A DNA stretch of 64,000 nt, taken from Ardenticatenaceae bacterium (GTDB lineage: Bacteria > Chloroflexota > Anaerolineae > Promineifilales > Promineifilaceae). Each line of letters begins with the position of its first letter. Positions within the stretch are counted from its first letter, which is position 1. The notes below the pieces were generated by a model, which saw only the letters and a list, made by a program, of their open reading frames with translations, was not told the DNA's origin and ran no database searches. Below are positions 1-64,000 of this stretch, in pieces. The stretch is from contig JACKBT010000009.1 of assembly GCA_020634415.1 (NCBI GenBank), positions 62,001 to 126,000 of the forward strand, read 5' to 3'. The position numbers were made by a program, and so were the translations under genes.

Positions 1-998
1 ATCTCATACTCCCGCAGCATATCCCGAATTTGCGGAATGAGCGGCGTGAGCAGCGGATGGGTCTGTTCACTGATGTAGGCCCGAATGAGCAGCGGCTCTT
101 GCAAACTGACAAACAAATCTTCCGTTGTCTGCGACAGGCTGTACTCCTTCTGCTCCGTCAAATCCAGCCGCAAACCATGCAGCGGATAAAGCCACACATT
201 GAGCAAAATGAGATTGGCAATGATGAGGCCAACAGTGCGCATCACCCGTTGGCGATATTTTGTCTGCTTCTGGCTCCACCGAATGCGGTCGAGGGAGATG
301 GTGTTGAGTGTGAGGAAAATGGCCGTGAGCGAGAGGTAGTAAACGAGATCGCGCAGGTCAATCACGCCGCGCTGAATGCTCTCAAAGCGGCTGCCCGTGC
401 CAATAGCCCACAAAATCTCGCTGATGCTGCTGCCAAAAAAATGGGTGATGCTTTGTGTGCCCAGCACATAAAAGAGACCACCCAGCAAAACAGTGGAGAT
501 GAGGGCCACAATCTGGTTGTCAGTGCGGGAGGAGACAAAAAGACCGATGGCGGCATAAGCTCCAGCCATGAGCAGTGCCGCCAGATAACCGCCAAACACT
601 GGCCCCCAATCCAGGTTGCCCAGCAGGGAAACGGTGATGGGCAGGGGGCGCGTGTCAGCAGCAGGGCGATGAGGATCATGACCATGACGGCCAGGAATTT
701 GCCCAACACCAGGGCGTAGGGCGGCACGGGTAGGGTGAGCAGCAGTTCTTCGGTGCCGGCCCGCTGTTCTTCGCTCCACTGGCGCATGGTGAGGGCGGCC
801 AGAAGGAAGATGAGGAGGATGGGCATCCAGCGGAATAACGGCCGTATATCTGCAATCCCCCAGCGCAAAAAAGGTGTCAACCGTGAAGAAAATAAAAAGC
901 ACGGCCGCCAAAAACGTGCCAAGAAAGATGATGGCTAACAGCGAGCCAAAGTAGCTGCTGAGTTCTTTTTGAGTGATGGAGAATATTTGTCGTTTCAT
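1..998 (-). pseudogene. ABC-2 permease fused to GldG-like domain, two frameshifts, cut by window edge
   Basis: This is the membrane part of a Gld-type ABC exporter, next to its ATPase (1075-1992). The ATG at 998 opens MKRQIFSITQKELSSYFGS, followed by a first membrane helix. Conserved permease sequence (ADIRPLFRWMP, then WSEEQRAGT) continues in a second frame. The first frame returns near 646 with VSLLGNLDWG, SSRTDNQIVAL and a further helix. After about 570 bases it runs into a GldG/ABC-auxiliary-like region that leaves the window. The two frame changes fall in five-base runs: C5 at 857-861 (one base too many) and G5 at 644-648 (one too few). They compensate each other, and conserved sequence continues across both, so sequencing indels are more likely than decay. 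No clear ribosome binding site is seen, because a GAGACT repeat occupies the upstream DNA. Substrate unknown. Confidence 0.7.
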
Positions 999-1010
999 AC
1001 TATTATTGGG

Positions 1011-1068
1011 GACTAGAGACTGGGGACTAGAGATTGGACAGTCTCCAGTCTCTAGTCTCTAGTCTCCA
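1011..1068. repeat. GAGACT-family intergenic inverted repeat (copy 1)
   Basis: G/A-rich GAGACTAGAGACT units on the left are followed by their complement (AGTCTCCAGTCTCTAGTCTC) on the right, so the transcript can fold into a long imperfect hairpin. It sits between the ABC ATPase and permease genes. Further copies lie at 2187, 2775, 4563, 10409, 14172 and 62091. Confidence 0.8.
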
Positions 1069-1074
1069 ACCTGC

Positions 1075-1992
1075 CTAAACCGCCAGTTTATTAAACACAC
1101 TCTCCAACGTCTGCACCTCGCGGCGCAGTTCGCGGACGGGCCACTGGTTGTGGGCGGCCAGTTGGTAGATGGCGGGAGTGAGGTCGGTGTTTTCGTCGCC
1201 GGTGATGTGATAGGTGTGGGAACGGCCGTTTCGCCCACCCACCAACGCCACATCCACCACCCCAACCAAACCCCGCAAAGCCGTTTCCACCCCCTCTACC
1301 GTGCCATCCAGCACCAAAATCGCATCATTGGTGCTGGCAAGTTCGGCCAGGCGGGCATCCACTTTAATTTCACCATTGATGAGGATAAGCACACGGTCAC
1401 ACAAGACTTCCACTTCGGGCAGAATGTGGGTGGAGAAGAGAATAGTGCTGTGCTGTGCCAGGCGGTGGATAAGGCCGCGAATCTCCACAATTTGGGTTGG
1501 GTCCAGGCCCACTGTCGGCTCATCCAGAATGAGCAAGCGGGGCCGGTGTAAAATAGCCTGCGCCAACCCCACCCGCTGGCGGAACCCCTTACTCAACTGC
1601 CCAATAGGGCGCGTGAGATGCTCCTCTAGCCCTGTCGCATACACCGCTTCAGAAATGCACGATAACACCTCATCCGGTGGAATCTGGCGCAGACCAGCAA
1701 TCATCTTGAGATAGGCTTGCACGGACAGTTCGGGATAAAGCGGGGCATTTTCGGGCAGGTAGCCAATGCGGGATTGGACGTTTTGGGTGTCGTTGAGGAC
1801 ATCCAGGCCATCTACGAATACTTCGCCGCTGTCGGGCTGCAAATAGCCGGTAAGGGTTTTGATAATGGTGGTTTTACCCGCTCCATTTGGCCCCAGCAGG
1901 CCAATGATTTCGCCCGCAGCAATGTTGAAGCTGACCCCGCGCAAGGCTTGCACGGAACCGTAGGATTTTTCCAGATCAGTGACTTGGATCAT
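1075..1992 (-). CDS. ABC transporter ATP-binding protein (GldA/CcmA type)
   Basis: This is the ATPase subunit that powers the permease encoded just downstream (1-998). The 305-residue protein has all the ATPase motifs: Walker A GPNGAGKTT near residue 37, the signature LSKGFRQRVGLAQ, Walker B LLILDEPTVGLDP and the switch histidine in STHIL. A C-terminal domain of about 90 residues ends in QTLESVFNKLAV, typical of the DrrA/GldA exporters. The ATG at 1992 was chosen because it has an AAGGAGG site immediately upstream. The frame stays open for 38 more codons, but those lie in the leader. A promoter at 2088-2116 would give a 5' leader of about 90 nt. The family exports drugs, lipids or gliding components; the substrate cannot be read from the sequence. 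Confidence 0.93.
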   Translation of the reverse strand: MIQVTDLEKSYGSVQALRGVSFNIAAGEIIGLLGPNGAGKTTIIKTLTGYLQPDSGEVFVDGLDVLNDTQNVQSRIGYLPENAPLYPELSVQAYLKMIAGLRQIPPDEVLSCISEAVYATGLEEHLTRPIGQLSKGFRQRVGLAQAILHRPRLLILDEPTVGLDPTQIVEIRGLIHRLAQHSTILFSTHILPEVEVLCDRVLILINGEIKVDARLAELASTNDAILVLDGTVEGVETALRGLVGVVDVALVGGRNGRSHTYHITGDENTDLTPAIYQLAAHNQWPVRELRREVQTLESVFNKLAV

Positions 1993-2087
1993 GGAGTGCC
2001 TCCTTAATATTGATGACAGGTTGTGAAGTTTGTGTCTACTTTGGTTTAACAGAAGATTAGTAGGCAACTGCCTGTTTCGCAACTGGT

Positions 2088-2116
2088 TTTTTAGCGATTC
2101 TGGCATAAATTGTCAA
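2088..2116 (-). promoter_or_regulatory. Sigma70-type promoter for the ABC exporter genes
   Basis: On the minus strand TTGACA (2116-2111) is followed by a 17-base spacer and TAAAAA (2093-2088). It lies about 90 nt upstream of the ATPase start. No operator-like palindrome is seen. Confidence 0.5.
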
Positions 2117-2186
2117 ACATTCTAAGCTGTAATTTAGACCCAGATAAGTTGTAGATAAGGTTGATAAGCATTTGCGGTTCTGGGGG

Positions 2187-2242
2187 CTGGAGACTAGAGA
2201 CTGGAGAGTAACGAGTCTCTAGTCTCCAGTCTCTAATCTCTC
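2187..2242. repeat. GAGACT-family intergenic inverted repeat (copy 2)
   Basis: GGAGACTAGAGACTGGAGAG is followed after a few bases by GAGTCTCTAGTCTCCAGTCT, forming a long hairpin. It lies in the gap between the Nudix gene and the ABC gene. The rest of the 280-base gap holds only the ABC promoter. Confidence 0.8.
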
Positions 2243-2273
2243 TTAATGTATACAGATATGGACAAACGATTAG

Positions 2274-2774
2274 TTAGGTCAACAGGCGAATGGCATCACG
2301 GGTGCTGGCAAAGGCGAGTTCGGGCAGGTTGTCTAGAGCGAAGAAACGGGCATCGTCGGCATCATCGCCAGCTTGCAGTTGGCCGCCGAGTAAGGTGGCA
2401 CGGTAGAGGATGAAGATGGAGGCTCCGCCTTGTTCGGGCGGGTTGTGATAGACATCGAGCAGGCCCGTGATTGCAACGCGGAGATTGGTTTCTTCCAGAG
2501 TTTCGCGCACGGCCGTTTCTTGCGGGTCCTCGCCCTGATCCAAATAACCAGCCGGAATACTCCATTTGCCGATTTCCGGTTTCATGGTGCGGCGCACCAG
2601 CAAAATTTTGCCCGCCTGCTGCACCAATACGCCCACCCCCACCTTGGGGTCGGTGAAGTGGACAAAGCCACAGTTGGGGCAGGCACGGCGCAGCTTGCCC
2701 CCATATTCGCGGGTAATCATGGCTGTGGCACAGCGCGAGCAGTAGCGGATGGAGTCGGGAGCGGAGTGGAGCAT
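2274..2774 (-). CDS. Nudix hydrolase with N-terminal zinc ribbon
   Basis: This is a predicted nucleoside-diphosphate-type pyrophosphatase of 166 residues. The N-terminus carries a four-cysteine ribbon (CSRC, then CPNC about 20 residues later) like the one in NudC-type NADH pyrophosphatases. A complete Nudix box follows around residue 75: GYLDQGEDPQETAVRETLEE, with the RExxEE metal ligands present. The substrate is unknown; NADH, ADP-ribose and capped RNA are hydrolysed by relatives. The ATG at 2774 is the first after repeat copy 3. An in-frame ATG at 2831 would add 19 residues encoded entirely by the repeat, which makes it an unlikely start. No ribosome binding site is visible. Confidence 0.85.
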   Translation of the reverse strand: MLHSAPDSIRYCSRCATAMITREYGGKLRRACPNCGFVHFTDPKVGVGVLVQQAGKILLVRRTMKPEIGKWSIPAGYLDQGEDPQETAVRETLEETNLRVAITGLLDVYHNPPEQGGASIFILYRATLLGGQLQAGDDADDARFFALDNLPELAFASTRDAIRLLT

Positions 2775-2828
2775 GAGAGATTGGAGACTAGAGACTGGAG
2801 ACTGGATAGTCTCTAGTCCCCAGTCTCC
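2775..2828. repeat. GAGACT-family intergenic inverted repeat (copy 3)
   Basis: A G/A-rich arm (TTGGAGACTAGAGACTGGAG) is followed by the complementary arm ending in CAGTCTCCC. It abuts the start codon of the Nudix gene and reads as open frame in phase with it, so automated gene calls will probably extend the protein into the repeat. Confidence 0.8.
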
Positions 2829-2861
2829 CACTAAACAGTGAAGTTATTTGCAAACGTTCAG

Positions 2862-3908
2862 TTAAGAATTGCGGCGGACATAGAAGGTGAGTCCACCAAA
2901 GATGATGAGTAGAATGCCGAGACCAACCTGGGCAAGGCGCAGGGGATTGGCAGTACCCACGTCGGCTGGTTCTGGTGTTGATGTTGGCGGTGATTGCTGT
3001 TCATCTGGGCTATCGGCCGTTGTGTTGGCTGCTGCGTCATCGTCAGCGGCCGTTTCGGTGGCCTGCACATCCAGGCTGCGATTTTCGGCCGTTTGTGTAG
3101 CCGGACGGGGCAGTTCCGAGGGTGTGGCGGTAGGGGCAGGTGTCGTCGTGGGGGCTGTGGTGGCGGTGGCCGCAGCTTCATCGGCGGTGAGGGGGGCGGG
3201 GGGAACGGCCGTTGCCTGTGGTGCGGATTCATCTGCAGCCCCACTGGTGGCAGCTTCACCCGCGGCCTCTTCTTCGGTCGTCTCCACCTCAACCATCTCT
3301 TCCTCTTCAGCGGGGGCAGCTTCGGCCATCGGTTCTTCAGCCATTGTCTCTGCCTCAGCGGTGTCATCCTCGGCCGTTTCTGCCTCAACCGCTGTCACTT
3401 CTTCCGTAACTACCACTTCATTGGCCGCCGATGAAGCGGCGGCCGATTCATCGGCACTTTCTTCTACAGCAAACGTGTCAGCCTCAGGAGCCGCACCTGT
3501 TTGCTCCTCGCTCATTGCCACTTCGGGCACAGCGGCTGTAGATTGTGTGGCCGAGCGCGACGGTTGGAAAAGGGTTAGCGAGAGTGCCAGGATAAAGAAG
3601 AGGGCGGTTAAGACAGTGGCTCCTTGCAGCACAGGGTAAAATTGGAAGAGAGGCTGGCGGGCCGGACGGCCGTATACAGCCGGGTCTAGTGTAAAGTTGC
3701 GGGGCACAGGGCGGCGGGGCAAACGGCGCATCTGCTGCTGTAGCTCACGCGAATTGTCTAGCTGCGCTTGCAAAACAGGGTCTCGTTCCAGCTCCTGCTC
3801 AAACTGCTGACGTTCGTGGGGCGTGAGGGCATCATCCAGGTAAGCCTGAAGCTGTTCCTGGCGTTTTTCCTCAGCAGATTTCGTCAAATTTCGTAAAAAG
3901 TCAAACAT
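2862..3908 (-). CDS. Anti-sigma factor-like membrane protein with acidic stalk
   Basis: This is the probable partner of the ECF sigma factor encoded immediately upstream (3952-4554). The 348-residue protein begins with a short helical cytoplasmic domain (QAYLDDALTPHERQQFEQEL, as in anti-sigma proteins) and one membrane helix near residue 90 (VLTALFFILALSLTLF). About 190 residues of E/A/T-rich low-complexity sequence follow, then a second hydrophobic segment near the C-terminus (LAQVGLGILLIIFGGLTFYV). No HxxxCxxC zinc motif is visible, so it is not a standard ZAS anti-sigma. The ATG at 3908 gives the protein that starts with the helical domain; upstream in-frame starts lie in a hairpin repeat. 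The role is inferred mainly from gene order. Confidence 0.65.
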   Translation of the reverse strand: MFDFLRNLTKSAEEKRQEQLQAYLDDALTPHERQQFEQELERDPVLQAQLDNSRELQQQMRRLPRRPVPRNFTLDPAVYGRPARQPLFQFYPVLQGATVLTALFFILALSLTLFQPSRSATQSTAAVPEVAMSEEQTGAAPEADTFAVEESADESAAASSAANEVVVTEEVTAVEAETAEDDTAEAETMAEEPMAEAAPAEEEEMVEVETTEEEAAGEAATSGAADESAPQATAVPPAPLTADEAAATATTAPTTTPAPTATPSELPRPATQTAENRSLDVQATETAADDDAAANTTADSPDEQQSPPTSTPEPADVGTANPLRLAQVGLGILLIIFGGLTFYVRRNS

Positions 3909-3921
3909 GATAAATAATTGC

Positions 3922-3945
3922 GTAATTGCGTAGTTACGCAATTAC
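3922..3945. repeat. GTAATTG-family hairpin between sigma and anti-sigma genes
   Basis: GTAATTGCGTA and TACGCAATTAC form a perfect 11-bp stem with a two-base loop. Related hairpins occur at 11561 and 52131. Confidence 0.75.
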
Positions 3946-3951
3946 CTTTCC

Positions 3952-4554
3952 TTATCTTTCAATTCCATCAGCTTCAAGACGATAGTTTGACGGCAAAAGT
4001 TCCCTGAATCCTTGTAAACAGTCACGCAGTTTGGAGCGGGCGCGGCTGATGCGGGATTTAACTGTGCCTAAGGATATCCCCTCAATGTCGGCAATTTCGT
4101 TGTAATCGTAGCCTTCTACATCGCAGAGAACGGCCGTTACCCGCTGCTCATCCGGCAAACCCTGTAGACAGTCCTCAATGGCCCGCACCAACTCCACCTG
4201 CTGCTGATATTCCTCCGGCCCCTCGGCTTTGCTGCGTAAAAAGGCAAAAGATTCGTTGTCTTCTGTTAGTTCGTCCAGCGAGGATTGGGGGCGGCGTTTG
4301 CGGCGGCGTAGTTCGTCATAGCAGCTATTGGTGACAATGCGCATGAGCCAGGATTTGAAGCTGCCGCCACGGAAACGATTGAGGGCTTTATAGGCCGAAA
4401 TGAACGCCTCTTGCGTGGCATCTTCGGCCGATTGCGGTTCGCCCATGATGCGATAGGCGACGTTATAGGCCAGTGATTGGTAGTGCAGCACCAAACTATT
4501 GTAGGCGGTCACGTCGCCGCGTTGGGCTTGTTGAATGAGTGCCGGTTCGTCCAC
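3952..4554 (-). CDS. ECF RNA polymerase sigma factor (RpoE-like)
   Basis: This group 4 sigma factor directs RNA polymerase to a specific promoter set. The 200-residue protein has region 2 at residues 20-90 (EDATQEAFISAYKALNRF, then FKSWLMRIVTNSCYDELRRR) and region 4 from about residue 125, ending in GISLGTVKSRISRARSKLRD. The start is GTG at 4554; no Shine-Dalgarno sequence is obvious because a GAGACT repeat lies directly upstream. It is followed after a hairpin by the anti-sigma-like gene, the usual arrangement for a membrane-signalled stress response. Target promoters cannot be told from this window. Confidence 0.92.
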   Translation of the reverse strand: MDEPALIQQAQRGDVTAYNSLVLHYQSLAYNVAYRIMGEPQSAEDATQEAFISAYKALNRFRGGSFKSWLMRIVTNSCYDELRRRKRRPQSSLDELTEDNESFAFLRSKAEGPEEYQQQVELVRAIEDCLQGLPDEQRVTAVLCDVEGYDYNEIADIEGISLGTVKSRISRARSKLRDCLQGFRELLPSNYRLEADGIER

Positions 4555-4562
4555 TTGCTTGA

Positions 4563-4632
4563 GATGGAGATTGGAGACTAGAGACTAGAGATTATGCCGC
4601 TCCGCTAACCAAGTCTCTAATCTCTAGTCTCC
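4563..4632. repeat. GAGACT-family intergenic inverted repeat (copy 4)
   Basis: The left arm (GGAGATTGGAGACTAGAGAC) and right arm (AAGTCTCTAATCTCTAGTCT) are separated by about 20 bases containing GCCGCTCCGC. It sits between the divergent sigma gene and tRNA-Leu. Confidence 0.8.
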
Positions 4633-4644
4633 AAAATTTCAAAA

Positions 4645-4673
4645 TTGACAGAAAATGCGCCTTGTTTTATACT
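4645..4673 (+). promoter_or_regulatory. Strong promoter of tRNA-Leu
   Basis: TTGACA (4645-4650), a 17-base spacer and TATACT (4668-4673) lie 13 bases ahead of the tRNA 5' end. Confidence 0.85.
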
Positions 4674-4686
4674 CCCGCTCATTAAT

Positions 4687-4768
<82 letters not shown>

Positions 4769-4816
4769 TAAAGCAAGATTATATGGCTCTGCCAGAGGCA
4801 GGGCAAATGACAGAGG

Positions 4817-4849
4817 GGTTGCTTGTCAAAAGATAGGCAGCCTTTTTTT
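4817..4849 (+). terminator. Probable Rho-independent terminator after tRNA-Leu
   Basis: GGTTGCT and GGCAGCC can pair (with wobble pairs) across a 12-base loop and are followed by seven T residues. A second, longer inverted repeat of the GTCAGGTGTCA type lies at 4867-4899, before the next gene. Confidence 0.5.
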
Positions 4850-4904
4850 GTGTCAAGGGTCAGGTGTCAAGGGTCACGTGATACCTGGCACCTGACTCCT
4901 TCTT

Positions 4905-5282
4905 ATGCTTCGCTGGTTACGCAATCTTTTTTTGATTTTGGTGGGTCTGACTTTGGGAGCGGGGTTGGGGCTGTTGGTGGGTTGGGTGATCTGGCCGACG
5001 GAGTATACGGATGCCACGCCTATTATTTTGCAGGATGCCTATCGCCAGGATTATTTGCGGATGATTGCGGCGGCTTATGGGGAGGATGGGGATTTGGAGA
5101 CGGCCGTTTCCCGCCTGGAAAGCCTCGGTGCCAACGGAGCCGACCAACTCTTCTCCCTTATGCTGGATGACATTTTGGCAGGTAGTGATGAAGCCGAAAT
5201 TCGGCAGTTAGTCAAATTAGCCGCCGCTCTTGGTTATACCTCGCCCGCCATGCAGCCCTATTTGCCGGAGCCAGAGTCATGA
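4905..5282 (+). CDS. Single-span membrane protein, unknown function (paralogue of next gene)
   Basis: I do not recognise this 125-residue protein. It has one N-terminal membrane helix (LFLILVGLTLGAGLGLLVGWVI) followed by a helical extracytoplasmic domain with the pattern YRQDYLRMIAAAYGEDGDLE and AVSRLESLG. The next protein has a matching block (YKAEYILLVSQNLAADGDVA, then AEQRLEALG), so the two are tandem paralogues. TPR-like packing is possible. The genes overlap by four bases (ATGA), which implies translational coupling. The ATG at 4905 lies in a repeat-derived sequence without a Shine-Dalgarno motif. Confidence 0.75.
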   Translation: MLRWLRNLFLILVGLTLGAGLGLLVGWVIWPTEYTDATPIILQDAYRQDYLRMIAAAYGEDGDLETAVSRLESLGANGADQLFSLMLDDILAGSDEAEIRQLVKLAAALGYTSPAMQPYLPEPES

Positions 5283-6172
5283 ACCAGCGTCGCCCTGGGC
5301 CAAAAGAACTGCGGCCAGAACGGCCGTCTCTGCCCGCTATCAGTCTCATCTTATTGGGACTGTTATTGGGACTGGGTGGCGCATTGTATTATGCCTGGGT
5401 GCTGAATCCTGTGGTGCTGGTAGATGCCAGCCCCGCCCGCTTTAGCCCTGAGTACAAGGCCGAATACATCCTGCTGGTGAGCCAAAATCTGGCGGCGGAT
5501 GGTGATGTGGCGCGAGCCGAACAGCGGCTGGAGGCTTTGGGGGAGGCCAATGTGACGCAAACGGTGTCGGCTTTGCTGGAACAGTTTGTGCGCGAAAGAC
5601 GGCCGTCTGCCCACGTCACCGCCATCGCCAATCTAGCCCAAAAGTTGGGCGTAGAGTCGCAAGCAGTGGCCCTGTTTGCCCCCACGCCCAGCGGCGGTTT
5701 GCCACCCACACCAACAGCGACGGCAACGGCCGTTATGCCCACCCCAACCATCGCCCAGGCAACTCCCCTGCCCTCACCCACCCTGATGCCCACAGACACA
5801 CCTGCACCCACACTAGAGCCATCTCCCACGCCCCAACCCAACTACCGCCTGCTCAATCAGCAGCGCGTGTGTGAGGATGGGCCAGCACCGCGCCTAGAGG
5901 TGGTGACGTTTGATGCGCTGCTGGCTCCACTGGCAGGCGTGGAAGTGCTGGTCAATTGGGAAGGCGGCAGTGACCATTTTGTGACCGGCTTTAAGCCGGA
6001 GCAAGGTGAGGGCTATGGCGATTTTACGATGACGGCCGATACGACTTACACCGTGCAGTTGGCCGATGGCAGCCCGACGGTGGGCGATTTGCGGGTAGAA
6101 ACCTGTGAGGCGACGGGATTGCCGGGGGGGTGGCGGTTGACGTTCCAGAACCTGGTTTTGCGCTCACCCTAA
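5279..6172 (+). CDS. Membrane-anchored protein with T/P-rich linker, unknown function
   Basis: This 297-residue protein has three parts. The first is a membrane helix at residues 20-42 (LILLGLLLGLGGALYYAWVL) and a helical block homologous to the preceding protein. The second is a Pro/Thr linker at about residues 138-185 (PTPTATATAVMPTP). The third is a C-terminal domain of about 100 residues that looks beta-rich (FDALLAPLAGVEVLVNWEGG, then TTYTVQLADG) and could be an Ig-like or carboxypeptidase-regulatory fold. It is coupled to the gene before it. The linker style suits a surface-exposed protein. No catalytic motif seen. Confidence 0.75.
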   Translation: MNQRRPGPKELRPERPSLPAISLILLGLLLGLGGALYYAWVLNPVVLVDASPARFSPEYKAEYILLVSQNLAADGDVARAEQRLEALGEANVTQTVSALLEQFVRERRPSAHVTAIANLAQKLGVESQAVALFAPTPSGGLPPTPTATATAVMPTPTIAQATPLPSPTLMPTDTPAPTLEPSPTPQPNYRLLNQQRVCEDGPAPRLEVVTFDALLAPLAGVEVLVNWEGGSDHFVTGFKPEQGEGYGDFTMTADTTYTVQLADGSPTVGDLRVETCEATGLPGGWRLTFQNLVLRSP

Positions 6173-6186
6173 GGGCTGTTTATACT
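6158..6186 (+). promoter_or_regulatory. Leaderless promoter for the DUF87-type ATPase
   Basis: TTGCGC (6158-6163), a 17-base spacer and TATACT (6181-6186) are followed by six bases and the ATG at 6193, so the start codon falls at the expected transcription start. The -35 region lies in the 3' end of the preceding gene. Confidence 0.55.
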
Positions 6187-6192
6187 TTGCCC

Positions 6193-8631
6193 ATGAATAT
6201 AGAGGGCAATTTTTATCTAGGACGTGTTGTTGAGGCAGAGACGGGGGCGGTGGGAGAACGGCCGTTGCACTACGACCCCAATGATCTAACAACCCATGCG
6301 GTGGTGGTGGGCATGACGGGTTCAGGCAAAACAGGCTTGTGCCTGGATTTGCTAGAAGAGGCCGCCCTGAATCAGATTCCCGCGTTGATGATTGACCCCA
6401 AAGGCGATATTACCAATGCCCTGCTGCACTTTCCCCACTGCCAGCCCGCCGATTTTCTGCCCTGGATGAATGTGAGTGAAGCGCGGCGTTCGGGGCAGAC
6501 CATAGAAGAAGCGGCGGCCGCCACCGCCGATCTGTGGCGCAAGGGGCTGGCAGATTGGGACATCGGCCTGGAGCGGGTGCAAGCGCTGCAAGATAGTGTG
6601 CAATTTGCCATCTACACGCCCGGCTCCGATGCCGGGCTGCCCCTCAGCATTTTGGCTTCGCTGCAGGCACCAGCCATCCCCTGGCAAGAGAACCGCGAGA
6701 TTTTGCGCGAGAAGATTGCCAGCACAGTGACGGGGCTGTTGGGATTGGTGGGCTTGAAGGATATTGATCCGGTGCGCTCGCGGGAGCATATTTTGCTGGC
6801 GAATATCTTTGAGCAAGCCTGGAGCCAGGGGCAGGATTTGGATTTGGCACAGTTGATTTTGCAAACGCAGTCGCCGCCGTTTGCCAGGTTGGGCGTGTTT
6901 GAGGTGGATACATTTTTCCCCGAAAAAGACCGCTTTGAGTTGGCGATGATGCTGAATAATATTTTGGCCGCGCCGACATTTCAGGCGTGGATTGAGGGGG
7001 AGCCGTTGGATATTTGGCGATTGTTGTGGACGGAAAACGGCCGTCCGCGCCACACCATCTTCTACATTGCCCACCTCTCTGATGCCGAGCGCATGTTTTT
7101 TGTAACGCTGCTCTATGGGGCGGTAGAGACGTGGATGCGGGCGCAGCAGGGATCGGCCAATTTACGCGCTCTTGTCTACTTTGATGAGATTTTTGGCTAT
7201 TTGCCGCCTGTCAGCAATCCGCCATCGAAGCCGCTGCTGCTGCGCTTGCTGAAACAGGCGCGAGCTTTTGGCGTGGGTTTGGTGCTGGCAACGCAAAATC
7301 CGGCCGATATTGATTACAAGGCTTTGTCGAATGCGGGAACGTGGTTTGTGGGCAAATTGGCCACAGAACAGGATAAGAATCGGCTGTTGGATGGGCTGCT
7401 GAGTGCGGGGGATGCACTGGATAGGCGGCAGTATGATGAGTTGATTTCGCGGCTGGATAAGCGGGTGTTTTTGCTGCGCAATGTGCATGAGGCACAGCCG
7501 CAGTTGTTCCACACGCGCTGGGCGATGAATTACCTGGCTGGCCCGGTGACGCGGGCGCAGATTGGGGCGTTGAATGAACTGGGGAGTGTGGAAAGTGGAG
7601 GGGAAAGTGTGGAGAGTGGAGGGGGGAGAGTGAAGAGACAGGAAGAGAGTGAACCTCTCTCCCCTCTCCCCTCTCCCCTCTCTCCTTCCCCCGCTTCTCG
7701 CCCTGCCGTGCCGCGTGGCATTAGCGAATACTTCCTGCCCGTGAATCGGCCGTTTGCCGATGAGGTGGCTGAAGTCATTTACTATCCGGTGCTGCTGGCG
7801 CAGGCGGAGGTGCGGTTTAGCCATCGCAAATATGAGCTGGATGTGGTGCGGCGGCAGGCGGCTGTGGTGCTGGAGGTGGCGGAAGGGGAGCGGGTAGCGT
7901 GGGATGACTATGCGCTGGCTTCGTTTGATGGGGCGTTGGTTGTGGAGGATGGGGGGGTGAACGGCCGTTTCCAACCCCTGCCCCCTGCGCTCGAAAACGG
8001 TCAACTCCTCCGCTCCCTCAAGAGCGATTTTGAAGAGTGGGTCTATCGCACAGCCGAAGTGCGGGTGAAGGCCAATGAGACACTGAAGGTGTATGCCGCA
8101 CCCGATGTCAGTGAGGCTGACTTTCGCCAAAAGTGTGTGGCGGCGGCGCGGCCATTGGCCCAAACCGAGATCGAGAAATTAGAGGCGCAGTTCGACAAAC
8201 GCGAGGCGGCCATCCAGCAGAAATTGACCAAAGAGGAGCGAGAGTTGGCGCAGGATAAGGAGGAGTTGTCTTTACGCAAGCGGGAGGGGACGTTGACCCA
8301 TGCCGAGACGTTTTTTAGTCTCTTTTCGCGGCGGCGGCGCAGTTTGTCTACTTCGATGAATAAACGGCGCATGACGCAGCGGGCCAAAGCGGATGTAGAG
8401 GAGTCGGAGGATGTAATTCGGGAGTTGCAGGCAGAGATGGAGCGGCTGGAGGCGGAGGAGGAGACGGCCAAATTGGAATTGCAGCGGAAGTGGGTGGCGA
8501 TTGTGGATGAGGTGGGTGAGGTGGTGGTGAAGCCGTTTAAGAAGGATGTGCAAACGGCCGTATTTGGTATTGCCTGGTTCCCCTACTGTGTGGTGAAGGG
8601 GGAAGAGGTTGCGGGGTTTATAACGGAGTAA
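6193..8631 (+). CDS. HerA/DUF87-type P-loop ATPase
   Basis: This 812-residue protein belongs to the FtsK/HerA-like superfamily that translocates DNA or protein. Walker A is VGMTGSGKTGL near residue 41. A Walker B-like strand (LRALVYFDEIFGYLP) is followed by LLKQARAFGVGLVLATQNPADI and a NAGTWFVGKL segment, as in HerA/TraG-type ATPases. The C-terminal third has a charged coiled-coil (about residues 665-765: EKLEAQFDKREAAIQQKL, EVIRELQAEMERLEAEE-like heptads). A segment near residues 465-500 is a purine/pyrimidine repeat read as protein (see 7581-7692). The ATG at 6193 is favoured by the leaderless promoter and by homology beginning there; an upstream in-frame codon lies inside the preceding gene. 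The partner gene 8633-9091 follows after one base. Role unknown. Confidence 0.85.
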   Translation: MNIEGNFYLGRVVEAETGAVGERPLHYDPNDLTTHAVVVGMTGSGKTGLCLDLLEEAALNQIPALMIDPKGDITNALLHFPHCQPADFLPWMNVSEARRSGQTIEEAAAATADLWRKGLADWDIGLERVQALQDSVQFAIYTPGSDAGLPLSILASLQAPAIPWQENREILREKIASTVTGLLGLVGLKDIDPVRSREHILLANIFEQAWSQGQDLDLAQLILQTQSPPFARLGVFEVDTFFPEKDRFELAMMLNNILAAPTFQAWIEGEPLDIWRLLWTENGRPRHTIFYIAHLSDAERMFFVTLLYGAVETWMRAQQGSANLRALVYFDEIFGYLPPVSNPPSKPLLLRLLKQARAFGVGLVLATQNPADIDYKALSNAGTWFVGKLATEQDKNRLLDGLLSAGDALDRRQYDELISRLDKRVFLLRNVHEAQPQLFHTRWAMNYLAGPVTRAQIGALNELGSVESGGESVESGGGRVKRQEESEPLSPLPSPLSPSPASRPAVPRGISEYFLPVNRPFADEVAEVIYYPVLLAQAEVRFSHRKYELDVVRRQAAVVLEVAEGERVAWDDYALASFDGALVVEDGGVNGRFQPLPPALENGQLLRSLKSDFEEWVYRTAEVRVKANETLKVYAAPDVSEADFRQKCVAAARPLAQTEIEKLEAQFDKREAAIQQKLTKEERELAQDKEELSLRKREGTLTHAETFFSLFSRRRRSLSTSMNKRRMTQRAKADVEESEDVIRELQAEMERLEAEEETAKLELQRKWVAIVDEVGEVVVKPFKKDVQTAVFGIAWFPYCVVKGEEVAGFITE
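7581..7692. repeat. Purine/pyrimidine inverted repeat inserted in the ATPase gene
   Basis: GGGGAGTGTGGAAAGTGGAG-type purine blocks are followed by CCTCTCTCCCCTCTCCCCTC pyrimidine blocks. The two halves are roughly complementary. It reads in frame as a Gly/Ser/Glu then Pro/Leu/Ser stretch. It looks like an intergenic-style repeat that has entered a coding sequence. Confidence 0.65.
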
Positions 8632-8632
8632 T

Positions 8633-9091
8633 ATGGAACAACAATCTTCACGAGAATTGCGACGGCGGCTGCGGAAAACGGCCGCTATTTTGGTGGAAGA
8701 CAGCAGTGTGCGGGCTGAATTGACGGATGAGCAGGGCAAGGAGCTGATCAAGTGGGGCATGGATTTGATTGAGGCGGAGGCGGCGCAAACGGCCGATCTG
8801 CCCGACGAGGGAGCCATGCCCTTGTTGGAAGAAAAGACAACGGCCGTGCGTACCACCATGCTGCTCGTCAATAAACTGGTGCGCCCCGGCGACAGTGAAG
8901 AGGACACGGACGATCAACTGACGCGCTTGCTGAAAAATTTGACGTGGGTGACAAAACGGCCGTCAGGTCTGGCCCATTTGCGTCGTGTCGAAAAGTTCAA
9001 GAAACACCGAGAGGCCATGAGTCAGGAGGAAGCCTTTCGCTTGCTGATGGATATGTTGCAATTAGACGTTGTAAGCGACGAAGAGGAGTGA
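8633..9091 (+). CDS. Small acidic helical protein coupled to the ATPase, unknown function
   Basis: This 152-residue, mostly helical and charged protein is not recognised. The N-terminus (SRELRRRLRKTAAILVEDSS) is basic, the middle is acidic (LIEAEAAQTADLPDEGAMPL) and the C-terminus is very acidic. GGAG eight bases upstream supports the ATG at 8633, which is separated from the ATPase stop by a single base, so it is almost certainly in the same operon and may be an ATPase adaptor. No cysteines, membrane span or enzyme motif. Confidence 0.75.
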   Translation: MEQQSSRELRRRLRKTAAILVEDSSVRAELTDEQGKELIKWGMDLIEAEAAQTADLPDEGAMPLLEEKTTAVRTTMLLVNKLVRPGDSEEDTDDQLTRLLKNLTWVTKRPSGLAHLRRVEKFKKHREAMSQEEAFRLLMDMLQLDVVSDEEE

Positions 9092-9113
9092 TGCGATAAA
9101 CTCCTTTTCAGTC

Positions 9114-9159
9114 GGAGTCGAGGCTTTAGCCGGAATGACCCGGCTAAAGCCTCGACTCC
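9114..9159 (+). terminator. Long inverted repeat / terminator downstream of the ATPase operon
   Basis: A perfect 20-bp stem (GGAGTCGAGGCTTTAGCCGG and its complement) encloses a six-base loop and is followed by a short T-rich stretch. One arm's core (CCGGCTAAAGCCTCGA) recurs at 12828-12843, so this is also a dispersed repeat. Confidence 0.65.
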
Positions 9160-9174
9160 TTTATGTGCTAATAC

Positions 9175-9966
9175 ATGAGGAAACAATTGAGCCAAATCAC
9201 CCTGTATTCATGGAACGTCAATGGCCTGCGGGCGGTGCATCGCAAGGGCCTTTTTCTGGAATGGCTGGAGCAGACCCAGCCCGATATTTTGTGTTTGCAA
9301 GAGACCAAGTGCCATCCAGACCAACTGCCCCCTGAACTGCGCCAGCCGCCAGGTTATCACACCTATTGGGCGTGGGCCGAAAAGAAGGGGTACAGTGGTA
9401 CGGCTCTCTACACGAAGCAGCCGCCCAACTCGGTGCAAATTGGGCTGAACCTGCCTCACTATGACCGCGAAGGACGCACCATCGTGGCGGAGTATGACAA
9501 CTTTGTGCTGTTGGGGGCCTACTTCCCCAATGGCAGCCGCGACCACAGCCGTGTGCCCTACAAAATGGCCTATAAAGCTGATTTTCTGGCCTATTGCCAG
9601 CGGCTGCGGGCGCAGGGCAAGGAAGTTGTTTTTTGTGGTGATGTGAACACTTCACACCAGGAGATTGATCTGGCGCGGCCGAAGCAAAACCAAAAGACGA
9701 CGGGCTTTTTACCGGAGGAGCGGGTGTGGCTGGATGAAGTTGTTGCGACGGGGTATGTGGATACCTATCGGGCGACTTATCCCGACAAAGAGGGAGCCTA
9801 TAGTTGGTGGACGGCAATTGGTGGAGCGCGGGCGCGGAATGTAGGCTGGCGGCTGGATTATTTTTTTGTGAGTGAGGGGTTGTGGCCGCAGGTGATTGGT
9901 GTGGACATTCATGCCGATGTGATGGGGTCGGATCACTGCCCGGTGAGTTTGACACTGGCCTGGTAG
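9175..9966 (+). CDS. xthA: Exodeoxyribonuclease III / AP endonuclease
   Basis: This base-excision-repair enzyme cleaves DNA at abasic sites and degrades 3' ends. At 263 residues it has the normal family length. All active-site blocks of the exonuclease III family are present: SWNVNGLRA (metal Asn), LQETKC (catalytic Glu), AYFPNGSRD, the FCGDVNTSHQEID block (Asp/Asn) and the C-terminal GSDHCPVSLTL (catalytic Asp-His). It stands alone between two hairpin repeats. The start at 9175 has no strong ribosome binding site; the next in-frame possibility would cut into the first strand. Confidence 0.95.
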   Translation: MRKQLSQITLYSWNVNGLRAVHRKGLFLEWLEQTQPDILCLQETKCHPDQLPPELRQPPGYHTYWAWAEKKGYSGTALYTKQPPNSVQIGLNLPHYDREGRTIVAEYDNFVLLGAYFPNGSRDHSRVPYKMAYKADFLAYCQRLRAQGKEVVFCGDVNTSHQEIDLARPKQNQKTTGFLPEERVWLDEVVATGYVDTYRATYPDKEGAYSWWTAIGGARARNVGWRLDYFFVSEGLWPQVIGVDIHADVMGSDHCPVSLTLAW

Positions 9967-9974
9967 GTATGGTG

Positions 9975-10027
9975 TATTTGTGTATTTGGTTGACGGTTAT
10001 ACGAATATACCACTGTACCAATACACC
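9975..10027. repeat. GTATTGG-family inverted repeat
   Basis: TTTGTGTATTTGGT on the left and ACCAATACACCCAAA on the right form an imperfect hairpin. Related sequences occur at 24318-24363 and 60052-60082. Confidence 0.65.
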
Positions 10028-10043
10028 CAAATCCAACTCTAGC

Positions 10044-10071
10044 TTGACAAGTGCCAGTCGCTTTCTATAAT
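10044..10071 (+). promoter_or_regulatory. Consensus promoter of the T-box leader
   Basis: TTGACA (10044-10049), a 16-base spacer and TATAAT (10066-10071) match the consensus exactly. Transcription should start near 10078, just ahead of T-box Stem I. Confidence 0.88.
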
Positions 10072-10091
10072 TCGCCCTCAACTTAACATGT

Positions 10092-10404
10092 GTAAAACGA
10101 TGATCGGGACGAGTAACTGCTGCAACCGGTGTTAGAGAGCGAACGGCCGATAGGCTGAAAGCCGTCGCCACCAGGACAACAGCCAAAACCCCCCGTGAGT
10201 GATGCCCTGAAAGATAGCGAGTATGGGTGTTCGGTTGGCTCCGTTAACGGCCGTCTCAAAGGGTTATCCGTCGTCGGTAATCCGTAATCGGTAAACAGTA
10301 AACCGATTACCAATCACCAACTACCGATTACCGAAATTGGGTGGAACCGCGAATATCGGTGTAAACACAACGCCATCGCCCCATGTGGACGATGGCGTTT
10401 TTTA
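10092..10404 (+). promoter_or_regulatory. T-box riboswitch controlling asd
   Basis: Stem I signatures come in the expected order: GGGACGAGTA (AGTA at 10112-10115), AGAGAG (10134-10139) and the hairpin GGCTGAAAGCC (10153-10163). The T-box proper, TGGGTGGAACCGCG, is at 10338-10351. The antiterminator can be drawn by hand: TGGG and GCG flank the seven-base bulge TGGAACC and pair with the contiguous CGC-CCCA at 10377-10383. Those bases are part of a competing terminator (AACGCCATCG at 10369-10378, complement at 10390-10399, then six T). The bulge TGGA fits a tRNA with U before CCA. The best specifier candidate is ACC (Thr) at 10188-10190, in the loop opposite AGTA; this is a hand fold. Uncharged tRNA would stabilise the antiterminator and switch asd on. 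Confidence 0.88.
10274..10333. repeat. GGTAATC-family repeat inside the T-box leader
   Basis: Alternating CGGTAATCCGTAATCGG / CCGATTACC blocks form a hairpin between Stem I and the T-box motif. Relatives lie at 27618, 28310, 36725 and 48826, all intergenic. Confidence 0.75.
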
Positions 10405-10408
10405 TTGG

Positions 10409-10476
10409 GAGATTGGAGATTAGAGACTGGAGACTAAATAGACTTCAATCTCTAGTCTCCAGTCTCTCGTCTCAAA
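10409..10476. repeat. GAGACT-family intergenic inverted repeat (copy 5)
   Basis: The left arm GGGAGATTGGAGATTAGAGA and right arm CAATCTCTAGTCTCCAGTCT lie between the T-box terminator and the asd ribosome binding site. Confidence 0.8.
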
Positions 10477-10490
10477 ATTTGGAGATAATG

Positions 10491-11558
10491 ATGAGTAAGA
10501 AAATTCCTGTAGGTGTGTTGGGTGCGACGGGGACGGTGGGGCAGCGATTTGTGCAGTTGTTGGCGAACCATCCCTGGTTTGAGGTGGTGGTGGTGACAGG
10601 TTCGGACCGGACGGTGGGACGGCCGTTTGGCGAAGGTGTGAATTGGAAGTTGAACGGCAACCCGCCAGCCGCTATTGCCAATATGATCGTGCAGCCGACG
10701 AAGCCAAATCTGGATATTCCAGGCGAACCGCCGCTGGTCTTTTCAGCGCTGCCGACGGATTTGGCGAAGGAATGGGAGCCGCAGTTTGCAGCGGCGGGTT
10801 ACGCGGTGGCGACCAACGCCTCCTCTTTCCGCATGACACCCGATGTGCCGCTGCTGATTCCAGAGGTGAACCCGGAGCATACGGGACTAATTCCGGCGCA
10901 GCAGAAGAACCACAATTGGTCGGGGTTTATTGTGGCCAGCCCTAACTGTTCGACGACGAGTATTATTTTGCCAATGAAGGTGTGGCAGGATGCGTTTGGT
11001 TTGGAAGCGGCCGTTATTACCACCATGCAGGCCATCTCTGGCGCGGGTTATCCGGGCGTGTCTTCGATGGATATTTTGGACAATATTGTGCCGTATATCG
11101 GCGGTGAGGATGTGAAGCTGGAAAATGAGCCAAAGAAGCTGTTGGGTGAGGTGCGTGAGGGGCAGTTGGCACTGGCCGACATGCGGCTGAGTGCGCAGGC
11201 CAACCGTGTGCCTGTGTTTGATGGGCATTTGGCGAGTGTGAGTGTGAAGATCGGCCGTTCGGCCACCGTAGCCGAGGCGATTGCGGCTTTGGAAGAGTGG
11301 CAGCGTCCAACCATCTGCAACGAACTGCCATCCTCACCCCATGAATTACTCATCTATCGGCATGAGAAGGACCGACCCCAGCCCCGCTTAGACCGGGATT
11401 CGGGCGAAGGGTTGGCCTGGACGGTGGGCAAGGTGCGCGAATGTGGTGTGCTGGATTTGCGTTTTATGGCGATTACGCACAACACGCTGCGGGGCGCGGC
11501 CAGCGGCTCTATTTTGAATGCGGAATTGCTGGTGGCACAGGGGTATGTGAGGCGGTAA
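10491..11558 (+). CDS. asd: Aspartate-semialdehyde dehydrogenase
   Basis: Reduces L-aspartyl-4-phosphate to L-aspartate-4-semialdehyde with NADPH, the branch-point step to lysine, threonine, methionine and isoleucine. The 355-residue enzyme starts with the nucleotide-binding GVLGATGTVGQRF, carries the catalytic cysteine in VASPNCSTTS and ends with the conserved ITHNTLRGAASGSILNAELL block. The long form resembles the archaeal/fungal-type branch rather than the E. coli type. The ATG at 10491 has GGAG six bases upstream; ATG 10488 is too close. Expression is under the T-box at 10092-10404, which suggests control by an aspartate-family amino acid, probably threonine. Confidence 0.94.
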   Translation: MSKKIPVGVLGATGTVGQRFVQLLANHPWFEVVVVTGSDRTVGRPFGEGVNWKLNGNPPAAIANMIVQPTKPNLDIPGEPPLVFSALPTDLAKEWEPQFAAAGYAVATNASSFRMTPDVPLLIPEVNPEHTGLIPAQQKNHNWSGFIVASPNCSTTSIILPMKVWQDAFGLEAAVITTMQAISGAGYPGVSSMDILDNIVPYIGGEDVKLENEPKKLLGEVREGQLALADMRLSAQANRVPVFDGHLASVSVKIGRSATVAEAIAALEEWQRPTICNELPSSPHELLIYRHEKDRPQPRLDRDSGEGLAWTVGKVRECGVLDLRFMAITHNTLRGAASGSILNAELLVAQGYVRR

Positions 11559-11560
11559 GG

Positions 11561-11613
11561 AAGTAATTGGGTAATTGGGTAATTCAGTAGCAATTACCCA
11601 ATTACCCAATTAT
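11561..11613. repeat. GTAATTG-family inverted repeat after asd
   Basis: GTAATTGGGTAATTGGGTAA and CAATTACCCAATTACCCAAT form a long hairpin between the convergent asd and LysM genes. It could act as a bidirectional terminator. Confidence 0.75.
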
Positions 11614-11621
11614 GTAGGGGT

Positions 11622-12416
11622 TTATGGCGTAGGAATGGTTAACGTCTGGCCGACGTAAATCATGTAGGGTGCGCCAATGTTGTTGGCTTGGGCCAGATAA
11701 CGCCAATCCATGTTGTAGGCCAGGGCGATGCGGAACAGGTTTTCGCCGGGCTGCACAATGTGGGTGTTGGGAACGGCGGGTGGCGGCGGCTGAACGGGGG
11801 TCACGGGGGCAGCCGCTGGGATGAGGATCTCTTGCCCCACTTCGAGGTCGTTGGGGTCGTCCAGGTTGTTAATGGCCGCGATTTCGGTCCATTGCAGGCC
11901 GTAGGGCAGACCGATGAGGAAGAGGTTGTCGCCGGGCTGGACGATGTAGGTGATGGTGGGGCCGGTGATGGTGGCGGTTGTCTCGGTGGTGGTGGTGCTG
12001 GTTTCTTCGGTGGTTGTCTCGGTTTCGGCCGTTTCCTCGGCCGTTTCCTCGGTCGTGGTTTCGGTTTCGGCGGCTGTTTCTTCAGCTGCTTCGCTTTCTT
12101 TTTCGGGGGATTGAGTTTCTTCGGCCGTTTCGGTTTCGGTCGTGGTTTCTTCGGTTACTTCGGTCGTGGTTTCACTGTCAACGGCCGTTTCCTCTTCAGC
12201 CATCTCCTCCTCAGTTGTCTCTTCGCGGGGGGTATCGGCCGTTGCCGTTTCCGTCTCCGTGCTGGTCTCCTCCGTCGTTTCCGTTACCTCTGTCGTGGTC
12301 GTTTCTTCCGTAGCCGCTGGTTCATCGCTGTCACTGCGCCGCTGCAAAAAAAAGATGACGACAAATATGAGTAGGACTACCAGTAAAATGAGTAATAGAT
12401 TTCGCCTTGATCGCAT
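11622..12416 (-). CDS. Membrane-anchored protein with E/T-rich stalk and two LysM domains
   Basis: This 264-residue cell-surface protein has a basic N-terminus and one membrane helix (LLLILLVVLLIFVVIFFL). About 120 residues of Glu/Thr-rich low-complexity stalk follow. Two LysM repeats at about residues 165-210 (YIVQPGDNLFLIGLPYGL to VGQEILIPA) and 220-263 (HIVQPGENLFRIALAYNM to VGQTLTIPT) complete it. LysM binds N-acetylglucosamine-containing wall polymers in known families. The ATG at 12416 is preceded by AGGAGG. A similar one-LysM protein lies at 27676-28290. No catalytic domain is attached. Confidence 0.88.
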   Translation of the reverse strand: MRSRRNLLLILLVVLLIFVVIFFLQRRSDSDEPAATEETTTTEVTETTEETSTETETATADTPREETTEEEMAEEETAVDSETTTEVTEETTTETETAEETQSPEKESEAAEETAAETETTTEETAEETAETETTTEETSTTTTETTATITGPTITYIVQPGDNLFLIGLPYGLQWTEIAAINNLDDPNDLEVGQEILIPAAAPVTPVQPPPPAVPNTHIVQPGENLFRIALAYNMDWRYLAQANNIGAPYMIYVGQTLTIPTP

Positions 12417-12606
12417 CTCTGCCTCCTGGTGGGCTTGAATGTGGGAGGATCGCCACAACGCTCATTCAAAACCCGTTTGGTTAAATGTGGATGCCTCATT
12501 TTAGCACACTATGAGAAGAGTTGTCGCCTATTACGCTGGAGAGGGATCGGCAATAGATTGTCACAGGCTTGCCCGTTCTGAGGTAAACGCCATTAAAAAA
12601 TCGGCC

Positions 12607-12634
12607 TTGACATATAGACGGACATCTATATAAT
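12607..12634 (+). promoter_or_regulatory. Consensus promoter of the cysteine-rich micropeptide gene
   Basis: TTGACA (12607-12612), a 16-base spacer and TATAAT (12629-12634) match the consensus perfectly. It is overlapped by the first of two palindromic operators (12612-12658), so the promoter is strong by default and presumably held off by a repressor. Confidence 0.9.
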
Positions 12635-12658
12635 AAACATATAGACGCGCATCTATAT
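12612..12658 (+). promoter_or_regulatory. Two palindromic operators over the micropeptide promoter
   Basis: ATATAGACGGACATCTATAT (12612-12631) and ATATAGACGCGCATCTATAT (12639-12658) share perfect 7-bp arms ATATAGA/TCTATAT around a six-base centre and are 27 bp apart. The first covers the spacer and -10 box, the second the expected start of transcription. The size and placement recall operators of ArsR/SmtB-type metal- or arsenite-released repressors. That assignment is an inference, and no such regulator gene lies in the window. Confidence 0.85.
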
Positions 12659-12693
12659 ATTCAAAAAATAAATTTACAAGGAGGTAAAACCTG

Positions 12694-12765
12694 ATGGCTT
12701 ATTCACAGCGTAATTCTGATTGTTGTGGCGGTTCTGGCTGTTGTGGCGGTTCTGGCTGCTGCTAG
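12694..12765 (+). CDS. 23-residue cysteine-rich micropeptide
   Basis: ATG at 12694 follows a near-perfect ribosome binding site (AAGGAGGT at 12678-12685). It encodes a nine-residue leader (MAYSQRNSD) and then CCGGSGCCGGSGCC, ending in TAG. Three Cys-Cys pairs are spaced by identical GGSG linkers, so 6 of 23 residues are cysteine and there is no hydrophobic segment. The gene is complete: consensus promoter, double operator, ribosome binding site, short frame and a 15-bp-stem terminator within about 215 bases. By composition it could chelate a soft metal or arsenite, as a minimal metallothionein-like peptide would; it matches no family I can name. A signalling or modified-peptide precursor is possible but less likely, as no processing gene is adjacent. 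It is too short for standard gene callers. Confidence 0.82.
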   Translation: MAYSQRNSDCCGGSGCCGGSGCC

Positions 12766-12786
12766 TTGGCAGCGGGTGAACCTGAC

Positions 12787-12820
12787 GAAAAGAGCCATCT
12801 CTTGCGAGATGGCTCTTTTC
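12787..12820 (+). terminator. Rho-independent terminator of the micropeptide gene
   Basis: A perfect 15-bp stem (GAAAAGAGCCATCTC and its complement) has the loop TTGC and T-rich flanks. Because it is symmetrical, it could also stop transcription arriving from the convergent isocitrate lyase gene. Confidence 0.92.
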
Positions 12821-12858
12821 ATTATTTCCGGCTAAAGCCTCGATTCCAACTGATATGG

Positions 12859-14157
12859 TTAGGCGGGAACGGCCGTTTGCGTAAACTGCGCCTCTTCTGT
12901 CGAGCCGTTCATAGCGGCGGTGCTGGCTAAGCCACCCGTTACCGCCATCTGCACCTCATCAAAATAACCAGCCCCCACAAAACTTTGGTGCTTCACCGCC
13001 CGGAAGCCAAATCTATCTTCCAGGTCAAACTCCTTCTCTTGCAGGCGCGAGTAAGCCGCCATGCCCTCGCTCTTATACGCCTGTGCCAGTTCAAACATGC
13101 TCGTATTCAGCGAATGGAAGCCCGCCAGCGTCACAAATTGGAACTTGTAGCCCATCCGTCCCAACTCCTGCTGGAACTTGGCAATCGTCTCATCATCCAA
13201 ATGGCGCTTCCAGTTGAAAGATGGCGAACAGTTATAAGCCAGCAGCTTGCCAGGGAACTTCTCATGGATGGCGTTGGCGAACATCTCCGCCTCGTGCAAA
13301 TCGGGGGTAGATGTTTCACACCAGATCACATCGGCGTAAGGGGCATAGGCCAGGCCACGCGCAATGGCACTTTCAATGCCGCCCGTCATCTGGTAGAAGC
13401 CTTCGCTGGTGCGTTCGCCCGTGAGGAAGGGCTGATCAGCCGGGTCAATGTCGCTGGTGATGAGGTGCGCCGAATCGGCATCGGTGCGAGCGATGAGGAC
13501 AGTGGGCACGCCCATCACATCGGCGGCGAGGCGGGCGGCTACTAATTTTTGGATAAATTCACGGGTGGGAACCAAGACTTTGCCGCCCATGTGTCCACAT
13601 TTTTTGGCCGAAGAGAGCTGGTCTTCAAAATGAACGCCAGCCGCGCCCGCTTCGATCATCATCTTCATCAGCTCAAAGGTGTTCAGCGAACCGCCAAAAC
13701 CAGATTCGCCATCGGCCACGATGGGGGCGAACCAATACACGCCATTTTGGCTGTTCATGTGGTAGGTCTGATCGGCCCGCAGCAGGGCGTTGTTGATGCG
13801 CTTGACGAGTTTGGGCGCACTATCGGCCGGATAGAGGCTTTGGTCGGGGTAGGTGTGGGCGGCTTCGTTGGCATCGGCGGCCACTTGCCAGCCGCTCAAG
13901 TAGATGGCTTTTAAGCCAGCCTGTACCATTTGCACGGCCTGGTTGCCCGTCAGCGCACCGAGGGCATTGACATAATCTTCGCTGTGCATGAGCTGCCACA
14001 GCCGTTCTGCGCCCATACGGGCCAGGGTATACTCAATTTGGATCGTGCCACGCAATTTGCAGACTTCTTCCGCGCCATACGGCCGTTTAATACCCGCCCA
14101 CCGCTTGTCATACATCCAATTCTCTTCCAAACTCCGCGTGCTGTAACTCTTGAACAT
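12859..14157 (-). CDS. aceA: Isocitrate lyase
   Basis: Splits isocitrate into glyoxylate and succinate, the first step of the glyoxylate shunt used for growth on acetate or fatty acids. The 432-residue protein has the family signature [20 protein letters not shown] with the catalytic Cys in KKCGHM, an upstream ESGFGG metal-binding segment and the SPSFNWKRH block. The length matches the bacterial type. ATG 14157 has AAGGAGA upstream. It follows malate synthase on the same strand, separated by a GAGACT repeat, so the two are probably co-transcribed and under the RamB-like regulator at 16058. Confidence 0.96.
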
Positions 14158-14171
14158 GACTCTCTCCTTAA

Positions 14172-14244
14172 TGGGGAGACTGGAGATTGGAGACTGGAGA
14201 CTGCGGTTCATTTACCTAGTCTCTAGTCCCTAGTCTCTCGTCTC
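14172..14244. repeat. GAGACT-family intergenic inverted repeat (copy 6)
   Basis: Left arm GGGGAGACTGGAGATTGGAG, right arm AGTCTCTAGTCCCTAGTCTC. It fills the gap between aceB and aceA and touches the aceB stop codon. Confidence 0.8.
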
Positions 14245-15838
14245 AATTTAATATTTCATACGCAGGCAGGGTCAAAAATTCGGTAAATTCCTTGCCTGTC
14301 ACTAACGCTGTAAATAGCTGGCTGGCTTGTTGGTACTTGCCATGCTGGTACGAGGTCTCGCCCACTTGCTGCTGGATGGTGTCGAGGACATCGGGCAGCA
14401 GTTGTTGGATGAGGGCGGAGGTGATGGAACGGCCGTCTTCCAGCCGTGCCTTGTCATTGTTTACCCACTGCCACAACTGCGAGCGGGAGATTTCGGCCGT
14501 GGCCGCGTCTTCCATCAGGTTGTAGATGGGCACACAGCCATTGCCATCCAGCCAGGCGGCCAGATATTGAATGCCCACATCTATGTTGGTGCGCACACCG
14601 CCTTCGGTAATGTCTCCGTCGGGCATAGCGAGCAGATCATCGGCCGTTACCAGCACATCCTCGCGCTTGCGGTGAATCTGGTGCGGTGCGGGCATATGTT
14701 CGTCAAAAATGGCTTTGGCGATAGGCACAAGGCCGGGGTGGGCCACCCAGGTGCCATCATGCCCATCTTGCACCTCGCGCAGTTTATCGGCGCGGACTTT
14801 GTTGAGGGCAATTTCGTTGGCTTCGGGATCGTTTTTGATGGGGATTTGCGCCGCCATGCCGCCCATGGCGTGGATGCCGCGTTTGTGGCAGGTTTGGATG
14901 AGCAGTTGCGAGTAGGAGCGCATGAAATGGGTGGTCATCGTCACCTGGGCGCGGTCGGGCAAAATGTAGTCGGGTTGGTGGCGGAAGTGGCGGATGGCAC
15001 TGAAAATGTAGTCCCAACGGCCGCAGTTCAAACCAGCCGAATGGTGGCGGAGTTCGTACAAAATCTCATCCATCTCGAAGGCGGCCAGAATGTTTTCGAT
15101 GAGGACGGTGGCGCGGATGCTGCCCTGGGGAATGCCCAACTCATCTTGGGCCAAGACAAAGACATCGTTCCACAGGCGGGCTTCGAGATGGCTTTGCAGT
15201 TTAGGCAGGTAGAAATAGGGGCCGCTGCCGTTGTCGAGCAGGTTTTGGGCGTTGTGGAAGAAGTAGAGGCCAAAGTCAAAGAGAGAAGCGGAGAGGGAAC
15301 GGCCGTTCATCGTCACATGCTTCTCATCCAAATGCCAGCCACGCGGCCGCACCATCAGTGTGGCCGTCGCCTCATTCAATTGGTAAAACTTGCCGTTATC
15401 GGGGTTGGTGTAGGTAATCGTGCCGTCTATGGCATCGCGCAGGTTCAACTGCCCCTGAATGGTGCCTTCCCAGGTGGGCGAATGGGAATCCTCGAAGTCG
15501 GCCATGAAGACGTTGGCCCCAGAATTGAGGGCGTTGATGATCATTTTGCGGTCTACTGGGCCGGTGATTTCCACGCGGCGGTCGCATAAATCGGGGGGGA
15601 TGGGGGCGACTTGCCAGGGCGTGGTGCGGATATCGGCCGTTTCCAGCAAAAAGGTGGGCATGTCACCCGCATCCAGTTCGGCCTGCCGCTCTTCGCGGCG
15701 GCGCAGCAGTTCGCGGCGGCGGTCGCCAAAAGCAGTTTCCAGCTTGGCGACAAAGGCCAGCGCCTCAGGGGTTAAAATTTCAGCAAAATCGGGGGAAATG
15801 GGAGCGGAGATTGTCAGTTCAGCTTCTTTCATCATCAT
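14243..15838 (-). CDS. aceB: Malate synthase A
   Basis: Condenses glyoxylate with acetyl-CoA to malate, completing the glyoxylate shunt. The 531-residue length is that of the A-type (short) enzyme. Visible landmarks are the [13 protein letters not shown] block, the catalytic Arg in [14 protein letters not shown], the metal Glu in [29 protein letters not shown], and [15 protein letters not shown]. Three consecutive ATGs open the frame; 15838 was chosen with AGGAG upstream. It is the first gene of the aceBA unit. The TAGCGAATATTCGCTA palindrome at 15889-15904 lies about 50 bases upstream and is a likely operator. Confidence 0.96.
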
Positions 15839-15888
15839 CTCGTGCCTTCTCCTTTAGTGGGAATCAGCTTAAAGCGCATCTTTGTTAT

Positions 15889-15904
15889 TAGCGAATATTC
15901 GCTA
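15889..15904. promoter_or_regulatory. Palindromic operator upstream of aceB
   Basis: TAGCGAATATTCGCTA is a perfect 16-bp palindrome, repeated identically at the core of 15957-15978 on the side of the divergent regulator gene. Probable binding sites of that regulator; inference from position and identity. Confidence 0.75.
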
Positions 15905-15956
15905 CTTGTGAAGAATGGTACAATGACGCACTGCGTTTGTCAAGAGCATTTTCGAC

Positions 15957-15978
15957 TTTTAGCGAATATTCGCTAAAA
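15957..15978. promoter_or_regulatory. 22-bp palindromic operator upstream of the RamB-like gene
   Basis: The core TAGCGAATATTCGCTA is extended by TTT/AAA on each side into a perfect 22-bp palindrome. The centre lies 71 bp from the aceB-side copy. It would allow autoregulation of the regulator and cooperative binding. Confidence 0.75.
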
Positions 15979-15984
15979 TCACGT

Positions 15985-16042
15985 GTAGGCGCGGTATCCC
16001 TACCGCGTCCACCACAGAACGCGGTAGGGATACCGCGCCTAC
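15985..16042 (+). repeat. 24-bp perfect inverted repeat in the regulator leader
   Basis: GTAGGCGCGGTATCCCTACC (first 20 of a 24-base arm, 15985-16008) is repeated in inverted form at 16019-16042 around a 10-base spacer. It lies 15 bases before the regulator start and would form a very stable hairpin in its mRNA leader. Confidence 0.85.
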
Positions 16043-16057
16043 AATTGAGGCAATTTG

Positions 16058-17539
16058 ATGAGTATAAATCTGGTAAATGTAATTTTTGGCATGAAGGTGC
16101 GGCAGGCGCGGACGGAGGCGGATTTGACGCTGACGGATTTCGCGGCGCAGTGTGATTTGTCGCCGTCTTATGTGACGGACATTGAAAAGGGGCGCAAATA
16201 TCCGCGAGCGGACAAGATCATGCGCATCGCGGAGGTGTTGGGCAAGGAGTATGACGATCTGGTCTCGATTAAGCTGCCACCTTCGTTGACCTATCTGGAA
16301 TCTACGCTGTCGTCGGCGATTTTGCGCCGTTTTCCTTTTGCGGAGTTTGGTTTTGAGCCGGGCGATCTGGTGACGATGTTGACGCGGGAGCCGGACAAGG
16401 CCAGTGCGCTGCTCCATGCGGTGCTGGATATTGGACGGCGTTATGATTTGCAGGAGGCGGAGTTTTTGCGGGCGGCGCTGCGCTCTTATCAGGAGATGAA
16501 TGAGAATTACGCGCAGGAGTTGGAGGATGCGGCGTTGGCTTTTACGGCCGAATTTGCCGACCGCTATAGCCTAAGCAGCAATCCGCCAGTAGCCTTGCTG
16601 CGCCAGATTTTGACCGAGGTGTATGGTTATGAACTTGATGATGACACGATTGCCGAAAGTGCCCAATTGCAGGGCTTTCGCTGTGTGTTTGTGCCGGGGA
16701 AGAGGCCGAAGTTGTATGTAAACGGCCGTCTCACCACCACCCAAATCAAATTCCTGCTGGCGCGGGAAATTGGCTACCAATATTTGCAGCTAAAAGAACG
16801 CTCTCTCACCTCCACCCCGCATGAGATCACCTCGTTTCAACAGATTTTGAATGATTTTCGGGCCGCCTATTTTGGCGGCGCACTGCTGATGCCGCGAGCG
16901 GAGATGCTGGCCGATTTGCAGCAGATTTTTGCGATGAGTGCGTGGGATGAACGGCCGTTTCTCGACATGCTCACCCGTTATGATGTCACCCCCGAAATGC
17001 TGTTCTACCGCTTTAGCGAACTCATCCCCGAATTCTTTGGCATCAAATTCCACTTCTTGCGCTTCCACAAAGTAGACAGCAAATATCGGCTGTACAAGCA
17101 GTTGAACATGAATCGGCTGCCCATCCCCAGCGGCATTGGCCTGCACGAACATTACTGCCGCCGCTGGCTCTCTATCCGCCTGTTGGAGGATTTTCCTCTG
17201 GGCAATGGTTCTGAGGAATCGTTACGGATTGGGGTGCAGATGTCTGAGTTTGTGGAATCGGGTGATAAGTTTTTGTGTATTGGCTTCTCACGGCCGTTGC
17301 GCATGATGTCCGACGTGGGCAGCAGTGTCATTGTCGGTTTTCGCGTGGATGCGGAGTTGGGCAATATCATTCGTTTTGCCAATGACCCGGCCATCCCCCA
17401 ACTGTTGATTAATGAGACTTGTGAGCGCTGCCGGTTAACGGCCGATCAATGCCAAGACCGCGCCGCCCCTCCCACCATCTTACAAGCCGAAGCACAAGAC
17501 CGCGAAATCAAAGTCGCTTTGAACCAGTTGATGGGCTGA
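16058..17539 (+). CDS. RamB/ScfR-type XRE-family regulator
   Basis: This is the probable regulator of the divergent aceBA genes. The protein of about 493 residues begins with a helix-turn-helix (about residues 10-65: VRQARTEADLTLTDFAAQCD, then SPSYVTDIEKGRKYPRAD). A middle ImmA/IrrE-like domain follows, whose metallopeptidase motif is degenerate (REIGYQYL instead of HExxH). The C-terminal short-chain-fatty-acyl regulator domain has a cysteine-containing tail (CERCRLTADQC). RamB of actinobacteria, the best-known relative, controls isocitrate lyase and malate synthase, and the same gene pairing occurs here. ATG 16058 is chosen over the adjoining TTG at 16055. No strong ribosome binding site; the leader carries a 24-bp hairpin. 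Confidence 0.88.
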   Translation: MSINLVNVIFGMKVRQARTEADLTLTDFAAQCDLSPSYVTDIEKGRKYPRADKIMRIAEVLGKEYDDLVSIKLPPSLTYLESTLSSAILRRFPFAEFGFEPGDLVTMLTREPDKASALLHAVLDIGRRYDLQEAEFLRAALRSYQEMNENYAQELEDAALAFTAEFADRYSLSSNPPVALLRQILTEVYGYELDDDTIAESAQLQGFRCVFVPGKRPKLYVNGRLTTTQIKFLLAREIGYQYLQLKERSLTSTPHEITSFQQILNDFRAAYFGGALLMPRAEMLADLQQIFAMSAWDERPFLDMLTRYDVTPEMLFYRFSELIPEFFGIKFHFLRFHKVDSKYRLYKQLNMNRLPIPSGIGLHEHYCRRWLSIRLLEDFPLGNGSEESLRIGVQMSEFVESGDKFLCIGFSRPLRMMSDVGSSVIVGFRVDAELGNIIRFANDPAIPQLLINETCERCRLTADQCQDRAAPPTILQAEAQDREIKVALNQLMG

Positions 17540-17542
17540 GAG

Positions 17543-18259
17543 CTACCCGTACACCCCACGATTTTCCGGCGGCAGCAGTTCTGCCAAATGGTGCATCATC
17601 AGATCGCCCAGTTCATCTATGCGCTGGCGGCGAGCCACGCCATGCAGATCACCATCCAGAGTCACGGGGCCAAAGGGACGGCCGATTATCATCAGCACCT
17701 TCGTCCGCCGCCACCGCTTCATGTTGGCCGCCAATTTCTCTGTGCCTAAAAAGGCAATGGGCAAAATCTGGGCTGCCGACCGCGCCGCCAAATAGCCCAC
17801 ACCCGGACGTGCCTCTATCAACTGGGCACTGGCGCGTCCGGTATCCTCAAAGGGCACATCATGCACCTGTTCACCGGCATTGATGGCCTCCATCCATTCG
17901 GGCAGCACCCCCCCTTCGGGCATAATGCCCACCACACCGCCATCGGCTAACACTTGCAATGCTTTTTTCAAAGCTTCACGATCTACCTGCCCGCGCCAGA
18001 TGGGAATGGCATCATAGGCCTGTATGACACGGCGCACCAGCCAATGATCCTGCAATTCAGCGGCCGCCATGTAGACCGGCACATAGGGCAAAGTCAGCCC
18101 GGTGAGTGGTGGTTCAAACAAACTAAAGTGATTGCTGATGACGATGAGCGGCCCTTTTTCGGGCACATTTTCGCGGCCAATGACTTGCAGGGAGACAAAT
18201 AGTTTCGTGACGATGTAGGCAAAGGTGTAGAGAAATGCGCGAAGGATGTAGCGGGACAT
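17543..18259 (-). CDS. 1-acyl-sn-glycerol-3-phosphate acyltransferase family (PlsC-like)
   Basis: A membrane-associated acyltransferase of phospholipid synthesis, 238 residues. The acyltransferase motif I is NHFSLFEPP, with Glu or Phe where the usual NHxxxxD has Asp, so the match is imperfect. Motif III is present as IMPEGGVLPEW, and an N-terminal hydrophobic helix (LYTFAYIVTKLFVSLQVIG) anchors it. ATG 18259 begins MSRYILRAF. A second family member lies at 61357-62040. The altered first motif means the exact acyl acceptor is uncertain. Confidence 0.82.
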   Translation of the reverse strand: MSRYILRAFLYTFAYIVTKLFVSLQVIGRENVPEKGPLIVISNHFSLFEPPLTGLTLPYVPVYMAAAELQDHWLVRRVIQAYDAIPIWRGQVDREALKKALQVLADGGVVGIMPEGGVLPEWMEAINAGEQVHDVPFEDTGRASAQLIEARPGVGYLAARSAAQILPIAFLGTEKLAANMKRWRRTKVLMIIGRPFGPVTLDGDLHGVARRQRIDELGDLMMHHLAELLPPENRGVYG

Positions 18260-18267
18260 GGTGATTG

Positions 18268-18310
18268 GCCCTCCCCCAGCCTCCTCCAAAGGGGGAGGCT
18301 GGGTGGGGGC
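18268..18310. repeat. GC-rich intergenic hairpin
   Basis: GCCCTCCCCCAGCCTCCTCC pairs with GGGGGAGGCTGGGTGGGGGC across three bases. It lies between pheT and the acyltransferase gene and could be a terminator or dispersed repeat. Confidence 0.6.
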
Positions 18311-18334
18311 TGAATAAATACTACTGTTTACGAA

Positions 18335-20857
18335 TTACCGAAGCGTCGCCCCCAATTCTTTTTGCAGTTGGCTGATGATGCGCTGCCGGTTTTTGGAGAC
18401 GTTTTTGTCGGTTAAGGTTTTATCGGGGGCCTGGAAGGTGAGGTGATAGGCCAGGCTCTTTTTGCCAGGGGGAAGCTGCGACCCCTCGTACAGGTCGAAG
18501 AGTTGGACTTCTTGGAGGAGGAAACCCCCAGCGCGGCGGATTGTGGATTCAACGGCCGTTGCCGCCACATCCTTATCCACCACCACCGCCAAATCCTCCC
18601 GAATGGCAGGATAGGGTGAAATCGCCGCAAAGGGATAAGCGAAGGGGATGTTGCTGATAATCGTGTCCACATCTAGCTCCGTCGCCAGCACCGGCTGGTC
18701 ATTCTCCAGGCGCATATCGAACTTCTCCACGACCAGTGGGTGCAGTTCACCCATCACACCTAGCTGCTTATCGCCCAACATCACTCGTGCCGTGCGCCCA
18801 GGGCGATAGGAAGGATGGGTTGCGGCTTCATAGCTCACCGCCATGTGCAAAGCTCCGAAGAGACCTTCCAAAACACCTTTCAAATCGAAGAAGTCTAGCA
18901 GGGCGGGTTCGCCATCCTGCCAGGTGGTTACGCCGCGCTGGCCTGTCATCACCATCGCCAGGCGTGTGAGTTCTTGCGGCAAAATGGCATCTTCATCCAC
19001 CAGATAGACAAGGCCCAACTCAAAGAGGGCCAGCCGCTCTTGGAAGCGGCTGTTGTTGGTGGCTATGTCCATGACGGAGGCGAGCAGGGAGTGGCGCATG
19101 ACGGCATGTTCGGGCGAATTGGGGTTGGTGATGGTGACATACGGCCGTTCATCCACTGGCCCTTGCGCTAACAACTTCTGCTCCAAACGCGCCGAACTAA
19201 GGCGGTAGGTAATAACCTCATTTAACCCCTGCTGCACCAAAATATCCTTAATCTGCTCCTCGCGCTCCAACTTGGGGTTGCCGCGCTGGGGCGGCAGCGT
19301 GTCGGCAATCACCGTGGAAGGGATGCGGTCGTAACGGTAGAGGCGGCAAATCTCCTCCACCAAATCATGCGGCCCTTCAATGTCCAGCCGATAATCTGGC
19401 CCGGTGACGATGAGATGATCCTCATGGACTTCGGCTTTGAATGCCAGCCGTTGCAGCAGTTCGGCCATCGCGGCGGGGGTGAGATCGAGGCCGCTGAGGC
19501 GGTGGGCATAGTCCACATCCAGGCGCACAACGGGTGTGGCGGGCGGGTTGGGGTAGTAGTCAATCACCCCTTCGGCCACGGTGCCGCCAGCCAGACGGCG
19601 CAGCAGTTCGGCAGCACGTTTGGCTCCCAAAATGGCCTGGCTGGGATGCACGCTGCGGCTGAAGCGGAAGCTGGCTTCGGTGTGCAGCAGCAGGTGGGTG
19701 GCGGTGCGGCGAATGTTGATGAAGTTCCAGGCGGCGGCCTCGACGAGGACGCTGGTGGTTTCGGGTTTAATTTCGCTGTCGTAACCGCCCATGATGCCGC
19801 CGAGGCTGAGGTTGCCCGCCGGGTCGGTGACGAGAATGGCATGATCGGGCAGTTCGTGGCTTTCGCCATCGAGGGTGGTGAGGGTTTCGCCTTCGTGGGG
19901 CAGGCGGGTGTGGATGTGGATGGGGCCGTGGGGGGCATACTCATCGGCGCGGCGGCGCAGGAAGTCGTAGTCGAAGGTGTGGTTGGGCTGGCCCATCTCT
20001 AGCATGACGTAGTTGCTGATGTCTACGACGACGTTGATCGGCCGTTGTCCGACCAAGCGCAAACGGTATTGCATCCAGTAGGGGCTGGGCTTCTGCTCTA
20101 CGCCTTCCACTAGCAGGGCCACGAAGCGGGGGTTGAGTTCGGGGTGGTCGGTGGTGATGGTGACGCGCTCGGTGACGGGTGCGCCTTGGGCGACGACGTT
20201 GTAATCGGGATAGCGTATCTCTTTTTCAGTGAGGGCGGCTAATTCGCGGGCCACGCCGACCATGGAGGCGCAGCGGGCGATGTTGGGGATGATGTCTATT
20301 TCGAGAACAGCATCGCCCAGAACTTGGGTGAGGGGTGTGCCGGCCACGTAATTGGGGGAGTAGTCGTCTTGTTGGATGAGGATGATGCCTTCGTGTTCTT
20401 CGCTGATGCCGAGTTCTTTTTCGGAGCAGACCATACATTTGTTGTGGATGCCGCGTAACGGCCGTCCTTTGAGCTTCATCTTCTGACGGCCGTCTTTGTG
20501 TCCGTCGTACACGGTGGCTCCCTCTAAAGCCAGGGGCGAGTAAATTCGCTGGCTGCTGATGTCGCCCTGGCCGAGGAAGGGGAACAGGTTGGGGGCGCCG
20601 GTGACGACAACTTCGGGTTCGGCGGCTCCGTACTCGACGGTGGCTAACACGAGCTTGTCGGCATTGGGGTGCTGTTCTACTTTGAGGATGTGGCCGAGGA
20701 TGAGTTTGTCATCCTCCCACTCTAAATCTGCCCCCGGCAAGCCGATGTATTCGATGGTTTTGACTTCGAGACCGGCGTTGGTGAGGATTTCGGCCGTTTC
20801 GGGGACGGATAAATCAATGTCTACATATTCTTTGAGCCATGAAATGGGTACGCGCAT
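18335..20857 (-). CDS. pheT: Phenylalanyl-tRNA synthetase beta subunit
   Basis: The beta chain of the (alpha-beta)2 enzyme that charges tRNA-Phe. The 840-residue protein contains the N-terminal EMAP-like tRNA-binding domain (about residues 40-155: LILGHILKVEQHPNADKLVL), the B3/4 editing domain (about 205-400), B5 (about 405-475) and the C-terminal FDX-ACB anticodon-binding domain (from about 745: FAAISPYPAIREDLAVVVDK). MRVPISWLKEYVD is the typical start. It is transcribed after pheS and a glycosyltransferase gene, an unusual separation, and should be governed by the attenuator at 24370-24504. Confidence 0.97.
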   Translation of the reverse strand: MRVPISWLKEYVDIDLSVPETAEILTNAGLEVKTIEYIGLPGADLEWEDDKLILGHILKVEQHPNADKLVLATVEYGAAEPEVVVTGAPNLFPFLGQGDISSQRIYSPLALEGATVYDGHKDGRQKMKLKGRPLRGIHNKCMVCSEKELGISEEHEGIILIQQDDYSPNYVAGTPLTQVLGDAVLEIDIIPNIARCASMVGVARELAALTEKEIRYPDYNVVAQGAPVTERVTITTDHPELNPRFVALLVEGVEQKPSPYWMQYRLRLVGQRPINVVVDISNYVMLEMGQPNHTFDYDFLRRRADEYAPHGPIHIHTRLPHEGETLTTLDGESHELPDHAILVTDPAGNLSLGGIMGGYDSEIKPETTSVLVEAAAWNFINIRRTATHLLLHTEASFRFSRSVHPSQAILGAKRAAELLRRLAGGTVAEGVIDYYPNPPATPVVRLDVDYAHRLSGLDLTPAAMAELLQRLAFKAEVHEDHLIVTGPDYRLDIEGPHDLVEEICRLYRYDRIPSTVIADTLPPQRGNPKLEREEQIKDILVQQGLNEVITYRLSSARLEQKLLAQGPVDERPYVTITNPNSPEHAVMRHSLLASVMDIATNNSRFQERLALFELGLVYLVDEDAILPQELTRLAMVMTGQRGVTTWQDGEPALLDFFDLKGVLEGLFGALHMAVSYEAATHPSYRPGRTARVMLGDKQLGVMGELHPLVVEKFDMRLENDQPVLATELDVDTIISNIPFAYPFAAISPYPAIREDLAVVVDKDVAATAVESTIRRAGGFLLQEVQLFDLYEGSQLPPGKKSLAYHLTFQAPDKTLTDKNVSKNRQRIISQLQKELGATLR

Positions 20858-20956
20858 AACTTCCTCTCTTGAATTGGTGTAATTTGGTGATTACGCCATT
20901 GTGTTTGTTGATGAGTTCGGCCGTCAATTTGTAAAAATTGTCTGACCAGCTTAGTT

Positions 20957-23233
20957 TTAGGGTTGGCGAACCTCCCAAAAAAGGCGGGGGGTTTCCCAGC
21001 CGGCCCAATCGCCAGTGCCGTCGCCAGCGGGGCCAACCTCTGTTTGCAGGGTGAGGGTAACGGTTTGACCCGCGTAAGCGGCCAGGGAGACGGAGACGGG
21101 ATGCCAGGTTTGGTCGGCCTCGCTGTTGCCAACGTGTTGACGTAATAACTCGACGGGGGCGCTGCCTTCAGGTTGAATGGTTACGATGAAGGTTGCCCCA
21201 TCGCCGCCCCAGTACCAGCTTTCGGGGTGCATTGCCAGCCGGGTTTGCAGGCTTACGGGTTGGTCGGGGAGGTTGAGTTGGTAGGAAACGGCCGTTGGTG
21301 GATGAGTAAAAATGACATTACCCCAATCACCATTTTGCGGCATTTCAAACCTGTCCACATGCGCCGGGGCATCGGCCGCCTCATTAGAAATTTGAACATC
21401 CCCGTCCGCAAACCGCCGCAACAGATTTTCCACTGTCAGAATCTCTAGAGCCATCGCGTTGCGTCGGTCAATCTTCCATAAATTCATTGCATTCTCGCGC
21501 AGCAACTGCTCATCTCCTGCCTGGCGATATTTTTGGATAAGACCTTTGTAAACGGCCGCTCGCAAAACGGCCGGTGATTCCCCTTGAGTCGGCGGATCCG
21601 GGCACAAAGCAACTGCCTGTTCTACCGCCTCCCCCGCCTTCTCATACGCTCCATCCGCAATATACAACACCGCCAAACTTTGTTCCAACATACAGGCAGG
21701 CAAGGGGTCATCTGCCATCGGGATCAGTAATTCATACAGAAAAATCGTTTGTGCCAAAGCATCCCCCTGCGCATGAGGGTAATGAATAAAGAACAAATTA
21801 GGTTCAAAGAAGCGAACCTGTATCGGCAACCCCTCCACCTTAATCCCCCCCCATCGGCTTATGACAAACCAGCTATTTCCCGGTGCTGCCGCCAATGCCT
21901 CCGCATCCTTCAAATCAACTCGATAACCAGATATTAACCGATATTCATGTTCTGATTGGTTAAGATAATAAGGTAAAGAAATTGTCACCCCATTAAAACC
22001 CGTCGGATTATCCAGCGCAAAACCGACCACAAAATCGTTATCTACAGCTCGCGCATCAAACTCATTCTTAATTCCCCGCCAATCAGGTCGCGTTTCATAG
22101 CCATTGGCAATTAACGGCCGATAAACCACACCCCCACCCACAACAAGCAAAACAAACAGCACCCTTTGCAGCCATTGCCAACGCGCCAACAAATTCAAAC
22201 CATGCTCCAATGCCACCCCAACCGCCAAGAAAAAAAAGGGCAGCATATAAATAACATACCTGGGCTGAGGTATCCGCGATATTTGGAAGAGCCAAATAAA
22301 AAGCAGAGGCAAAATCAGACCCGTAATAATAATGCCCAAAGTCAGCAGCTTGTGTTGATAGGCCAGAATAACCAGCCCACAACAGCCAAGTCCCAACAAA
22401 ATATAAGGCAACAAGCCGTCATTTGTGCCAAAGGCATAAAAAGTGTTAGCAACCCAATTCATAATGGGCACCACATGGCGATTGGCATGATTGACATCCT
22501 CTGTATTGACATTGCGCGACAAAGCCAACAACAAACGGGGCAGCCAGGGTAGATAACACACAGCAACAAGGCCAGCAGATGTTAGAGGGTAAAGCCATTG
22601 CCGATACTGCTTGCGGCGCATCTGCACCAGCATCCAGACCGCAATGAGTACCGACTGCGTTGCCAGCACCAATAAGGCTCCATAATGCGTGTACAAATTC
22701 ACCACCGTTGCCAGCGCAAAAACAAGCCAGATCCGCCATGTTGGTTTTTGCAGAGCTTTATAAAGAGAGAGAAAAGTTAACAGCGCAAAAGTCATCAACA
22801 CAGCATAGTGCCGTGCTTCTTGTGAATACCATATATGAAAAGGTGAGAGAACAAGCAAGAAAGCCGCCAATAAGCCAATACCCGATTGTTTAGTGGCTTT
22901 CCCTAAAGCGATCAATAGAGAAATAGACAATGTACCAGCCATCAAGGACATAAAACGAGCCGTAAACTCGCTTTCACCAGCCAGAGTAACAGGTATCCAG
23001 GTGAGGGCATAAAAAAGAGGGGGATGATCATTCTGGTTGAACATGGCCTCTGCCCCATTAGCAACGACACGCAAGGTCAACATTTCATCCAGCCACAAAC
23101 TATCACCGTCTAATTGATGTACACGTAGAGCAAAGCCTAAGAGGACAAGCAAAAGGCTGCCAATGAGTAACAAGGAGCGTCGTGAAAGATAGTTATTGCT
23201 GGTGGTGGACACGGCGATAGGAACAGGGGGCAA
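20957..23233 (-). CDS. GT39-type membrane glycosyltransferase, between pheS and pheT
   Basis: A polytopic protein of 758 residues related to the PMT/ArnT superfamily that moves sugars from lipid-phosphate carriers to proteins or lipids. After a first helix (LLLIGSLLLVLLGFALRV) comes the extracytoplasmic loop motif LDGDSLWLDEMLTLRV with the acidic pair typical of the catalytic site. HPPLFYALTWI, HIWYSQEARHYA and about ten further helices to about residue 400 follow. The C-terminal 300 residues are soluble, with a beta-rich end (SYQLNLPDQPVSLQTRLAMH). Base composition in the middle is somewhat more A/T-rich than in the neighbours. It is on the pheS-pheT strand with short gaps, so it is probably co-transcribed; there is no obvious functional link. 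Confidence 0.85.
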   Translation of the reverse strand: MPPVPIAVSTTSNNYLSRRSLLLIGSLLLVLLGFALRVHQLDGDSLWLDEMLTLRVVANGAEAMFNQNDHPPLFYALTWIPVTLAGESEFTARFMSLMAGTLSISLLIALGKATKQSGIGLLAAFLLVLSPFHIWYSQEARHYAVLMTFALLTFLSLYKALQKPTWRIWLVFALATVVNLYTHYGALLVLATQSVLIAVWMLVQMRRKQYRQWLYPLTSAGLVAVCYLPWLPRLLLALSRNVNTEDVNHANRHVVPIMNWVANTFYAFGTNDGLLPYILLGLGCCGLVILAYQHKLLTLGIIITGLILPLLFIWLFQISRIPQPRYVIYMLPFFFLAVGVALEHGLNLLARWQWLQRVLFVLLVVGGGVVYRPLIANGYETRPDWRGIKNEFDARAVDNDFVVGFALDNPTGFNGVTISLPYYLNQSEHEYRLISGYRVDLKDAEALAAAPGNSWFVISRWGGIKVEGLPIQVRFFEPNLFFIHYPHAQGDALAQTIFLYELLIPMADDPLPACMLEQSLAVLYIADGAYEKAGEAVEQAVALCPDPPTQGESPAVLRAAVYKGLIQKYRQAGDEQLLRENAMNLWKIDRRNAMALEILTVENLLRRFADGDVQISNEAADAPAHVDRFEMPQNGDWGNVIFTHPPTAVSYQLNLPDQPVSLQTRLAMHPESWYWGGDGATFIVTIQPEGSAPVELLRQHVGNSEADQTWHPVSVSLAAYAGQTVTLTLQTEVGPAGDGTGDWAGWETPRLFWEVRQP

Positions 23234-23261
23234 TTGCTCTAGGAATTGCCCTCTGTCTTAA

Positions 23262-24305
23262 TTAGAACTGCTGCAAGAAGCGTAAATCGTTGCCCCAGAA
23301 GAAGCGAAAATCGTCTATGCCATGTTTGAGCATGGTCACACGGTCTGGCCCCATGCCGAAGGCGAAGCCAGAATATTTCATGGGATCGTAGCCGCCGTTG
23401 CGCAGGACGACGGGGTGTACCATGCCGCAGCCGAGAATTTCGAGCCAGCCAGTATATTTGCAGACCTGGCAGCCTTTGGCATCGCACAGATAGCAGCTTA
23501 CGTCCATTTCGGCGCTGGGTTCGGTGAAGGGGAAGTAGCTGGCGCGGAAGCGGGTTTGGCGGCCTGCCCCATAGAGGCGGCGGGCGAATTCGGTGAGTGT
23601 GCCTTTCAGGTCAGCGAAGGTGATGTTTTCACCGACGGCCAACCCTTCTACCTGATAGAATTGGATGTCGCTGCGGGCGGTGATTTGCTCGTTGCGCCAG
23701 CACATGCCGGGCAGGATGATGCGGATAGGTTCGGGGCAGTATTCGCGCATGGCGTGAATTTGGCCGGGGCTGGTGTGGGTGCGCAGGATGACATCGGGGG
23801 TTTCGGTGTAGAAGCTGTCTTGCATTTCTCGCGCTGGATGATGGGGCGGGAAGTTGAGCAGGCCGAAGTTGTAGTCGTCTGTTTCTACGTCGCGGCTGCG
23901 ATAGACTTGGAAGCCCATGTCGCCGAAGATGCGGTAAATTTGGCGCAGGACTTGGGTGGAGGGGTGCAGTGTGCCACGCACCTGGCTGCGACCAGGTAGG
24001 GTAACATCGAGGGCGTTGGCGGCGATTTTGGCTTCGAGTTCGGCCGTTTTCAATGCCGCTTTTTTGGCTTCGTAGGCATCTTGTAGTTGGGTTTTGGCTT
24101 TGTTGACGTGCTGCCCGTAAGACGGCCGTTCTTCCGCGGGCAACGATCCAACCTGGCGTGTCAATAGTTGGATAGAGCCTTTACGCCCTAATGTTTCACT
24201 GAACCACTCCTGCAAAGCATCCGTCGCGCCAATTGCCTCCAGTTGGTGCAACGCTTCCGTTAGCTTGTTTTCTACTACCTCATAAACATTCTCTACTGCT
24301 TCCAT
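23262..24305 (-). CDS. pheS: Phenylalanyl-tRNA synthetase alpha subunit
   Basis: Catalytic chain of Phe-tRNA synthetase, 347 residues. The N-terminal coiled-coil is followed by the class II core: motif 2 around PGMCWRNEQITARSDIQFYQ, the FTEPSAEMDVSC block and motif 3 GMGPDRVTMLKHGIDD. Four extra cysteines (CYLCDAKGCQVC) sit in the loop after EMDV, a zinc-ribbon-like variation seen in some bacterial PheS proteins. ATG 24305 has AGAGGA just upstream. It is the first structural gene after the phe leader peptide and attenuator. Confidence 0.97.
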   Translation of the reverse strand: MEAVENVYEVVENKLTEALHQLEAIGATDALQEWFSETLGRKGSIQLLTRQVGSLPAEERPSYGQHVNKAKTQLQDAYEAKKAALKTAELEAKIAANALDVTLPGRSQVRGTLHPSTQVLRQIYRIFGDMGFQVYRSRDVETDDYNFGLLNFPPHHPAREMQDSFYTETPDVILRTHTSPGQIHAMREYCPEPIRIILPGMCWRNEQITARSDIQFYQVEGLAVGENITFADLKGTLTEFARRLYGAGRQTRFRASYFPFTEPSAEMDVSCYLCDAKGCQVCKYTGWLEILGCGMVHPVVLRNGGYDPMKYSGFAFGMGPDRVTMLKHGIDDFRFFWGNDLRFLQQF

Positions 24306-24317
24306 GATTCCTCTGGT

Positions 24318-24363
24318 TATCTGGTATTGGTATACTCATAAACCAGTATACCAATACACCCAT
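24318..24363. repeat. GTATTGG-family inverted repeat between attenuator and pheS
   Basis: GGTATTGGTATACT and AGTATACCAATACACC form an imperfect hairpin in the leader between the attenuator terminator and the pheS start. Confidence 0.65.
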
Positions 24364-24369
24364 ATAAAC

Positions 24370-24396
24370 AAAAAAAACGCGGCCTGGTGGCCGCGT
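24370..24396 (-). terminator. Attenuator terminator of the phe operon
   Basis: On the minus strand ACGCGGCC, loop ACCA and GGCCGCGT form an 8-bp GC-rich stem followed by eight T residues. GCGGCC in its 5' arm can alternatively pair with GGCCGC in the leader-peptide region (antiterminator), as the classical attenuation model requires. Confidence 0.85.
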
Positions 24397-24426
24397 CTGG
24401 GTGTCTGTCTGCTTCTTTGCCTTCTT

Positions 24427-24504
24427 TCAGGCAGAACAAAGCGGCACGCCTGCGGCCGAGGTTTTGTTCATAAAAAAGAAAGCAAAAAAGATGTGTGTTT
24501 TCAT
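24427..24504 (-). CDS. Phenylalanine-rich leader peptide (pheS attenuator)
   Basis: A 25-codon frame on the minus strand begins MKTHIFFAFFFMNKT, with five phenylalanines in six positions (residues 6-11), and stops at TGA 24427. This closely parallels enterobacterial PheL/PheM leader peptides. Downstream RNA can form GAACAAA/TTTGTTC plus CGGC/GCCG (protective stem), GGCCGC-GCGGCC (antiterminator) or the terminator at 24370-24396. When charged tRNA-Phe is short, a ribosome stalled on the Phe codons would free the antiterminator and let pheS be transcribed. There is no Shine-Dalgarno; the ATG lies only about 4 bases after the predicted transcription start, so translation may be essentially leaderless. 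The function is inferred, but the arrangement is characteristic. Confidence 0.85.
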   Translation of the reverse strand: MKTHIFFAFFFMNKTSAAGVPLCSA

Positions 24505-24514
24505 CGTGAGGGGA

Positions 24515-24543
24515 AGGTTAGCATGATGCTTTGGCTCTGTCAA
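24515..24543 (-). promoter_or_regulatory. Promoter of the phe leader
   Basis: On the minus strand TTGACA (24543-24538) is followed by 17 bases and TAACCT (24520-24515). The start of transcription would fall a few bases before the leader-peptide ATG. Confidence 0.65.
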
Positions 24544-24686
24544 GGCGCATAAAACTGTCAGGGGTGCTTATCTTTTTGTGTATGGACTTGAAAGACTGGA
24601 GCAGTTTTAAAAACTGCTCCAGTCTAGGGATACACCACATTTTATCGCACCCAAAACTGTCCTTGTTGTCATAGGGGGGATTGGGT

Positions 24687-25496
24687 ATGATTGCAGTTAT
24701 GGGTGAATTGGCTCCTGTGGAGCAGAAGCAAGTGTTGTTTTATGAGGATGAGGTAACGGCCGTTCGTATGGCAGATGGCACGGTGTATGTGCCGATACGG
24801 CCGTTGTGCGACTATTTGGGCGTGTCCTGGCAAGGGCAGCATCGGCGTATTACTGACGATCTGGTCATGTCTGAGGTTGTCATGTCTGTCAACGTAACGT
24901 TGACGGACATTGAACCAAACAGCCGCCGTCCGCATAGCAGCGAGATGCTGTGCCTGCCTCTGGATTATCTAAATGGCTGGTTGTTTGGCATTAATCCCAA
25001 ACGAGTGAAGGATGAGGCGCGAGAACAGGTGCTCCGTTACCAACGTGAATGTTATCGGGTGTTAGCAGATGCCTTTCAGAATACGGCCGTTGTTTCCTCT
25101 GCCTCCTCTTCCCTGGTCCACGTGCGGGAGATGGGTCTAGCCATTGTGCGCATGGCCGAGGAGCAAATGGCCTTTGATCGGCGGCTGGACGCGGCTGAGG
25201 GTCAGTTGGAAATTGTGGGACAATTGGCGGAGAGGTTAACGGCCGTTGAAGAAAAACTAACACCCTCACAATTAGTTACAGAAGAGCAAGCCAGCCAAAT
25301 CAGCCAATCCGTCAAAACCGTAGCCATCGCCCTGGGCAAAAAGAGCCAACGCAACGAATTCGGAGCCGTCTATGGCGAGCTTTATCGTCGCTATGGCATC
25401 ACCAGCTACAAAAGTTTACCCGCCCATAAATTTGAAGATGCCCTAAATTTCTTAACAGAATGGCATCAAGAAATCGTAACCGGTACGGCTTTTTAG
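24687..25496 (+). CDS. Phage-type antirepressor-like protein
   Basis: This 269-residue protein has an N-terminal P22-antirepressor-like domain. Residues 15-120 carry VLFYEDEVTAVRMADGTVYV, PIRPLCDYLGVSWQGQ and CLPLDYLNGWLFGI; such proteins in phages bind and inactivate repressors. A coiled-coil (about 140-195) leads to a C-terminal ORF6C-like domain (QRNEFGAVYGELYRRYGITS). The start at 24687 has GGGGGA upstream. It is followed on the same strand by DnaD-like and DnaC-like genes but no other phage gene, so it may be a domesticated or remnant phage regulator. The length is typical and the frame intact. Confidence 0.8.
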   Translation: MIAVMGELAPVEQKQVLFYEDEVTAVRMADGTVYVPIRPLCDYLGVSWQGQHRRITDDLVMSEVVMSVNVTLTDIEPNSRRPHSSEMLCLPLDYLNGWLFGINPKRVKDEAREQVLRYQRECYRVLADAFQNTAVVSSASSSLVHVREMGLAIVRMAEEQMAFDRRLDAAEGQLEIVGQLAERLTAVEEKLTPSQLVTEEQASQISQSVKTVAIALGKKSQRNEFGAVYGELYRRYGITSYKSLPAHKFEDALNFLTEWHQEIVTGTAF

Positions 25497-25591
25497 GTTC
25501 TTTGATAAATTCTAAACAGGGCGCGGCCTTGTGCCCGGCCCCGCAATGCCGCACACCCCAAAGAACAACTTTGTGAGGCAATTGAGAAATC

Positions 25592-26299
25592 ATGCAAGGT
25601 TTTTCTGGCTTCCCCGCAGGCAAATTACGCCTGACACAGATACCCAACCTATTTTTTAGCGACCTGCTACCCATCATTGATAATCTGGCCGAGCTAAAGG
25701 TAACACTTTATGCGTTCTGGGCCTTAAACCAGAAGGATGGCAAGGTACGCTATATGCGCCTGACAGATTTTTTGAATGACACGCAGTTTGTAAAGGGGAT
25801 GGGGCCAACACTGGAACTAGCCACAGAAGCTCTACTAGATGGCGTTGAGCGGGCCGTCGCCCGCGGCACGTTTTTGCATGTGAATGTAGAGAGTGCCGAT
25901 GGCAAGATGGATTTGTACTTTTTGAATACAGAGAAGGGACGAACGGCCGTTGATGGCATCAGCAAAGGCGAATGGCGACCCACACCCAGCGATGACGAAC
26001 CCATCACCCTCCTCATCGAACGGCCCAACATCTTCGTCCTCTACGAACAAAACATCGGTGCCCTCACCCCCATGATCGCCGACGAACTCCGCGATGCCGA
26101 ACAAACCTATCCCATCCGCTGGATCGAAGAAGCCATCCAAAAAGCCATCGAAAACAACGTCCGCAAATGGCGTTACGTCGTCAGCATATTAGAGCGATGG
26201 CGGCAAGAAGGAAAACAAGATGGAATCTCTCAACGAGACTCTCAAAAAGGCTTACAACAACAAATCCCCGATGACCTTAAAAACATCATCAAACGATAA
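25592..26299 (+). CDS. DnaD-like replication protein
   Basis: A 235-residue protein with an N-terminal winged-helix-like region (SDLLPIIDNLAELKVTLYAF, RYMRLTDFL) and a C-terminal DnaD-type helical domain (about 145-215: FVLYEQNIGALTPMIADELR to KWRYVVSILERWRQEG). DnaD proteins remodel the replication origin and recruit the helicase loader. The downstream helicase-loader gene overlaps it by 80 bases, so the two are translationally linked. The origin could be host primosome or phage replication module. No strong Shine-Dalgarno before ATG 25592 (AATTGAGAAATC). Confidence 0.82.
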   Translation: MQGFSGFPAGKLRLTQIPNLFFSDLLPIIDNLAELKVTLYAFWALNQKDGKVRYMRLTDFLNDTQFVKGMGPTLELATEALLDGVERAVARGTFLHVNVESADGKMDLYFLNTEKGRTAVDGISKGEWRPTPSDDEPITLLIERPNIFVLYEQNIGALTPMIADELRDAEQTYPIRWIEEAIQKAIENNVRKWRYVVSILERWRQEGKQDGISQRDSQKGLQQQIPDDLKNIIKR

Positions 26300-27629
26300 C
26301 GACGACCTGAATAATGGCGGCATAGGGCAGCCCGACTGCCCCCACTGCGGCGGCTTAGGTTACGTCATCCCCGATGTGCCGCCCGAACACCCCTCCTTTG
26401 GCCGCGCCGTCACCTGCACCTGCCGCGCCGCCGAGCAAGAAATGGCACGGCTGGATCAACTACAGCAGATGAGCCAGATTGGCATGTTACAACACAACAC
26501 CTTCGACAACTTCTTGCCCGAAGGCATCGGCCTCACACCAGGCAAACAGCGCAACCTAAAAATGGCCTATGACCGCGCCCTGACCTACGCCCAAAAACCA
26601 GAAGGTTGGCTGGTGTTGAAGGGGGGCTATGGCTGTGGCAAAACACATCTGGCAGCGGCCGTTGCCAACTACCGCCTCTCCCTCGGTCATTCTGTCCTAT
26701 TCGTCAACACCCCCGATCTACTCGACCATTTGCGAGCCACCTACAGCCCCAGCGCCACCACCTCCTACGACCGCCGCTTTGATCAGGTGCGCAACAGCCA
26801 ACTGCTCATCCTCGATGATTTTGGCGCACAAAGCAACACCGAGTGGGCGCAGGAAAAGTTATATCAGATTTTCAACCATCGCTACGCGGCCAAACTGCCA
26901 ACGATTATCACGACCAACGAAGAGCTAGAAGCCATTGAAATGCGCATGCGCTCACGACTGGTTGATCCCAGTTTAGTGCAAATCATCACCATCACCGCCC
27001 CCGATTTTCGACGGGCTGGTGTGGATCAGGATCAGTCGGATTTGTCCTCATTGAACCTGCATGGGGACAAGACGTTTAACAATTTTGATTTGCGGGCCAA
27101 TGAACTGCCACGCCATCAGGCCGAGAATTTGCGGCGAGCCTATGACACGGCGTTGGAATTTGCCAATGAGCCAGCCGACTGGCTGGTGCTAAACAGCATT
27201 GGCTATGGCAATGGCAAAACCCATCTGGCGGCGGCGATTGCCAATCATATCGTCATGGAAGGCAATCCCGTGCTGTTTATTGTCGTGCCCGATTTATTGG
27301 ATCATCTGCGAGCCACATTTAATCCAGCCATGGGTGTACGTTTAGACAAACGATTTGACGAGATTAAAACAGCACCGCTCCTCATTTTGGATGATTTGGG
27401 GACGGAGAGTGCCACAGCCTGGGCACGGGAGAAGCTGTATCAGTTATTCAACTATCGCTACAATGCCCGCCTGCCCACGGTGATTACAACGGCCACGCCG
27501 ATTGATGAGATTGACCCGCGTCTGGCGACGCGGATGCTGGATGGCAGCCGCTGTACCTTTTTTGTGTTGGAAGTGCCGAGTTATCGCGGGGGGATTAAGC
27601 CAAAACGAACGAGAACAGGTAAACGGTAA
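26220..27629 (+). CDS. Double DnaC/DnaI-like AAA+ helicase loader (fused tandem)
   Basis: A 469-residue protein with an N-terminal zinc motif (CPHCGGLG, then CTC), followed by two consecutive DnaC/IstB-type AAA+ modules. Module 1 (about 95-280) has Walker A GGYGCGKTHLA, Walker B LLILDDFG and the sensor IITTNEE. Module 2 (about 295-465) has SIGYGNGKTHLA, LLILDDLG and VITTATP. The second P-loop lacks the first glycine of GxxxxGKT (Ile instead), so its ATP use may be altered. Equivalent segments (VNTPDLLDHLRATY / VVPDLLDHLRATF) show internal duplication. DnaC-like proteins place the replicative helicase on DNA, normally with one AAA+ domain. AAGGA precedes ATG 26220. It overlaps the DnaD-like gene. 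Confidence 0.88.
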   Translation: MESLNETLKKAYNNKSPMTLKTSSNDNDDLNNGGIGQPDCPHCGGLGYVIPDVPPEHPSFGRAVTCTCRAAEQEMARLDQLQQMSQIGMLQHNTFDNFLPEGIGLTPGKQRNLKMAYDRALTYAQKPEGWLVLKGGYGCGKTHLAAAVANYRLSLGHSVLFVNTPDLLDHLRATYSPSATTSYDRRFDQVRNSQLLILDDFGAQSNTEWAQEKLYQIFNHRYAAKLPTIITTNEELEAIEMRMRSRLVDPSLVQIITITAPDFRRAGVDQDQSDLSSLNLHGDKTFNNFDLRANELPRHQAENLRRAYDTALEFANEPADWLVLNSIGYGNGKTHLAAAIANHIVMEGNPVLFIVVPDLLDHLRATFNPAMGVRLDKRFDEIKTAPLLILDDLGTESATAWAREKLYQLFNYRYNARLPTVITTATPIDEIDPRLATRMLDGSRCTFFVLEVPSYRGGIKPKRTRTGKR

Positions 27630-27660
27630 TCCGTGAACGGTTATCGGATTACCGTTTATC
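27618..27660. repeat. GGTAATC-family inverted repeat
   Basis: GGTAAACGGTAATCCG pairs with CGGATTACCGTTTATC with one mismatch. It overlaps the last codons of the helicase-loader gene and separates it from the convergent LysM gene. A shorter member is at 28310-28345. Confidence 0.75.
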
Positions 27661-27675
27661 GTTTATAACTTACGG

Positions 27676-28290
27676 TTATTCTCCCGACTGGGGAATGATT
27701 AATTTGTCGCCGACGCGGATGTAGTCGGGGTTGGGCAGGGCGTTGGCGGCGATGAGTTGTTGCAGGGTGATGCCGTATTGGGCGGCGATGGTTTGCAGGG
27801 TTTCGCCCTGTTTCACCGTGTGGGTAATGATGGTGCTGTCTTCTTCGCTGGCAGGGGGTTCTGTTTCGTCGGTGCTGCTATCAGCTTCGTTGGTTGAATC
27901 AGTGGCGGGGGCTTCGGTTTCGTCGGTGGTGGCTTCTTCAGCCGGGGTTTCGCCTTCGTCTGTGGCGGGTTCTTCGCCAGGAGTTTCAGCCTCATCTGTT
28001 TCTGCTTCATCACCTGTGGTTGGGGCAGGTTCTGTGTCAACTGCCGTTTCCCCCTCATTCTCCTCCGCACCTGGATAACCTTCCGCGTCCATCGCATCTT
28101 CACCAGTCACCTCGGCTGGCTCCGGCGTGGGCAAAGCAATGTCGTCCCCCATTACAGCGGGCACAATTTTGCCGAAGATTAACGGCCGTGTTAAAGCCAC
28201 AATCGCCACGGCCCCCAGCAAAACAATCACCAAAACAAGAAATTTCAATCCTTCCCGTGCGGCACGGGGTTCTTCTTGCTGCTCACTCAT
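27676..28290 (-). CDS. Membrane-anchored acidic-stalk protein with one LysM domain
   Basis: A 204-residue protein with the same architecture as 11622-12416: one membrane helix (FLVLVIVLLGAVAIVALTRPL), an acidic E/T/P-rich stalk of about 105 residues, and a C-terminal LysM domain (HTVKQGETLQTIAAQYGITL to VGDKLIIPQ). It probably sits on the outer face of the membrane and contacts cell-wall sugar polymers. ATG 28290 is supported by AAGGAGG eight bases upstream. Confidence 0.88.
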   Translation of the reverse strand: MSEQQEEPRAAREGLKFLVLVIVLLGAVAIVALTRPLIFGKIVPAVMGDDIALPTPEPAEVTGEDAMDAEGYPGAEENEGETAVDTEPAPTTGDEAETDEAETPGEEPATDEGETPAEEATTDETEAPATDSTNEADSSTDETEPPASEEDSTIITHTVKQGETLQTIAAQYGITLQQLIAANALPNPDYIRVGDKLIIPQSGE

Positions 28291-28324
28291 CTCCAAACCT
28301 CCTTGGCGGTAATCGGTAATCAGC

Positions 28325-29899
28325 TCACGGGTTACGGACTACCATTAAATTGTGAATTGCCTCATCCAACGGCCGTTCCGCCGATGAGTCCTGGGCTATC
28401 AGCCAATCAATCACAGGTTGTCGCCAATCAACGGCCGTATTGTAAGCCAGCGGGTCAAACTCAGCCAACAACTCATAACCGTCACCACCCGCATACATAA
28501 AATCATTCACCAGCAAACTGTAAGTTTCATTGGGGTCAACCGGTTCGCCCGTGTCGTTAAACCGCCACGTTGCGCCATCCAAATGCACCCCGCCTACAGC
28601 CGCATCCCCAATGGCAAAGGCCAGAATACGCAGCAGTTGTTGGCCGGTTAGCTGCACATCCACAATCACATTATTAAAAGGCATCACCCCAATCACATCA
28701 CCCAATGTAAGAGCACCCGGAGCCAATGCGGCCCGCATCCCGCCCATGTTGGTGATAGCCACATGTGCCGTCGGCATGGCTTGCAGCCAGGACTCCACAA
28801 TGAGGGCCTGCATTTCGGGGCTGCGCCGTGCCAGCCCCTCGTCGGTGTAGCCGATGACTTCGCTGAGTTCGGCATCGGCCAGGCTTTGCCACTGGTTGAC
28901 GATGGTGGCGATGGTGGGATCGGCCGTTCCACCCATATTCGTTTCCACCCCATAAGACACATCTACCACCGTATCTGTAGCCGTATCAAATTGGAAAGTA
29001 GCACGAGCATAGCTGGTGAGATGATAACCACCTTCCAGCACCACCATGCCATTTATCTCTTTGGCAAAAAGTTCATTACAATGCCCCCCACCCAGCAAAT
29101 CAACCCCCAAATCGCCAATCTTTTGTGCCAATGCCTCCAATTCGCCCTGGCATATGTGCGCCGGAACCAGGATCAGTTCGGCCCCGGCTGCCGTTACTTC
29201 GGGCACAATTTCACGCAAGGCTGTCTCATAATCAATAAACTCAAATTCGGCGACATTCACAGGGTTGGTGGTGCGTGGGGTGCTGGTGGTGGTGAGGCCG
29301 ATGATGCCCACCTGGATGCCATTGGCGGTGACGATGGTGTAGGGCTGGATGCCCAAATCGGTGGGGATGGTGCCATCGCTGCGGCGGCGGATGTTGGCAC
29401 TGAGGAAGGGGAAGTCTGATTGAGCTTCACGCGCCTGCAAACCATCCAGGCCAAAGTCGAATTCATGGTTGCCAACGGCCGTTGCCGCATACCCCATCTC
29501 ATTCATCACCGCCGCCATACTCTCCCCGGCAAACCAGGTAGAGATGGCTGGCCCCGTCCACATATCGCCACCACTGAGCAGCAAAAAGCTGTCATCATCT
29601 GGCGCATAACCTTCCCGCTCCTGCCACAGCCCCACCAGGTTAGCGGCCCCTTCATCGGGTTCCATGCCCGCCATCCAGCCATGTTCGTCGTTGGTGTAAA
29701 GGATGGTGAGTTGGCGAATGGAAGAGGCGGTGGCATCGTCAATCGTCAGTGGAGAATCCTGATTGGCAGCATCAGGCTCAATCGTCAAGGTGGGCGGAAC
29801 GGCCGTTACCGAGTCAACAACAGGGGTTGGGGCCGGCGGCTGAGTACAGGCAGCCAACCAGAACAAAATCCCCAACCCCATAAAGCACCATTTACGCAT
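28325..29899 (-). CDS. 5'-nucleotidase / UshA-family lipoprotein
   Basis: An extracytoplasmic metallophosphoesterase that removes phosphate from nucleotides, 524 residues. The N-terminus is a lipoprotein signal (GLGILFWLAAC). The metallophosphatase motifs follow: LYTNDEHGW, SGGDMWTG, GNHEFDFG, PAHICQGE and LGGGHCNE (usually GGHxH, so one position differs). The C-terminal 5'-nucleotidase domain (about 340-515) has NMGGMRA and LVNDFMYAGGDGY, typical of substrate binding. The start at 29899 gives a normal signal peptide, while longer in-frame starts lie in the leader. It ends within a GGTAATC-type repeat region and stands alone. Confidence 0.92.
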   Translation of the reverse strand: MRKWCFMGLGILFWLAACTQPPAPTPVVDSVTAVPPTLTIEPDAANQDSPLTIDDATASSIRQLTILYTNDEHGWMAGMEPDEGAANLVGLWQEREGYAPDDDSFLLLSGGDMWTGPAISTWFAGESMAAVMNEMGYAATAVGNHEFDFGLDGLQAREAQSDFPFLSANIRRRSDGTIPTDLGIQPYTIVTANGIQVGIIGLTTTSTPRTTNPVNVAEFEFIDYETALREIVPEVTAAGAELILVPAHICQGELEALAQKIGDLGVDLLGGGHCNELFAKEINGMVVLEGGYHLTSYARATFQFDTATDTVVDVSYGVETNMGGTADPTIATIVNQWQSLADAELSEVIGYTDEGLARRSPEMQALIVESWLQAMPTAHVAITNMGGMRAALAPGALTLGDVIGVMPFNNVIVDVQLTGQQLLRILAFAIGDAAVGGVHLDGATWRFNDTGEPVDPNETYSLLVNDFMYAGGDGYELLAEFDPLAYNTAVDWRQPVIDWLIAQDSSAERPLDEAIHNLMVVRNP

Positions 29900-30011
29900 C
29901 CAAGTTACCACATTTCCAGAGTAGCAGGGTTGGGTAGAACGGTCAAGATTTGCCGAAAAGGCCCACATCTGGTAAATTTTTTGCCTGTAACGATTAAAAT
30001 GGAGCATTGGT

Positions 30012-30235
30012 ATGCCTTTGTATGAGTATATGTGTCAGGATTGTGCGAAAGTCTTTGAGTTGAGACGACCCTTCTCTGAAGCAGATAAATCGGCCGTTTG
30101 CCCCTCATGCGCTACTACCAATACTCGGAAACGCTTAACTGTTACCCATGTCATCACGCACACAACCAGCATTCCCGTCCCCTGAACAATGGTGGCGGCT
30201 GTGGTTGTGGTGGTCAGTGTGCTTATCAGCATTAG
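30012..30235 (+). pseudogene. FmdB-family zinc ribbon protein, frameshifted
   Basis: From ATG 30012 the frame encodes MPLYEYMCQDCAKVFEL and CPSC, the double-CxxC ribbon of the FmdB/regulatory-protein family, and stops at TGA 30183. The usual C-terminal tail, NNGGGCGCGGQCAYQH, continues in another frame up to TAG 30233. Adding one C to the GTCCCC run at 30177-30182 joins them, so a one-base loss (biological or sequencing) splits an otherwise complete protein of about 74 residues. Function in the family is poorly defined. Confidence 0.82.
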
Positions 30236-30360
30236 ACGTAGGTAGGTAAGAAAACGGCCGTTTCTGCATCCCGTTACGCGAGACAATTTATTGGTTAGGC
30301 GCAGCAAGTGATCTTCTTCCGCTTGTCTGCGGGTTTGGTATCTAAGGAGATTTCAGAGAA

Positions 30361-30645
30361 ATGGCAGAAGAAATTAACATTTATGTTGGCAATTTGTCCT
30401 ATCGTGTGACCGAAGACGAAGTGCGCGAGCTGTTTGAACAGTACGGCAATGTCAGCCGCGTCAGCCTCATCACAGATCGTGACACTGGCCGGGCACGCGG
30501 TTTCGGTTTCGTCGAGATGGAACGCGAAGGTGGCAATGCCGCCATCGCCGCGCTGGACAGGCAAGACTTCCAGGGACGTAACTTGCGTATTAACGAAGCA
30601 CGCCCCCGCGAAGAACGCCCCCAACGCCGCGACAGTCGTTGGTAA
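30361..30645 (+). CDS. RRM-domain RNA-binding protein (cold-inducible type)
   Basis: A 94-residue single RRM protein that binds single-stranded RNA. RNP2 is IYVGNLSY (residues 5-12) and RNP1 is RGFGFVEM (about 45-52), both with the aromatic RNA-contact residues. The tail is short and arginine-rich (RPREERPQRRDSRW). AAGGAG lies 11 bases before ATG 30361. A paralogue with a long glycine tail is at 43876-44316. Cyanobacterial and chloroflexal relatives are often cold-induced; no cold-shock element could be recognised here. Confidence 0.95.
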   Translation: MAEEINIYVGNLSYRVTEDEVRELFEQYGNVSRVSLITDRDTGRARGFGFVEMEREGGNAAIAALDRQDFQGRNLRINEARPREERPQRRDSRW

Positions 30646-30664
30646 AAAGAACCGTAATAAGGTC

Positions 30665-30693
30665 AAAAGGCGTAGAGCATCTCTACGCCTTTT
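30665..30693. terminator. Rho-independent terminator after the RRM gene
   Basis: AAAAGGCGTAGAG and CTCTACGCCTTTT form a 13-bp stem with a three-base loop, followed by T residues. It separates convergent genes and may work in both directions. Confidence 0.88.
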
Positions 30694-30707
30694 TGTTCTC
30701 CTTCACA

Positions 30708-31265
30708 TTAATAATATGAACTATCTTGCCAACCGTAGATGACTTGACGTTCAACAAAACCTTCATCTTCGGTCTGGAGTTCTCCCACTTTTGTCCTCCA
30801 CGCCTCATATAAAACCCACGCGCTGGCATAATTGTTAGCCAGACAACCAATCACAAGTTTAGTCAGGCCAAGTTGGGCCAGATGGTGAACGGCCGTCGCC
30901 AACAACCGCTTACCAATCCCCTGCCCCTGCCTATCGGCCCGCACATACAGCACATAAATCTCGCCGGCATCAGCCCATGACCCCGCCCGCGCTGCACCAC
31001 CCATCACCAGGCCGATAATGGGCGTAGACTCTGGCTCAGAAACGGCCGTTGCCACCGCCAAATAAATACAATAATCGGGATCATCACCCGCCGCCATCGC
31101 CCGCAGCGTCTCCGCCCAACCCTGCGCCGACACCGCCGGTGTCCAATTCGCCTGCCGCGCCTGCCACTGCCCTTCAGGGATTTGCCCCTTATGCGCGGTC
31201 AGCCATGTCGTCACAAGCAGATGCCCCATTGCTGGGGCATCTGCTTCCGTTGCCGCACGAATCAT
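30708..31265 (-). CDS. GNAT-family N-acetyltransferase
   Basis: A 185-residue acetyl-CoA-dependent acetyltransferase. MIRAATEADAPAMGHLLVTT is the usual first strand-helix, and the acetyl-CoA pyrophosphate loop is VRADRQGQGIGKRLLATAV (the Q/RxxGxG/A motif). The substrate is unknown. Its ATG overlaps the stop codon of the preceding molybdenum hydroxylase gene (TGATG), implying coupled translation, although no common pathway is evident. Confidence 0.9.
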   Translation of the reverse strand: MIRAATEADAPAMGHLLVTTWLTAHKGQIPEGQWQARQANWTPAVSAQGWAETLRAMAAGDDPDYCIYLAVATAVSEPESTPIIGLVMGGAARAGSWADAGEIYVLYVRADRQGQGIGKRLLATAVHHLAQLGLTKLVIGCLANNYASAWVLYEAWRTKVGELQTEDEGFVERQVIYGWQDSSYY

Positions 31266-33610
31266 CACGCGCTGCGACCAGCTTCTTGTAACACCTGCCA
31301 CAGCTTTTCGGCCGTTAGCGGCATATCCACATGGCGCACCCCCAGATGGGCCAGCGCATCCACAACCGCATTGGCAATGGTGGGCGTAGAGCCAATGGTG
31401 GCCGCTTCGCCGATGCCTTTCACACCCATCGGGTTAAGATGCGTGGGCGTTTCGGTGCGATTGGTCTCGAAAGTGGGGAAGTTATCCAGGCGGGGCAGCG
31501 CATAATCCAGCAGCGAACCACTGATGAGATTGCCCAACTCATCATAGCGCGATCCTTCATACAAAGCCTGGCCGATGCCCTGAGCGATGCCGCCGTGCAC
31601 CTGCCCTTCCACCAGCAGCGGGTTAATAACCACACCACAATCATCAACGGTCAGGTAACGTACAATCTCTACCGTGCCTGTTTCGGCATCTACTTCGACA
31701 ACGGCCACATGTGTGCCGAAGGGATAGAGATTGCCTTCGGGAGCAAAGTCTGTGTCGCTTTCCAGGCCGCCTTGCAGCTCTTCGGGCAGATTATCGCCCT
31801 GTGCGGCGGCCGCCACATCGGCCCAGCTAAGGCCCCGCTCGGGCACGCCCACCACCTGGAAACGGCCGTCTCTTAACTCCACATCTGCCTCGGCCGCTTC
31901 CAGCAGGTGCGCCGCCAACTGCCGCGCCTTGTCGCGCACGGTAACGGAATTATTGTGGACAGAACTGCCGCCAACGGCCGTACTGCGGCTGCCAAACGTG
32001 CCAATGCCACGCGGCACCACGCCCGTGTCACCATGCAGCACCGTAATATCTTCCAATGGAATTTGCAGCGCATCAGCGGCAATTTGCGCCCAGGTCGTCT
32101 CATGCCCCTGCCCGTGCGGCGAACTGCCCGTGAGGATGGTCACTTTGGCGTTTTCATCCATGTACACACTGCCCATCTCCCAGGGGCCAAAGCCGCACAC
32201 TTCTACATACGTCGCCAGACCAATGCCCATCAATTTGCCATTGCCATTGGCCCGGCGTTGGGCCTGCTCCTGGCGCAGTTGGTCATAGCCAATTAATTCG
32301 AGTGCCTTTTCCAGCCCTCGCGCATATTCGCCGCTGTCGTAGACGGCGCCGCTGGCGGTGGTGTAGGGAAAAGCATCGGGGGCGATGTAGTTGCGGCGGC
32401 GTATTTCGGCGGGGTCCAGGCCCATTTCGGCGGCCAGGGCGGTGATGGCGCGTTCGATCATGTAGGCGGCTTCGGGGCGGCCCGCGCCGCGATAGGGTTC
32501 GGCGGGATGTTTGTTGGTGAAGACGGCCGTTATCTCAGCATGAATGGTGGGGATGGCATAAACGCCAGACATCATCAGCACGGTGAGGGTAGGAATGAGG
32601 GGAGCGATGACGCTGTAGTAAGCCCCACACTCGAAGATGATTTGGAGATCGGCGGCCTGGATACGGCCGTTTTCATCCGCCGCCAACCGAATAATGTCCG
32701 TCTGGCCGCGCCCATGATAGGTAGAAACATAATCCTCACTGCGGGTTGCCACCCACTTCACCGGTTTGCCCATTTGGCGCGAGAGATAGGTGGCAACGAT
32801 CTCTTCCAGATAGAGCGGGGCCTTAATGCCAAAGCCGCCGCCTACTTCGGGGGCAATAACGCGCAGTTGGCTGGCCTCTACCCCCAGCACTCCCGCCAGC
32901 GTATCCCGTGCGCCGTGCGGCGATTGGGTTGTAGACCAGAGCGTGGTAATGCCGCTGTCGGCATCGTGGCTGGCGAAGGCGGCGCGGGGTTCCATGGCGT
33001 TGGCAATAACGCGCTGGTTTTCAACACGCAGTTCCACCGTGTGGGCCGCATTGGCAAAAATCTCAGCCACATCGCCGCCCACTGGCCCCCAACGAAAGGC
33101 TACGTTGTCGTCCCACTCTTCATGGAGGATGGGTGCGCCTTCGGCCAGCGCATCTTCGGGATTTACTACCACGTCGAGTGGTTCGTAATCTACAAAGATG
33201 GTTTCGAGGGCATCGGCGGCGATGGCGGGGCTGGTGGCTACGACGACGGCGACGGGTTCACCGACGAAGCGTACTTTGCCTGTGCTGAGGGCCTGGCGTT
33301 TGGGCAGTTTGCCCTCGGCGTAGGGGGCGCGGCTAACGGGCATCCCGCTGGGGACGGTGCCTGACAGGTTGGGGTTGATGTCTTCACCGGTGAGGACGGC
33401 CATAACACCGTCCATTGTTTTGGCTTCATCACTGTCTATGCTCAAAATTTTGGCGTGGGCGTAGGGGCTGCGGGAGAAGGCCAGATATAGAGTTCCCTCC
33501 TCTTTAAAATCGGCCGTGTATTTGCCTTGACCGGTAATAAGTGCGGGGTCTTCGCGGCGGCGAATGCGTGCACCTGTAAATTGGGGAATGCCTGTCAGGT
33601 CTGTACTCAT
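31265..33610 (-). CDS. Molybdenum hydroxylase large subunit (xanthine dehydrogenase / CoxL-like, form II)
   Basis: Catalytic subunit of the xanthine oxidase family, 781 residues, binding a molybdopterin cofactor. Residues 15-130 form the small a/b hammerhead domain (ARIRRREDPALITGQGKYTA). Cofactor-binding segments include GGGFGIKAPLY, EPYRGAGRPEA and GSSPHGQGHETTW, and the conserved catalytic glutamate block is GVKGIGEAA near the C-terminus. The active-site loop PYRGAGR is that of form II enzymes, not the AYRCSFR of true CO dehydrogenase, so CO oxidation should not be assumed. No FAD or iron-sulfur subunit gene lies within this window. ATG 33610 has AGGTGA upstream. The electron partner must be encoded elsewhere. 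Confidence 0.9.
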   Translation of the reverse strand: MSTDLTGIPQFTGARIRRREDPALITGQGKYTADFKEEGTLYLAFSRSPYAHAKILSIDSDEAKTMDGVMAVLTGEDINPNLSGTVPSGMPVSRAPYAEGKLPKRQALSTGKVRFVGEPVAVVVATSPAIAADALETIFVDYEPLDVVVNPEDALAEGAPILHEEWDDNVAFRWGPVGGDVAEIFANAAHTVELRVENQRVIANAMEPRAAFASHDADSGITTLWSTTQSPHGARDTLAGVLGVEASQLRVIAPEVGGGFGIKAPLYLEEIVATYLSRQMGKPVKWVATRSEDYVSTYHGRGQTDIIRLAADENGRIQAADLQIIFECGAYYSVIAPLIPTLTVLMMSGVYAIPTIHAEITAVFTNKHPAEPYRGAGRPEAAYMIERAITALAAEMGLDPAEIRRRNYIAPDAFPYTTASGAVYDSGEYARGLEKALELIGYDQLRQEQAQRRANGNGKLMGIGLATYVEVCGFGPWEMGSVYMDENAKVTILTGSSPHGQGHETTWAQIAADALQIPLEDITVLHGDTGVVPRGIGTFGSRSTAVGGSSVHNNSVTVRDKARQLAAHLLEAAEADVELRDGRFQVVGVPERGLSWADVAAAAQGDNLPEELQGGLESDTDFAPEGNLYPFGTHVAVVEVDAETGTVEIVRYLTVDDCGVVINPLLVEGQVHGGIAQGIGQALYEGSRYDELGNLISGSLLDYALPRLDNFPTFETNRTETPTHLNPMGVKGIGEAATIGSTPTIANAVVDALAHLGVRHVDMPLTAEKLWQVLQEAGRSA

Positions 33611-33721
33611 GGGTTCACCTCGTCCTTCTTGTGATTGTGGGGTTGTTAAACGGGGTGATTGTACCACGAAGCTATCTGAGGTTTCAAAAAGCTGGAGGTC
33701 GGCCCGAGGTCGGCGATTATC

Positions 33722-33750
33722 TTGCCGCCCCTTTACAGCCCATGTAAAAT
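33722..33750 (+). promoter_or_regulatory. Leaderless promoter of the zinc-ribbon cluster
   Basis: TTGCCG (33722-33727), a 17-base spacer and TAAAAT (33745-33750) are followed by exactly six bases and ATG 33757, so the mRNA should begin at or within a base of the start codon. Confidence 0.6.
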
Positions 33751-33756
33751 GCGCCT

Positions 33757-34560
33757 ATGTCCACCACACCTACGGCCATTTTGTGTATGCAATGTGCGGC
33801 CCCGCTGCCTGTGGAGCAGGGATCGCAGTTTGTTATTTGTGAGTTTTGTGGCACGACGAATTTTGTGGACAAGAGTAGTGTGGTGCAGCATTATGTGGTG
33901 CGGGAGACGGTGGCGGAGCCGGATGCGGTGTCGGCTTTGCGCCGCTGGATGGCGGGGAATCAGACGGTGAAGGATTTGGATGAGAAGGCGGTGATTGAAC
34001 GGCCGTCTTTCCAGCTATTTCCCCTGTGGCTGCTGCGGGTGCAGCAGGGCCAGGAGGAGAAGGTGTATCTGGAGCCAGCGGCGGCTACGTCGGTGACGGA
34101 GTTGACGGAGCTGACGATTCCGGCTTCGGATTTGGAACTGTTTGATCATACGTTGGAGGCAACGGCCGTTGACCCCACTGTGCCGCTGGATACGGTGAAA
34201 AAGTGGCTGGCGGAGCATAAGCGGATTGCGGCCTCGTCTATTCGGGAATCGTCGTTGGTGCATGTGCCGATTTATCTGTTTAAGTATTCATTTGAGGGGC
34301 GGACGTATACGGCCGTTGTGGATGCGGCCACGAGCAAGGTGTTTGCTAATAATTACCCATCTAAGTGGGAAGCCCCTTATTATGGCTTGGGGGGCATTGG
34401 CTGTGTGCTTTATTTTTTGGCAGCGTTTATCCCGTTGTTTGGCTTTTTGAATGGCAGTGTGGGCAGTTTTGGCACAGGGGTGTTGGTGTATTTGATAACG
34501 GCCGTTATCCTCGCCATCCCCATTTTTGCGGCTGCTGCCTATATCTCCGCCAAAGTGTAA
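33757..34560 (+). CDS. Zinc-ribbon membrane protein, first of three linked genes
   Basis: A 267-residue protein of unknown function. The N-terminus carries a four-cysteine zinc ribbon (CMQCAAPL, then CEFCGTT). The middle domain has a FQLFPLWLLRV block and ends with VPIYLFKYSFEGRTYTAVVD. Two C-terminal membrane helices follow (about 205-260: IGCVLYFLAAFIPLFGF and VLVYLITAVILAIPIFAAAA). The two proteins encoded next have the same kind of ribbon and P-L/F-W-V blocks, so the trio appears to be a divergent family acting together. Leaderless promoter at 33722. Confidence 0.8.
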   Translation: MSTTPTAILCMQCAAPLPVEQGSQFVICEFCGTTNFVDKSSVVQHYVVRETVAEPDAVSALRRWMAGNQTVKDLDEKAVIERPSFQLFPLWLLRVQQGQEEKVYLEPAAATSVTELTELTIPASDLELFDHTLEATAVDPTVPLDTVKKWLAEHKRIAASSIRESSLVHVPIYLFKYSFEGRTYTAVVDAATSKVFANNYPSKWEAPYYGLGGIGCVLYFLAAFIPLFGFLNGSVGSFGTGVLVYLITAVILAIPIFAAAAYISAKV

Positions 34561-34607
34561 AGGAGTGTCCAGTGGTTTAGCCACACCCGACACCTGGCAC
34601 GTAACAC

Positions 34608-35687
34608 ATGACCCAATCTAAAGAACAATCTCAAGGACTCACCTGCCCCAATTGCAGCGGCGTTGTGCCTGTTGCCGAAGGGGCACGCATTGTCACCTGC
34701 CCCTACTGCCAGATGCGCTCTCTGGTGCAGGGGGAGCGTGGGGTGTTGCGCTGGCAAATGCCCAACCGCATTGAGCGTGAAGCGGCCCTCAACACGGTGC
34801 GCGGCTTTTTTTCTGGCATCAAAAAGGCCCGCGACCTGAAAAAAGAAGCGGAAATCAAAGATATTTTCCTCGTCTATCTGCCTTACTGGCGTGTAGAAGC
34901 CTATGTGGCTGGCTGGATGTTTGGGCGGGTAAAGTCGGGCAAGAACAGTACCCGCCCGGTTGAGGTGGAGATTGCGGAGGTGATGCACTGGAATGATGCG
35001 GCGGTGGATGTTTCGGAGTTTGGGGTGCATCGGGTGGCACTTGCCAAAAATGATTTGCAGCCTTATGACGCGGAACAACTGCACGCGGAGGCGATGGTTT
35101 TTGAGCCGGCCGAATCACGAACAGATGCGCTGGATGAAGCGGAGGATTATTTTGTGGCAAAGGCTCGAGCCAAGCGCAGTCTGCGGAGCAAATATTTTGA
35201 GAAGTTTCACCAACTAAGGCGGCAATTGGCGTTGGTTTATTATCCTTTATGGGTGGCTCGGTATGTGTATCGCGGGCGGAATTACCAGGTGGTGGTGGAT
35301 GGGGTGCAGGGCAAGATTGCCTATGGCAAAGCACCGGGCAATATCTTTTACCGGGCTGCAGCCCTGGTTATTGGCCTGGCGCTGGGGAATCTGGTGTTGG
35401 TGGATGGGGCGGCTTTGATGCTGGGGGCTTTATCTGATGGTGGTGATGATGGTGGTGGGTTTGTGGGGGTGCTGATTGTGATGGCGATTGGCGCGGCCAT
35501 TATTGCCTGGGGTTATCGGGCTTTTCGTTATGGGGAGGAAATTGAGGAAACGCCTAGCGAAAATCGCAAGGCGGCCACGCCCCGTTCGGCGGTTTCCCAT
35601 GTGTTGGGGGTGGATATGGGGAAAAGTGATGATCCTCTGGAAATGGGGATGGATATTTTGGATGGGTTGATGGAGAAGGTGAAGTGA
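34608..35687 (+). CDS. Zinc-ribbon membrane protein, second of three linked genes
   Basis: A 359-residue protein of unknown function. It has an N-terminal zinc ribbon (CPNCSGVV, then CPYCQMRS), a long middle region with two W-rich blocks (FLVYLPYWRVEAYVAGWMFG and LALVYYPLWVARYVYRGRNY), and VVVDGVQGKIAYGKAPG, which resembles the VVDAATSKVFANNYPSK stretch of the preceding protein. Two membrane helices (about 245-320) flank a Gly/Asp-rich loop (LSDGGDDGGGF). The gap from the previous gene is 47 bases and contains a short inverted repeat. Its stop overlaps the next gene's GTG. Confidence 0.8.
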   Translation: MTQSKEQSQGLTCPNCSGVVPVAEGARIVTCPYCQMRSLVQGERGVLRWQMPNRIEREAALNTVRGFFSGIKKARDLKKEAEIKDIFLVYLPYWRVEAYVAGWMFGRVKSGKNSTRPVEVEIAEVMHWNDAAVDVSEFGVHRVALAKNDLQPYDAEQLHAEAMVFEPAESRTDALDEAEDYFVAKARAKRSLRSKYFEKFHQLRRQLALVYYPLWVARYVYRGRNYQVVVDGVQGKIAYGKAPGNIFYRAAALVIGLALGNLVLVDGAALMLGALSDGGDDGGGFVGVLIVMAIGAAIIAWGYRAFRYGEEIEETPSENRKAATPRSAVSHVLGVDMGKSDDPLEMGMDILDGLMEKVK

Positions 35688-36274
35688 AGTTGTTGTTGCT
35701 GCGCTGTCCTCAGTGCCAGGCACCTTTAGCCCCAGAGCAGTGGGATGTGGTGGTGAGCTGTCGGGGGTGTTATACGGCCGTTGCTATTGATGAATCTGGC
35801 CTGGAACGTATGCCCGTCTATTATGCGGCAGCACGCACAGACAAGGTGGAACAGTGGGTGCCGTTTTGGGTGTTTAACGGCCGTGTCCACATCACCCAGC
35901 GAGACACACAAGGCGGAGGCGGATCGTCGCAGCAAGATTCGGAGCAGTTTTGGGGCGAATCCCGCCGTTTGTATGTACCGGCCTGGGATATGCCCATGCC
36001 CACAGCACGGGAGATAGGACAGCAGTTCACGCAGGAGCAAACGCTTTTGCAGGAAATACCCCAGCCCAATGAAGCGGTTCTTGTATCGGCGGCCGTCACG
36101 CCCCAAGATGCCCTTAAGTTGCTGGAGTTTATTGTGCTGAGTATGGAGGCTCAGCGCAAAGATTGGCTGAAAAATCTGCAATTTCATATTGCAGCCGACG
36201 GACCACAACTGTGGGCCATACCGGCCAGGGGGCAAGGGGGCCGTTGGCTGTTTGATCTGGCACATAAAGTGTAA
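35684..36274 (+). CDS. Zinc-ribbon protein, third of three linked genes
   Basis: A 196-residue protein of unknown function without a membrane helix. The zinc ribbon CPQCQAPL, then CRGCYTAV, is at the N-terminus, followed by a VEQWVPFWVFNGRVHI block like those of the two preceding proteins. The start is GTG 35684 with GGAGAAGG upstream and overlaps the previous stop codon by four bases (GTGA), so it is translationally coupled. It could be the cytoplasmic member of a membrane complex formed with its neighbours; this is inference from order and similarity only. Confidence 0.75.
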   Translation: MKLLLLRCPQCQAPLAPEQWDVVVSCRGCYTAVAIDESGLERMPVYYAAARTDKVEQWVPFWVFNGRVHITQRDTQGGGGSSQQDSEQFWGESRRLYVPAWDMPMPTAREIGQQFTQEQTLLQEIPQPNEAVLVSAAVTPQDALKLLEFIVLSMEAQRKDWLKNLQFHIAADGPQLWAIPARGQGGRWLFDLAHKV

Positions 36275-36276
36275 AA

Positions 36277-36308
36277 CGTAAAACGTAATTTGCCTTACGT
36301 TTTACAAA
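36277..36308. repeat. AACGTAA-type inverted repeat
   Basis: GTAAAACGTAAAACGTAA and TTACGTTTTAC form a hairpin between the zinc-ribbon cluster and ridA. A similar hairpin is at 40785-40820. Confidence 0.65.
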
Positions 36309-36330
36309 ATCATTTCATTAGGAGTAAACA

Positions 36331-36714
36331 ATGGCAAAAGAGATTATTCATTCAGATAATGCACCGGCGGCGGTGGGGCCTTATTCACAGGCGGTGAAGA
36401 TTGGTGATTTGGTTTATTCGGCGGGGCAGGTGGCCCTTGATCCGGTGACGATGAAGTTGGTGGAGGGGGGTGTGGAGGCGCAGACGCATCAGGTGCTGCG
36501 GAATTTGCAAGCGGTGTTGGCGGCGGCGGGCAGCAGTCTGGCGCAGGTGATTAAGACGACGGTGTTTTTGGCGGATATGGCTGATTATAAGACGGTGAAT
36601 GGGGTTTATGCGCAGTATTTTACGGAGAATCCGCCAGCAAGATCGGCCGTTCAGGTGGCGGCGCTGCCGTTGGGGGCGCTGGTGGAGATTGAAGTGGTAG
36701 CTTTAGTGGATTAG
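36331..36714 (+). CDS. ridA: RidA/YjgF family enamine/imine deaminase
   Basis: A 127-residue trimeric enzyme that hydrolyses reactive enamines/imines released by PLP enzymes such as threonine dehydratase. The length and motifs are typical: GPYSQAVKIGDLVYSAGQVA near the N-terminus, and RSAVQVAALPLGALVEIEVVAL with the substrate-binding arginine near the C-terminus. AGGAG eight bases before ATG 36331. A possible source of substrate is the threonine dehydratase-like protein at 57471-58424, but the genes are far apart. Confidence 0.95.
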   Translation: MAKEIIHSDNAPAAVGPYSQAVKIGDLVYSAGQVALDPVTMKLVEGGVEAQTHQVLRNLQAVLAAAGSSLAQVIKTTVFLADMADYKTVNGVYAQYFTENPPARSAVQVAALPLGALVEIEVVALVD

Positions 36715-36724
36715 TCTGTCTGTG

Positions 36725-36758
36725 GTGAACGGTAAACGGGTTATGGATTACCGTTCAC
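36725..36758. repeat. GGTAATC-family hairpin overlapping the end of the Nudix gene
   Basis: GTGAACGGTAA and TTACCGTTCAC form a perfect 11-bp stem. The right arm supplies the last codons of the convergent CoA-type Nudix gene. Confidence 0.75.
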
Positions 36759-37379
36759 TGTCCTTATTCTCTCCAAAAATTCGCTCATCATCATAGCGGT
36801 GGCTCCCCAAACTTTGTGGGGACCGATGTGGAAGAAGGGCACGAGCAGGTCGTGACCGCGCAACTGCCACATTTCTTCGCGCCGGGTGGCGGGGTCGAGC
36901 ATTTGGCTGAGGGGGGCTTCGATGATTTCGGCGACTTCGGTGGTGGCGGGGTGGAATGACGGCCGTTTGCCGTTCACATGCCAGGCGACGAAGGGATACA
37001 CTTCAAAGTCGGAGGGCATGATGTAGAGGGGGGTGAGTTGGCCGAGGATGGTGAGTTGATGGGCAGGTACACCGATCTCTTCGTGGGTTTCGCGCAGGGC
37101 GGTGGCGGGTAGGGCTTCGTTGGGTTCGCGTTTGCCGCCGGGGAAGGAGATTTGCCCGGCATGGGAGCGCATGTCGTCGCGGCGGCGGGTGAGGACGAGG
37201 TGGAGTTCATCTAATTGGCAGTAGAGGAGGATGAGGACGCTGCCGATGCGGGGCTGGCCGGGGCTTTCGGGGGGGCGTATGTTTTGGCGGAGGATGGGGG
37301 CCATTTTGAGTTGGGCGGAACGGCCGTCAAACGCTTCCAGGTGGAGGGCTTGCTGCACAGTTTGTAGGGTGATGCTCAT
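36741..37379 (-). CDS. Nudix hydrolase, CoA pyrophosphatase type
   Basis: Predicted to cleave coenzyme A or acyl-CoA to phosphopantetheine and 3',5'-ADP. The 212-residue protein has the CoA-specific extension HAGQISFPGGKREPNE followed by the Nudix box (ALRETHEEIGV, with metal-ligand glutamates) and MPSDFEVYPFVAW. This matches the NudL/YeaB group. ATG 37379. The last few codons (TVNGNP) are written by a hairpin repeat, suggesting the repeat replaced the original end. Confidence 0.92.
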   Translation of the reverse strand: MSITLQTVQQALHLEAFDGRSAQLKMAPILRQNIRPPESPGQPRIGSVLILLYCQLDELHLVLTRRRDDMRSHAGQISFPGGKREPNEALPATALRETHEEIGVPAHQLTILGQLTPLYIMPSDFEVYPFVAWHVNGKRPSFHPATTEVAEIIEAPLSQMLDPATRREEMWQLRGHDLLVPFFHIGPHKVWGATAMMMSEFLERIRTVNGNP

Positions 37380-37383
37380 AAAA

Positions 37384-37411
37384 CAAAAAAGCTGGTGATA
37401 TTGGCACCAGC
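37384..37411 (-). terminator. Rho-independent terminator of the first response-regulator gene
   Basis: On the minus strand GCTGGTG and CACCAGC pair around a seven-base loop and are followed by six T. It lies 38 bases past the stop of the regulator gene and just ahead of the Nudix start. Confidence 0.8.
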
Positions 37412-37448
37412 CTGACTGAAGGGAAGGTTGGCCGGGGCCAACTATTGT

Positions 37449-38183
37449 TTATTTGTTGTTACTGGCTCGGAAAATGTAGCCTGTGCCGCGCTCGGATGTG
37501 ATGTAGCGGGGGCGGGATTTGTTTTTTTTGTCTTCGATTTTGTTGCGAAGGCGGTGCATGTGAACGTGCAGACGATCTTCGTAGGCTGGTTCGAGGGGCC
37601 AGAGGCGGCGAATGATGAAATCGGTGGTGACGGTGCGGCCAGCGTTGCGCATGAGGATGTAGAGGAGTTTGGTTTCGGTGGGGGTGAGGCGCACTTCTTT
37701 GCCTTCGATGAAGGCGGCGCGGTTGGGGAAGTCTATTTCCATGCGTTCGTCTACTACGGTGCGGGAGTCGAGGGTGTAGGCGAAGTCGCCCATGCGCCGC
37801 AGCACGCGCTTGACGCGGGCTACGAGCACATCGGGGCTGAAGGGTTTGACGATGTAGTCTTCGGCATGTTTTTCTAGCCCTTCGACGACGGTTTCTTCGT
37901 CACTAACGGCCGTTAACATGACCACTGGTAGATCGCTGAACTGATGGATTTCGTGGCACAACTCGAAACCGCTCATGCCACCAGGCATGTGGTAATCTAC
38001 AATGGCCAGATGGGGCAACCCGCGTCGGCTGATAATTTGGAGGGCTTCCTGACCGGAAACGGCCGTTACCACTTGAAAATCCGCGTGTTCCAAAGCATGC
38101 TGCACAATACGCAGGGTATAGGTATTGTCATCTACGGCCAAAATCGTCTGTTGTTGATGAATATCTATAGATGCATCAAGCAT
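37449..38183 (-). CDS. OmpR-type response regulator (copy A)
   Basis: A 244-residue two-component transcription factor. The receiver domain (about 12-128) has the acidic pair ILAVDDN, the phosphorylatable aspartate in LAIVDYHMPGG, the conserved Thr in VVMLTAVSD and Lys in DYIVKPFSPD. The C-terminal winged helix (about 150-238) has VRLTPTETKLLYILMRNAGR and the DNA-contact loop RYITSERGTGYIF. No histidine kinase is adjacent. It is a close paralogue of 38439-39155. GAGG lies upstream of ATG 38183. Confidence 0.95.
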   Translation of the reverse strand: MLDASIDIHQQQTILAVDDNTYTLRIVQHALEHADFQVVTAVSGQEALQIISRRGLPHLAIVDYHMPGGMSGFELCHEIHQFSDLPVVMLTAVSDEETVVEGLEKHAEDYIVKPFSPDVLVARVKRVLRRMGDFAYTLDSRTVVDERMEIDFPNRAAFIEGKEVRLTPTETKLLYILMRNAGRTVTTDFIIRRLWPLEPAYEDRLHVHMHRLRNKIEDKKNKSRPRYITSERGTGYIFRASNNK

Positions 38184-38206
38184 AATAAACTCACTACCTC
38201 AATAAT

Positions 38207-38403
38207 CCATAAGTTGTTAGTAACCGTTCCCCCTCCCGGAGGTTTTCCCCCGAGAGAGCCTCCGTAAAAGAAGCCTCCGGGAGGATTTCTCTCTCGATGA
38301 ACTGAACAATTACGTTGTTAGTAACTACGAACCCTCCGGGAGGCTCGTTCCAGAGGTAACATCTTGTTTGAAACCTCCAGGAGCATCGCTTTCCCAGAGG
38401 AGT
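38207..38403. repeat. Tandem CCTCCGGGAGG palindromic repeats between the two response regulators
   Basis: The palindrome CCTCCCGGAGG / CCTCCGGGAGG occurs near 38233, 38274 and 38332, with a weaker copy near 38374. GTTGTTAGTAAC precedes two of them (38212 and 38313). The stretch is non-coding and includes the upstream region of copy A. It could be a multi-site regulatory region or a dispersed repeat; no CRISPR-like regular spacing. Confidence 0.65.
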
Positions 38404-38438
38404 TCAGCAGTTACAATTGTTATAAATTTGGAAAGCCT

Positions 38439-39155
38439 TTATTGGGGTGCATTGAAAAAGGTGTAACCTGTGCCTCTCTCTGAGAGAATGTATCTAGGTT
38501 CTCCTTCTGGTTCTTCTATTTTGCGCCGTAGACGATGGACATAAACACGTAATCTATCTTCAAAGGCAGCTTCTAAAGGCCATAACCGACGTAAAATAAA
38601 ATCTGTGGTAACAGTGCGCCCAGCGTTTCGCATTAAAATATACAGCAGTTTAGTCTCTGTGGGTGTCAGGGAAACATCTTCCCCATGAATAACCGCCCGC
38701 TGTCCGGCAAAATCAATTTGCAAACGCTCGTCTACTTTGGTGAGGGGATCAAGGGTATAAGCAAAATCGCCGACACGGCGCAAAACTCGGCGCACTCTAG
38801 CAACCAATTCACCGGCATTAAAGGGCTTGGTTATATAATCTTCGGCATATTGTTCAATGGCCGAAACGATGGTGGATTCTTCATTGATGGCTGTGAGCAT
38901 GATGATGGGCAGATCGCAAAACTCCAGCACACGCTCGCAAAATTCAAAACCATCCATCCCTAGGGGCATATTTATGTCAACTACGGCCAGATGAGGCAGG
39001 CCACGTCGCTTAATATGCTCTAACCCTTCTTCACCGGAGAGGACTGTCGAAACCTGGAAGTCAGCAGATTCCAACGCACTCTCTACTAAGCGTAGGATAA
39101 AAGCACTGTCGTCAACTGCTAAAATCCGGTAGGCGTTACCATCAACTTGTTTCAT
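38439..39155 (-). CDS. OmpR-type response regulator (copy B)
   Basis: A 238-residue paralogue of copy A. Receiver residues are ILAVDDS, phosphorylatable Asp in LAVVDINMPLG, Thr in IIMLTAINE and Lys in DYITKPFNAG. The winged helix carries the same VSLTPTETKLLYILMRNAGR and YILSERGTGYTF. Codon third positions are noticeably richer in A/T than in copy A, so the two copies have separate histories despite similar protein sequence. No cognate kinase nearby. It lies upstream of copy A on the same strand with about 255 bases of palindromic DNA between. Confidence 0.94.
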   Translation of the reverse strand: MKQVDGNAYRILAVDDSAFILRLVESALESADFQVSTVLSGEEGLEHIKRRGLPHLAVVDINMPLGMDGFEFCERVLEFCDLPIIMLTAINEESTIVSAIEQYAEDYITKPFNAGELVARVRRVLRRVGDFAYTLDPLTKVDERLQIDFAGQRAVIHGEDVSLTPTETKLLYILMRNAGRTVTTDFILRRLWPLEAAFEDRLRVYVHRLRRKIEEPEGEPRYILSERGTGYTFFNAPQ

Positions 39156-39189
39156 TTGTTTCCAATTTTTTTGATCTGTGTTTTAGCTG

Positions 39190-39318
39190 TTAGTGGGTCC
39201 AAACGGCCGTTGTCGTCAACAAAATAACAGACCCCAGTGGGCCAAGCATAACAGGAATTAAGGAACAAAGCAATTTGAGTGCCGCATAAAGTTGCGGCCA
39301 TATAAGCCGCTCATTCAT
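39190..39318 (-). CDS. Possible 42-residue membrane peptide coupled to zwf
   Basis: A short frame starting at ATG 39318 overlaps the zwf stop codon by eight bases (ATGAATGA), the classical arrangement for translational re-initiation. The peptide begins MNERLIWPQLYAALKLL and is strongly hydrophobic through residue 35, consistent with one membrane span. There is no homology I can name, and an AACGGCCGTT copy encodes part of its end. It may be chance. Confidence 0.3.
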   Translation of the reverse strand: MNERLIWPQLYAALKLLCSLIPVMLGPLGSVILLTTTAVWTH

Positions 39319-40771
39319 GCTCACCACAGCCGTGCCGCCAATAACGGCCGTCCTTACGCAACAACTCATCCGCTTCCTCCGGCCCCCAGCTATCCCGCGC
39401 ATACATCACCAGCGGAGAGCGCTGCGGGGCCATCTCCCAGCCCGTAATCACGGGATCAATCAACCGCCAGGCTGACTCGATCTCATCGCTGCGCGTAAAC
39501 AGAGTAGCATCTCCATTCAAGGCATCCAGCAATAATCTTTCGTAGGCATCGGGTAACGGCCGTCCCTTAAACGACGTTTGATAATGAAACTCCAAATCCA
39601 CCGACTGCGTTTCCTGAATCGAACCGGGAATCTTGGCCTCAAACTTCAAATGAATGCCCTCATCCGGCTGCACACAAATAGACAGCGTATTGGCATGAAA
39701 ATCCCCATCCTCAATCTGGTCAAACATCAAGTGCGGCGGCTTCTTAAACTCCACCACAATCTCCGAATTCTTACGCGCCATCGCCTTGCCCGACCGCAGA
39801 TAGAAAGGCACACCCTGCCAGCGCCAGTTGTCAATGTGCAGTTTCAGAGCCGCATAAGTGGGCGTTTGGGAATTTTCGGCCACGCCTTCGGCCTGCGGAT
39901 AATCGGCATATTGGGCGCGAACAGTTTCCTCCAGCGGGATCGGCCGTATGGCCTTAAACACCTTCGCCTTCTCATTGCGCACAGCATCCGCCTCAAACGA
40001 AGCGGGTGGCTCCATAGCAATCAGGGCCAACAACTGCATCAAGTGATTTTGAATCATGTCACGCATCACACCAGCCTTGTCGTAATAACCTGCCCGATGC
40101 CCCACATCCACATCCTCTGTTACACTAATTTGCACTGAGTTGACATAATTGCGATTCCACACCGGTTCAAAAATGGTGTTCGCAAAGCGGAGGAAGAGGA
40201 TATTTTGCGCCGTCTCCTTGCCCAGGTAATGGTCAATGCGGTAAATCTGATGTTCCTGGAAAATGGTGTGCAAATCCTGGTTCAACACCTGCGCCGAATG
40301 CAAGTCTGCGCCAAAGGGTTTTTCCACGACCACCCGCCGATAGCCTTCAGCCTCAGCCACCATGTTGTGTTCACCGAGATGCTGGACGATGGGCACGAAG
40401 AAGCGCGGGGCGGTTGCCAGGTAGTAGAGGCGATTGGCCGGGCCATCATCTAGATCGTGCAGATAGTCTTTGAGATTTTGGTAATCAACGGCCGTATCCA
40501 AATCCCCCTGCACATACCACACATACTGCACAAACAGATCCCAATCCTCGGCGTGGCTGGCTAACATATCAGGGGCAAACTCCTCCATCCCCTCATACAA
40601 AAGCTGCCGAAAATCATCATGGCTCCAGGGCCGCCGCGCAAAGCCCACCACATTTAGCTGCTTCGCCAGCCGCCGTTTGGTAAACGAGCTAAACAAAGCC
40701 GGAATCAATTTACGCCGGGTTAAGTCGCCCGACGCACCGAAGATGATAATAGTTGTTGGTTGGCTTGCCAT
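39311..40771 (-). CDS. zwf: Glucose-6-phosphate 1-dehydrogenase
   Basis: First enzyme of the oxidative pentose phosphate pathway: glucose-6-phosphate plus NADP to 6-phosphogluconolactone. The 486-residue protein begins with the coenzyme fold IIIFGASGDLTRRKLIPALF, has the substrate signature YRIDHYLGKETAQN with the catalytic His-Lys pair, and KPFG. ATG 40771 is the first Met of the conserved N-terminus. It follows gnd on the same strand, so the two NADPH-producing steps are probably one operon. Confidence 0.97.
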   Translation of the reverse strand: MASQPTTIIIFGASGDLTRRKLIPALFSSFTKRRLAKQLNVVGFARRPWSHDDFRQLLYEGMEEFAPDMLASHAEDWDLFVQYVWYVQGDLDTAVDYQNLKDYLHDLDDGPANRLYYLATAPRFFVPIVQHLGEHNMVAEAEGYRRVVVEKPFGADLHSAQVLNQDLHTIFQEHQIYRIDHYLGKETAQNILFLRFANTIFEPVWNRNYVNSVQISVTEDVDVGHRAGYYDKAGVMRDMIQNHLMQLLALIAMEPPASFEADAVRNEKAKVFKAIRPIPLEETVRAQYADYPQAEGVAENSQTPTYAALKLHIDNWRWQGVPFYLRSGKAMARKNSEIVVEFKKPPHLMFDQIEDGDFHANTLSICVQPDEGIHLKFEAKIPGSIQETQSVDLEFHYQTSFKGRPLPDAYERLLLDALNGDATLFTRSDEIESAWRLIDPVITGWEMAPQRSPLVMYARDSWGPEEADELLRKDGRYWRHGCGEHE

Positions 40772-40784
40772 GGACTGCCTCAAA

Positions 40785-40820
40785 AAAACGTAAACCGTAA
40801 ACAGCATAGGTTTACGTTTT
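40785..40820. repeat. AACGTAA-type hairpin between gnd and zwf
   Basis: AAAACGTAAACC and GGTTTACGTTTT form a perfect 12-bp stem with a 12-base loop. Confidence 0.7.
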
Positions 40821-40825
40821 ACACA

Positions 40826-42280
40826 TTACGCATTATACGAAGTCGAAGTCACGCTGCCACCCTCCCCCGTCCAATTGGTGTGGAAGACCTGGCCGCGTGG
40901 CTGGTCTACGCGCTCATAGGTGTGGGCACCAAAGTAGTCGCGCTGGGCCTGGATCATGTTGGCGGGGAGACGGCCGCGGCGGTAGCCATCATAGAAGGCC
41001 AGGGCACTGGACATGGCCGGGACGGGTATGCCCAGTTCTACAGCCTGGCTCACCACACGCCGCCAGCTAGATTCGGCCGTTTCAATCTGCTCCTTAAAGA
41101 AATCATCCAACAGCAGGTTGGTGAGTGCAGGATTCTTTGCAAACGCTTTTTGGATGTCGGTGAGGAAAGCGGAGCGGATAATGCAGCCTTCGCGCCACAA
41201 CAGAGCAATGCCGCCATAGTTCAGGTTCCAGCTATATTGCGCCGCGGCGGCACGGAACAGCATATAGCCCTGGGTGTAGGAGATGAGCTTGGCGGCGTAG
41301 AGGGCGTTTTCCAGGTCAGCAATGAAGGCTTGTTTGTCACCGGTGAAGTTGGCCGCAGCCGAACGGAGTACCTGGGAGGCCGCTACACGCTCCTGCTTTA
41401 ACGCCGAGAGGAAGCGGGCGAAGACAGCTTCCCCGATGAGGGTAAGGGGGATACCAGCGTCCAGGGCGGCAACGGCCGTCCACTTCCCCGTCCCCTTCTG
41501 CCCCGCACTATCCAAAATCAAATCCAGCACCGCCTGCCCATCCTCATCCTTAAAAGCCAAAATATCACCCGTAATCTCAATCAAATACGAGTCCAATTGG
41601 CGTGTGTCCCACTCCTTAAAAATGGCACTCATCGCTTCGTTCGACAGGCCCAAAGCCGTTTTCATGAGATCATAGGCTTCGGCAATGAGCTGCATATCGC
41701 CATACTCAATGCCATTGTGCACCATCTTCACAAAATGCCCTGCGCCATCTTCGCCCACCCAGTCACAACAAGGCACGCCACCAGGCACTTTGGCCGCAAT
41801 CGCCTGGAAAATTGCCTTCACATGCGGCCAGGCTTCCGGTGCCCCACCAGGCATAATGGAGGGGCCAAATCGCGCCCCCTCCTCACCGCCAGAGACGCCT
41901 GTGCCAATAAACAAAAACCCCTTTTGGCGCAGTTCTTGGGTGCGGCGGATGGAATCTTCGTAGTTGGAGTTGCCGCCATCAATGATGATGTCGCCCTGTT
42001 CCAGCAGAGGCAGCAGTTCATCAATGACCATATCTACCGGCTTGCCCGCTTTAACCATGAGCATGACGCGGCGCGGCGGCTTCAAATGGGAGACCAACTC
42101 CTCTAGGGAGTAAGTACCAATAATATTTGTATCTTTGGCTTCGTTGTTGAGGAAATCGTCTACGCGAGAGGTGGTGCGGTTGTACACGGCTACGGTAAAG
42201 CCGTGATCGTTCATGTTCAGTACCAGGTTCTGGCCCATCACGGCCAGACCAATGAGACCAATATCGGCCGTTTTAGACAT
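40826..42280 (-). CDS. gnd: 6-phosphogluconate dehydrogenase (decarboxylating)
   Basis: Oxidises 6-phosphogluconate to ribulose-5-phosphate, giving NADPH and CO2. The 484-residue long-form enzyme has the Rossmann motif GLAVMGQNLVLNM, the catalytic lysine region AGHFVKMVHNGIEYGDMQLI and the IIDGGNSNYEDS segment. AAGGAG precedes ATG 42280. It shares a short divergent promoter region with the PIG-L deacetylase gene. Confidence 0.97.
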   Translation of the reverse strand: MSKTADIGLIGLAVMGQNLVLNMNDHGFTVAVYNRTTSRVDDFLNNEAKDTNIIGTYSLEELVSHLKPPRRVMLMVKAGKPVDMVIDELLPLLEQGDIIIDGGNSNYEDSIRRTQELRQKGFLFIGTGVSGGEEGARFGPSIMPGGAPEAWPHVKAIFQAIAAKVPGGVPCCDWVGEDGAGHFVKMVHNGIEYGDMQLIAEAYDLMKTALGLSNEAMSAIFKEWDTRQLDSYLIEITGDILAFKDEDGQAVLDLILDSAGQKGTGKWTAVAALDAGIPLTLIGEAVFARFLSALKQERVAASQVLRSAAANFTGDKQAFIADLENALYAAKLISYTQGYMLFRAAAAQYSWNLNYGGIALLWREGCIIRSAFLTDIQKAFAKNPALTNLLLDDFFKEQIETAESSWRRVVSQAVELGIPVPAMSSALAFYDGYRRGRLPANMIQAQRDYFGAHTYERVDQPRGQVFHTNWTGEGGSVTSTSYNA

Positions 42281-42381
42281 GGTGTTCTCCTTATAACGGG
42301 GCAAGTGGCAAAGGGTAGATGGGGGGAAGAATGTTTTGCGGCTTGCCTCTGGCCACATTCTTTCTTTCACTCGAATCATGG

Positions 42382-42388
42382 TATTATA
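42382..42388. promoter_or_regulatory. Overlapping divergent -10 elements (gnd / PIG-L)
   Basis: TATAAT on the minus strand (42388-42383) and TATTAT on the plus strand (42382-42387) overlap almost completely, so the two genes could only fire alternately. The -35 elements are weak. Confidence 0.45.
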
Positions 42389-42401
42389 GTTGTCATCACA
42401 G

Positions 42402-43187
42402 ATGGCACAAATAGAAATGGTAAACACTTATTACGACATCATATATCTTTCACCACACCTGGATGATGCTGTTTTGTCTTGCGGCGGGCAGATTTTTCAG
42501 GCAACAGCCGTTCAGCGGCAATCCGTCCTCATTGTCACCATCATGGCTGGCGATCCGGTGGAGACGGCCGTTTCCGAGTTCGCCCAAGGCCAGCACCAAA
42601 GCTGGGACTTGCTCCACGAAGCCACCGCCCAACGCCGTGCCGAAGACATGGCCGCCTGCCGCCTCATCGGGGCCGATCATGCCCATTGGCAAGTACCCGA
42701 CTGCATCTACCGCCACCACCCCCAAACCGGCATCACCTTCTACAACTCCGACCCCGACATTTTTGGGGCTGTTCATCCGGCAGAATATCCACTTGTTGAT
42801 GACTTGGCCGCACAGCTAACCCATTTACCGCCGCACGGCCGCATCTTGGCCCCGTTGACCATTGGCAACCATGTGGATCACCAATTGACGCGGCTGGCAG
42901 CAGAAAAAGCCTTTGGCAGCAGGTTGGTTTATTATGAGGAGTACCCCTATGCGCAGCGGCTGGGCGGGGTAGATAGCGTGATTGCACCGGATGATCCCCA
43001 GTGGCAAGCGGAGGTTATGCCCCTTAGCCCCGAGGCGTTGCAAATGAAGATTAAGGCCATTGCTGCCTATCCCTCACAGATGGCGAATCTATTTAACGGC
43101 CGTTCCCACATGATTCAACTCGTCACCGATTACACGCAAACCATTGGTGGCGAACGAATCTGGTATGGTAATTACGAAATTACGTAA
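42402..43187 (+). CDS. PIG-L family deacetylase
   Basis: A zinc-dependent N-acetylglucosaminyl-type deacetylase of 261 residues. The metal-binding motif is SPHLDDAVLSCGG (PHxDD) near residue 15, with a second histidine site in IGNHVDHQLTRLAAE. Relatives act on GlcNAc-PI, mycothiol or bacillithiol precursors, or chitin oligosaccharides; the substrate cannot be told here. The start could be ATG 42402 or ATG 42417. The -10 at 42382 leaves only about 10-20 bases of leader. Confidence 0.88.
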   Translation: MAQIEMVNTYYDIIYLSPHLDDAVLSCGGQIFQATAVQRQSVLIVTIMAGDPVETAVSEFAQGQHQSWDLLHEATAQRRAEDMAACRLIGADHAHWQVPDCIYRHHPQTGITFYNSDPDIFGAVHPAEYPLVDDLAAQLTHLPPHGRILAPLTIGNHVDHQLTRLAAEKAFGSRLVYYEEYPYAQRLGGVDSVIAPDDPQWQAEVMPLSPEALQMKIKAIAAYPSQMANLFNGRSHMIQLVTDYTQTIGGERIWYGNYEIT

Positions 43188-43205
43188 TTTCAAAAGGAAC
43201 TCCCC

Positions 43206-43811
43206 ATGCCCTGGATCGAAGTTATCTCTCTGGAAAAGGCCAAAGGCTTTTTGAAAAAAGAGTACGAAGCTGCCCTCAAACGAGCCGGGCGCATTTGGCA
43301 CATTGTCAGCATTATGAGCCAAAACCCCCGCGCCATGAAAGCCTCGATGGATTTTTACAGTGCCATCATGTTTGGCAGTTCGCCTCTCAGCCGCAGTCAG
43401 CGCGAGATGTTGGCGGTAGTCGTCTCTGCCACCAACGGCTGCCTCTACTGAATTCGCGCTCACGCGCACGACCTCCGGGCTGAGGTTGCCAACGACTGGG
43501 GATTGACGGATGAAGCTGAGGCAGATCATGTTGTCCATCTGCTTGCCTCCGATTGGCGGCAGGCACCGCTGCAAGCTGTGGATGAGGCTTTGTGTGCCTA
43601 TGCGGAAAAGGTAACGCGCACCCCGCAGCAGATGACGGCGGCCGATTTACAGGGTTTGCGGCAGCACGGTCTGGATGATCGGGCCATTCATGATGCCACG
43701 CAGGTGATCAGTTATTTTAATTACATCAACCGTATTGCGGATGCGCTGCATGTGGAACCGGAGGATTTTATTCGGCCCTGGGAGCAGAGCGCGGCGAAAT
43801 GGGGTAAGTAA
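43206..43811 (+). CDS. AhpD-like peroxidase-related protein, probable selenoprotein (CxxU)
   Basis: A single frame of 201 codons is interrupted only by TGA at 43449-43451. The AhpD active-site signature E-x11-C-x-x-C-x3-H is present as E (in SQREMLAVV), 11 residues, then C-L-Y-TGA-I-R-A-H. The TGA therefore stands exactly where AhpD has its reactive second cysteine. The homologous sequence continues in frame after it (RAHAHDLRAEVANDWGL). A 7-bp hairpin with a G-containing six-base loop follows at 43469-43488, as bacterial SECIS elements do. I read it as selenocysteine at position 82. AhpD-like CxxU selenoproteins are known from metagenomes. Alternatives are a Cys-codon nonsense mutation or a sequencing error. 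AAAGGA lies upstream of ATG 43206. Confidence 0.8.
43469..43488 (+). promoter_or_regulatory. Candidate bacterial SECIS element
   Basis: CGACCTC and GAGGTTG pair (one G-T wobble) around the loop CGGGCT, which has G at its second position. The loop begins 24 bases after the TGA, inside the 16-37 base window expected for SelB-dependent readthrough. Hand fold only. Confidence 0.55.
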
Positions 43812-43815
43812 ATAA

Positions 43816-43846
43816 AAACGGCCGTCTTCGGGGAAGACGGCCGTTT
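43816..43846. terminator. Bidirectional terminator built from the iterated palindrome
   Basis: AAACGGCCGTCTTC and GAAGACGGCCGTTT form a 14-bp stem with loop GGG. Each arm contains an ACGGCCGT copy. It separates convergent genes. Confidence 0.85.
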
Positions 43847-43875
43847 GACTATTCGTTAGTTAAAAACGTTCAGTC

Positions 43876-44316
43876 CTACCAACGGCTGCTGCCGCTGTCA
43901 CCATCAGAATATTCACGACGACGTTGGCCGCCACCGCTGCCACCGCCGCCACCAGGACGACGCTGACCGCCACCACCACCACTGCTGCCGCCACCGCCAA
44001 AACGACGTTGACCGCCGCCACCGCCGCCACCAGGACGACGCTGACCACCACCGCCGCCGCCACCGCGTTCTTCGCGGGGACGTGCTTCATTTACTCGTAA
44101 ATTACGGCCGTCTATTTCCATTCCATCTAACGCCGCTATGGCTGCATCAGCGGCACCCGATTCCATCTCTACGAAACAAAAACCGCGAAAACGACCCGTA
44201 TCACGATCATTGATCATGGCGATAGATTCAACCTCACCATATTCTGAGAACAGATCATTAACCTGTTCTTCTGTCGCTTGAAACGACAAATTCCCTACAT
44301 AAATCTTCTTTGCCAA
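43876..44316 (-). CDS. RRM RNA-binding protein with glycine-rich tail
   Basis: A 146-residue protein. It has an RRM (residues 3-78) with RNP2 IYVGNLSF and RNP1 RGFCFVEM, then a Gly/Arg/Gln tail with repeats of GQRRPGGGG, resembling plant and cyanobacterial glycine-rich RNA-binding proteins. The likely role is RNA chaperoning, often under cold stress in relatives. The start appears to be TTG at 44316 with GGAG upstream. It is a paralogue of the short RRM protein at 30361. Confidence 0.93.
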
Positions 44317-44557
44317 ATTACTCGTTCTCCATCTGAGTGCCAGCTTGCCATTGACGCTAATGATACAAGTCTGGTTTCTATATCATGATCGAGTATACGC
44401 ATGTCTTATGCCCTTGTCCAACAATTGCTTAAACTATTCTGCAAAAGCCAATCGCCATCTACATAGATAATATTTTTACACACCGTTTTTGGCTCAAGGA
44501 GATAGAAGAAGTGGCGAAAGATTGAGATGTAACAGTTTAAGTTTCCCTTCGTTAATG

Positions 44558-45133
44558 ATGAGTAGAGACAACCATATGGTGGCTACGGATAATGAACATG
44601 AGCTTGTTTCACGCGCCCAAGTAGGGGATGCAGAAGCTTTTGGTGACTTGTATGAACTGTACTTGGACACCATTTATCGCTACATCTACTATCGAGTACA
44701 GAATCATCAAGATGCTGAAGATTTAACGGAGATTGTATTTCTGAAGGCATGGCAAAATATGCCCGATTATGTCATCGGCAAAACGCCTTTTGTGGCCTGG
44801 GTGTATCGCATTGCTCATAACAGTGTGATTGATCATTATCGAACCCGTAAAGAAACCATCCCCTTAAGTGAACACCCACCCATTAATGATGAAAAGATGA
44901 ATCTAGAAGAACATATACTCTCACAAGAGGAAAAACACACTTTATCTAAAGCCATTATGCGCTTATCACCATTGCACCAGCATGTGTTGGTGCTGCGGTT
45001 TATTAGTGGATTGAAGCCATCTGAGGTGGCAGATGTTTTGGATAGGAACGTGGGAGCGATTCGGGTCTTGCAGCATCGTGCCTTGAAAGCGCTACATACG
45101 TTGTTAACTGCTGAGGAGATCACGAATGTCTAA
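44558..45133 (+). CDS. ECF sigma factor (second)
   Basis: A sigma-70 family group 4 factor of about 191 residues. Region 2 is YELYLDTIYRYIYYRVQNHQ with DAEDLTEIVFLKAWQNM, and region 4 ends VADVLDRNVGAIRVLQHRAL. Several ATGs (44555, 44558, 44576) precede the conserved part and none has a good ribosome binding site. The gene overlaps the next one by eight bases, so sigma factor and membrane partner are made together. It is AT-richer than the surrounding genes. Confidence 0.9.
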   Translation: MSRDNHMVATDNEHELVSRAQVGDAEAFGDLYELYLDTIYRYIYYRVQNHQDAEDLTEIVFLKAWQNMPDYVIGKTPFVAWVYRIAHNSVIDHYRTRKETIPLSEHPPINDEKMNLEEHILSQEEKHTLSKAIMRLSPLHQHVLVLRFISGLKPSEVADVLDRNVGAIRVLQHRALKALHTLLTAEEITNV

Positions 45134-46475
45134 ATTAGATGGCATTGATGTTTTAGCTGAATGTATTGAAGCGGTGGAGGACGGCCGTTTAACCATAGCT
45201 GACTGCGTCGCTTGTTACCCCGAACATAGAGAAAGTCTGCAAGCCTTGCTGCCTTTGGCAGCCACCTTGCGCCAGTCCCCAGAGGTCATGCCGGCATCAG
45301 CCTTCCGCCAGGGAGCCAGACAACGGCTGATCAGACAACTGCCGCCCCAACCCAATCAAGCCCCTTTCTGGGCGAGAGTTAGCCAGAAACTTTCCCCTTC
45401 CTATTTAGCCAAAAAAGCAGCCGCTTTGTCCTGGGTAACTATCATCGCTTTGCTGGCTTTCTTGTTGGGGGGCAGCGGCCTCGTTTATGCTGCCAACAAC
45501 GCAGTTCCCGGCGATGCCCTATATAGTCTGGATCGTTCGCTGGAAGATTGGCGTTTGAGTTGGGCGGTTAGTCCACGCACGGCCGTTCGCCTGCAACTGA
45601 ACAATGCCCAAGAACGGTTGGCAGAAGCGGAAGCCCTATTGGCGCGAGGCGATGATGTTCATGCCAAAATGGCACTGGAGAGTTACGAAGAGGCGATGAC
45701 GGCCGTTGAAACCATCGAAAATCATAACAACCTGGTCATAAACGGCACCAACGTCAGACGGCCGTCCATGGGATTCACTTCCATCCTCACCACCACCACA
45801 CCCACCCTAACGCCAACCATCACCCCCACCATCACCCTTACGCCAACGGCAACAACCACACCAACAATCAGCGTCACCCCCACCACTACCGTTACACCCA
45901 CCATTACCAGCACACCAACGGCAACCCCCACCGTCACCATCACCCCCACACCCACCGTTACCGTTAGCCCAACCGCTACCACGCCCCCCACCAGCACACC
46001 AGTTCCCACCGCTACCATTACCCCCACTCTCTGCACAGGAGCCGATCCTCACCCCCACGCCACCGCCCTGGCCAACCAGGTTGGCGTACCCTATGATGAG
46101 ATTATCGGCTGGTTCTGTGCTGGCTTCGGCTTAGGCGAAATCGAACAAGCCTATGAACTCAGTGCGCAGACCGGCGTACCCGTTAGTGACATCTTCGCCC
46201 TACGATCATCGGGCCTGGGCTGGGGACAGATTCGCCAACAGTTGCAAGGCAATAACAACCCCACTCCGCCCAATGGCAACAGCGGCAACAATAGCAACAG
46301 CAATAATGGCAACGGCAATAGCAACAACGGTAATGGCAACAACGGCAATAGCAATAATGGCAATGGCAATAACGGCAACAATGGTAATGGTAACAATGGT
46401 AACAATGGCAACAATGGCAATGGCAACAACGGTAATGGCAACGGCAACAACGGTAATGGCAATAAAAAGAAGTAG
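45126..46475 (+). CDS. DUF5667-like membrane protein with T/P linker and N/G repeat tail (sigma partner)
   Basis: A 449-residue protein translated with the ECF sigma factor. N-terminal cytoplasmic helices (residues 1-95) come first, then one membrane helix (VTIIALLAFLLGGSGLVYAA) and a DUF5667-like domain (VPGDALYSLDRSLEDWRLSW). A Thr/Pro linker of about 85 residues follows, then a small helical domain repeating GLGEIEQAYELSAQTGVPVS. The Asn/Gly low-complexity tail (NGNGNNGN-type, about 75 residues) ends in three lysines. Probably an anti-sigma or sensor; the inference comes from order and topology. Confidence 0.75.
   Translation: MSKLDGIDVLAECIEAVEDGRLTIADCVACYPEHRESLQALLPLAATLRQSPEVMPASAFRQGARQRLIRQLPPQPNQAPFWARVSQKLSPSYLAKKAAALSWVTIIALLAFLLGGSGLVYAANNAVPGDALYSLDRSLEDWRLSWAVSPRTAVRLQLNNAQERLAEAEALLARGDDVHAKMALESYEEAMTAVETIENHNNLVINGTNVRRPSMGFTSILTTTTPTLTPTITPTITLTPTATTTPTISVTPTTTVTPTITSTPTATPTVTITPTPTVTVSPTATTPPTSTPVPTATITPTLCTGADPHPHATALANQVGVPYDEIIGWFCAGFGLGEIEQAYELSAQTGVPVSDIFALRSSGLGWGQIRQQLQGNNNPTPPNGNSGNNSNSNNGNGNSNNGNGNNGNSNNGNGNNGNNGNGNNGNNGNNGNGNNGNGNGNNGNGNKKK
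46260..46470 (+). repeat. AAT/GGC codon repeat encoding the Asn/Gly tail
   Basis: Near-tandem AATGGCAACGGC units, prone to slippage, encode an Asn/Gly tail in the membrane protein. The copy number probably varies between strains. Confidence 0.8.
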
Positions 46476-46518
46476 CAGAGGCACTTGTTAGCCAAGTTTA
46501 ATGAGGTTGTATTGGTAG

Positions 46519-46548
46519 AAGCTCGCACTAAAACAGTGCGAGCTTTTT
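46519..46548. terminator. Rho-independent terminator after the sigma/partner operon
   Basis: AAGCTCGCACT and AGTGCGAGCTT form an 11-bp stem, followed by T residues. It touches the end of the convergent gene at 46547. Confidence 0.88.
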
Positions 46549-46903
46549 ATTTTTCTGGTTCGGGATTATTATCTTCTGCGGCAGCATCAGGATCGGCCGT
46601 TTCCACCACCCGTTCATACTCCTCCTGGCTAATAAAACGGCCGCCTGTCATCTCATAATTCGTCATCTCATAACGGCCGTTCAAATACACCACCGCCTGC
46701 ATCCGCCGAAAACAACGATTATCCACAATCGTCTTGTGCCACACAAAACCACTATCCGTGCGGTTCAGATCATGCTGCTTATCCGCCCGCACCTTCACCT
46801 TCGCACCACAATTGTCACAGACAGCATAAAAATAAAGACCGTGCGTATCCGCATAAGCCTGTTTGCGCTCACCACCACCAAAAATCTTCTTCAAGAAACC
46901 CAT
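46547..46903 (-). CDS. Small conserved-type protein, unknown function
   Basis: I do not recognise this 118-residue protein. The N-terminus (GFLKKIFGGGERKQAYAD) is followed by a CDNCGAKV pair and an isolated later cysteine (NRCFRRMQAVVYLNGRYEM), so a partial zinc site is possible. The C-terminal end is acidic. ATG 46903 has AGGAGA upstream. It lies before the CHAD gene in the direction of transcription but is separated by about 50 bases. Confidence 0.7.
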   Translation of the reverse strand: MGFLKKIFGGGERKQAYADTHGLYFYAVCDNCGAKVKVRADKQHDLNRTDSGFVWHKTIVDNRCFRRMQAVVYLNGRYEMTNYEMTGGRFISQEEYERVVETADPDAAAEDNNPEPEK

Positions 46904-46956
46904 TTCCCTTCTCCTCAACAGATTGGCTCAATCTCCAAGATTGAGCCAATCCTCTT

Positions 46957-47856
46957 TCACAAAACCGAAATCGCCGCCGCCAAGTCCCGCCGCCACGCCG
47001 GGCTGTTCACATCATGCCAAATGGCCGGGAACGCAGCCACCAACTGGGTGATTTCTCGCGCCTGCACAGCCCGATAGGCAGCAACGGCCGTTTCACACCC
47101 CACCGTCTCCGCCAACATCTTCAACCCAATCGCCGCATCCTGCAACGCCCCCAAATGCTCCTGCATCCGCTCCAATGTCGCCTGCACTGGTTCAATCTCC
47201 GGCCCCAACAGCGGCGCAAAAAATTGCAGCGTATAGCGCAGCTCCTTGCCCTGAATCCGCAGCATATGCAGCCGCTCCAGCGGCGCGTTCTCCAGCCGAT
47301 TGGCATACGCACGTACCCCTGCCAACCGCTGATAAATTAAAACTGGCACATAGTGCGCCGCCGACATAGGCGCAAATGGATCTGGGTTGGGCAACACATC
47401 AAGGCCGGGCGTGTGGACAAAACGGCCGTATTCCTGCCAAAATTTCTCCCGCTTCGGCTTGCCCATGTAACCACACAACGCCTCATCAATTTCAGCTTGC
47501 CTTCCTTCCCAATAAGCTGCCAAACAAGCCAAGTCGTCCCCCGATTCCTCCATATGCAATTGCAATTTTTGCCGGAAAACGGCCGTATCCCGCGCCGCCC
47601 CCAAATAACGCATCATCTTCCGCAGCCGCCGCCGATACGGCTCCAGCACGCCCGGCTCAAAAAACGGCCGAAACAGCTTAAATCCTGTAAAGGTACGGCG
47701 AATGGCTTTGCGGGTTTCGTGAACGGCCGTAACCTCCGCCGCCGCCACCAACGCCGGACGGTGTTGTTCCATAATGGATAGTTGCGCGGCCAATAACGGC
47801 CGTGCCACCTCCGCCATCTCCGTCTCCGCCGTAAACAAAAGTAAATCTTCACTCAT
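46957..47856 (-). CDS. CHAD-domain protein
   Basis: A 299-residue all-helical CHAD protein. The conserved histidine- and basic-rich helices are seen as VHETRKAIRRTFTGFKLFRP near the N-terminus and LERLHMLRIQGKELRYTLQF in the second half. CHAD domains bind inorganic polyphosphate and are often found with polyphosphate granules or fused to CYTH phosphatases; no CYTH domain or ppk gene is in this window. ATG 47856. A terminator follows upstream at 47891. Confidence 0.88.
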   Translation of the reverse strand: MSEDLLLFTAETEMAEVARPLLAAQLSIMEQHRPALVAAAEVTAVHETRKAIRRTFTGFKLFRPFFEPGVLEPYRRRLRKMMRYLGAARDTAVFRQKLQLHMEESGDDLACLAAYWEGRQAEIDEALCGYMGKPKREKFWQEYGRFVHTPGLDVLPNPDPFAPMSAAHYVPVLIYQRLAGVRAYANRLENAPLERLHMLRIQGKELRYTLQFFAPLLGPEIEPVQATLERMQEHLGALQDAAIGLKMLAETVGCETAVAAYRAVQAREITQLVAAFPAIWHDVNSPAWRRDLAAAISVL

Positions 47857-47890
47857 GCTGCCATTATAAAAACAACATCTCAACCAAACA

Positions 47891-47917
47891 AAAAGCCCGA
47901 CAAATTGTCGGGCTTTT
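47891..47917. terminator. Rho-independent terminator after the cytochrome complex operon
   Basis: AAAAGCCCGAC and GTCGGGCTTTT form an 11-bp stem with a five-base loop and T/A runs on both sides. It ends the minus-strand respiratory operon. Confidence 0.9.
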
Positions 47918-47938
47918 AACTGTTCTTATTAAAGCTGT

Positions 47939-48802
47939 TTACTGACCAAGTAAGTAGGCCAGCAAATCAGCCATATCTTGAGGACTGCTTCCCATATCCG
48001 AAGCAAAAGTTTGGCGCATCGCACTCGGCGGGCCAGCACAAGGTCCCAAAGGACAGTCAACGGCTATATGCTCATCAGGAACAAGAATAGACCGATATAC
48101 ATACTGCTCGGCCGATGCACCTTCGACTATACCATCACCCCGCTCCGCAATATCGCCCAACCAAGGGCCAATCGTAGCGGAAGCCGAGTCCGCTAAACTG
48201 CCATGACAGACCACACAGGTATAAGAACCATACAAGGCTTCACCGTTGGCGGCATCGCCTTCTACAATATCCTCAAGTGCCAAATACTCTTCCACTGTCT
48301 CGGGCCACTCAAAGGTAAAATAGATACAGTTACCTGCATCATCATACCAATCCCCTTCCCAGTTCAAGATAAAAGCAGCTACATCCTGTATCTGGTCATC
48401 GCGCATGGGGCCACCAAACTCTTCAGACCAAGTGGGCATTTGAGTACCAACACGTCCAGATGCAATCGTTGCTTCGATAAACGTCTGCTTAGTTCCATCC
48501 CACCCAACAGTATCCAATTTAGGTGGTCTATCACCACAAATAAGCTGAGCACTATTCAATGGTAAGCCCACACAGTTAATAGGTTCACCTGAGCCAGCAT
48601 CAAAACACTGTTGCGCTTTGCCCTCGATACCATGACAGGTAGCACAGTTACCATAGAATAAATGTGCTCCATTCTCAACGGCACGGCCGTGTTCAGCGGC
48701 CGCAAACGCCTCCAAACGAGCCGGCTCGCGCAGTGCCGCAAACCCCAAAATAATCATCGTTAACATGAACGAAATCGTACCAATTACAATCTTTACTTGC
48801 AT
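47939..48802 (-). CDS. Membrane-anchored dihaem cytochrome c
   Basis: A 287-residue electron carrier. The N-terminal helix (IVIGTISFMLTMIILGFAAL) anchors two cytochrome c domains, each with a CxxCH haem site: CATCHG near residue 54 and CVVCHG near residue 197. Methionines that can serve as axial ligands are present (GTQMPTWSEEF, AMRQTF). Extra cysteine pairs in the first domain (QQCFDAGSG, INCVGL, LICGDR) may form disulfides. It is the last gene of the Rieske / cytochrome b / cytochrome c set and replaces the cytochrome c1 or f subunit. Confidence 0.93.
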   Translation of the reverse strand: MQVKIVIGTISFMLTMIILGFAALREPARLEAFAAAEHGRAVENGAHLFYGNCATCHGIEGKAQQCFDAGSGEPINCVGLPLNSAQLICGDRPPKLDTVGWDGTKQTFIEATIASGRVGTQMPTWSEEFGGPMRDDQIQDVAAFILNWEGDWYDDAGNCIYFTFEWPETVEEYLALEDIVEGDAANGEALYGSYTCVVCHGSLADSASATIGPWLGDIAERGDGIVEGASAEQYVYRSILVPDEHIAVDCPLGPCAGPPSAMRQTFASDMGSSPQDMADLLAYLLGQ

Positions 48803-48825
48803 GAACTTTTCCTCTTCCGGTTTCG

Positions 48826-48895
48826 GTAATCAATTATCGGTAAGCCGTAATCAGTCATCGGCTTACCATTTACTGATTACGGCTCACAAGAATAC
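48826..48895. repeat. GGTAATC-family inverted repeat between cytochrome genes
   Basis: CGGTAAGCCGTAATCAGT-type blocks and ACTGATTACGGCT-type complements form a long hairpin between the cytochrome b and cytochrome c genes. Confidence 0.75.
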
Positions 48896-48900
48896 CGAAT

Positions 48901-50589
48901 CTAGCAGTTCTTATTCACAAAGCGACACTCTTCTTCGTAATTAGAATCACGATGACGATACGAAACGGGCGCACTGTCAATAATCAATTCACCAGTGTCA
49001 GGATGATACGCCTGGAATGTCAACGTCAGTTGCAATAGATCAGGCTGCAACTGTTCAATCTTCAAAGTCGCAGTGGGGTCGGGCATCGCATCGCTGGTGA
49101 AATAGTTGCCCCAGCGACCCTCGCCCGTCTTCTCACATTCATCATACCTTTCATCACCCTTCAGCGTGCAGCTTCGTTCTTCCATTGCCTCAGCAAAGGC
49201 TTCCAAAGCACGGGTCAAATGGTGATTCCCTTCCACCTCTTGTCCTGGTGAGTATGTGCCTGGCACCAAATCATCATAAGGCACACCCAAGATGATGTTG
49301 GGGCCTTCCTGCGGCATGATGGACTGGCTTACCTCTAAGTCCGGTGAACTCTGCACCCGGAATTCCGGTGAACCCATCCAGTTAGAAACAAGCATGAAAG
49401 CCATAAACAAGAAAGCAACCGTGAGGCCCACCCGACGGTCGGCATAACGGCGGCTCTTACCCACCTCAAAGTAAGGCATGACAATAAAGGCCACCATCAA
49501 CAGAGGAATAAAGCCCACAACCAACGTCTTGTCCGCCAGCTTCAACCAGCCCTGTGACCAGGAAAGATACCAGGGCGCTACCACATGCAAAGGCGTGACA
49601 ATGGGGTCAGCATGATGCTCCAACGGCGCATCCCACAACCACAGTGAGCCTGCGATTAAGAACAGCGTGATGAGCGACACCCACATCAACTCGCTGGTAA
49701 GAATATCAGGTGTAAAGTAAGTACGTTCATTACGCGGCACACGTTTAGCCGTATCTTCGCCAATCTCCTCGCGGCCCGGGGGCAGCGAAAAGCCATGCAG
49801 CACCACTTTGTAATAATGAACAAAGAAAAAGATACCGACAATGAGCGGGAAGAGGAGAACGTGGAATAAATACCACCTGAGCAACCCACCGGCACCCAAA
49901 GAAGGCGCACCTTGCAAAACAAGCAAGACATTTTGGTTAAATACGTCTCCGTTAAGGCCAGGAATAGGCGGTGCGGGGGCCGCTTCTGCACCGCTCAGGA
50001 ACACAGTCAACGCCCAATACGCCAATTGATCCCAGGGCAGCAAGTAACCACTAAAGCTTAGAAGCAGGGTGAAGACGAGCAAGATCATACCTGTAGCCCA
50101 GGTAAATTGGCGCGGCTTTTTATAACTACCCGTTATAAACGTTCGCAGCATGTGCATGGCTACAGCTATTACCATGACCTCGGCACCTAAGCGGTGCATA
50201 TTCCGCATCAACTGCCCTAGCGGGACATTGCCTAAGATGTTCCACATATTGGAATAAGCCGCCGCGGGGCTGGGCGTGTAAAAAACCATCAGGATGATAC
50301 CGGTGATGGTTTCCCAAACGAACATGAAGGTAGATAGCCACCCTAAACGAAAAGTGGGGTAGATATGGGTAACTTCTGTGTGGTAAAAGCTGGGACGAAT
50401 ATGGAACCAGAAACCATCAGCGTGGGGGCGAAGCCGGGGATTGGGCCGACGAGGCTCATCACCACGCAAAGCGCCACGAATGTCGCCAATGTTCATACCG
50501 GCGGTCAGACGCTCGACAGTTTCATCTACTTTGGTAATGGCGGCCTGTTTCAGCCCCATTTCTTGAACTTGTTCAAAAAAGGTAGCCAT
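48901..50589 (-). CDS. Cytochrome b of a bc-type complex
   Basis: The membrane core of a quinol:acceptor oxidoreductase, 562 residues. After an 80-residue cytoplasmic N-terminus come the four-helix haem core with two His pairs (MHRLGAEVMVIAVAMHML and FHVLLFPLIVGIFFFVHYYK) and the quinol-site loop (PGLNGDVFNQ to PHY-type region). Further helices resemble subunit IV fused in frame. About 170 C-terminal residues are soluble and extend beyond usual cytochrome b (SPEFRVQSSPDLEVSQSIMP onward). AGGAG precedes ATG 50589. The operon order is Rieske, cytochrome b, cytochrome c. Confidence 0.93.
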   Translation of the reverse strand: MATFFEQVQEMGLKQAAITKVDETVERLTAGMNIGDIRGALRGDEPRRPNPRLRPHADGFWFHIRPSFYHTEVTHIYPTFRLGWLSTFMFVWETITGIILMVFYTPSPAAAYSNMWNILGNVPLGQLMRNMHRLGAEVMVIAVAMHMLRTFITGSYKKPRQFTWATGMILLVFTLLLSFSGYLLPWDQLAYWALTVFLSGAEAAPAPPIPGLNGDVFNQNVLLVLQGAPSLGAGGLLRWYLFHVLLFPLIVGIFFFVHYYKVVLHGFSLPPGREEIGEDTAKRVPRNERTYFTPDILTSELMWVSLITLFLIAGSLWLWDAPLEHHADPIVTPLHVVAPWYLSWSQGWLKLADKTLVVGFIPLLMVAFIVMPYFEVGKSRRYADRRVGLTVAFLFMAFMLVSNWMGSPEFRVQSSPDLEVSQSIMPQEGPNIILGVPYDDLVPGTYSPGQEVEGNHHLTRALEAFAEAMEERSCTLKGDERYDECEKTGEGRWGNYFTSDAMPDPTATLKIEQLQPDLLQLTLTFQAYHPDTGELIIDSAPVSYRHRDSNYEEECRFVNKNC

Positions 50590-50609
50590 GAATTACTCCT
50601 CTTTCTCTT

Positions 50610-51263
50610 TTATGGACAACTATCGGTAAAGGAACAGAGCAAAGCCTGTGAGGGGCCTTTTTTACGATCCCCTGTGTCAATACGAAGGAAGGCAGTACCA
50701 CTCGGTAACTCCAAGGGGGCATAAAAGTCTGTCCCTTCAATCTGAACCAAGTCGGCTTCGGCTAAAACGGTTGTTTTGTCTTCGGCCATGGCGGCGATTC
50801 GGAAGCGATCAAGTGTACGAGGGGCGGGGGATTCGACGCGACGGCCGTCTAGCCGATACTTCGATCCGTGACAGGGACACTCAAAGCGGTTGTTTGTTGG
50901 TGTCCAGGCATAAATACAACCCAGGTGCGTACACACCTTGTAAATAGCGGCTACACCTTTAATGGGTTGCGTCTCATCTTCAGCCTGGTACATCAACTCA
51001 TTACTGGCCGCCGTATCCAAATTAACGAGCCAGAAACGGCCGTCGGGGAAATTCACAGGTTCCGCATTCACATCAGGCAGGGCACTGACATCCAACGTAA
51101 ACGTACCACCGAACTCACCTTCACGGAAACGGGGCAACAAAAACCAAATCAACAAACCCGTAAACTGCGCCCCATACAACGCCAGTGATGCACCCCAAAT
51201 ATAGTACAAGAACTCGCGTCGGCTCATGCCTTTACTTTCGGCGCTAATTGCTGCATCTGCCAT
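50610..51263 (-). CDS. Rieske iron-sulfur protein
   Basis: The high-potential 2Fe-2S subunit of the bc-type complex, 217 residues. It has an N-terminal SRREFLYYIWGASLALYG Tat-like/anchor segment and membrane helix, then the Rieske domain with CTHLGC and CPCHGS, the four metal ligands plus the two disulfide cysteines. First gene of the three-gene operon; ATG 51263 with AGAAG nearby. A cytochrome b with a long extension and a dihaem c partner follow. Confidence 0.96.
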   Translation of the reverse strand: MADAAISAESKGMSRREFLYYIWGASLALYGAQFTGLLIWFLLPRFREGEFGGTFTLDVSALPDVNAEPVNFPDGRFWLVNLDTAASNELMYQAEDETQPIKGVAAIYKVCTHLGCIYAWTPTNNRFECPCHGSKYRLDGRRVESPAPRTLDRFRIAAMAEDKTTVLAEADLVQIEGTDFYAPLELPSGTAFLRIDTGDRKKGPSQALLCSFTDSCP

Positions 51264-51420
51264 AGGGTTCTTCTCCTCTTTTTTCTGTACTGGTTAGGAA
51301 AATAATGTTGTTATTACCCAAAACCTCTTGCCTAAGATGCCAAAAAGTACACGGATAGTGTGTGCTTTTTATCACAATCGGATTATAGCAAAACGAGTGG
51401 GGATAGCAAAAAAAATGTAG

Positions 51421-51494
51421 TGGGCGCTGAGGGACTCGAACCCCCGACTTCTTCGGTGTAAACGAAGCGCTCTGACCAACTGAGCTAAGCGCCC
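51421..51494 (-). tRNA. tRNA-Val (anticodon UAC)
   Basis: On the minus strand GGGCGCT (from 51494) pairs with AGCGCCC at the 3' end. The D-arm region reads TAGCTCAGTTGGTCAGAGC, the anticodon arm CTTCG TTTACAC CGAAG gives anticodon TAC, and the T-arm GGGGG TTCGAGT CCCTC follows. The discriminator is A, and CCA is not encoded. Confidence 0.95.
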
Positions 51495-51561
51495 TTACCA
51501 TGAGCAAATTATAACCACACCCCTGGCAAGATGCCACTATTCAGCAGCCTATCTTTCGCCA

Positions 51562-52119
51562 TCAGTCAATCTTGGGCAAAACAATCGTTTGCTGCTTTTG
51601 ATATTTGCCCTTTTTATCCGCATAAGACGTTTCACACATCTCATCCGATTGAAAGAACAGCACCTGAGCAATGCCCTCATTAGCATACACACGGGCTGGC
51701 AGCGGCGTAGTATTAGAAATCTCCAGCGTCACAAAACCTTCCCACTCCGGCTCAAATGGGGTCACATTCACAATCAAACCACACCGGGCATACGTAGATT
51801 TACCTACACACACCGTCAGGACATCTCTAGGAATGCGGAAATACTCAATAGTTTGCGCCAAAACAAACGAATTGGGGGGAATGACACACACCTCACCTTG
51901 AAAATCCACAAAACAGCCCGGATCAAAATGCTTAGGGTCAACCACTCCATTCCACACATTGGTGAAAATCTTAAACTCATTACTCACACGAATATCATAG
52001 CCATAAGAGGAAAGACCATAGGAAATAACCCCGCGCCGCACCTGCTTATCGGCAAAAGGCTCGATCATGCCCTGTTCCTGTGCCATCTGGCGAATCCATT
52101 TATCTGATTTAATCGTCAT
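51562..52119 (-). CDS. dcd: dCTP deaminase
   Basis: Deaminates dCTP to dUTP for thymidylate synthesis. The 185-residue protein has the trimeric dUTPase-like fold signatures [20 protein letters not shown] and [18 protein letters not shown], with the catalytic Glu in LEISN and the family's YGYDIRV. ATG 52119 removes nine leader codons that belong to a repeat. Downstream of argS on the same strand, with a GTAATTAC repeat between. Confidence 0.95.
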
Positions 52120-52130
52120 AAGGTTCTTAA

Positions 52131-52158
52131 GTACGTAATTACGCAATTACGTAATTAC
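52131..52158. repeat. GTAATTAC palindromic repeat between argS and dcd
   Basis: GTACGTAATTACGCAATTAC with a further GTAATTAC is internally palindromic and overlaps the argS stop codon. Same low-GC family as 3922-3945. Confidence 0.7.
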
Positions 52159-53816
52159 ATCACTTCAGGCGCACTCATGCCCATAAGGTCCAGCACACGG
52201 GCAAAGAGTGTTTGGGCAGCGCGATAGAAGCGCAGCCGCGCCAACTGTAAGTCATCGGGGACATCAGGATGGATGACGCGGCAAGTTTCATAGGTGGGAT
52301 GGAAAACGCCCGCTAACTCATACGCATAAAAAGCCATGTGATGCGGTTCATACGTCGTCGCCACCTTCTCCAACACCTCCGTCAACTCCATCGCCTTGCG
52401 GAGAAAACGCAATTCATTCTCATGCGTCAGCAAACTCACATCAGCATCCTTATCTGCATCCAGGTCGCGCCCCGCCTCCGCCCACTTGCGGAAAATACCC
52501 GCGCAGCGCACATGCGCATTTTGAATATAGTAAACCGGATTCTTATCCGAATGTTCCACCGCCAAATCCATATCAAAATCAATCTGGCTGTTACCAGAGC
52601 GGGAAATCATAAAATAGCGGATGGCATCTGCGCCCACATCCTCAATCAGATCATCCAGTGCCACAAACGTACCCCGCCGCGTGCTCATCTTCACTTCCTG
52701 CCCATCGCGGATGAGGCGCACAATTTGGTGCAAAACAGTTTGCACAAAATCGGGGCTGTAGCCGAGGGCCTTCACACCCATGAGAACTTGGGGCGCGGTG
52801 GCATGGTGATCCGGGCCGAAGATGTCTACCACAATGTCGAAGCCGCGCTGCGCTTTGTGCCAGTGGTAGGCAATGTCCGGCATACGATAGGTCAATTCCC
52901 CATCTTTTTTAACCAGCACCCGATCTTTTTCATCACCAAACTCGGTAGATTTGAACCACTGAGCATCATCTTTTTGGTAGACATAGCCCCGCTGTTGCAA
53001 ATCTTCCAGTGCTTCCCACACCCGCCCCGATTCATAGAGACTTTGCTCGTTATAGTAGACATCAAAGACGATATTGATGTTTTTGAGCGTCTCTTTTTGG
53101 GATTCGGCGATTCGTTTTTTGGCGTAATCGCCGAAGAAGTCAGCCGACTCATTGAGCAGGGCATCACCATGCTGGTCTTTGAGTTCTTGGGCGATGTCTA
53201 TGATGTAGTTACCCCGATAATGGTCAGGGCCTAAGTCCACAGCCTGACCAAACAACTGTTGGTAACGGATTTTGGTGGTTTCGCCCAGCATGGTAATCTG
53301 ACGGCCGGCATCGTTGTAGTAGTATTCCAGGGTGACATCATAACCAGCGGCACGGAGGGCGCGGGCGAGGGTATCGCCCATCACACCACCCCGCGTCCGG
53401 CCAATGTGAATGGGGCCGGTGGGGTTGGCACTGACACACTCGACCTGCACCTTTTTGCCCTGCCCCAAGTTGAAGGAACCAAAACGGCCGTCTTCCTCAA
53501 TTATCTCATTAGTCAAGTCAGTCACCCACTCTGTTTTCAGGCGAAAGTTAATAAAACCTGGGGGGACAACCGTCACTTCAGCCAGATAATCCGGCTTGAC
53601 CAGATGTTGGGCAATGGCTTGGGCAATTTTGAGCGGAGCCATACGCGCCAGACGGGCCATTTGCATGGCAGCGGGAGCCGCGTAATCGCCATGCGCGGCA
53701 TCACGCGGCCGTTCGACGCGGATGTCGGGTATCTCGAATTCAGGTAAGTCACCAGCGGTTTGGGCATGGGCAACGGCCGTTTGCACCACCGCTTCTAATT
53801 CATGATGTAACTGCAT
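52155..53816 (-). CDS. argS: Arginyl-tRNA synthetase
   Basis: Charges tRNA-Arg with arginine. The 553-residue class I enzyme begins with an Add-1 domain (residues 1-95) and has the HIGH motif as GPIHIGRTRGG and the KMSKS loop as VKMSTRRGTFVAL. The helical anticodon-binding domain ends in ARVLDLMGMSAPEVM. ATG 53816 is chosen because a likely -10 (TTAAAAT at about 53855) would place the longer start at 53849 too close to the transcription start. Confidence 0.96.
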   Translation of the reverse strand: MQLHHELEAVVQTAVAHAQTAGDLPEFEIPDIRVERPRDAAHGDYAAPAAMQMARLARMAPLKIAQAIAQHLVKPDYLAEVTVVPPGFINFRLKTEWVTDLTNEIIEEDGRFGSFNLGQGKKVQVECVSANPTGPIHIGRTRGGVMGDTLARALRAAGYDVTLEYYYNDAGRQITMLGETTKIRYQQLFGQAVDLGPDHYRGNYIIDIAQELKDQHGDALLNESADFFGDYAKKRIAESQKETLKNINIVFDVYYNEQSLYESGRVWEALEDLQQRGYVYQKDDAQWFKSTEFGDEKDRVLVKKDGELTYRMPDIAYHWHKAQRGFDIVVDIFGPDHHATAPQVLMGVKALGYSPDFVQTVLHQIVRLIRDGQEVKMSTRRGTFVALDDLIEDVGADAIRYFMISRSGNSQIDFDMDLAVEHSDKNPVYYIQNAHVRCAGIFRKWAEAGRDLDADKDADVSLLTHENELRFLRKAMELTEVLEKVATTYEPHHMAFYAYELAGVFHPTYETCRVIHPDVPDDLQLARLRFYRAAQTLFARVLDLMGMSAPEVM

Positions 53817-53971
53817 ATCTTTCAATCCATAAAATAAAGGTCGGGGCATTTTAACATGAGAACAGAAAACAGAAAACGGCCGTATAAGAAACGATCACCC
53901 CAAACACCCCTAACACAAGATTTATCGCAGAACCGAAAACACAGACAACTTTCTTAAAAACCTCCTCTATC

Positions 53972-54022
53972 GGACGGATTGGACGGTTTTTGGACAGTTT
54001 TCGGACGGCCCCCTCATAGAAT
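53972..54022 (+). promoter_or_regulatory. Direct-repeat activator site with -10 box
   Basis: GGACGG (53972), GGACGG (53981), GGACAG (53992) and GGACGG (54003) are spaced 9, 11 and 11 bp apart with T-rich spacers. A -10 box TAGAAT (54017-54022) lies eight bases after the last copy and no -35 box is seen. Such ~11-bp direct repeats replacing the -35 are typical of OmpR/PhoB-type activators. The rest of the roughly 350-base gap between argS and the next gene holds nothing else I recognise. Confidence 0.55.
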
Positions 54023-54170
54023 AAAGCTTAATTATCCATACAGCAACCCACCTCTGGCAATTCTATTGCGGCGTTGACGCAGTGGTGCGTTACAAAAGAT
54101 ATGTGATGAAAAAATTAACCAATATTCCTTTGGGGTAACTGACTGCTTTGACCGCAAAGGATTGAATGCC

Positions 54171-56870
54171 ATGAAAATACGCTTTTCTTTCTATTCGCTC
54201 TTCTTCATTCTTGTACTCGGCTTGCTTGTGGGGACAACTCACCCGCCAACGGCCGAAGCCACTACTACCCCAACACTCTCTCCCGCAGGCTTCTTAAATG
54301 CCGATGGCAGCCTAGATCTCGATGGTCAATTCAGCGGTAGTCTCGACTTGAGCGGGTATGATGTGCGGTTAGATTCACAGCGCGGGCCTGTTTTTACGGC
54401 CGTTCAGCCCAACCAACTAACCGGCTCCTGGGATTCTCTAGGTGGAGGCGGCAACGCCATTAATGAGGAAGTTTTTGCCATTCTGGTCAACGGCACAGAC
54501 GTTTACGTGGGTGGCTTTTTTGAAAACGTAGACAGCATCCCCGAAGCCGATCGGGTAGCCAAGTGGGATGGCAGCCATTGGTCAGCCCTGGGCGATAATG
54601 GGGCAGGCGAGGGAGCTTTGCATACCACCTTCCCTTTTACTATAGTAACAGCTCTGGCGATAGATAGTAGTGGTAATCTATATGTGGGTGGCTCGTTCAG
54701 CTCCGTCAACAACTATGGCAACATTTTGGGAGCCGCCGACAACATTGCCAAATGGGATGGTAGCAATTGGATGTCTTTGGGCAGTAATGGGGCAGGTGAT
54801 GGCTCGATCCAGGGCATCATTTATGCTCTGGCTGTCAATGGCTCCACTGTTTACGCTGGCGGCGGGTTTCATCAGGTCAACGACAATGGCACCGTGCTAA
54901 CGGCCGCTAATTACATCGCCCAGTGGGATGGCAGCCATTGGTCAGCCTTAGGCGGCACGGACACCAATGGTAGTTCACTCAATCAAGTCGTAAGCTCTCT
55001 GGCTGTTTCTGGCAATGATTTATATGTCGGGGGGTCTTTTACGAATGTCCAAGATGGGGCTACGGTTCTCACCAAGGCTGATTACATTGCCAAGTGGGAT
55101 GGTAGCCATTGGTCAGCCTTAGGAGGAAGCAGTGCCAACGATGGGGCACTTAATGCGTCAGTATATGGATTGGCGGCAGATGGGAACGGCAATATCTACG
55201 CAGCGGGGGCCTTTACCAATGTGCGGCAGGGGATATTTACGTTGACAACGGCCGATTACGTTGCCAAATGGAACGGCACAGGCTGGTCGGCGTTGGGCAA
55301 TAATGGCGCAGGTGATGGCTCATTCTCGTTTCCAGTGAAACGTATTGCAGCGAACAGTACGGGCGAACTGTTTGTGTCCGGAGACTTGGGAGATATCAAC
55401 AATCATGGGACTATTTTGGAAGCGGCTCGTTACATTGCCCACTGGGACGGCTCCGATTGGGCGAATTTGGGTAGTGATGGCGCAGGCAACAGCCCTGTTA
55501 AGGTCACAACAGGCATTGGGACCCTAGCCGTTCATGATGATCATCTTTATATAGGCGGTGGTTTTGCCTACGTCTACAACGATGTCACACTAGTCGGCAA
55601 AACCGCCAATTTTGCTCAATGGGATCATACCAGTTGGTCAGCCGTCGGTGGCCGCAACAATGGTTCTTTATCAGGCTCTGTAGATGCCCTGCTCGTAGAC
55701 GGCACTGACGTTTATGTGGGCGGGAGTTTTACCAACGTCACTGATGAGGATACGGTACTAACAGCCGCCGATTATATTGCTAAATGGGATGGACACCATT
55801 GGTCAGCGTTAGGTAGTAGTGTCGCTGGCAATGGTGCGTTAAACAGCTCAGTTTTTGCCCTGGCAAAACAGGGCAATGATTTATATGTCGGCGGGGCTTT
55901 CCTCGATGTCAATGATAATGGCACTACCCTAACAGCGGCCGACTATATCGCCCGTTGGGATGGCAGCCACTGGTTTGCTCTGGGGGATAATGGCAACGGT
56001 GAAGGCTCATTGAATAATCATGTCGTGGCTTTAGCCGTCATCGGCAATACAGTTTACGCTGGGGGGGCATTTGCTGATGTCAACAATCATGGCGTACTGC
56101 TAACCACAGCCGATTACATTGCCCAGTGGGATGGAACAGATTGGTCTAGACTGGGACATAATGGGGCTGGCAACGGTTCATTGAATGGCACCGTTTGGTC
56201 TCTCGCCACCGCTGGCTCCACCCTTTATGTCGGTGGCGCATTTACTAATGTCCAGGAAATTGGCAATGTTCTGACAGAAGCTGATTATGTAGCGCAATGG
56301 GACGGCAGCCATTGGTCAGCCCTGGGGGATAATGGCAATAGTGATGGCTCATTAAATTGCCCGACATCTGCGTTAACGTTCAGTGCCCCTTATCTCTATG
56401 TGGGCGGCTGTTTTACGGATGTCAATAATCATGGCACGGTTTTGCCAACGGCCGATCGCCTAGCTCGTTGGGATGGCACCAATTGGTCTGCCTTAGGCAG
56501 CAATGGTAACAACGACGGGGTTATCCCTGATTTTGTAGAAACAATAGCAGTAGATGGAGAGAATATTTTTGTCGGTGGTTACTTTTCTTATATCAACAAA
56601 AATGGCGTGGATTTAGCCGAAGCCGCCCACCTTGCCCATTGGGATGGCACAGAGTGGTTTCCTTTAAGCGGCAATGGCGCAGGAGGTGGCTCATTGTCTT
56701 GTAATGTCTGGAGCCTAGCTGTAGATGAGGCCCATAATCTATACACTGGCGGCTGTTTTAAGGATGTCAATGATAATGGCACGATCTTGCCCGAAGCTGA
56801 TTCTTTAGCGGTTTATCGTTATGGCAGTACCTTACAAACAATTTATTTGCCTTTTATCACAAAGGATTAA
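54171..56870 (+). CDS. Secreted 14-repeat protein (beta-propeller-like), unknown function
   Basis: An exported protein of 899 residues. The signal peptide (FSFYSLFFILVLGLLVGTTH) is followed from about residue 75 by 14 consecutive units of 55-63 residues. The consensus is W-x-x-LG-x-NG-x-G-x-G, then LAV-x-G-x-x-LYVGGxFTNV-x-D-x-GTVLTAADYIAKWDG. The spacing and WDG ends suggest kelch/propeller-like blades, probably two propellers. The C-terminus is YLPFITKD, like the short YLPL-type tails of many chloroflexal surface proteins. ATG 54171 has AAAGGA upstream. No catalytic residues are seen; the repeats differ at both DNA and protein level, so the array is not recent. Confidence 0.85.
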   Translation: MKIRFSFYSLFFILVLGLLVGTTHPPTAEATTTPTLSPAGFLNADGSLDLDGQFSGSLDLSGYDVRLDSQRGPVFTAVQPNQLTGSWDSLGGGGNAINEEVFAILVNGTDVYVGGFFENVDSIPEADRVAKWDGSHWSALGDNGAGEGALHTTFPFTIVTALAIDSSGNLYVGGSFSSVNNYGNILGAADNIAKWDGSNWMSLGSNGAGDGSIQGIIYALAVNGSTVYAGGGFHQVNDNGTVLTAANYIAQWDGSHWSALGGTDTNGSSLNQVVSSLAVSGNDLYVGGSFTNVQDGATVLTKADYIAKWDGSHWSALGGSSANDGALNASVYGLAADGNGNIYAAGAFTNVRQGIFTLTTADYVAKWNGTGWSALGNNGAGDGSFSFPVKRIAANSTGELFVSGDLGDINNHGTILEAARYIAHWDGSDWANLGSDGAGNSPVKVTTGIGTLAVHDDHLYIGGGFAYVYNDVTLVGKTANFAQWDHTSWSAVGGRNNGSLSGSVDALLVDGTDVYVGGSFTNVTDEDTVLTAADYIAKWDGHHWSALGSSVAGNGALNSSVFALAKQGNDLYVGGAFLDVNDNGTTLTAADYIARWDGSHWFALGDNGNGEGSLNNHVVALAVIGNTVYAGGAFADVNNHGVLLTTADYIAQWDGTDWSRLGHNGAGNGSLNGTVWSLATAGSTLYVGGAFTNVQEIGNVLTEADYVAQWDGSHWSALGDNGNSDGSLNCPTSALTFSAPYLYVGGCFTDVNNHGTVLPTADRLARWDGTNWSALGSNGNNDGVIPDFVETIAVDGENIFVGGYFSYINKNGVDLAEAAHLAHWDGTEWFPLSGNGAGGGSLSCNVWSLAVDEAHNLYTGGCFKDVNDNGTILPEADSLAVYRYGSTLQTIYLPFITKD

Positions 56871-56914
56871 GCGTGGTGCATGGTGCGTTTTCTTATCACG
56901 CACCACACACCACG
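56871..56914. repeat. GGTGCGT hairpin after the repeat protein
   Basis: GCGTGGTGCATGGTGCGT and ACGCACCACACACCACG form an imperfect stem, possibly a terminator without a T-run. Confidence 0.5.
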
Positions 56915-56935
56915 AAATCAAAAGGATTCTTACCC

Positions 56936-57451
56936 ATGAATGACGAACGCTTGATGAATTACTTCGATTTTACGAGCGGCGATTTGCGGGCGAATCAGAA
57001 TGGGGAGTTGAGTGCGCGGCAAACGGCCGTTCTCCGGGCCGAAAGCAAATCCATCAACCGTACTATGAAAGGATTGGGCATCATCCTCATAGGCGGGTCA
57101 CGGCTTTTCCTTCTCTTCTTTTGGTATTTAGGTCTTTTCAGCCACAGCTATTCCCTGTGTGGCTCAATTGGTTGCCTGGTTCCCATTTTAATGGGCGGCT
57201 TCTTCCTTCGGACTGGCTTGCGACGCACGGGACTAACCCTGAACAAAGCTACAGGCATCGTCAACATCGTCTTGCAAGAAAGTTATGATTCCGAGCGTGG
57301 CAGCGAAACCTACCACGTGCTCCATGTAGGTGAGGCCGAGTTTCGGGTTGGCTCAGAAGTAGCCAGCTTGCTCAGGCAAGGTGAGCAGATCACTATTTAT
57401 TACATTGACGAGTGGGACAGAATCATCTCTTTAGAGCGCGTAAGTATGTAG
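56936..57451 (+). CDS. Small membrane protein, unknown function
   Basis: A 171-residue protein with two membrane helices around residues 45-100 (IILIGGSRLFLLFFWYLGLF and CLVPILMGGFFLRTG). A cytoplasmic N-terminal segment precedes them (MNYFDFTSGDLRANQNGELS), and a C-terminal domain of about 70 residues is predicted to be beta-rich (YHVLHVGEAEFRVGSEVASL). No cysteine or catalytic motif. AAAGGA precedes ATG 56936. Same direction as the repeat protein but separated by a hairpin. Not recognised. Confidence 0.75.
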   Translation: MNDERLMNYFDFTSGDLRANQNGELSARQTAVLRAESKSINRTMKGLGIILIGGSRLFLLFFWYLGLFSHSYSLCGSIGCLVPILMGGFFLRTGLRRTGLTLNKATGIVNIVLQESYDSERGSETYHVLHVGEAEFRVGSEVASLLRQGEQITIYYIDEWDRIISLERVSM

Positions 57452-57470
57452 CTCTTGTCCAACCACTTGG

Positions 57471-58424
57471 TTAGCCGCCCTGCAAAATTTGGACGAGAAC
57501 GGCCGTATCCACATTCCCCCCCGACACCACACACACAATCTTGCCCGAACCCGCCTTGCCACTCAGCGCGGCGGCCACAGGCAGTGCCCCCGCCCCCTCC
57601 GCCACCACACGGTTACGCTCCACCACATGGCGGATAGCGGCTTTCACCTCCTCCAATGTGACCACAATCGAACCCGCCAGCGTCTCCTGCACCAGCGGCC
57701 ACATCTCCGGCAGCACACTGTTGCCACCCGCGCCATCTACAAAACTGGGCGTGTATGTCACCTGCTGCACGTCACCAGCGGCCAAAGAGGCCGCCACCGG
57801 TTGGGCCGTTTCCGGCTCGGCGGCGTAGATTTTGGCTTGAGGGCGTAGGGCGTGAACGGCCGTTCCCACCCCACAACTCAACCCACCACCACCAAACGCC
57901 GTAATCACCACATCCACATCCGGCAAATCCTCCACAATCTCCAGCCCAATCGTGCCATTCCCCGCTACCACTTGGGGATCGCTGACGGGGTGAATGAACA
58001 GCCCATCCAGCCCATCATACCGATGATTCACAATCACCTGCCACCACTCGTTCCAGGGCACTTTGATAATCTCACCGCCCAGCCGTGCAATGGCTGCCAG
58101 CTTCGTCTGCGGCGCATGGTCGGGTACAACCACGCTGAAAGGCACACCCAAGCGCCGCGCCCACCAGCCCACGCCCTGGGCCATATTACCCGCGCTGGCC
58201 GTGTACACCCCCTGCGCCAACTGCTCCGGGCTGGCCTGGGCGATGGCATTGCCCGCCCCGCGAATCTTAAAGCAGCCAATCGGCTGCAAATTTTCCAGCT
58301 TCAAATAGATTTCGGCCTCACTGTCCACGTTCAAACGGATCAGCGGGGTACGCACGGCCGTTCCCCACAGCCGCTCCTGTGCTGCCCGAATTTCCTCAAG
58401 TGTTGGTGCATCAATTCTCATCAT
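57471..58424 (-). CDS. Threonine/serine dehydratase-like PLP enzyme (possibly EutB-type)
   Basis: A fold-type II PLP enzyme of 317 residues. The PLP lysine lies in QPIGCFKIRGAGNA, the phosphate-binding glycine loop in ITAFGGGGLSCGVG, and the ring-contact serine in VVSGGNVD. It lacks a C-terminal regulatory domain, so it is the catabolic or EutB-like form. The ornithine cyclodeaminase-like gene directly upstream is the same pair found in ectoine-degradation operons (EutB/EutC); other eut genes are absent here, so ectoine use is only a possibility. Two adjacent ATGs (58424, 58421); AAGGA lies upstream. Confidence 0.88.
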   Translation of the reverse strand: MMRIDAPTLEEIRAAQERLWGTAVRTPLIRLNVDSEAEIYLKLENLQPIGCFKIRGAGNAIAQASPEQLAQGVYTASAGNMAQGVGWWARRLGVPFSVVVPDHAPQTKLAAIARLGGEIIKVPWNEWWQVIVNHRYDGLDGLFIHPVSDPQVVAGNGTIGLEIVEDLPDVDVVITAFGGGGLSCGVGTAVHALRPQAKIYAAEPETAQPVAASLAAGDVQQVTYTPSFVDGAGGNSVLPEMWPLVQETLAGSIVVTLEEVKAAIRHVVERNRVVAEGAGALPVAAALSGKAGSGKIVCVVSGGNVDTAVLVQILQGG

Positions 58425-58440
58425 TCCTAATTCATCCTTC

Positions 58441-59448
58441 CTAATTTTCATGCCGCTCCCCACCTAATTCCACCCACGTCCCCTTACCCATCACCACCGC
58501 CTTTTTGTAGATGTGGTAGGCCGAAGCCACATCCTCCACCGCCAGCCCCAGCGATTTGAACAGCGTCATCTCCTCATCATTTTGCCGCCCGGCCACTTTG
58601 CCCAGCAAAATCTCGCCAATCTCGCCCACAATGTGGCTGTCATCCACCGCCCCTTCTTTCTTGGGGAAGAGGAAGTCGCCGGCTTCATTGACGGTAGATT
58701 CGCGGCGGTCTACGTAGAGGCGGGATTGGACGACAACGGCCGTCTCCAATTCCCGCGCAAAAGCCACACTCGACCCCACCGCATTAATATGCACCCCCGA
58801 TGATAACCATTCCGCCTGTAAGATGGGTTCAGGCGCGGCCGTTGTCGTGCAAACAATATCCGCTCCACGCACAGCCTCCGCCACCGAATCGCTCACCTCA
58901 ATCGTGAGGCCATGCTTTTGGGATTGCGTTTGGGCAAAATGGCGGGCATGTTCCCCGTTACGGCTCCACACCCGCACCCGCTGGATGCCGCGCACGGCCA
59001 ACATGGCCGCCAGATGGCTCTTGGCCTGCACCCCCGAACCCAAAATTGCCAGATCGTGGGCATCGTCTCGCGCCAGCAGCCGGGTAGCCACACCGCTGAC
59101 AGCAGCAGTACGGGTAGCCGTGATTTGGCTGGCATCCATCAGGGAGAGGAGACGGCCGTTTTTCGTCTCAAACAGCAGCACCGTCCCCTGGTGCGAATCA
59201 TACTCGGTGCCATGATTACCCGGAAACACACTCACTACCTTCACCCCCATCGCCTGCATCTCGCCGCCAATATAACCGGGCATCATGCCCAACGCGCCAA
59301 CTCGCTCTGGCAGCCACATGACGGGGCGCAAAGGCACAATGGCTTCACCCCGTGCCAGCGTCGCCAGGGCTTTGGCCATCGTCTCAATACATTCGTTCAT
59401 CGGCAGCAGTTCAGCCACCTCGCTTTGGTTGATGATTAATACTTTCAT
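58441..59448 (-). CDS. Ornithine cyclodeaminase / mu-crystallin family protein (possibly EutC-type)
   Basis: An NAD(P)-dependent enzyme of 335 residues. The substrate domain has a conserved Arg-Lys region (GYIGGEMQAMGVKVVSVFPG and QGTVLLFETKNGRLLSLMDA). The Rossmann motif is LAILGSGVQAKSHLAAML, and TRTAAVSGVATRLLA precedes it. Family members deaminate ornithine or reduce cyclic imines. Paired with the dehydratase gene 16 bases downstream. AGGTGA precedes ATG 59448. Confidence 0.9.
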   Translation of the reverse strand: MKVLIINQSEVAELLPMNECIETMAKALATLARGEAIVPLRPVMWLPERVGALGMMPGYIGGEMQAMGVKVVSVFPGNHGTEYDSHQGTVLLFETKNGRLLSLMDASQITATRTAAVSGVATRLLARDDAHDLAILGSGVQAKSHLAAMLAVRGIQRVRVWSRNGEHARHFAQTQSQKHGLTIEVSDSVAEAVRGADIVCTTTAAPEPILQAEWLSSGVHINAVGSSVAFARELETAVVVQSRLYVDRRESTVNEAGDFLFPKKEGAVDDSHIVGEIGEILLGKVAGRQNDEEMTLFKSLGLAVEDVASAYHIYKKAVVMGKGTWVELGGERHEN

Positions 59449-59535
59449 GGGATCACCTCTCTTTGTAGAAGGGGAGCAGAGGAGCGGGGGAGATCGCCCT
59501 TCACCCTTCGCCCATTGCTCTTATTGTCGCACACA

Positions 59536-59565
59536 TTGTCCGAACCGCCAGCCCTGCTTTATACT
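59536..59565 (+). promoter_or_regulatory. Leaderless promoter of zinc-ribbon protein 59572
   Basis: TTGTCC (59536-59541), an 18-base spacer and TATACT (59560-59565) are followed by six bases and ATG 59572. Same layout as at 6158 and 33722. Confidence 0.6.
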
Positions 59566-59571
59566 ACCACC

Positions 59572-60051
59572 ATGTCTGACACTTTCATTTGCCCCCACTG
59601 TGGCGCGGACGTGCCGCTGGATGCTGTTGTTTGCCCCGAATGCGGCTCGGATGACGAGACGGGCTGGTCGGAGGAGACAGCGTATGACGGGCTGGGTTTG
59701 TATGACGATGAGCCAGTGCCGCAGGGATATTCGCCGCAAGTGAAGTGGGTGGTAACGGCCGTTATCCTCCTCACCCTCTCCGCCTTCATCGCCGCCACCT
59801 TTCGCTGGGGCATCTACCTCATCCCGCTGGTTCTGTTAGGTGTGGCCTACGCCTACTACCACGCCAACATCCGCCCCCACACCGCCAGCCACCGCGAAAA
59901 GCAGCTTTACGATGATCTCCTGCTCAAAGCCCGCGGCGACAGAGCTTTGGTCGAGCGCTGGATCGGCTACGAATGGCAGCGCACCCCCCACGCCAACCGC
60001 CTGGAATTGCTGGAAGATGCTCTACAACGCTGGTATCGAGACAATCGGTAA
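59572..60051 (+). CDS. Zinc-ribbon membrane protein, unknown function
   Basis: A 159-residue protein. The N-terminal ribbon CPHCGADV and CPECGSDD is followed by an acidic linker, two membrane helices (about 60-105: WVVTAVILLTLSAFIAATF and GIYLIPLVLLGVAYAYYH) and a short helical C-terminus. The translation start is fixed by the leaderless promoter. The ribbon-plus-membrane design resembles 33757 and 34608, but the sequence is not obviously homologous. Confidence 0.8.
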   Translation: MSDTFICPHCGADVPLDAVVCPECGSDDETGWSEETAYDGLGLYDDEPVPQGYSPQVKWVVTAVILLTLSAFIAATFRWGIYLIPLVLLGVAYAYYHANIRPHTASHREKQLYDDLLLKARGDRALVERWIGYEWQRTPHANRLELLEDALQRWYRDNR

Positions 60052-60088
60052 ATGGGTGTATTGGTCTATTGGTGTAATGAGGTGAACT

Positions 60089-60619
60089 TTGTCTTTTTCA
60101 GAAGCAGATTGCCATTTCATGCAAATTGCGTTGGCCCAAGCCGAAGAAGCTTTGAACCAGGGAGATTTTCCCGTTGGTGCAGTGTTGATGATTGAGGGGC
60201 AGTTGGCAGCGCAGGAGCGCAATCATATTTTTAGCCAGCAGCGTTCTGCGGCTCATGCGGAAACCACTTTGCTTGTCGAGCATTCGGCTGTGGTTCGCGC
60301 CGCTTACAAAGCGGGCAAGGAAGTGGTGTTGTACAGCACATTGGAGCCTTGTTTAATGTGTTTGGGCATGACGCTGGTTCATCACATCCCCAAAATCGTA
60401 GTCGCTTGCCCTGACCCAATGGGCGGGGCAACCCGCTTAGACCCACAAACGTTGGGCGGCTGGTATGTGAACAGTTGGCCGCACATTGAGATGGGATTGT
60501 ATCGGGAGGCATCGTGGGCTTTGTTGATGCAGTTTTTGCGGAAGGCAGACGGCCGTTGGCAGCCCATGCTTCATCTCTTTGAAAAAATGTACACACAGTG
60601 GCAGGATAATCCCCTATGA
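60089..60619 (+). CDS. Nucleoside/nucleobase deaminase (CDA superfamily)
   Basis: A zinc-dependent deaminase of 176 residues. The catalytic HAE motif is in SAAHAETTLL and the PCxxC zinc motif in TLEPCLMCLGMTL, as in TadA, guanine deaminase and related enzymes. The C-terminal half is longer than in TadA, so guanine/cytosine-type deamination or tRNA editing cannot be distinguished. The start is TTG at 60089 with GAGGTGA upstream; no ATG is available in the conserved N-terminus. Overlaps the next gene (ATGA). Confidence 0.9.
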   Translation: MSFSEADCHFMQIALAQAEEALNQGDFPVGAVLMIEGQLAAQERNHIFSQQRSAAHAETTLLVEHSAVVRAAYKAGKEVVLYSTLEPCLMCLGMTLVHHIPKIVVACPDPMGGATRLDPQTLGGWYVNSWPHIEMGLYREASWALLMQFLRKADGRWQPMLHLFEKMYTQWQDNPL

Positions 60620-60981
60620 CCCAAACACTCATCTCCATTTTTGTCATTTTTCTACAATTTTTGGCCGGGCAATATCTTGGTTTTGGCGTGGCCTTAGCCT
60701 GGGGCGTGGGGGGCGGTTGGGAGCTGCTGGTTATCCCGCTGGGCAACACAGTAGGCGTGTTTGGCGTGGGTGCGGTGGCCCTGTGGCTGCGCGGCGAGCG
60801 TTGGCGGCGGTTGTATATGATTCGGCTGGGGGGAACGGCCGTTGGCAGTGCCCTCGGTGCGCTCCTCATTCGCATCACCCCCGGCACGGGCTACAACCAG
60901 GTACTTTATCCCCTAGTCGGGGCCTTGTTGGGATTTTATCTCATCCTGCCGCTGCTGCATCGTTTGTATGATAGACAATAA
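60616..60981 (+). CDS. Small integral membrane protein, unknown function
   Basis: A 121-residue protein with about three membrane helices (SIFVIFLQFLAGQYLGFGV, LLVIPLGNTVGVFGVGAVAL, VLYPLVGALLGFYLILPLL). It overlaps the deaminase stop codon and the next frame, so it is part of a tightly packed operon of deaminase, membrane protein and tautomerase. Not recognised. Confidence 0.75.
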   Translation: MTQTLISIFVIFLQFLAGQYLGFGVALAWGVGGGWELLVIPLGNTVGVFGVGAVALWLRGERWRRLYMIRLGGTAVGSALGALLIRITPGTGYNQVLYPLVGALLGFYLILPLLHRLYDRQ

Positions 60982-60991
60982 CCCCAAACCT

Positions 60992-61360
60992 ATGCCCATT
61001 CTAACCGTCGAAATTGTACTTTTGCCTACGGAGAAAATTAGCGAAGATTTTGCCAAGCAACTGGCGCAACGAGCAGGCAAAATATTGGCCTCTCGTGCTG
61101 GTGGTACGTGGGTGAAAGTATATCCCTTACCAGCAGTATATTACGCGGAAAATGGAGATGTGGAAACGGCCGTTTACCCCATCTTCGTCTCCATTCTCAC
61201 GGCATCCTTGCCCAATAAGGTAACGATGGCTAGACAGGTGGGTGAGTTGACAACGGCCGTTGCCCAACTGAGTAGTCGTCCACCTGAGAATGTCCATATT
61301 ATCTACTTGCCAGAGGGCAACGGCCTTGTGGCCTTTGGTGGCACTATCGTTGGTCGTTAA
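60992..61360 (+). CDS. Tautomerase-superfamily protein
   Basis: A protein of about 122 residues starting Met-Pro (MPILTVEIVLLPTEKISEDF). A proline exposed after Met removal is the catalytic base of 4-oxalocrotonate tautomerase enzymes, which favours ATG 60992 over the overlapping upstream ATG 60968. The length fits one long subunit with two beta-alpha-beta units (the second around VYPIFVSILTA to VHIIYLPEGNG). Substrate unknown. Converges on the acyltransferase gene with a four-base overlap. Confidence 0.72.
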   Translation: MPILTVEIVLLPTEKISEDFAKQLAQRAGKILASRAGGTWVKVYPLPAVYYAENGDVETAVYPIFVSILTASLPNKVTMARQVGELTTAVAQLSSRPPENVHIIYLPEGNGLVAFGGTIVGR

Positions 61361-62040
61361 CTGTCTGTAGACAATGAAAAGGAAGCTAGGTCTTGCAAAC
61401 GCGGGTGCGCCGCATACACACCATGATAACGCGGCGGCAGCAGCGCCCCAATGCGGCACATCATCTCATCCGTCTGCGCCTGAAGATAAGCATCCTTATT
61501 TTTGCGCTCAATCGGGGGCAGCATAAACGGCTCACCCACTACAATCTTTACCTTGATGCGCCGCAGCCGCTTCAGGCTGGCCCGCACCACCGCATCTTCC
61601 GTCCCCATGATGGCAAGGGGCAAAACCGGAACTTGGGCTTTAGCCGCCAAAAAAGCCGCGCCCGGTTTCCCTTCTAAAAGCGTCCCCGCCTTACTGCGCG
61701 TGCCCTCCGGGGCAATTGCCAAAATCCCGCCCCCTTTCAGCCGCTTCACCACTTCGCGCAGGGCATGAAAATCAGCTTCAAACCGGTTGAGCCAAATGGC
61801 ATCAAACCGCCGCGCCCAAAAGCGCCAAAAGGCATATGCCTGGTACTTTTCGGCAATCATCATGATGATGTCATCCCGTTCCGGCAAAATGAGAGCCAGA
61901 ACGGCATCTAAACGGCCGATATGATTCGACACCGCCACACACCCCCCCGAACGCGGTACATTCTCCATACCTACCATCTCTACATCAGCCACCAGGCGCA
62001 ACAACAATCGAGCCAGCAAGCGTAAAATCTTCAATGACAT
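61357..62040 (-). CDS. 1-acyl-sn-glycerol-3-phosphate acyltransferase (PlsC-like)
   Basis: A 227-residue phospholipid acyltransferase with intact motifs: NHIGRLDAVLAL (NHxxxxD) and APEGTRSKAGTLLEGKPGAA (EGTRS). The N-terminal amphipathic region LRLLARLLLRLVADVEMVG suits membrane association. The other family member at 17543 has a modified first motif, so this is the better candidate for the housekeeping enzyme. ATG 62040. Confidence 0.93.
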   Translation of the reverse strand: MSLKILRLLARLLLRLVADVEMVGMENVPRSGGCVAVSNHIGRLDAVLALILPERDDIIMMIAEKYQAYAFWRFWARRFDAIWLNRFEADFHALREVVKRLKGGGILAIAPEGTRSKAGTLLEGKPGAAFLAAKAQVPVLPLAIMGTEDAVVRASLKRLRRIKVKIVVGEPFMLPPIERKNKDAYLQAQTDEMMCRIGALLPPRYHGVYAAHPRLQDLASFSLSTDS

Positions 62041-62090
62041 GCTCTTTCCTCTATGTGATCATTCACAAATGTATATACGGCTTGGGAATG

Positions 62091-62150
62091 AGTAGAGATG
62101 GGAGACTGGAGAGTGGTTAGTCTCCAGTCTCCCATCTCTTATCCCTATCA
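62091..62150. repeat. GAGACT-family intergenic inverted repeat (copy 7)
   Basis: GAGATGGGAGACTGGAGAG and AGTCTCCAGTCTCCCATCTC form a near-perfect hairpin upstream of the acyltransferase gene. Confidence 0.8.
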
Positions 62151-62168
62151 AACTCCTTGCACTCCTGC

Positions 62169-62804
62169 TTACGTTTTTTTAATAGTTTTCCATTGGGGGC
62201 CAAGGTTCCCCACCAGGGCTAAACCTAAGGCTACCAGACGATCGGCCGTTATCCAATCCCCCAAATAGCGCACCCGAATCTCCAAAGCATCATGACTCCA
62301 GGTTACCTCTTCCAGCGATCCCGGCAAAGGCCAATCCGGCCAATAGCTGAGGGCCAGGGCCACATCGGCCGTTAAAAAGCGTTCGCCCAACTGCTGGTGC
62401 GAGGTATACAGCACATAGTCAGCCAGGGCCGGATTTTGCCAGCGTTCGTGCTGCCAGATGGTCAGCCGCATCAGCGATGGGTCTTGGCGCAAAGCCGACA
62501 TGCGGCGTGGCAAGATGCGAATTGTGCCATAAGGCAGAGGGGCAAAGGTTGTTGTCCACACAAAAAACAACATACCTTTCCGCTGATTGCGCTGCAGCTC
62601 CCAAACAATGCCGTTGGGCGAAGTGCCAGCAATGATGTAGGCGGAGCGGAATAAGGATTGCACGTAGGTGTTTGTGTAGCGCCAGCCGCGATCGGCCGTT
62701 TTTTGCCGCCGTTCTTGGTGGGTTCGCCAGCCAGAAATACCCCCATAAACAGATACCGCGATCAACAAACCCGCCAGGATGACAAGGAAAGTATAATTTT
62801 GCAC
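62169..62804 (-). CDS. Membrane-anchored protein, unknown function
   Basis: A 211-residue protein with one N-terminal helix (FLVILAGLLIAVSVYGGI) followed by a cytoplasmic-looking basic segment (GWRTHQERRQKTADRGWRYT) and a domain containing several tryptophans (GIVWELQRNQRKGMLFFVWT and YWPDWPLPGSLEEVTWSH). No motif recognised. It is followed by an MFS transporter gene upstream on the same strand, about 80 bases away. Confidence 0.75.
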   Translation of the reverse strand: MQNYTFLVILAGLLIAVSVYGGISGWRTHQERRQKTADRGWRYTNTYVQSLFRSAYIIAGTSPNGIVWELQRNQRKGMLFFVWTTTFAPLPYGTIRILPRRMSALRQDPSLMRLTIWQHERWQNPALADYVLYTSHQQLGERFLTADVALALSYWPDWPLPGSLEEVTWSHDALEIRVRYLGDWITADRLVALGLALVGNLGPQWKTIKKT

Positions 62805-62880
62805 GCCGCCTGCCTCACTGCAAAAAGTTGCCCCGAATTATAACGGCAAACTGCTGGCGGGCATAAGGTAAAGCCAGCCG

Positions 62881-64000
62881 TTAGCCCCACCGCCACAACA
62901 CAAACCCCGATAGCAGTCGGCTGGCCGCTGCCACCAAAATCGCCACCGTCAGCCCCAGGCTGTCGGCTAAGATGGGGCCGAGCAGCGAGCCAACCAGCAC
63001 GCCCGCTTGCAAGGCGATGTTGTACCAGGCCAGGTAAGTCGGCCGTTTATCCTCAGGGATCACCTCTAAAATGTAGTTGGCTAAGGCTCCGCCTGCCTGC
63101 GACCAGGCCAAACCACCGGCAATGGAGGCGATGATATAGAGGCCAGGTGTGTAGGTGAAGACGATGAGAAGCGGATAGAGACAGGTTAAACTCATGCCAA
63201 TGGCTAAGTTGCGCCGATGCCCCCAGCGGTGGCTTAATTTGCCCAACTGCATGGAACCTAAGAACAGGGCGATGTAGAAAAAGGCATTGCCCCAACTCAG
63301 GGCCTGATCCGAAAGCTGGGCGCGTTGGACGAGGTGGATGGGAAAGAGGGGGTTGCTGAGGTAGAGGGCGACGTGAAAGAAGGCTACACCGAGGAGGACA
63401 AAGCGATAACGGCCGTCTCGCGCCAAACGCCACAAACCCTGCCGGGGCAGCCGTGTCAGGCTGCGCAAGCTGATGACGGTTCGCAGCCCCTGCCAGGTGC
63501 CGGTTAGGCCGGGCTGCGCCCAGTCACGCAGGGGACGACGCACACTATCGCTAACGGCCGTTTCCGTCTCCGCCCGAATAAACCACAGGTGCAAACTGCT
63601 CATGGCCGCCCCCAAAAAGCCGATGGCAAACACCACCTGATACCCTTGCGGAAAGGCCATGCGGTTCAACAGCCAGCCGCATAAGAGCGTCACCAGTGTG
63701 GAGGCCAGCGCATAACCGGCATTACGTACTCCGGCAATTTGGCCGCGCCATTCGGGGGGCACGGCGGCGGCGAAAAGGGCGTTGAAGCCCACCGCCAAAA
63801 TGGTGCCGGGAATGGTGAGCAGAAAAGAGAGCACGACGAGGGTGGTGATTTGGGCAGTGGGGGCCAGCAGCAGGGGCAGCACCACCAGCACGGGGTAAAG
63901 CAGCCGATGCCCAATGGAGGCCCAGAAGACGCTGCGGCCAATCGGCCGTTTTTGCAGCCACCGCCCCGCCGGTAAGGCAAAAAAGAGCGTCATCAATGCC
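62881..64000 (-). CDS. MFS transporter, N-terminus beyond the window
   Basis: At least 373 residues of a major facilitator transporter with about ten visible helices. The intracellular loop between helices shows a GRWLQKRPIGR-type basic motif and a second basic loop LGKLSHRWGHRRNLA in the C-terminal half, as in drug or metabolite exporters. The frame stays open through the right edge (residues ALMTLFF), so the first one or two helices lie outside. Substrate unknown. Confidence 0.88.
   Translation of the reverse strand, partial: ALMTLFFALPAGRWLQKRPIGRSVFWASIGHRLLYPVLVVLPLLLAPTAQITTLVVLSFLLTIPGTILAVGFNALFAAAVPPEWRGQIAGVRNAGYALASTLVTLLCGWLLNRMAFPQGYQVVFAIGFLGAAMSSLHLWFIRAETETAVSDSVRRPLRDWAQPGLTGTWQGLRTVISLRSLTRLPRQGLWRLARDGRYRFVLLGVAFFHVALYLSNPLFPIHLVQRAQLSDQALSWGNAFFYIALFLGSMQLGKLSHRWGHRRNLAIGMSLTCLYPLLIVFTYTPGLYIIASIAGGLAWSQAGGALANYILEVIPEDKRPTYLAWYNIALQAGVLVGSLLGPILADSLGLTVAILVAAASRLLSGFVLWRWG

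Follow-up and report, generated by a model that had tools for sequence, protein, structure and literature searches.

What does a consensus promoter control when it is overlaid by two matching palindromes and followed by a frame of only 23 codons, six of which specify cysteine? The question is raised by a complete small plus-strand unit within positions 12607–12820 of the window, by which we mean the whole stretch of DNA analysed here, 64 kb in length. The unit lies between a LysM-domain gene (11622–12458, minus strand) on one side and aceA, the isocitrate lyase gene (12859–14211, minus strand, convergent), on the other. An earlier note on this DNA had described a consensus promoter, two palindromes with identical arms, the element AAGGAGGT, a 23-codon frame and a hairpin with a 15-bp stem, and every one of these elements can be read directly at the locus:

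12607–12634, plus strand: sigma-70 promoter TTGACA-N16-TATAAT, a 12/12 match to the consensus
12607–12612, plus strand: −35 element TTGACA
12629–12634, plus strand: −10 element TATAAT, after a 16-bp spacer
12612–12631, no strand assigned: operator 1, ATATAGACGGACATCTATAT, that is ATATAGAC-GGAC-ATCTATAT, an exact ATATAGA-N6-TCTATAT
12639–12658, no strand assigned: operator 2, ATATAGACGCGCATCTATAT, that is ATATAGAC-GCGC-ATCTATAT, an exact ATATAGA-N6-TCTATAT
12678–12685, plus strand: Shine-Dalgarno sequence AAGGAGGT, 8 nt 5′ of the ATG
12694–12765, plus strand: 23-codon frame for MAYSQRNSDCCGGSGCCGGSGCC, with its ATG at 12694 and TAG as the stop
12787–12820, no strand assigned: hairpin with a 15-bp stem and the 4-nt loop TTGC, terminating the micro-gene and perhaps aceA as well

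The locus is a well-formed micro-gene, in which the operators overlap the promoter and start and are doubled. Operator 2, 27 bp downstream of operator 1, covers the predicted transcription start (~12641), as had been claimed for the pair; the accompanying claim that the palindromes cover the −10 element holds only in part, in that operator 1 begins at the last −35 base, occupies mainly the spacer, which it fills, and reaches only the first three −10 bases. The description of the terminator likewise needs some qualification. Its 15-bp stem is present, and a 65-nt fold gives −29.4 kcal/mol (z −4.59), but no long U tract follows the stem, because part of the U run lies inside it. The stop codon of convergent aceA is followed 38 bp later by the hairpin, which may therefore serve both genes.

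Compared with 150 first-order Markov sequences, each of the window's length (64 kb), both the promoter and the tandem palindromes exceed chance. Perfect 12/12 promoters number two in the window against a mean of 0.027 per Markov sequence; tandem identical-arm 7-6-7 palindromes 20–60 bp apart, of which the window has one, occurred in 0/150; and the five window matches to the palindrome with three or fewer mismatches compare with 0.55 expected. The single 15–40-aa frame with at least six Cys behind GGAGG was equalled in 2/150 Markov sequences. The second perfect sigma-70 promoter of the window lies at 10044–10071 (plus strand), upstream of a semialdehyde dehydrogenase gene at 10383. Perfect 7-6-7 palindromes as a class are also frequent (17 in the window versus 4.9 expected), and those of the AATTACG-N6-CGTAATT type recur at 43170–43189, 52133–52156 and 3924–3943.

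The earlier note had proposed asking whether the palindrome also precedes ArsR-family or arsenic genes. We sought exact copies of ATATAGA-N6-TCTATAT in 665 genomes, taken in three draws that were each spread evenly over phyla around one centre; the plain palindrome was used for these scans because a pattern joining TTGAC to the operator gave no matches in the 249 Bacillota-centred genomes. It occurred at 25 sites: 4 in 3/296 genomes of the Actinomycetota-centred draw, 9 in 8/249 of the Bacillota-centred draw and 12 in 10/120 of the Spirochaetota-centred draw, with 3/4, 3/9 and 0/12 sites, respectively, linked to arsR, where linkage means that an ArsR-family gene starts no more than 62 nt from the palindrome's first base. 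All six linked ArsRs (6/25 sites) scored above the NF033788 metalloregulator cut-off. One 4-Mb genome had 10 HTH_5 matches, a frequency at which linkage by chance would be ~0.001 per site, and 6/25 then corresponds to P ~2e-13. The reversed pattern served as a control: the 249 genomes of the Bacillota-centred draw contained 11 copies, none linked to arsR (0/11), and the crude contrast with 6/25 is weak (P = 0.09). With no arsR called near 19/25 sites, the palindrome lacks specificity when taken by itself; these calls relied on an HMM derived from the linked ArsRs themselves, which could miss a distant ArsR near other sites. The plain palindrome was absent from the four genomes from which L233–L236 come, and a comparison of the promoter stretch with plasmids returned 11 weak matches, the best being in an Enterococcus faecalis plasmid, 5′ of a hypothetical protein.

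Specificity improves when the palindrome is considered together with its promoter. Promoters were scored at all 25 sites on both strands, within ~45 bp and with a 16–18-bp spacer; the five sites that reached at least 11/12 were all arsR-linked, versus one of the 20 others (Fisher 1e-4, for a threshold picked after the data were seen). A second palindrome copy with two or fewer mismatches was present at 4/25 sites, each of them arsR-linked, and the window itself combines a 12/12 promoter with a perfect second copy. The full design, a strong promoter with a doubled palindrome, is more arsR-specific than the palindrome alone. One of the 11 reversed-pattern control sites (L310) has an 11/12 promoter without arsR.

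The genes that follow arsR at the linked sites point to arsenic. By Pfam, the next gene encodes an ArsP_1 permease at four loci (L257, L258, L275 and L279, the scan of L279 covering the part not masked by N) and an SBF-family transporter, which we take to be ACR3-like, at L274. A scan of viral contigs for the doubled palindrome returned 15 stretches, including L254, classed as viral, in which TTGACA-operator-TATATT and a second operator at +23 (one mismatch) precede an arsR gene (97 aa; NF033788, 93.6 bits) and then the start of an arsD gene (PF06953, 53 bits); the palindrome in this promoter has a position similar to that of operator 1 in the window. Between 5500 and 6500, before the 97-aa arsR frame, L254 also has a partial tandem copy of the arsR promoter and 5′ end; the arsD start ends early, and frames that look transposase-like by reading flank the region. 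The arsR-arsP, arsR-SBF and arsR-arsD units, from Actinomycetota- and Bacillota-centred genomes and L254, carry a palindrome identical to that of the window. Across all seven arsR loci, L254 included, the promoter scores at least 11/12 with a 16–18-bp spacer in six (L256 excepted), and a tandem second site with two or fewer mismatches is found in five.

The operator-promoter design is thus associated with arsR and arsenic genes elsewhere, and because palindrome and promoter layout precede these three kinds of unit, we favour arsenic over metals in general. Of the interpretation given in the earlier note, the part that gains support is a repressor of ArsR/SmtB type sensing a thiophilic metal(loid) or arsenite, since the same palindrome lies before ars genes. 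The repressors themselves are consistent with this assignment: five of the six genomic ArsRs contain CAC, within ELCAC, ERCAC or EMCAC, in the same place as ELCVCDL, given in PMC4562236 as the arsenite site of ArsR. According to that paper, a Bacillus ArsR comes off its promoter in response to arsenite but not to arsenate.

Control by an SmtB-, CzrA- or CadC-like repressor, with the peptide as a mini-metallothionein for Zn, Cd or Cu, is in our view unlikely. It sits poorly with the ArsP_1 or SBF gene found after arsR at all five genomic sites whose promoter reaches 11/12 or better, with ArsD in viral L254, and with the CAC-type arsenite site in 5/6 genomic ArsRs. It draws support from the 7-6-7 layout with ATA ends, which is the general ArsR/SmtB design (the CzrA operator being ATATGAA-N6-TTCATAT), and from the ability of Cys pairs to bind Cd, Zn and Cu(I) as well. 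Arsenic does not suit the sixth arsR-linked site, L256, where the promoter scores 9 (11 only with a 15-bp spacer), the ArsR is without the CAC motif and the frame that follows does not look like an arsenic gene by reading. Both operators can, in addition, be read as imperfect 12-2-12 repeats (8/12 arm positions match in operator 1 and 10/12 in operator 2), of the kind described for nmtA/AzuR in PMC8790569.

Viral contigs also supply the evidence for a repressor of another kind. TTGAC joined to the palindrome was found in 12 viral stretches, one of which has arsR (L254), while five are phage-promoter-like and six coding or unclear. In the phage-promoter-like group (L262 at 900–925, with L266 and L269 of the same sequence; L265; and L268 at 3277–3302), TTGACA and TATAAT stand around ATATAGA-N6-TCTATAT without arsR, and in L268 a frame reading as an HTH protein lies 192 nt downstream. 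A phage repressor may use an ars-type operator sequence in these promoters, and because viral TTGACA promoters carry the palindrome without arsR, a non-ArsR repressor is conceivable at the window locus: a phage-type protein such as a Cro/CI-like one would bind the palindromes, and the peptide would have another role. The P22_AR_N/ORF6C antirepressor gene in the window (24681–25496, plus strand) would suit such a reading, but the micro-gene lies among core genes 12 kb from this phage-like gene, all five strong-promoter sites in bacterial genomes are arsR-linked, and a Cys-pair peptide fits thiophile stress; we regard this kind of control as improbable. The antirepressor gene is itself within a core-gene region and is followed at 26220–27629 (plus strand) by a gene whose long ATPase product matches DnaC/IstB over two stretches; both genes are phage- or element-derived. 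In a further viral contig, L264, positions 626–650 read TTGACATATAGAC-AACC-GTCTATAT, with the same −35/operator overlap as in the window and no clear downstream gene.

Returning to ArsR-type control, what would it serve? The peptide MAYSQRNSDCCGGSGCCGGSGCC (2.2 kDa) has a (CCGGSG)x2-CC core in which six of its 23 residues are Cys, arranged in three vicinal pairs; no signal peptide is evident by reading, and in being small, cytosolic and rich in Cys the product resembles bacterial metallothioneins (SmtA/BmtA, MymT). Each CCGGSG unit is encoded by the same 18 bp of DNA, so the two may have arisen by simple repeat expansion, and the last CC pair is encoded by TGC TGC instead of TGT TGT, two synonymous changes relative to the other pairs. 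The peptide had no family match in NCBIfam or Pfam (E 0.1), for whose models a 23-residue query is short; it matched neither PF06953 (ArsD) nor any PDB sequence.

Relatives were sought at the DNA level as well. The two-repeat pattern with TCN serines had no match in viral contigs, and in genome contigs, from a collection described as holding 84,980 species, the exact pattern CCGG-x-GCCGG-x-GCC (x being a WSN-encoded residue) gave five matches, all in repeat-rich DNA and none window-like by reading; because the genome scan asked for the exact two-repeat pattern only, shorter or varied relatives would be missed. The one-repeat pattern matched 115 viral stretches, all of which lacked the operator over the 300 nt 5′ of the match, and a looser CCGxxxCCGxxxCC pattern matched at least 120 stretches. 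With tblastn, no match to the peptide was found in plasmids and phages, and a protein database search returned one candidate, with none scored. Across viral contigs, genome contigs (exact two-repeat pattern), plasmids, phages and the protein database there was no second copy, which leaves the suggestion of an overlooked family without a second member. Nor did the proposed co-occurrence appear: no other operator site had a convincing short CC-rich frame downstream, and frames with at least four Cys near the operator in L264, L268 and L280 look spurious. In the literature covered, outside which most subscription journals lie, no text contained CCGGSGCC or CCGGSCC, and no ArsR-controlled arsenic micropeptide appeared in the titles and abstract beginnings of the matches listed.

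The lack of a peptide homologue in the searches made would also be expected if the Cys-rich frame were incidental and the unit were a relocated ars promoter or encoded a small regulatory RNA, and a transcript of ~180 nt with a strong hairpin would suit an RNA of this type. We find this doubtful, and somewhat more so than a phage-type repressor, given the well-placed Shine-Dalgarno sequence before a frame that starts with ATG and has Cys at six of its 23 codons, of a kind reached in so few of the random 64-kb sequences, and given that the last CC pair differs by synonymous changes only.

The neighbours of the micro-gene are ordinary core genes: asd, a LysM protein gene, aceA, aceB, an HTH_3/Peptidase_M78 regulator gene and an acyltransferase gene. 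Among the best 120 of 8000 clusters scored, the aceA product is closest to Chloroflexota, with top identities of 93% and 90% (both metagenomic) and then 89%, ~84% to Ardenticatenaceae, Anaerolineae and Anaerolineaceae clusters, and 76–79% to Promineifilaceae; aceA was not found in viral contigs. The HTH_3 and Peptidase_M78 (IrrE-like) protein encoded at 16055–17539 (plus strand), divergent from aceB-aceA, resembles RamB-type glyoxylate regulators, and on the strength of this resemblance and orientation it is likely to regulate the neighbouring glyoxylate genes. No arsenic gene was found among 45 distinct window proteins scanned (62 candidate frames listed), no arsR or efflux gene adjoins the micro-gene within the window, and an HMM of seven ArsR proteins had no match among the 840 open segments of at least 40 codons in its six frames. 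A repressor would have to act in trans. A short frame rich in one amino acid and followed by a terminator might be taken for the leader peptide of a transcription attenuator that responds to cysteine or arsenic, but gene orientation nearly excludes this: aceA and aceB are both convergent with the micro-gene, no co-oriented gene lies directly downstream and the next likely one starts at 16055. MerR-type promoters have spacers of 19–20 bp, and control of that type is ruled out by the 16-bp spacer here.

A lone Cys-rich gene with a remote repressor has precedent. The metallothionein genes nmtA of Anabaena and smtA of Synechococcus, under the SmtB/ArsR repressors AzuR and SmtB, are likewise single Cys-rich genes; as here, their promoter and start site are covered by inverted repeats, one or two in number, and the azuR gene lies apart from nmtA in the genome (PMC8790569). 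The window differs from these systems in that its product has 23 residues and no family-model match, and in its ATATAGA core, as at ars promoters, instead of the TGA-containing 12-2-12 core (PMC8790569). It differs from the arsR units in another respect, since their operator controls arsR together with efflux or chaperone genes, whereas in the window it precedes a lone micropeptide gene with no arsR in the window.

Among arsenic proteins, the ArsD metallochaperone offers a parallel for vicinal Cys pairs encoded in an ArsR-controlled unit: the L254 fragment has an N-terminal CC, and E. coli ArsD has C-terminal Cys pairs (PMC4562236). The ArsD model, however, spans 123 positions against the 23 residues of the peptide. 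Gly/Ser-rich CC clusters that resemble the peptide in kind also occur in the Cys-rich N-terminal segment of ArsM: CC-x(1–8)-CC clusters precede the methyltransferase domain in four of 20 ArsM-like loci examined, 16 of which were readable (CCGPQAGSCC, CCKSGCC, CCGPDCC and CCGSDGGCC, at L281, L286, L287 and L290 of Actinomycetota-centred genomes). That segment is part of an enzyme, whereas the peptide has no methyltransferase domain. Other proteins, too, use Cys pairs for As(III): for two ArsRs, PMC4562236 gives Cys95/96/102 and Cys15/16/55.

Taking these lines together, we estimate a probability of about 0.6 that the micro-gene is an ArsR-repressed, arsenite-induced lone gene of a Chloroflexota ars regulon whose peptide binds As(III). 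Its predicted ars-type regulation is well supported by the sequence comparisons; what we infer, as set out next, is which repressor acts in trans, that the gene is induced and translated, and that its product binds As(III). Two dimers of an ArsR-family protein, its gene lying elsewhere in the genome, would occupy the tandem palindromes, over spacer and start, where they would exclude polymerase and block the consensus promoter. Arsenite (or antimonite) would bind the repressor's cysteines and release it, and a leader-ORF-terminator transcript of ~180 nt would then be made at a high rate, with translation starting from a strong ribosome site. As a buffer or carrier, the 23-residue product would capture As(III) by three-coordinate thiolate binding through its three Cys-Cys pairs, which Gly/Ser linkers join; its six Cys would be enough for two such sites. 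The earlier suggestion of a translated, metal-binding minimal metallothionein is likewise an inference.

In conclusion, the locus is very likely under ars-type control and reads as a new variation on the known ArsR/SmtB-metallothionein arrangement. A lone three-Cys-pair frame behind a double repressor site typical of arsenic-resistance genes is probably a miniature arsenic-binding peptide gene, overlooked by gene finders. Only tentatively would we go further and see in it the first representative of a class of As-binding micropeptides, (CCGGSG)nCC, controlled by ArsR and below the annotation size cut-off, each a lone As(III) sponge or carrier induced from a double ars operator and apart from the efflux operon. 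As a practical handle, genomes could be screened for the combination of ars double operator and consensus promoter to find Cys-rich micropeptides that annotation has missed, since the peptide itself is much harder to recognise than its regulatory half. If the reading is true, arsenite would be handled by a dedicated, encoded 2.2-kDa thiol peptide, besides efflux, methylation and glutathione-type thiols.
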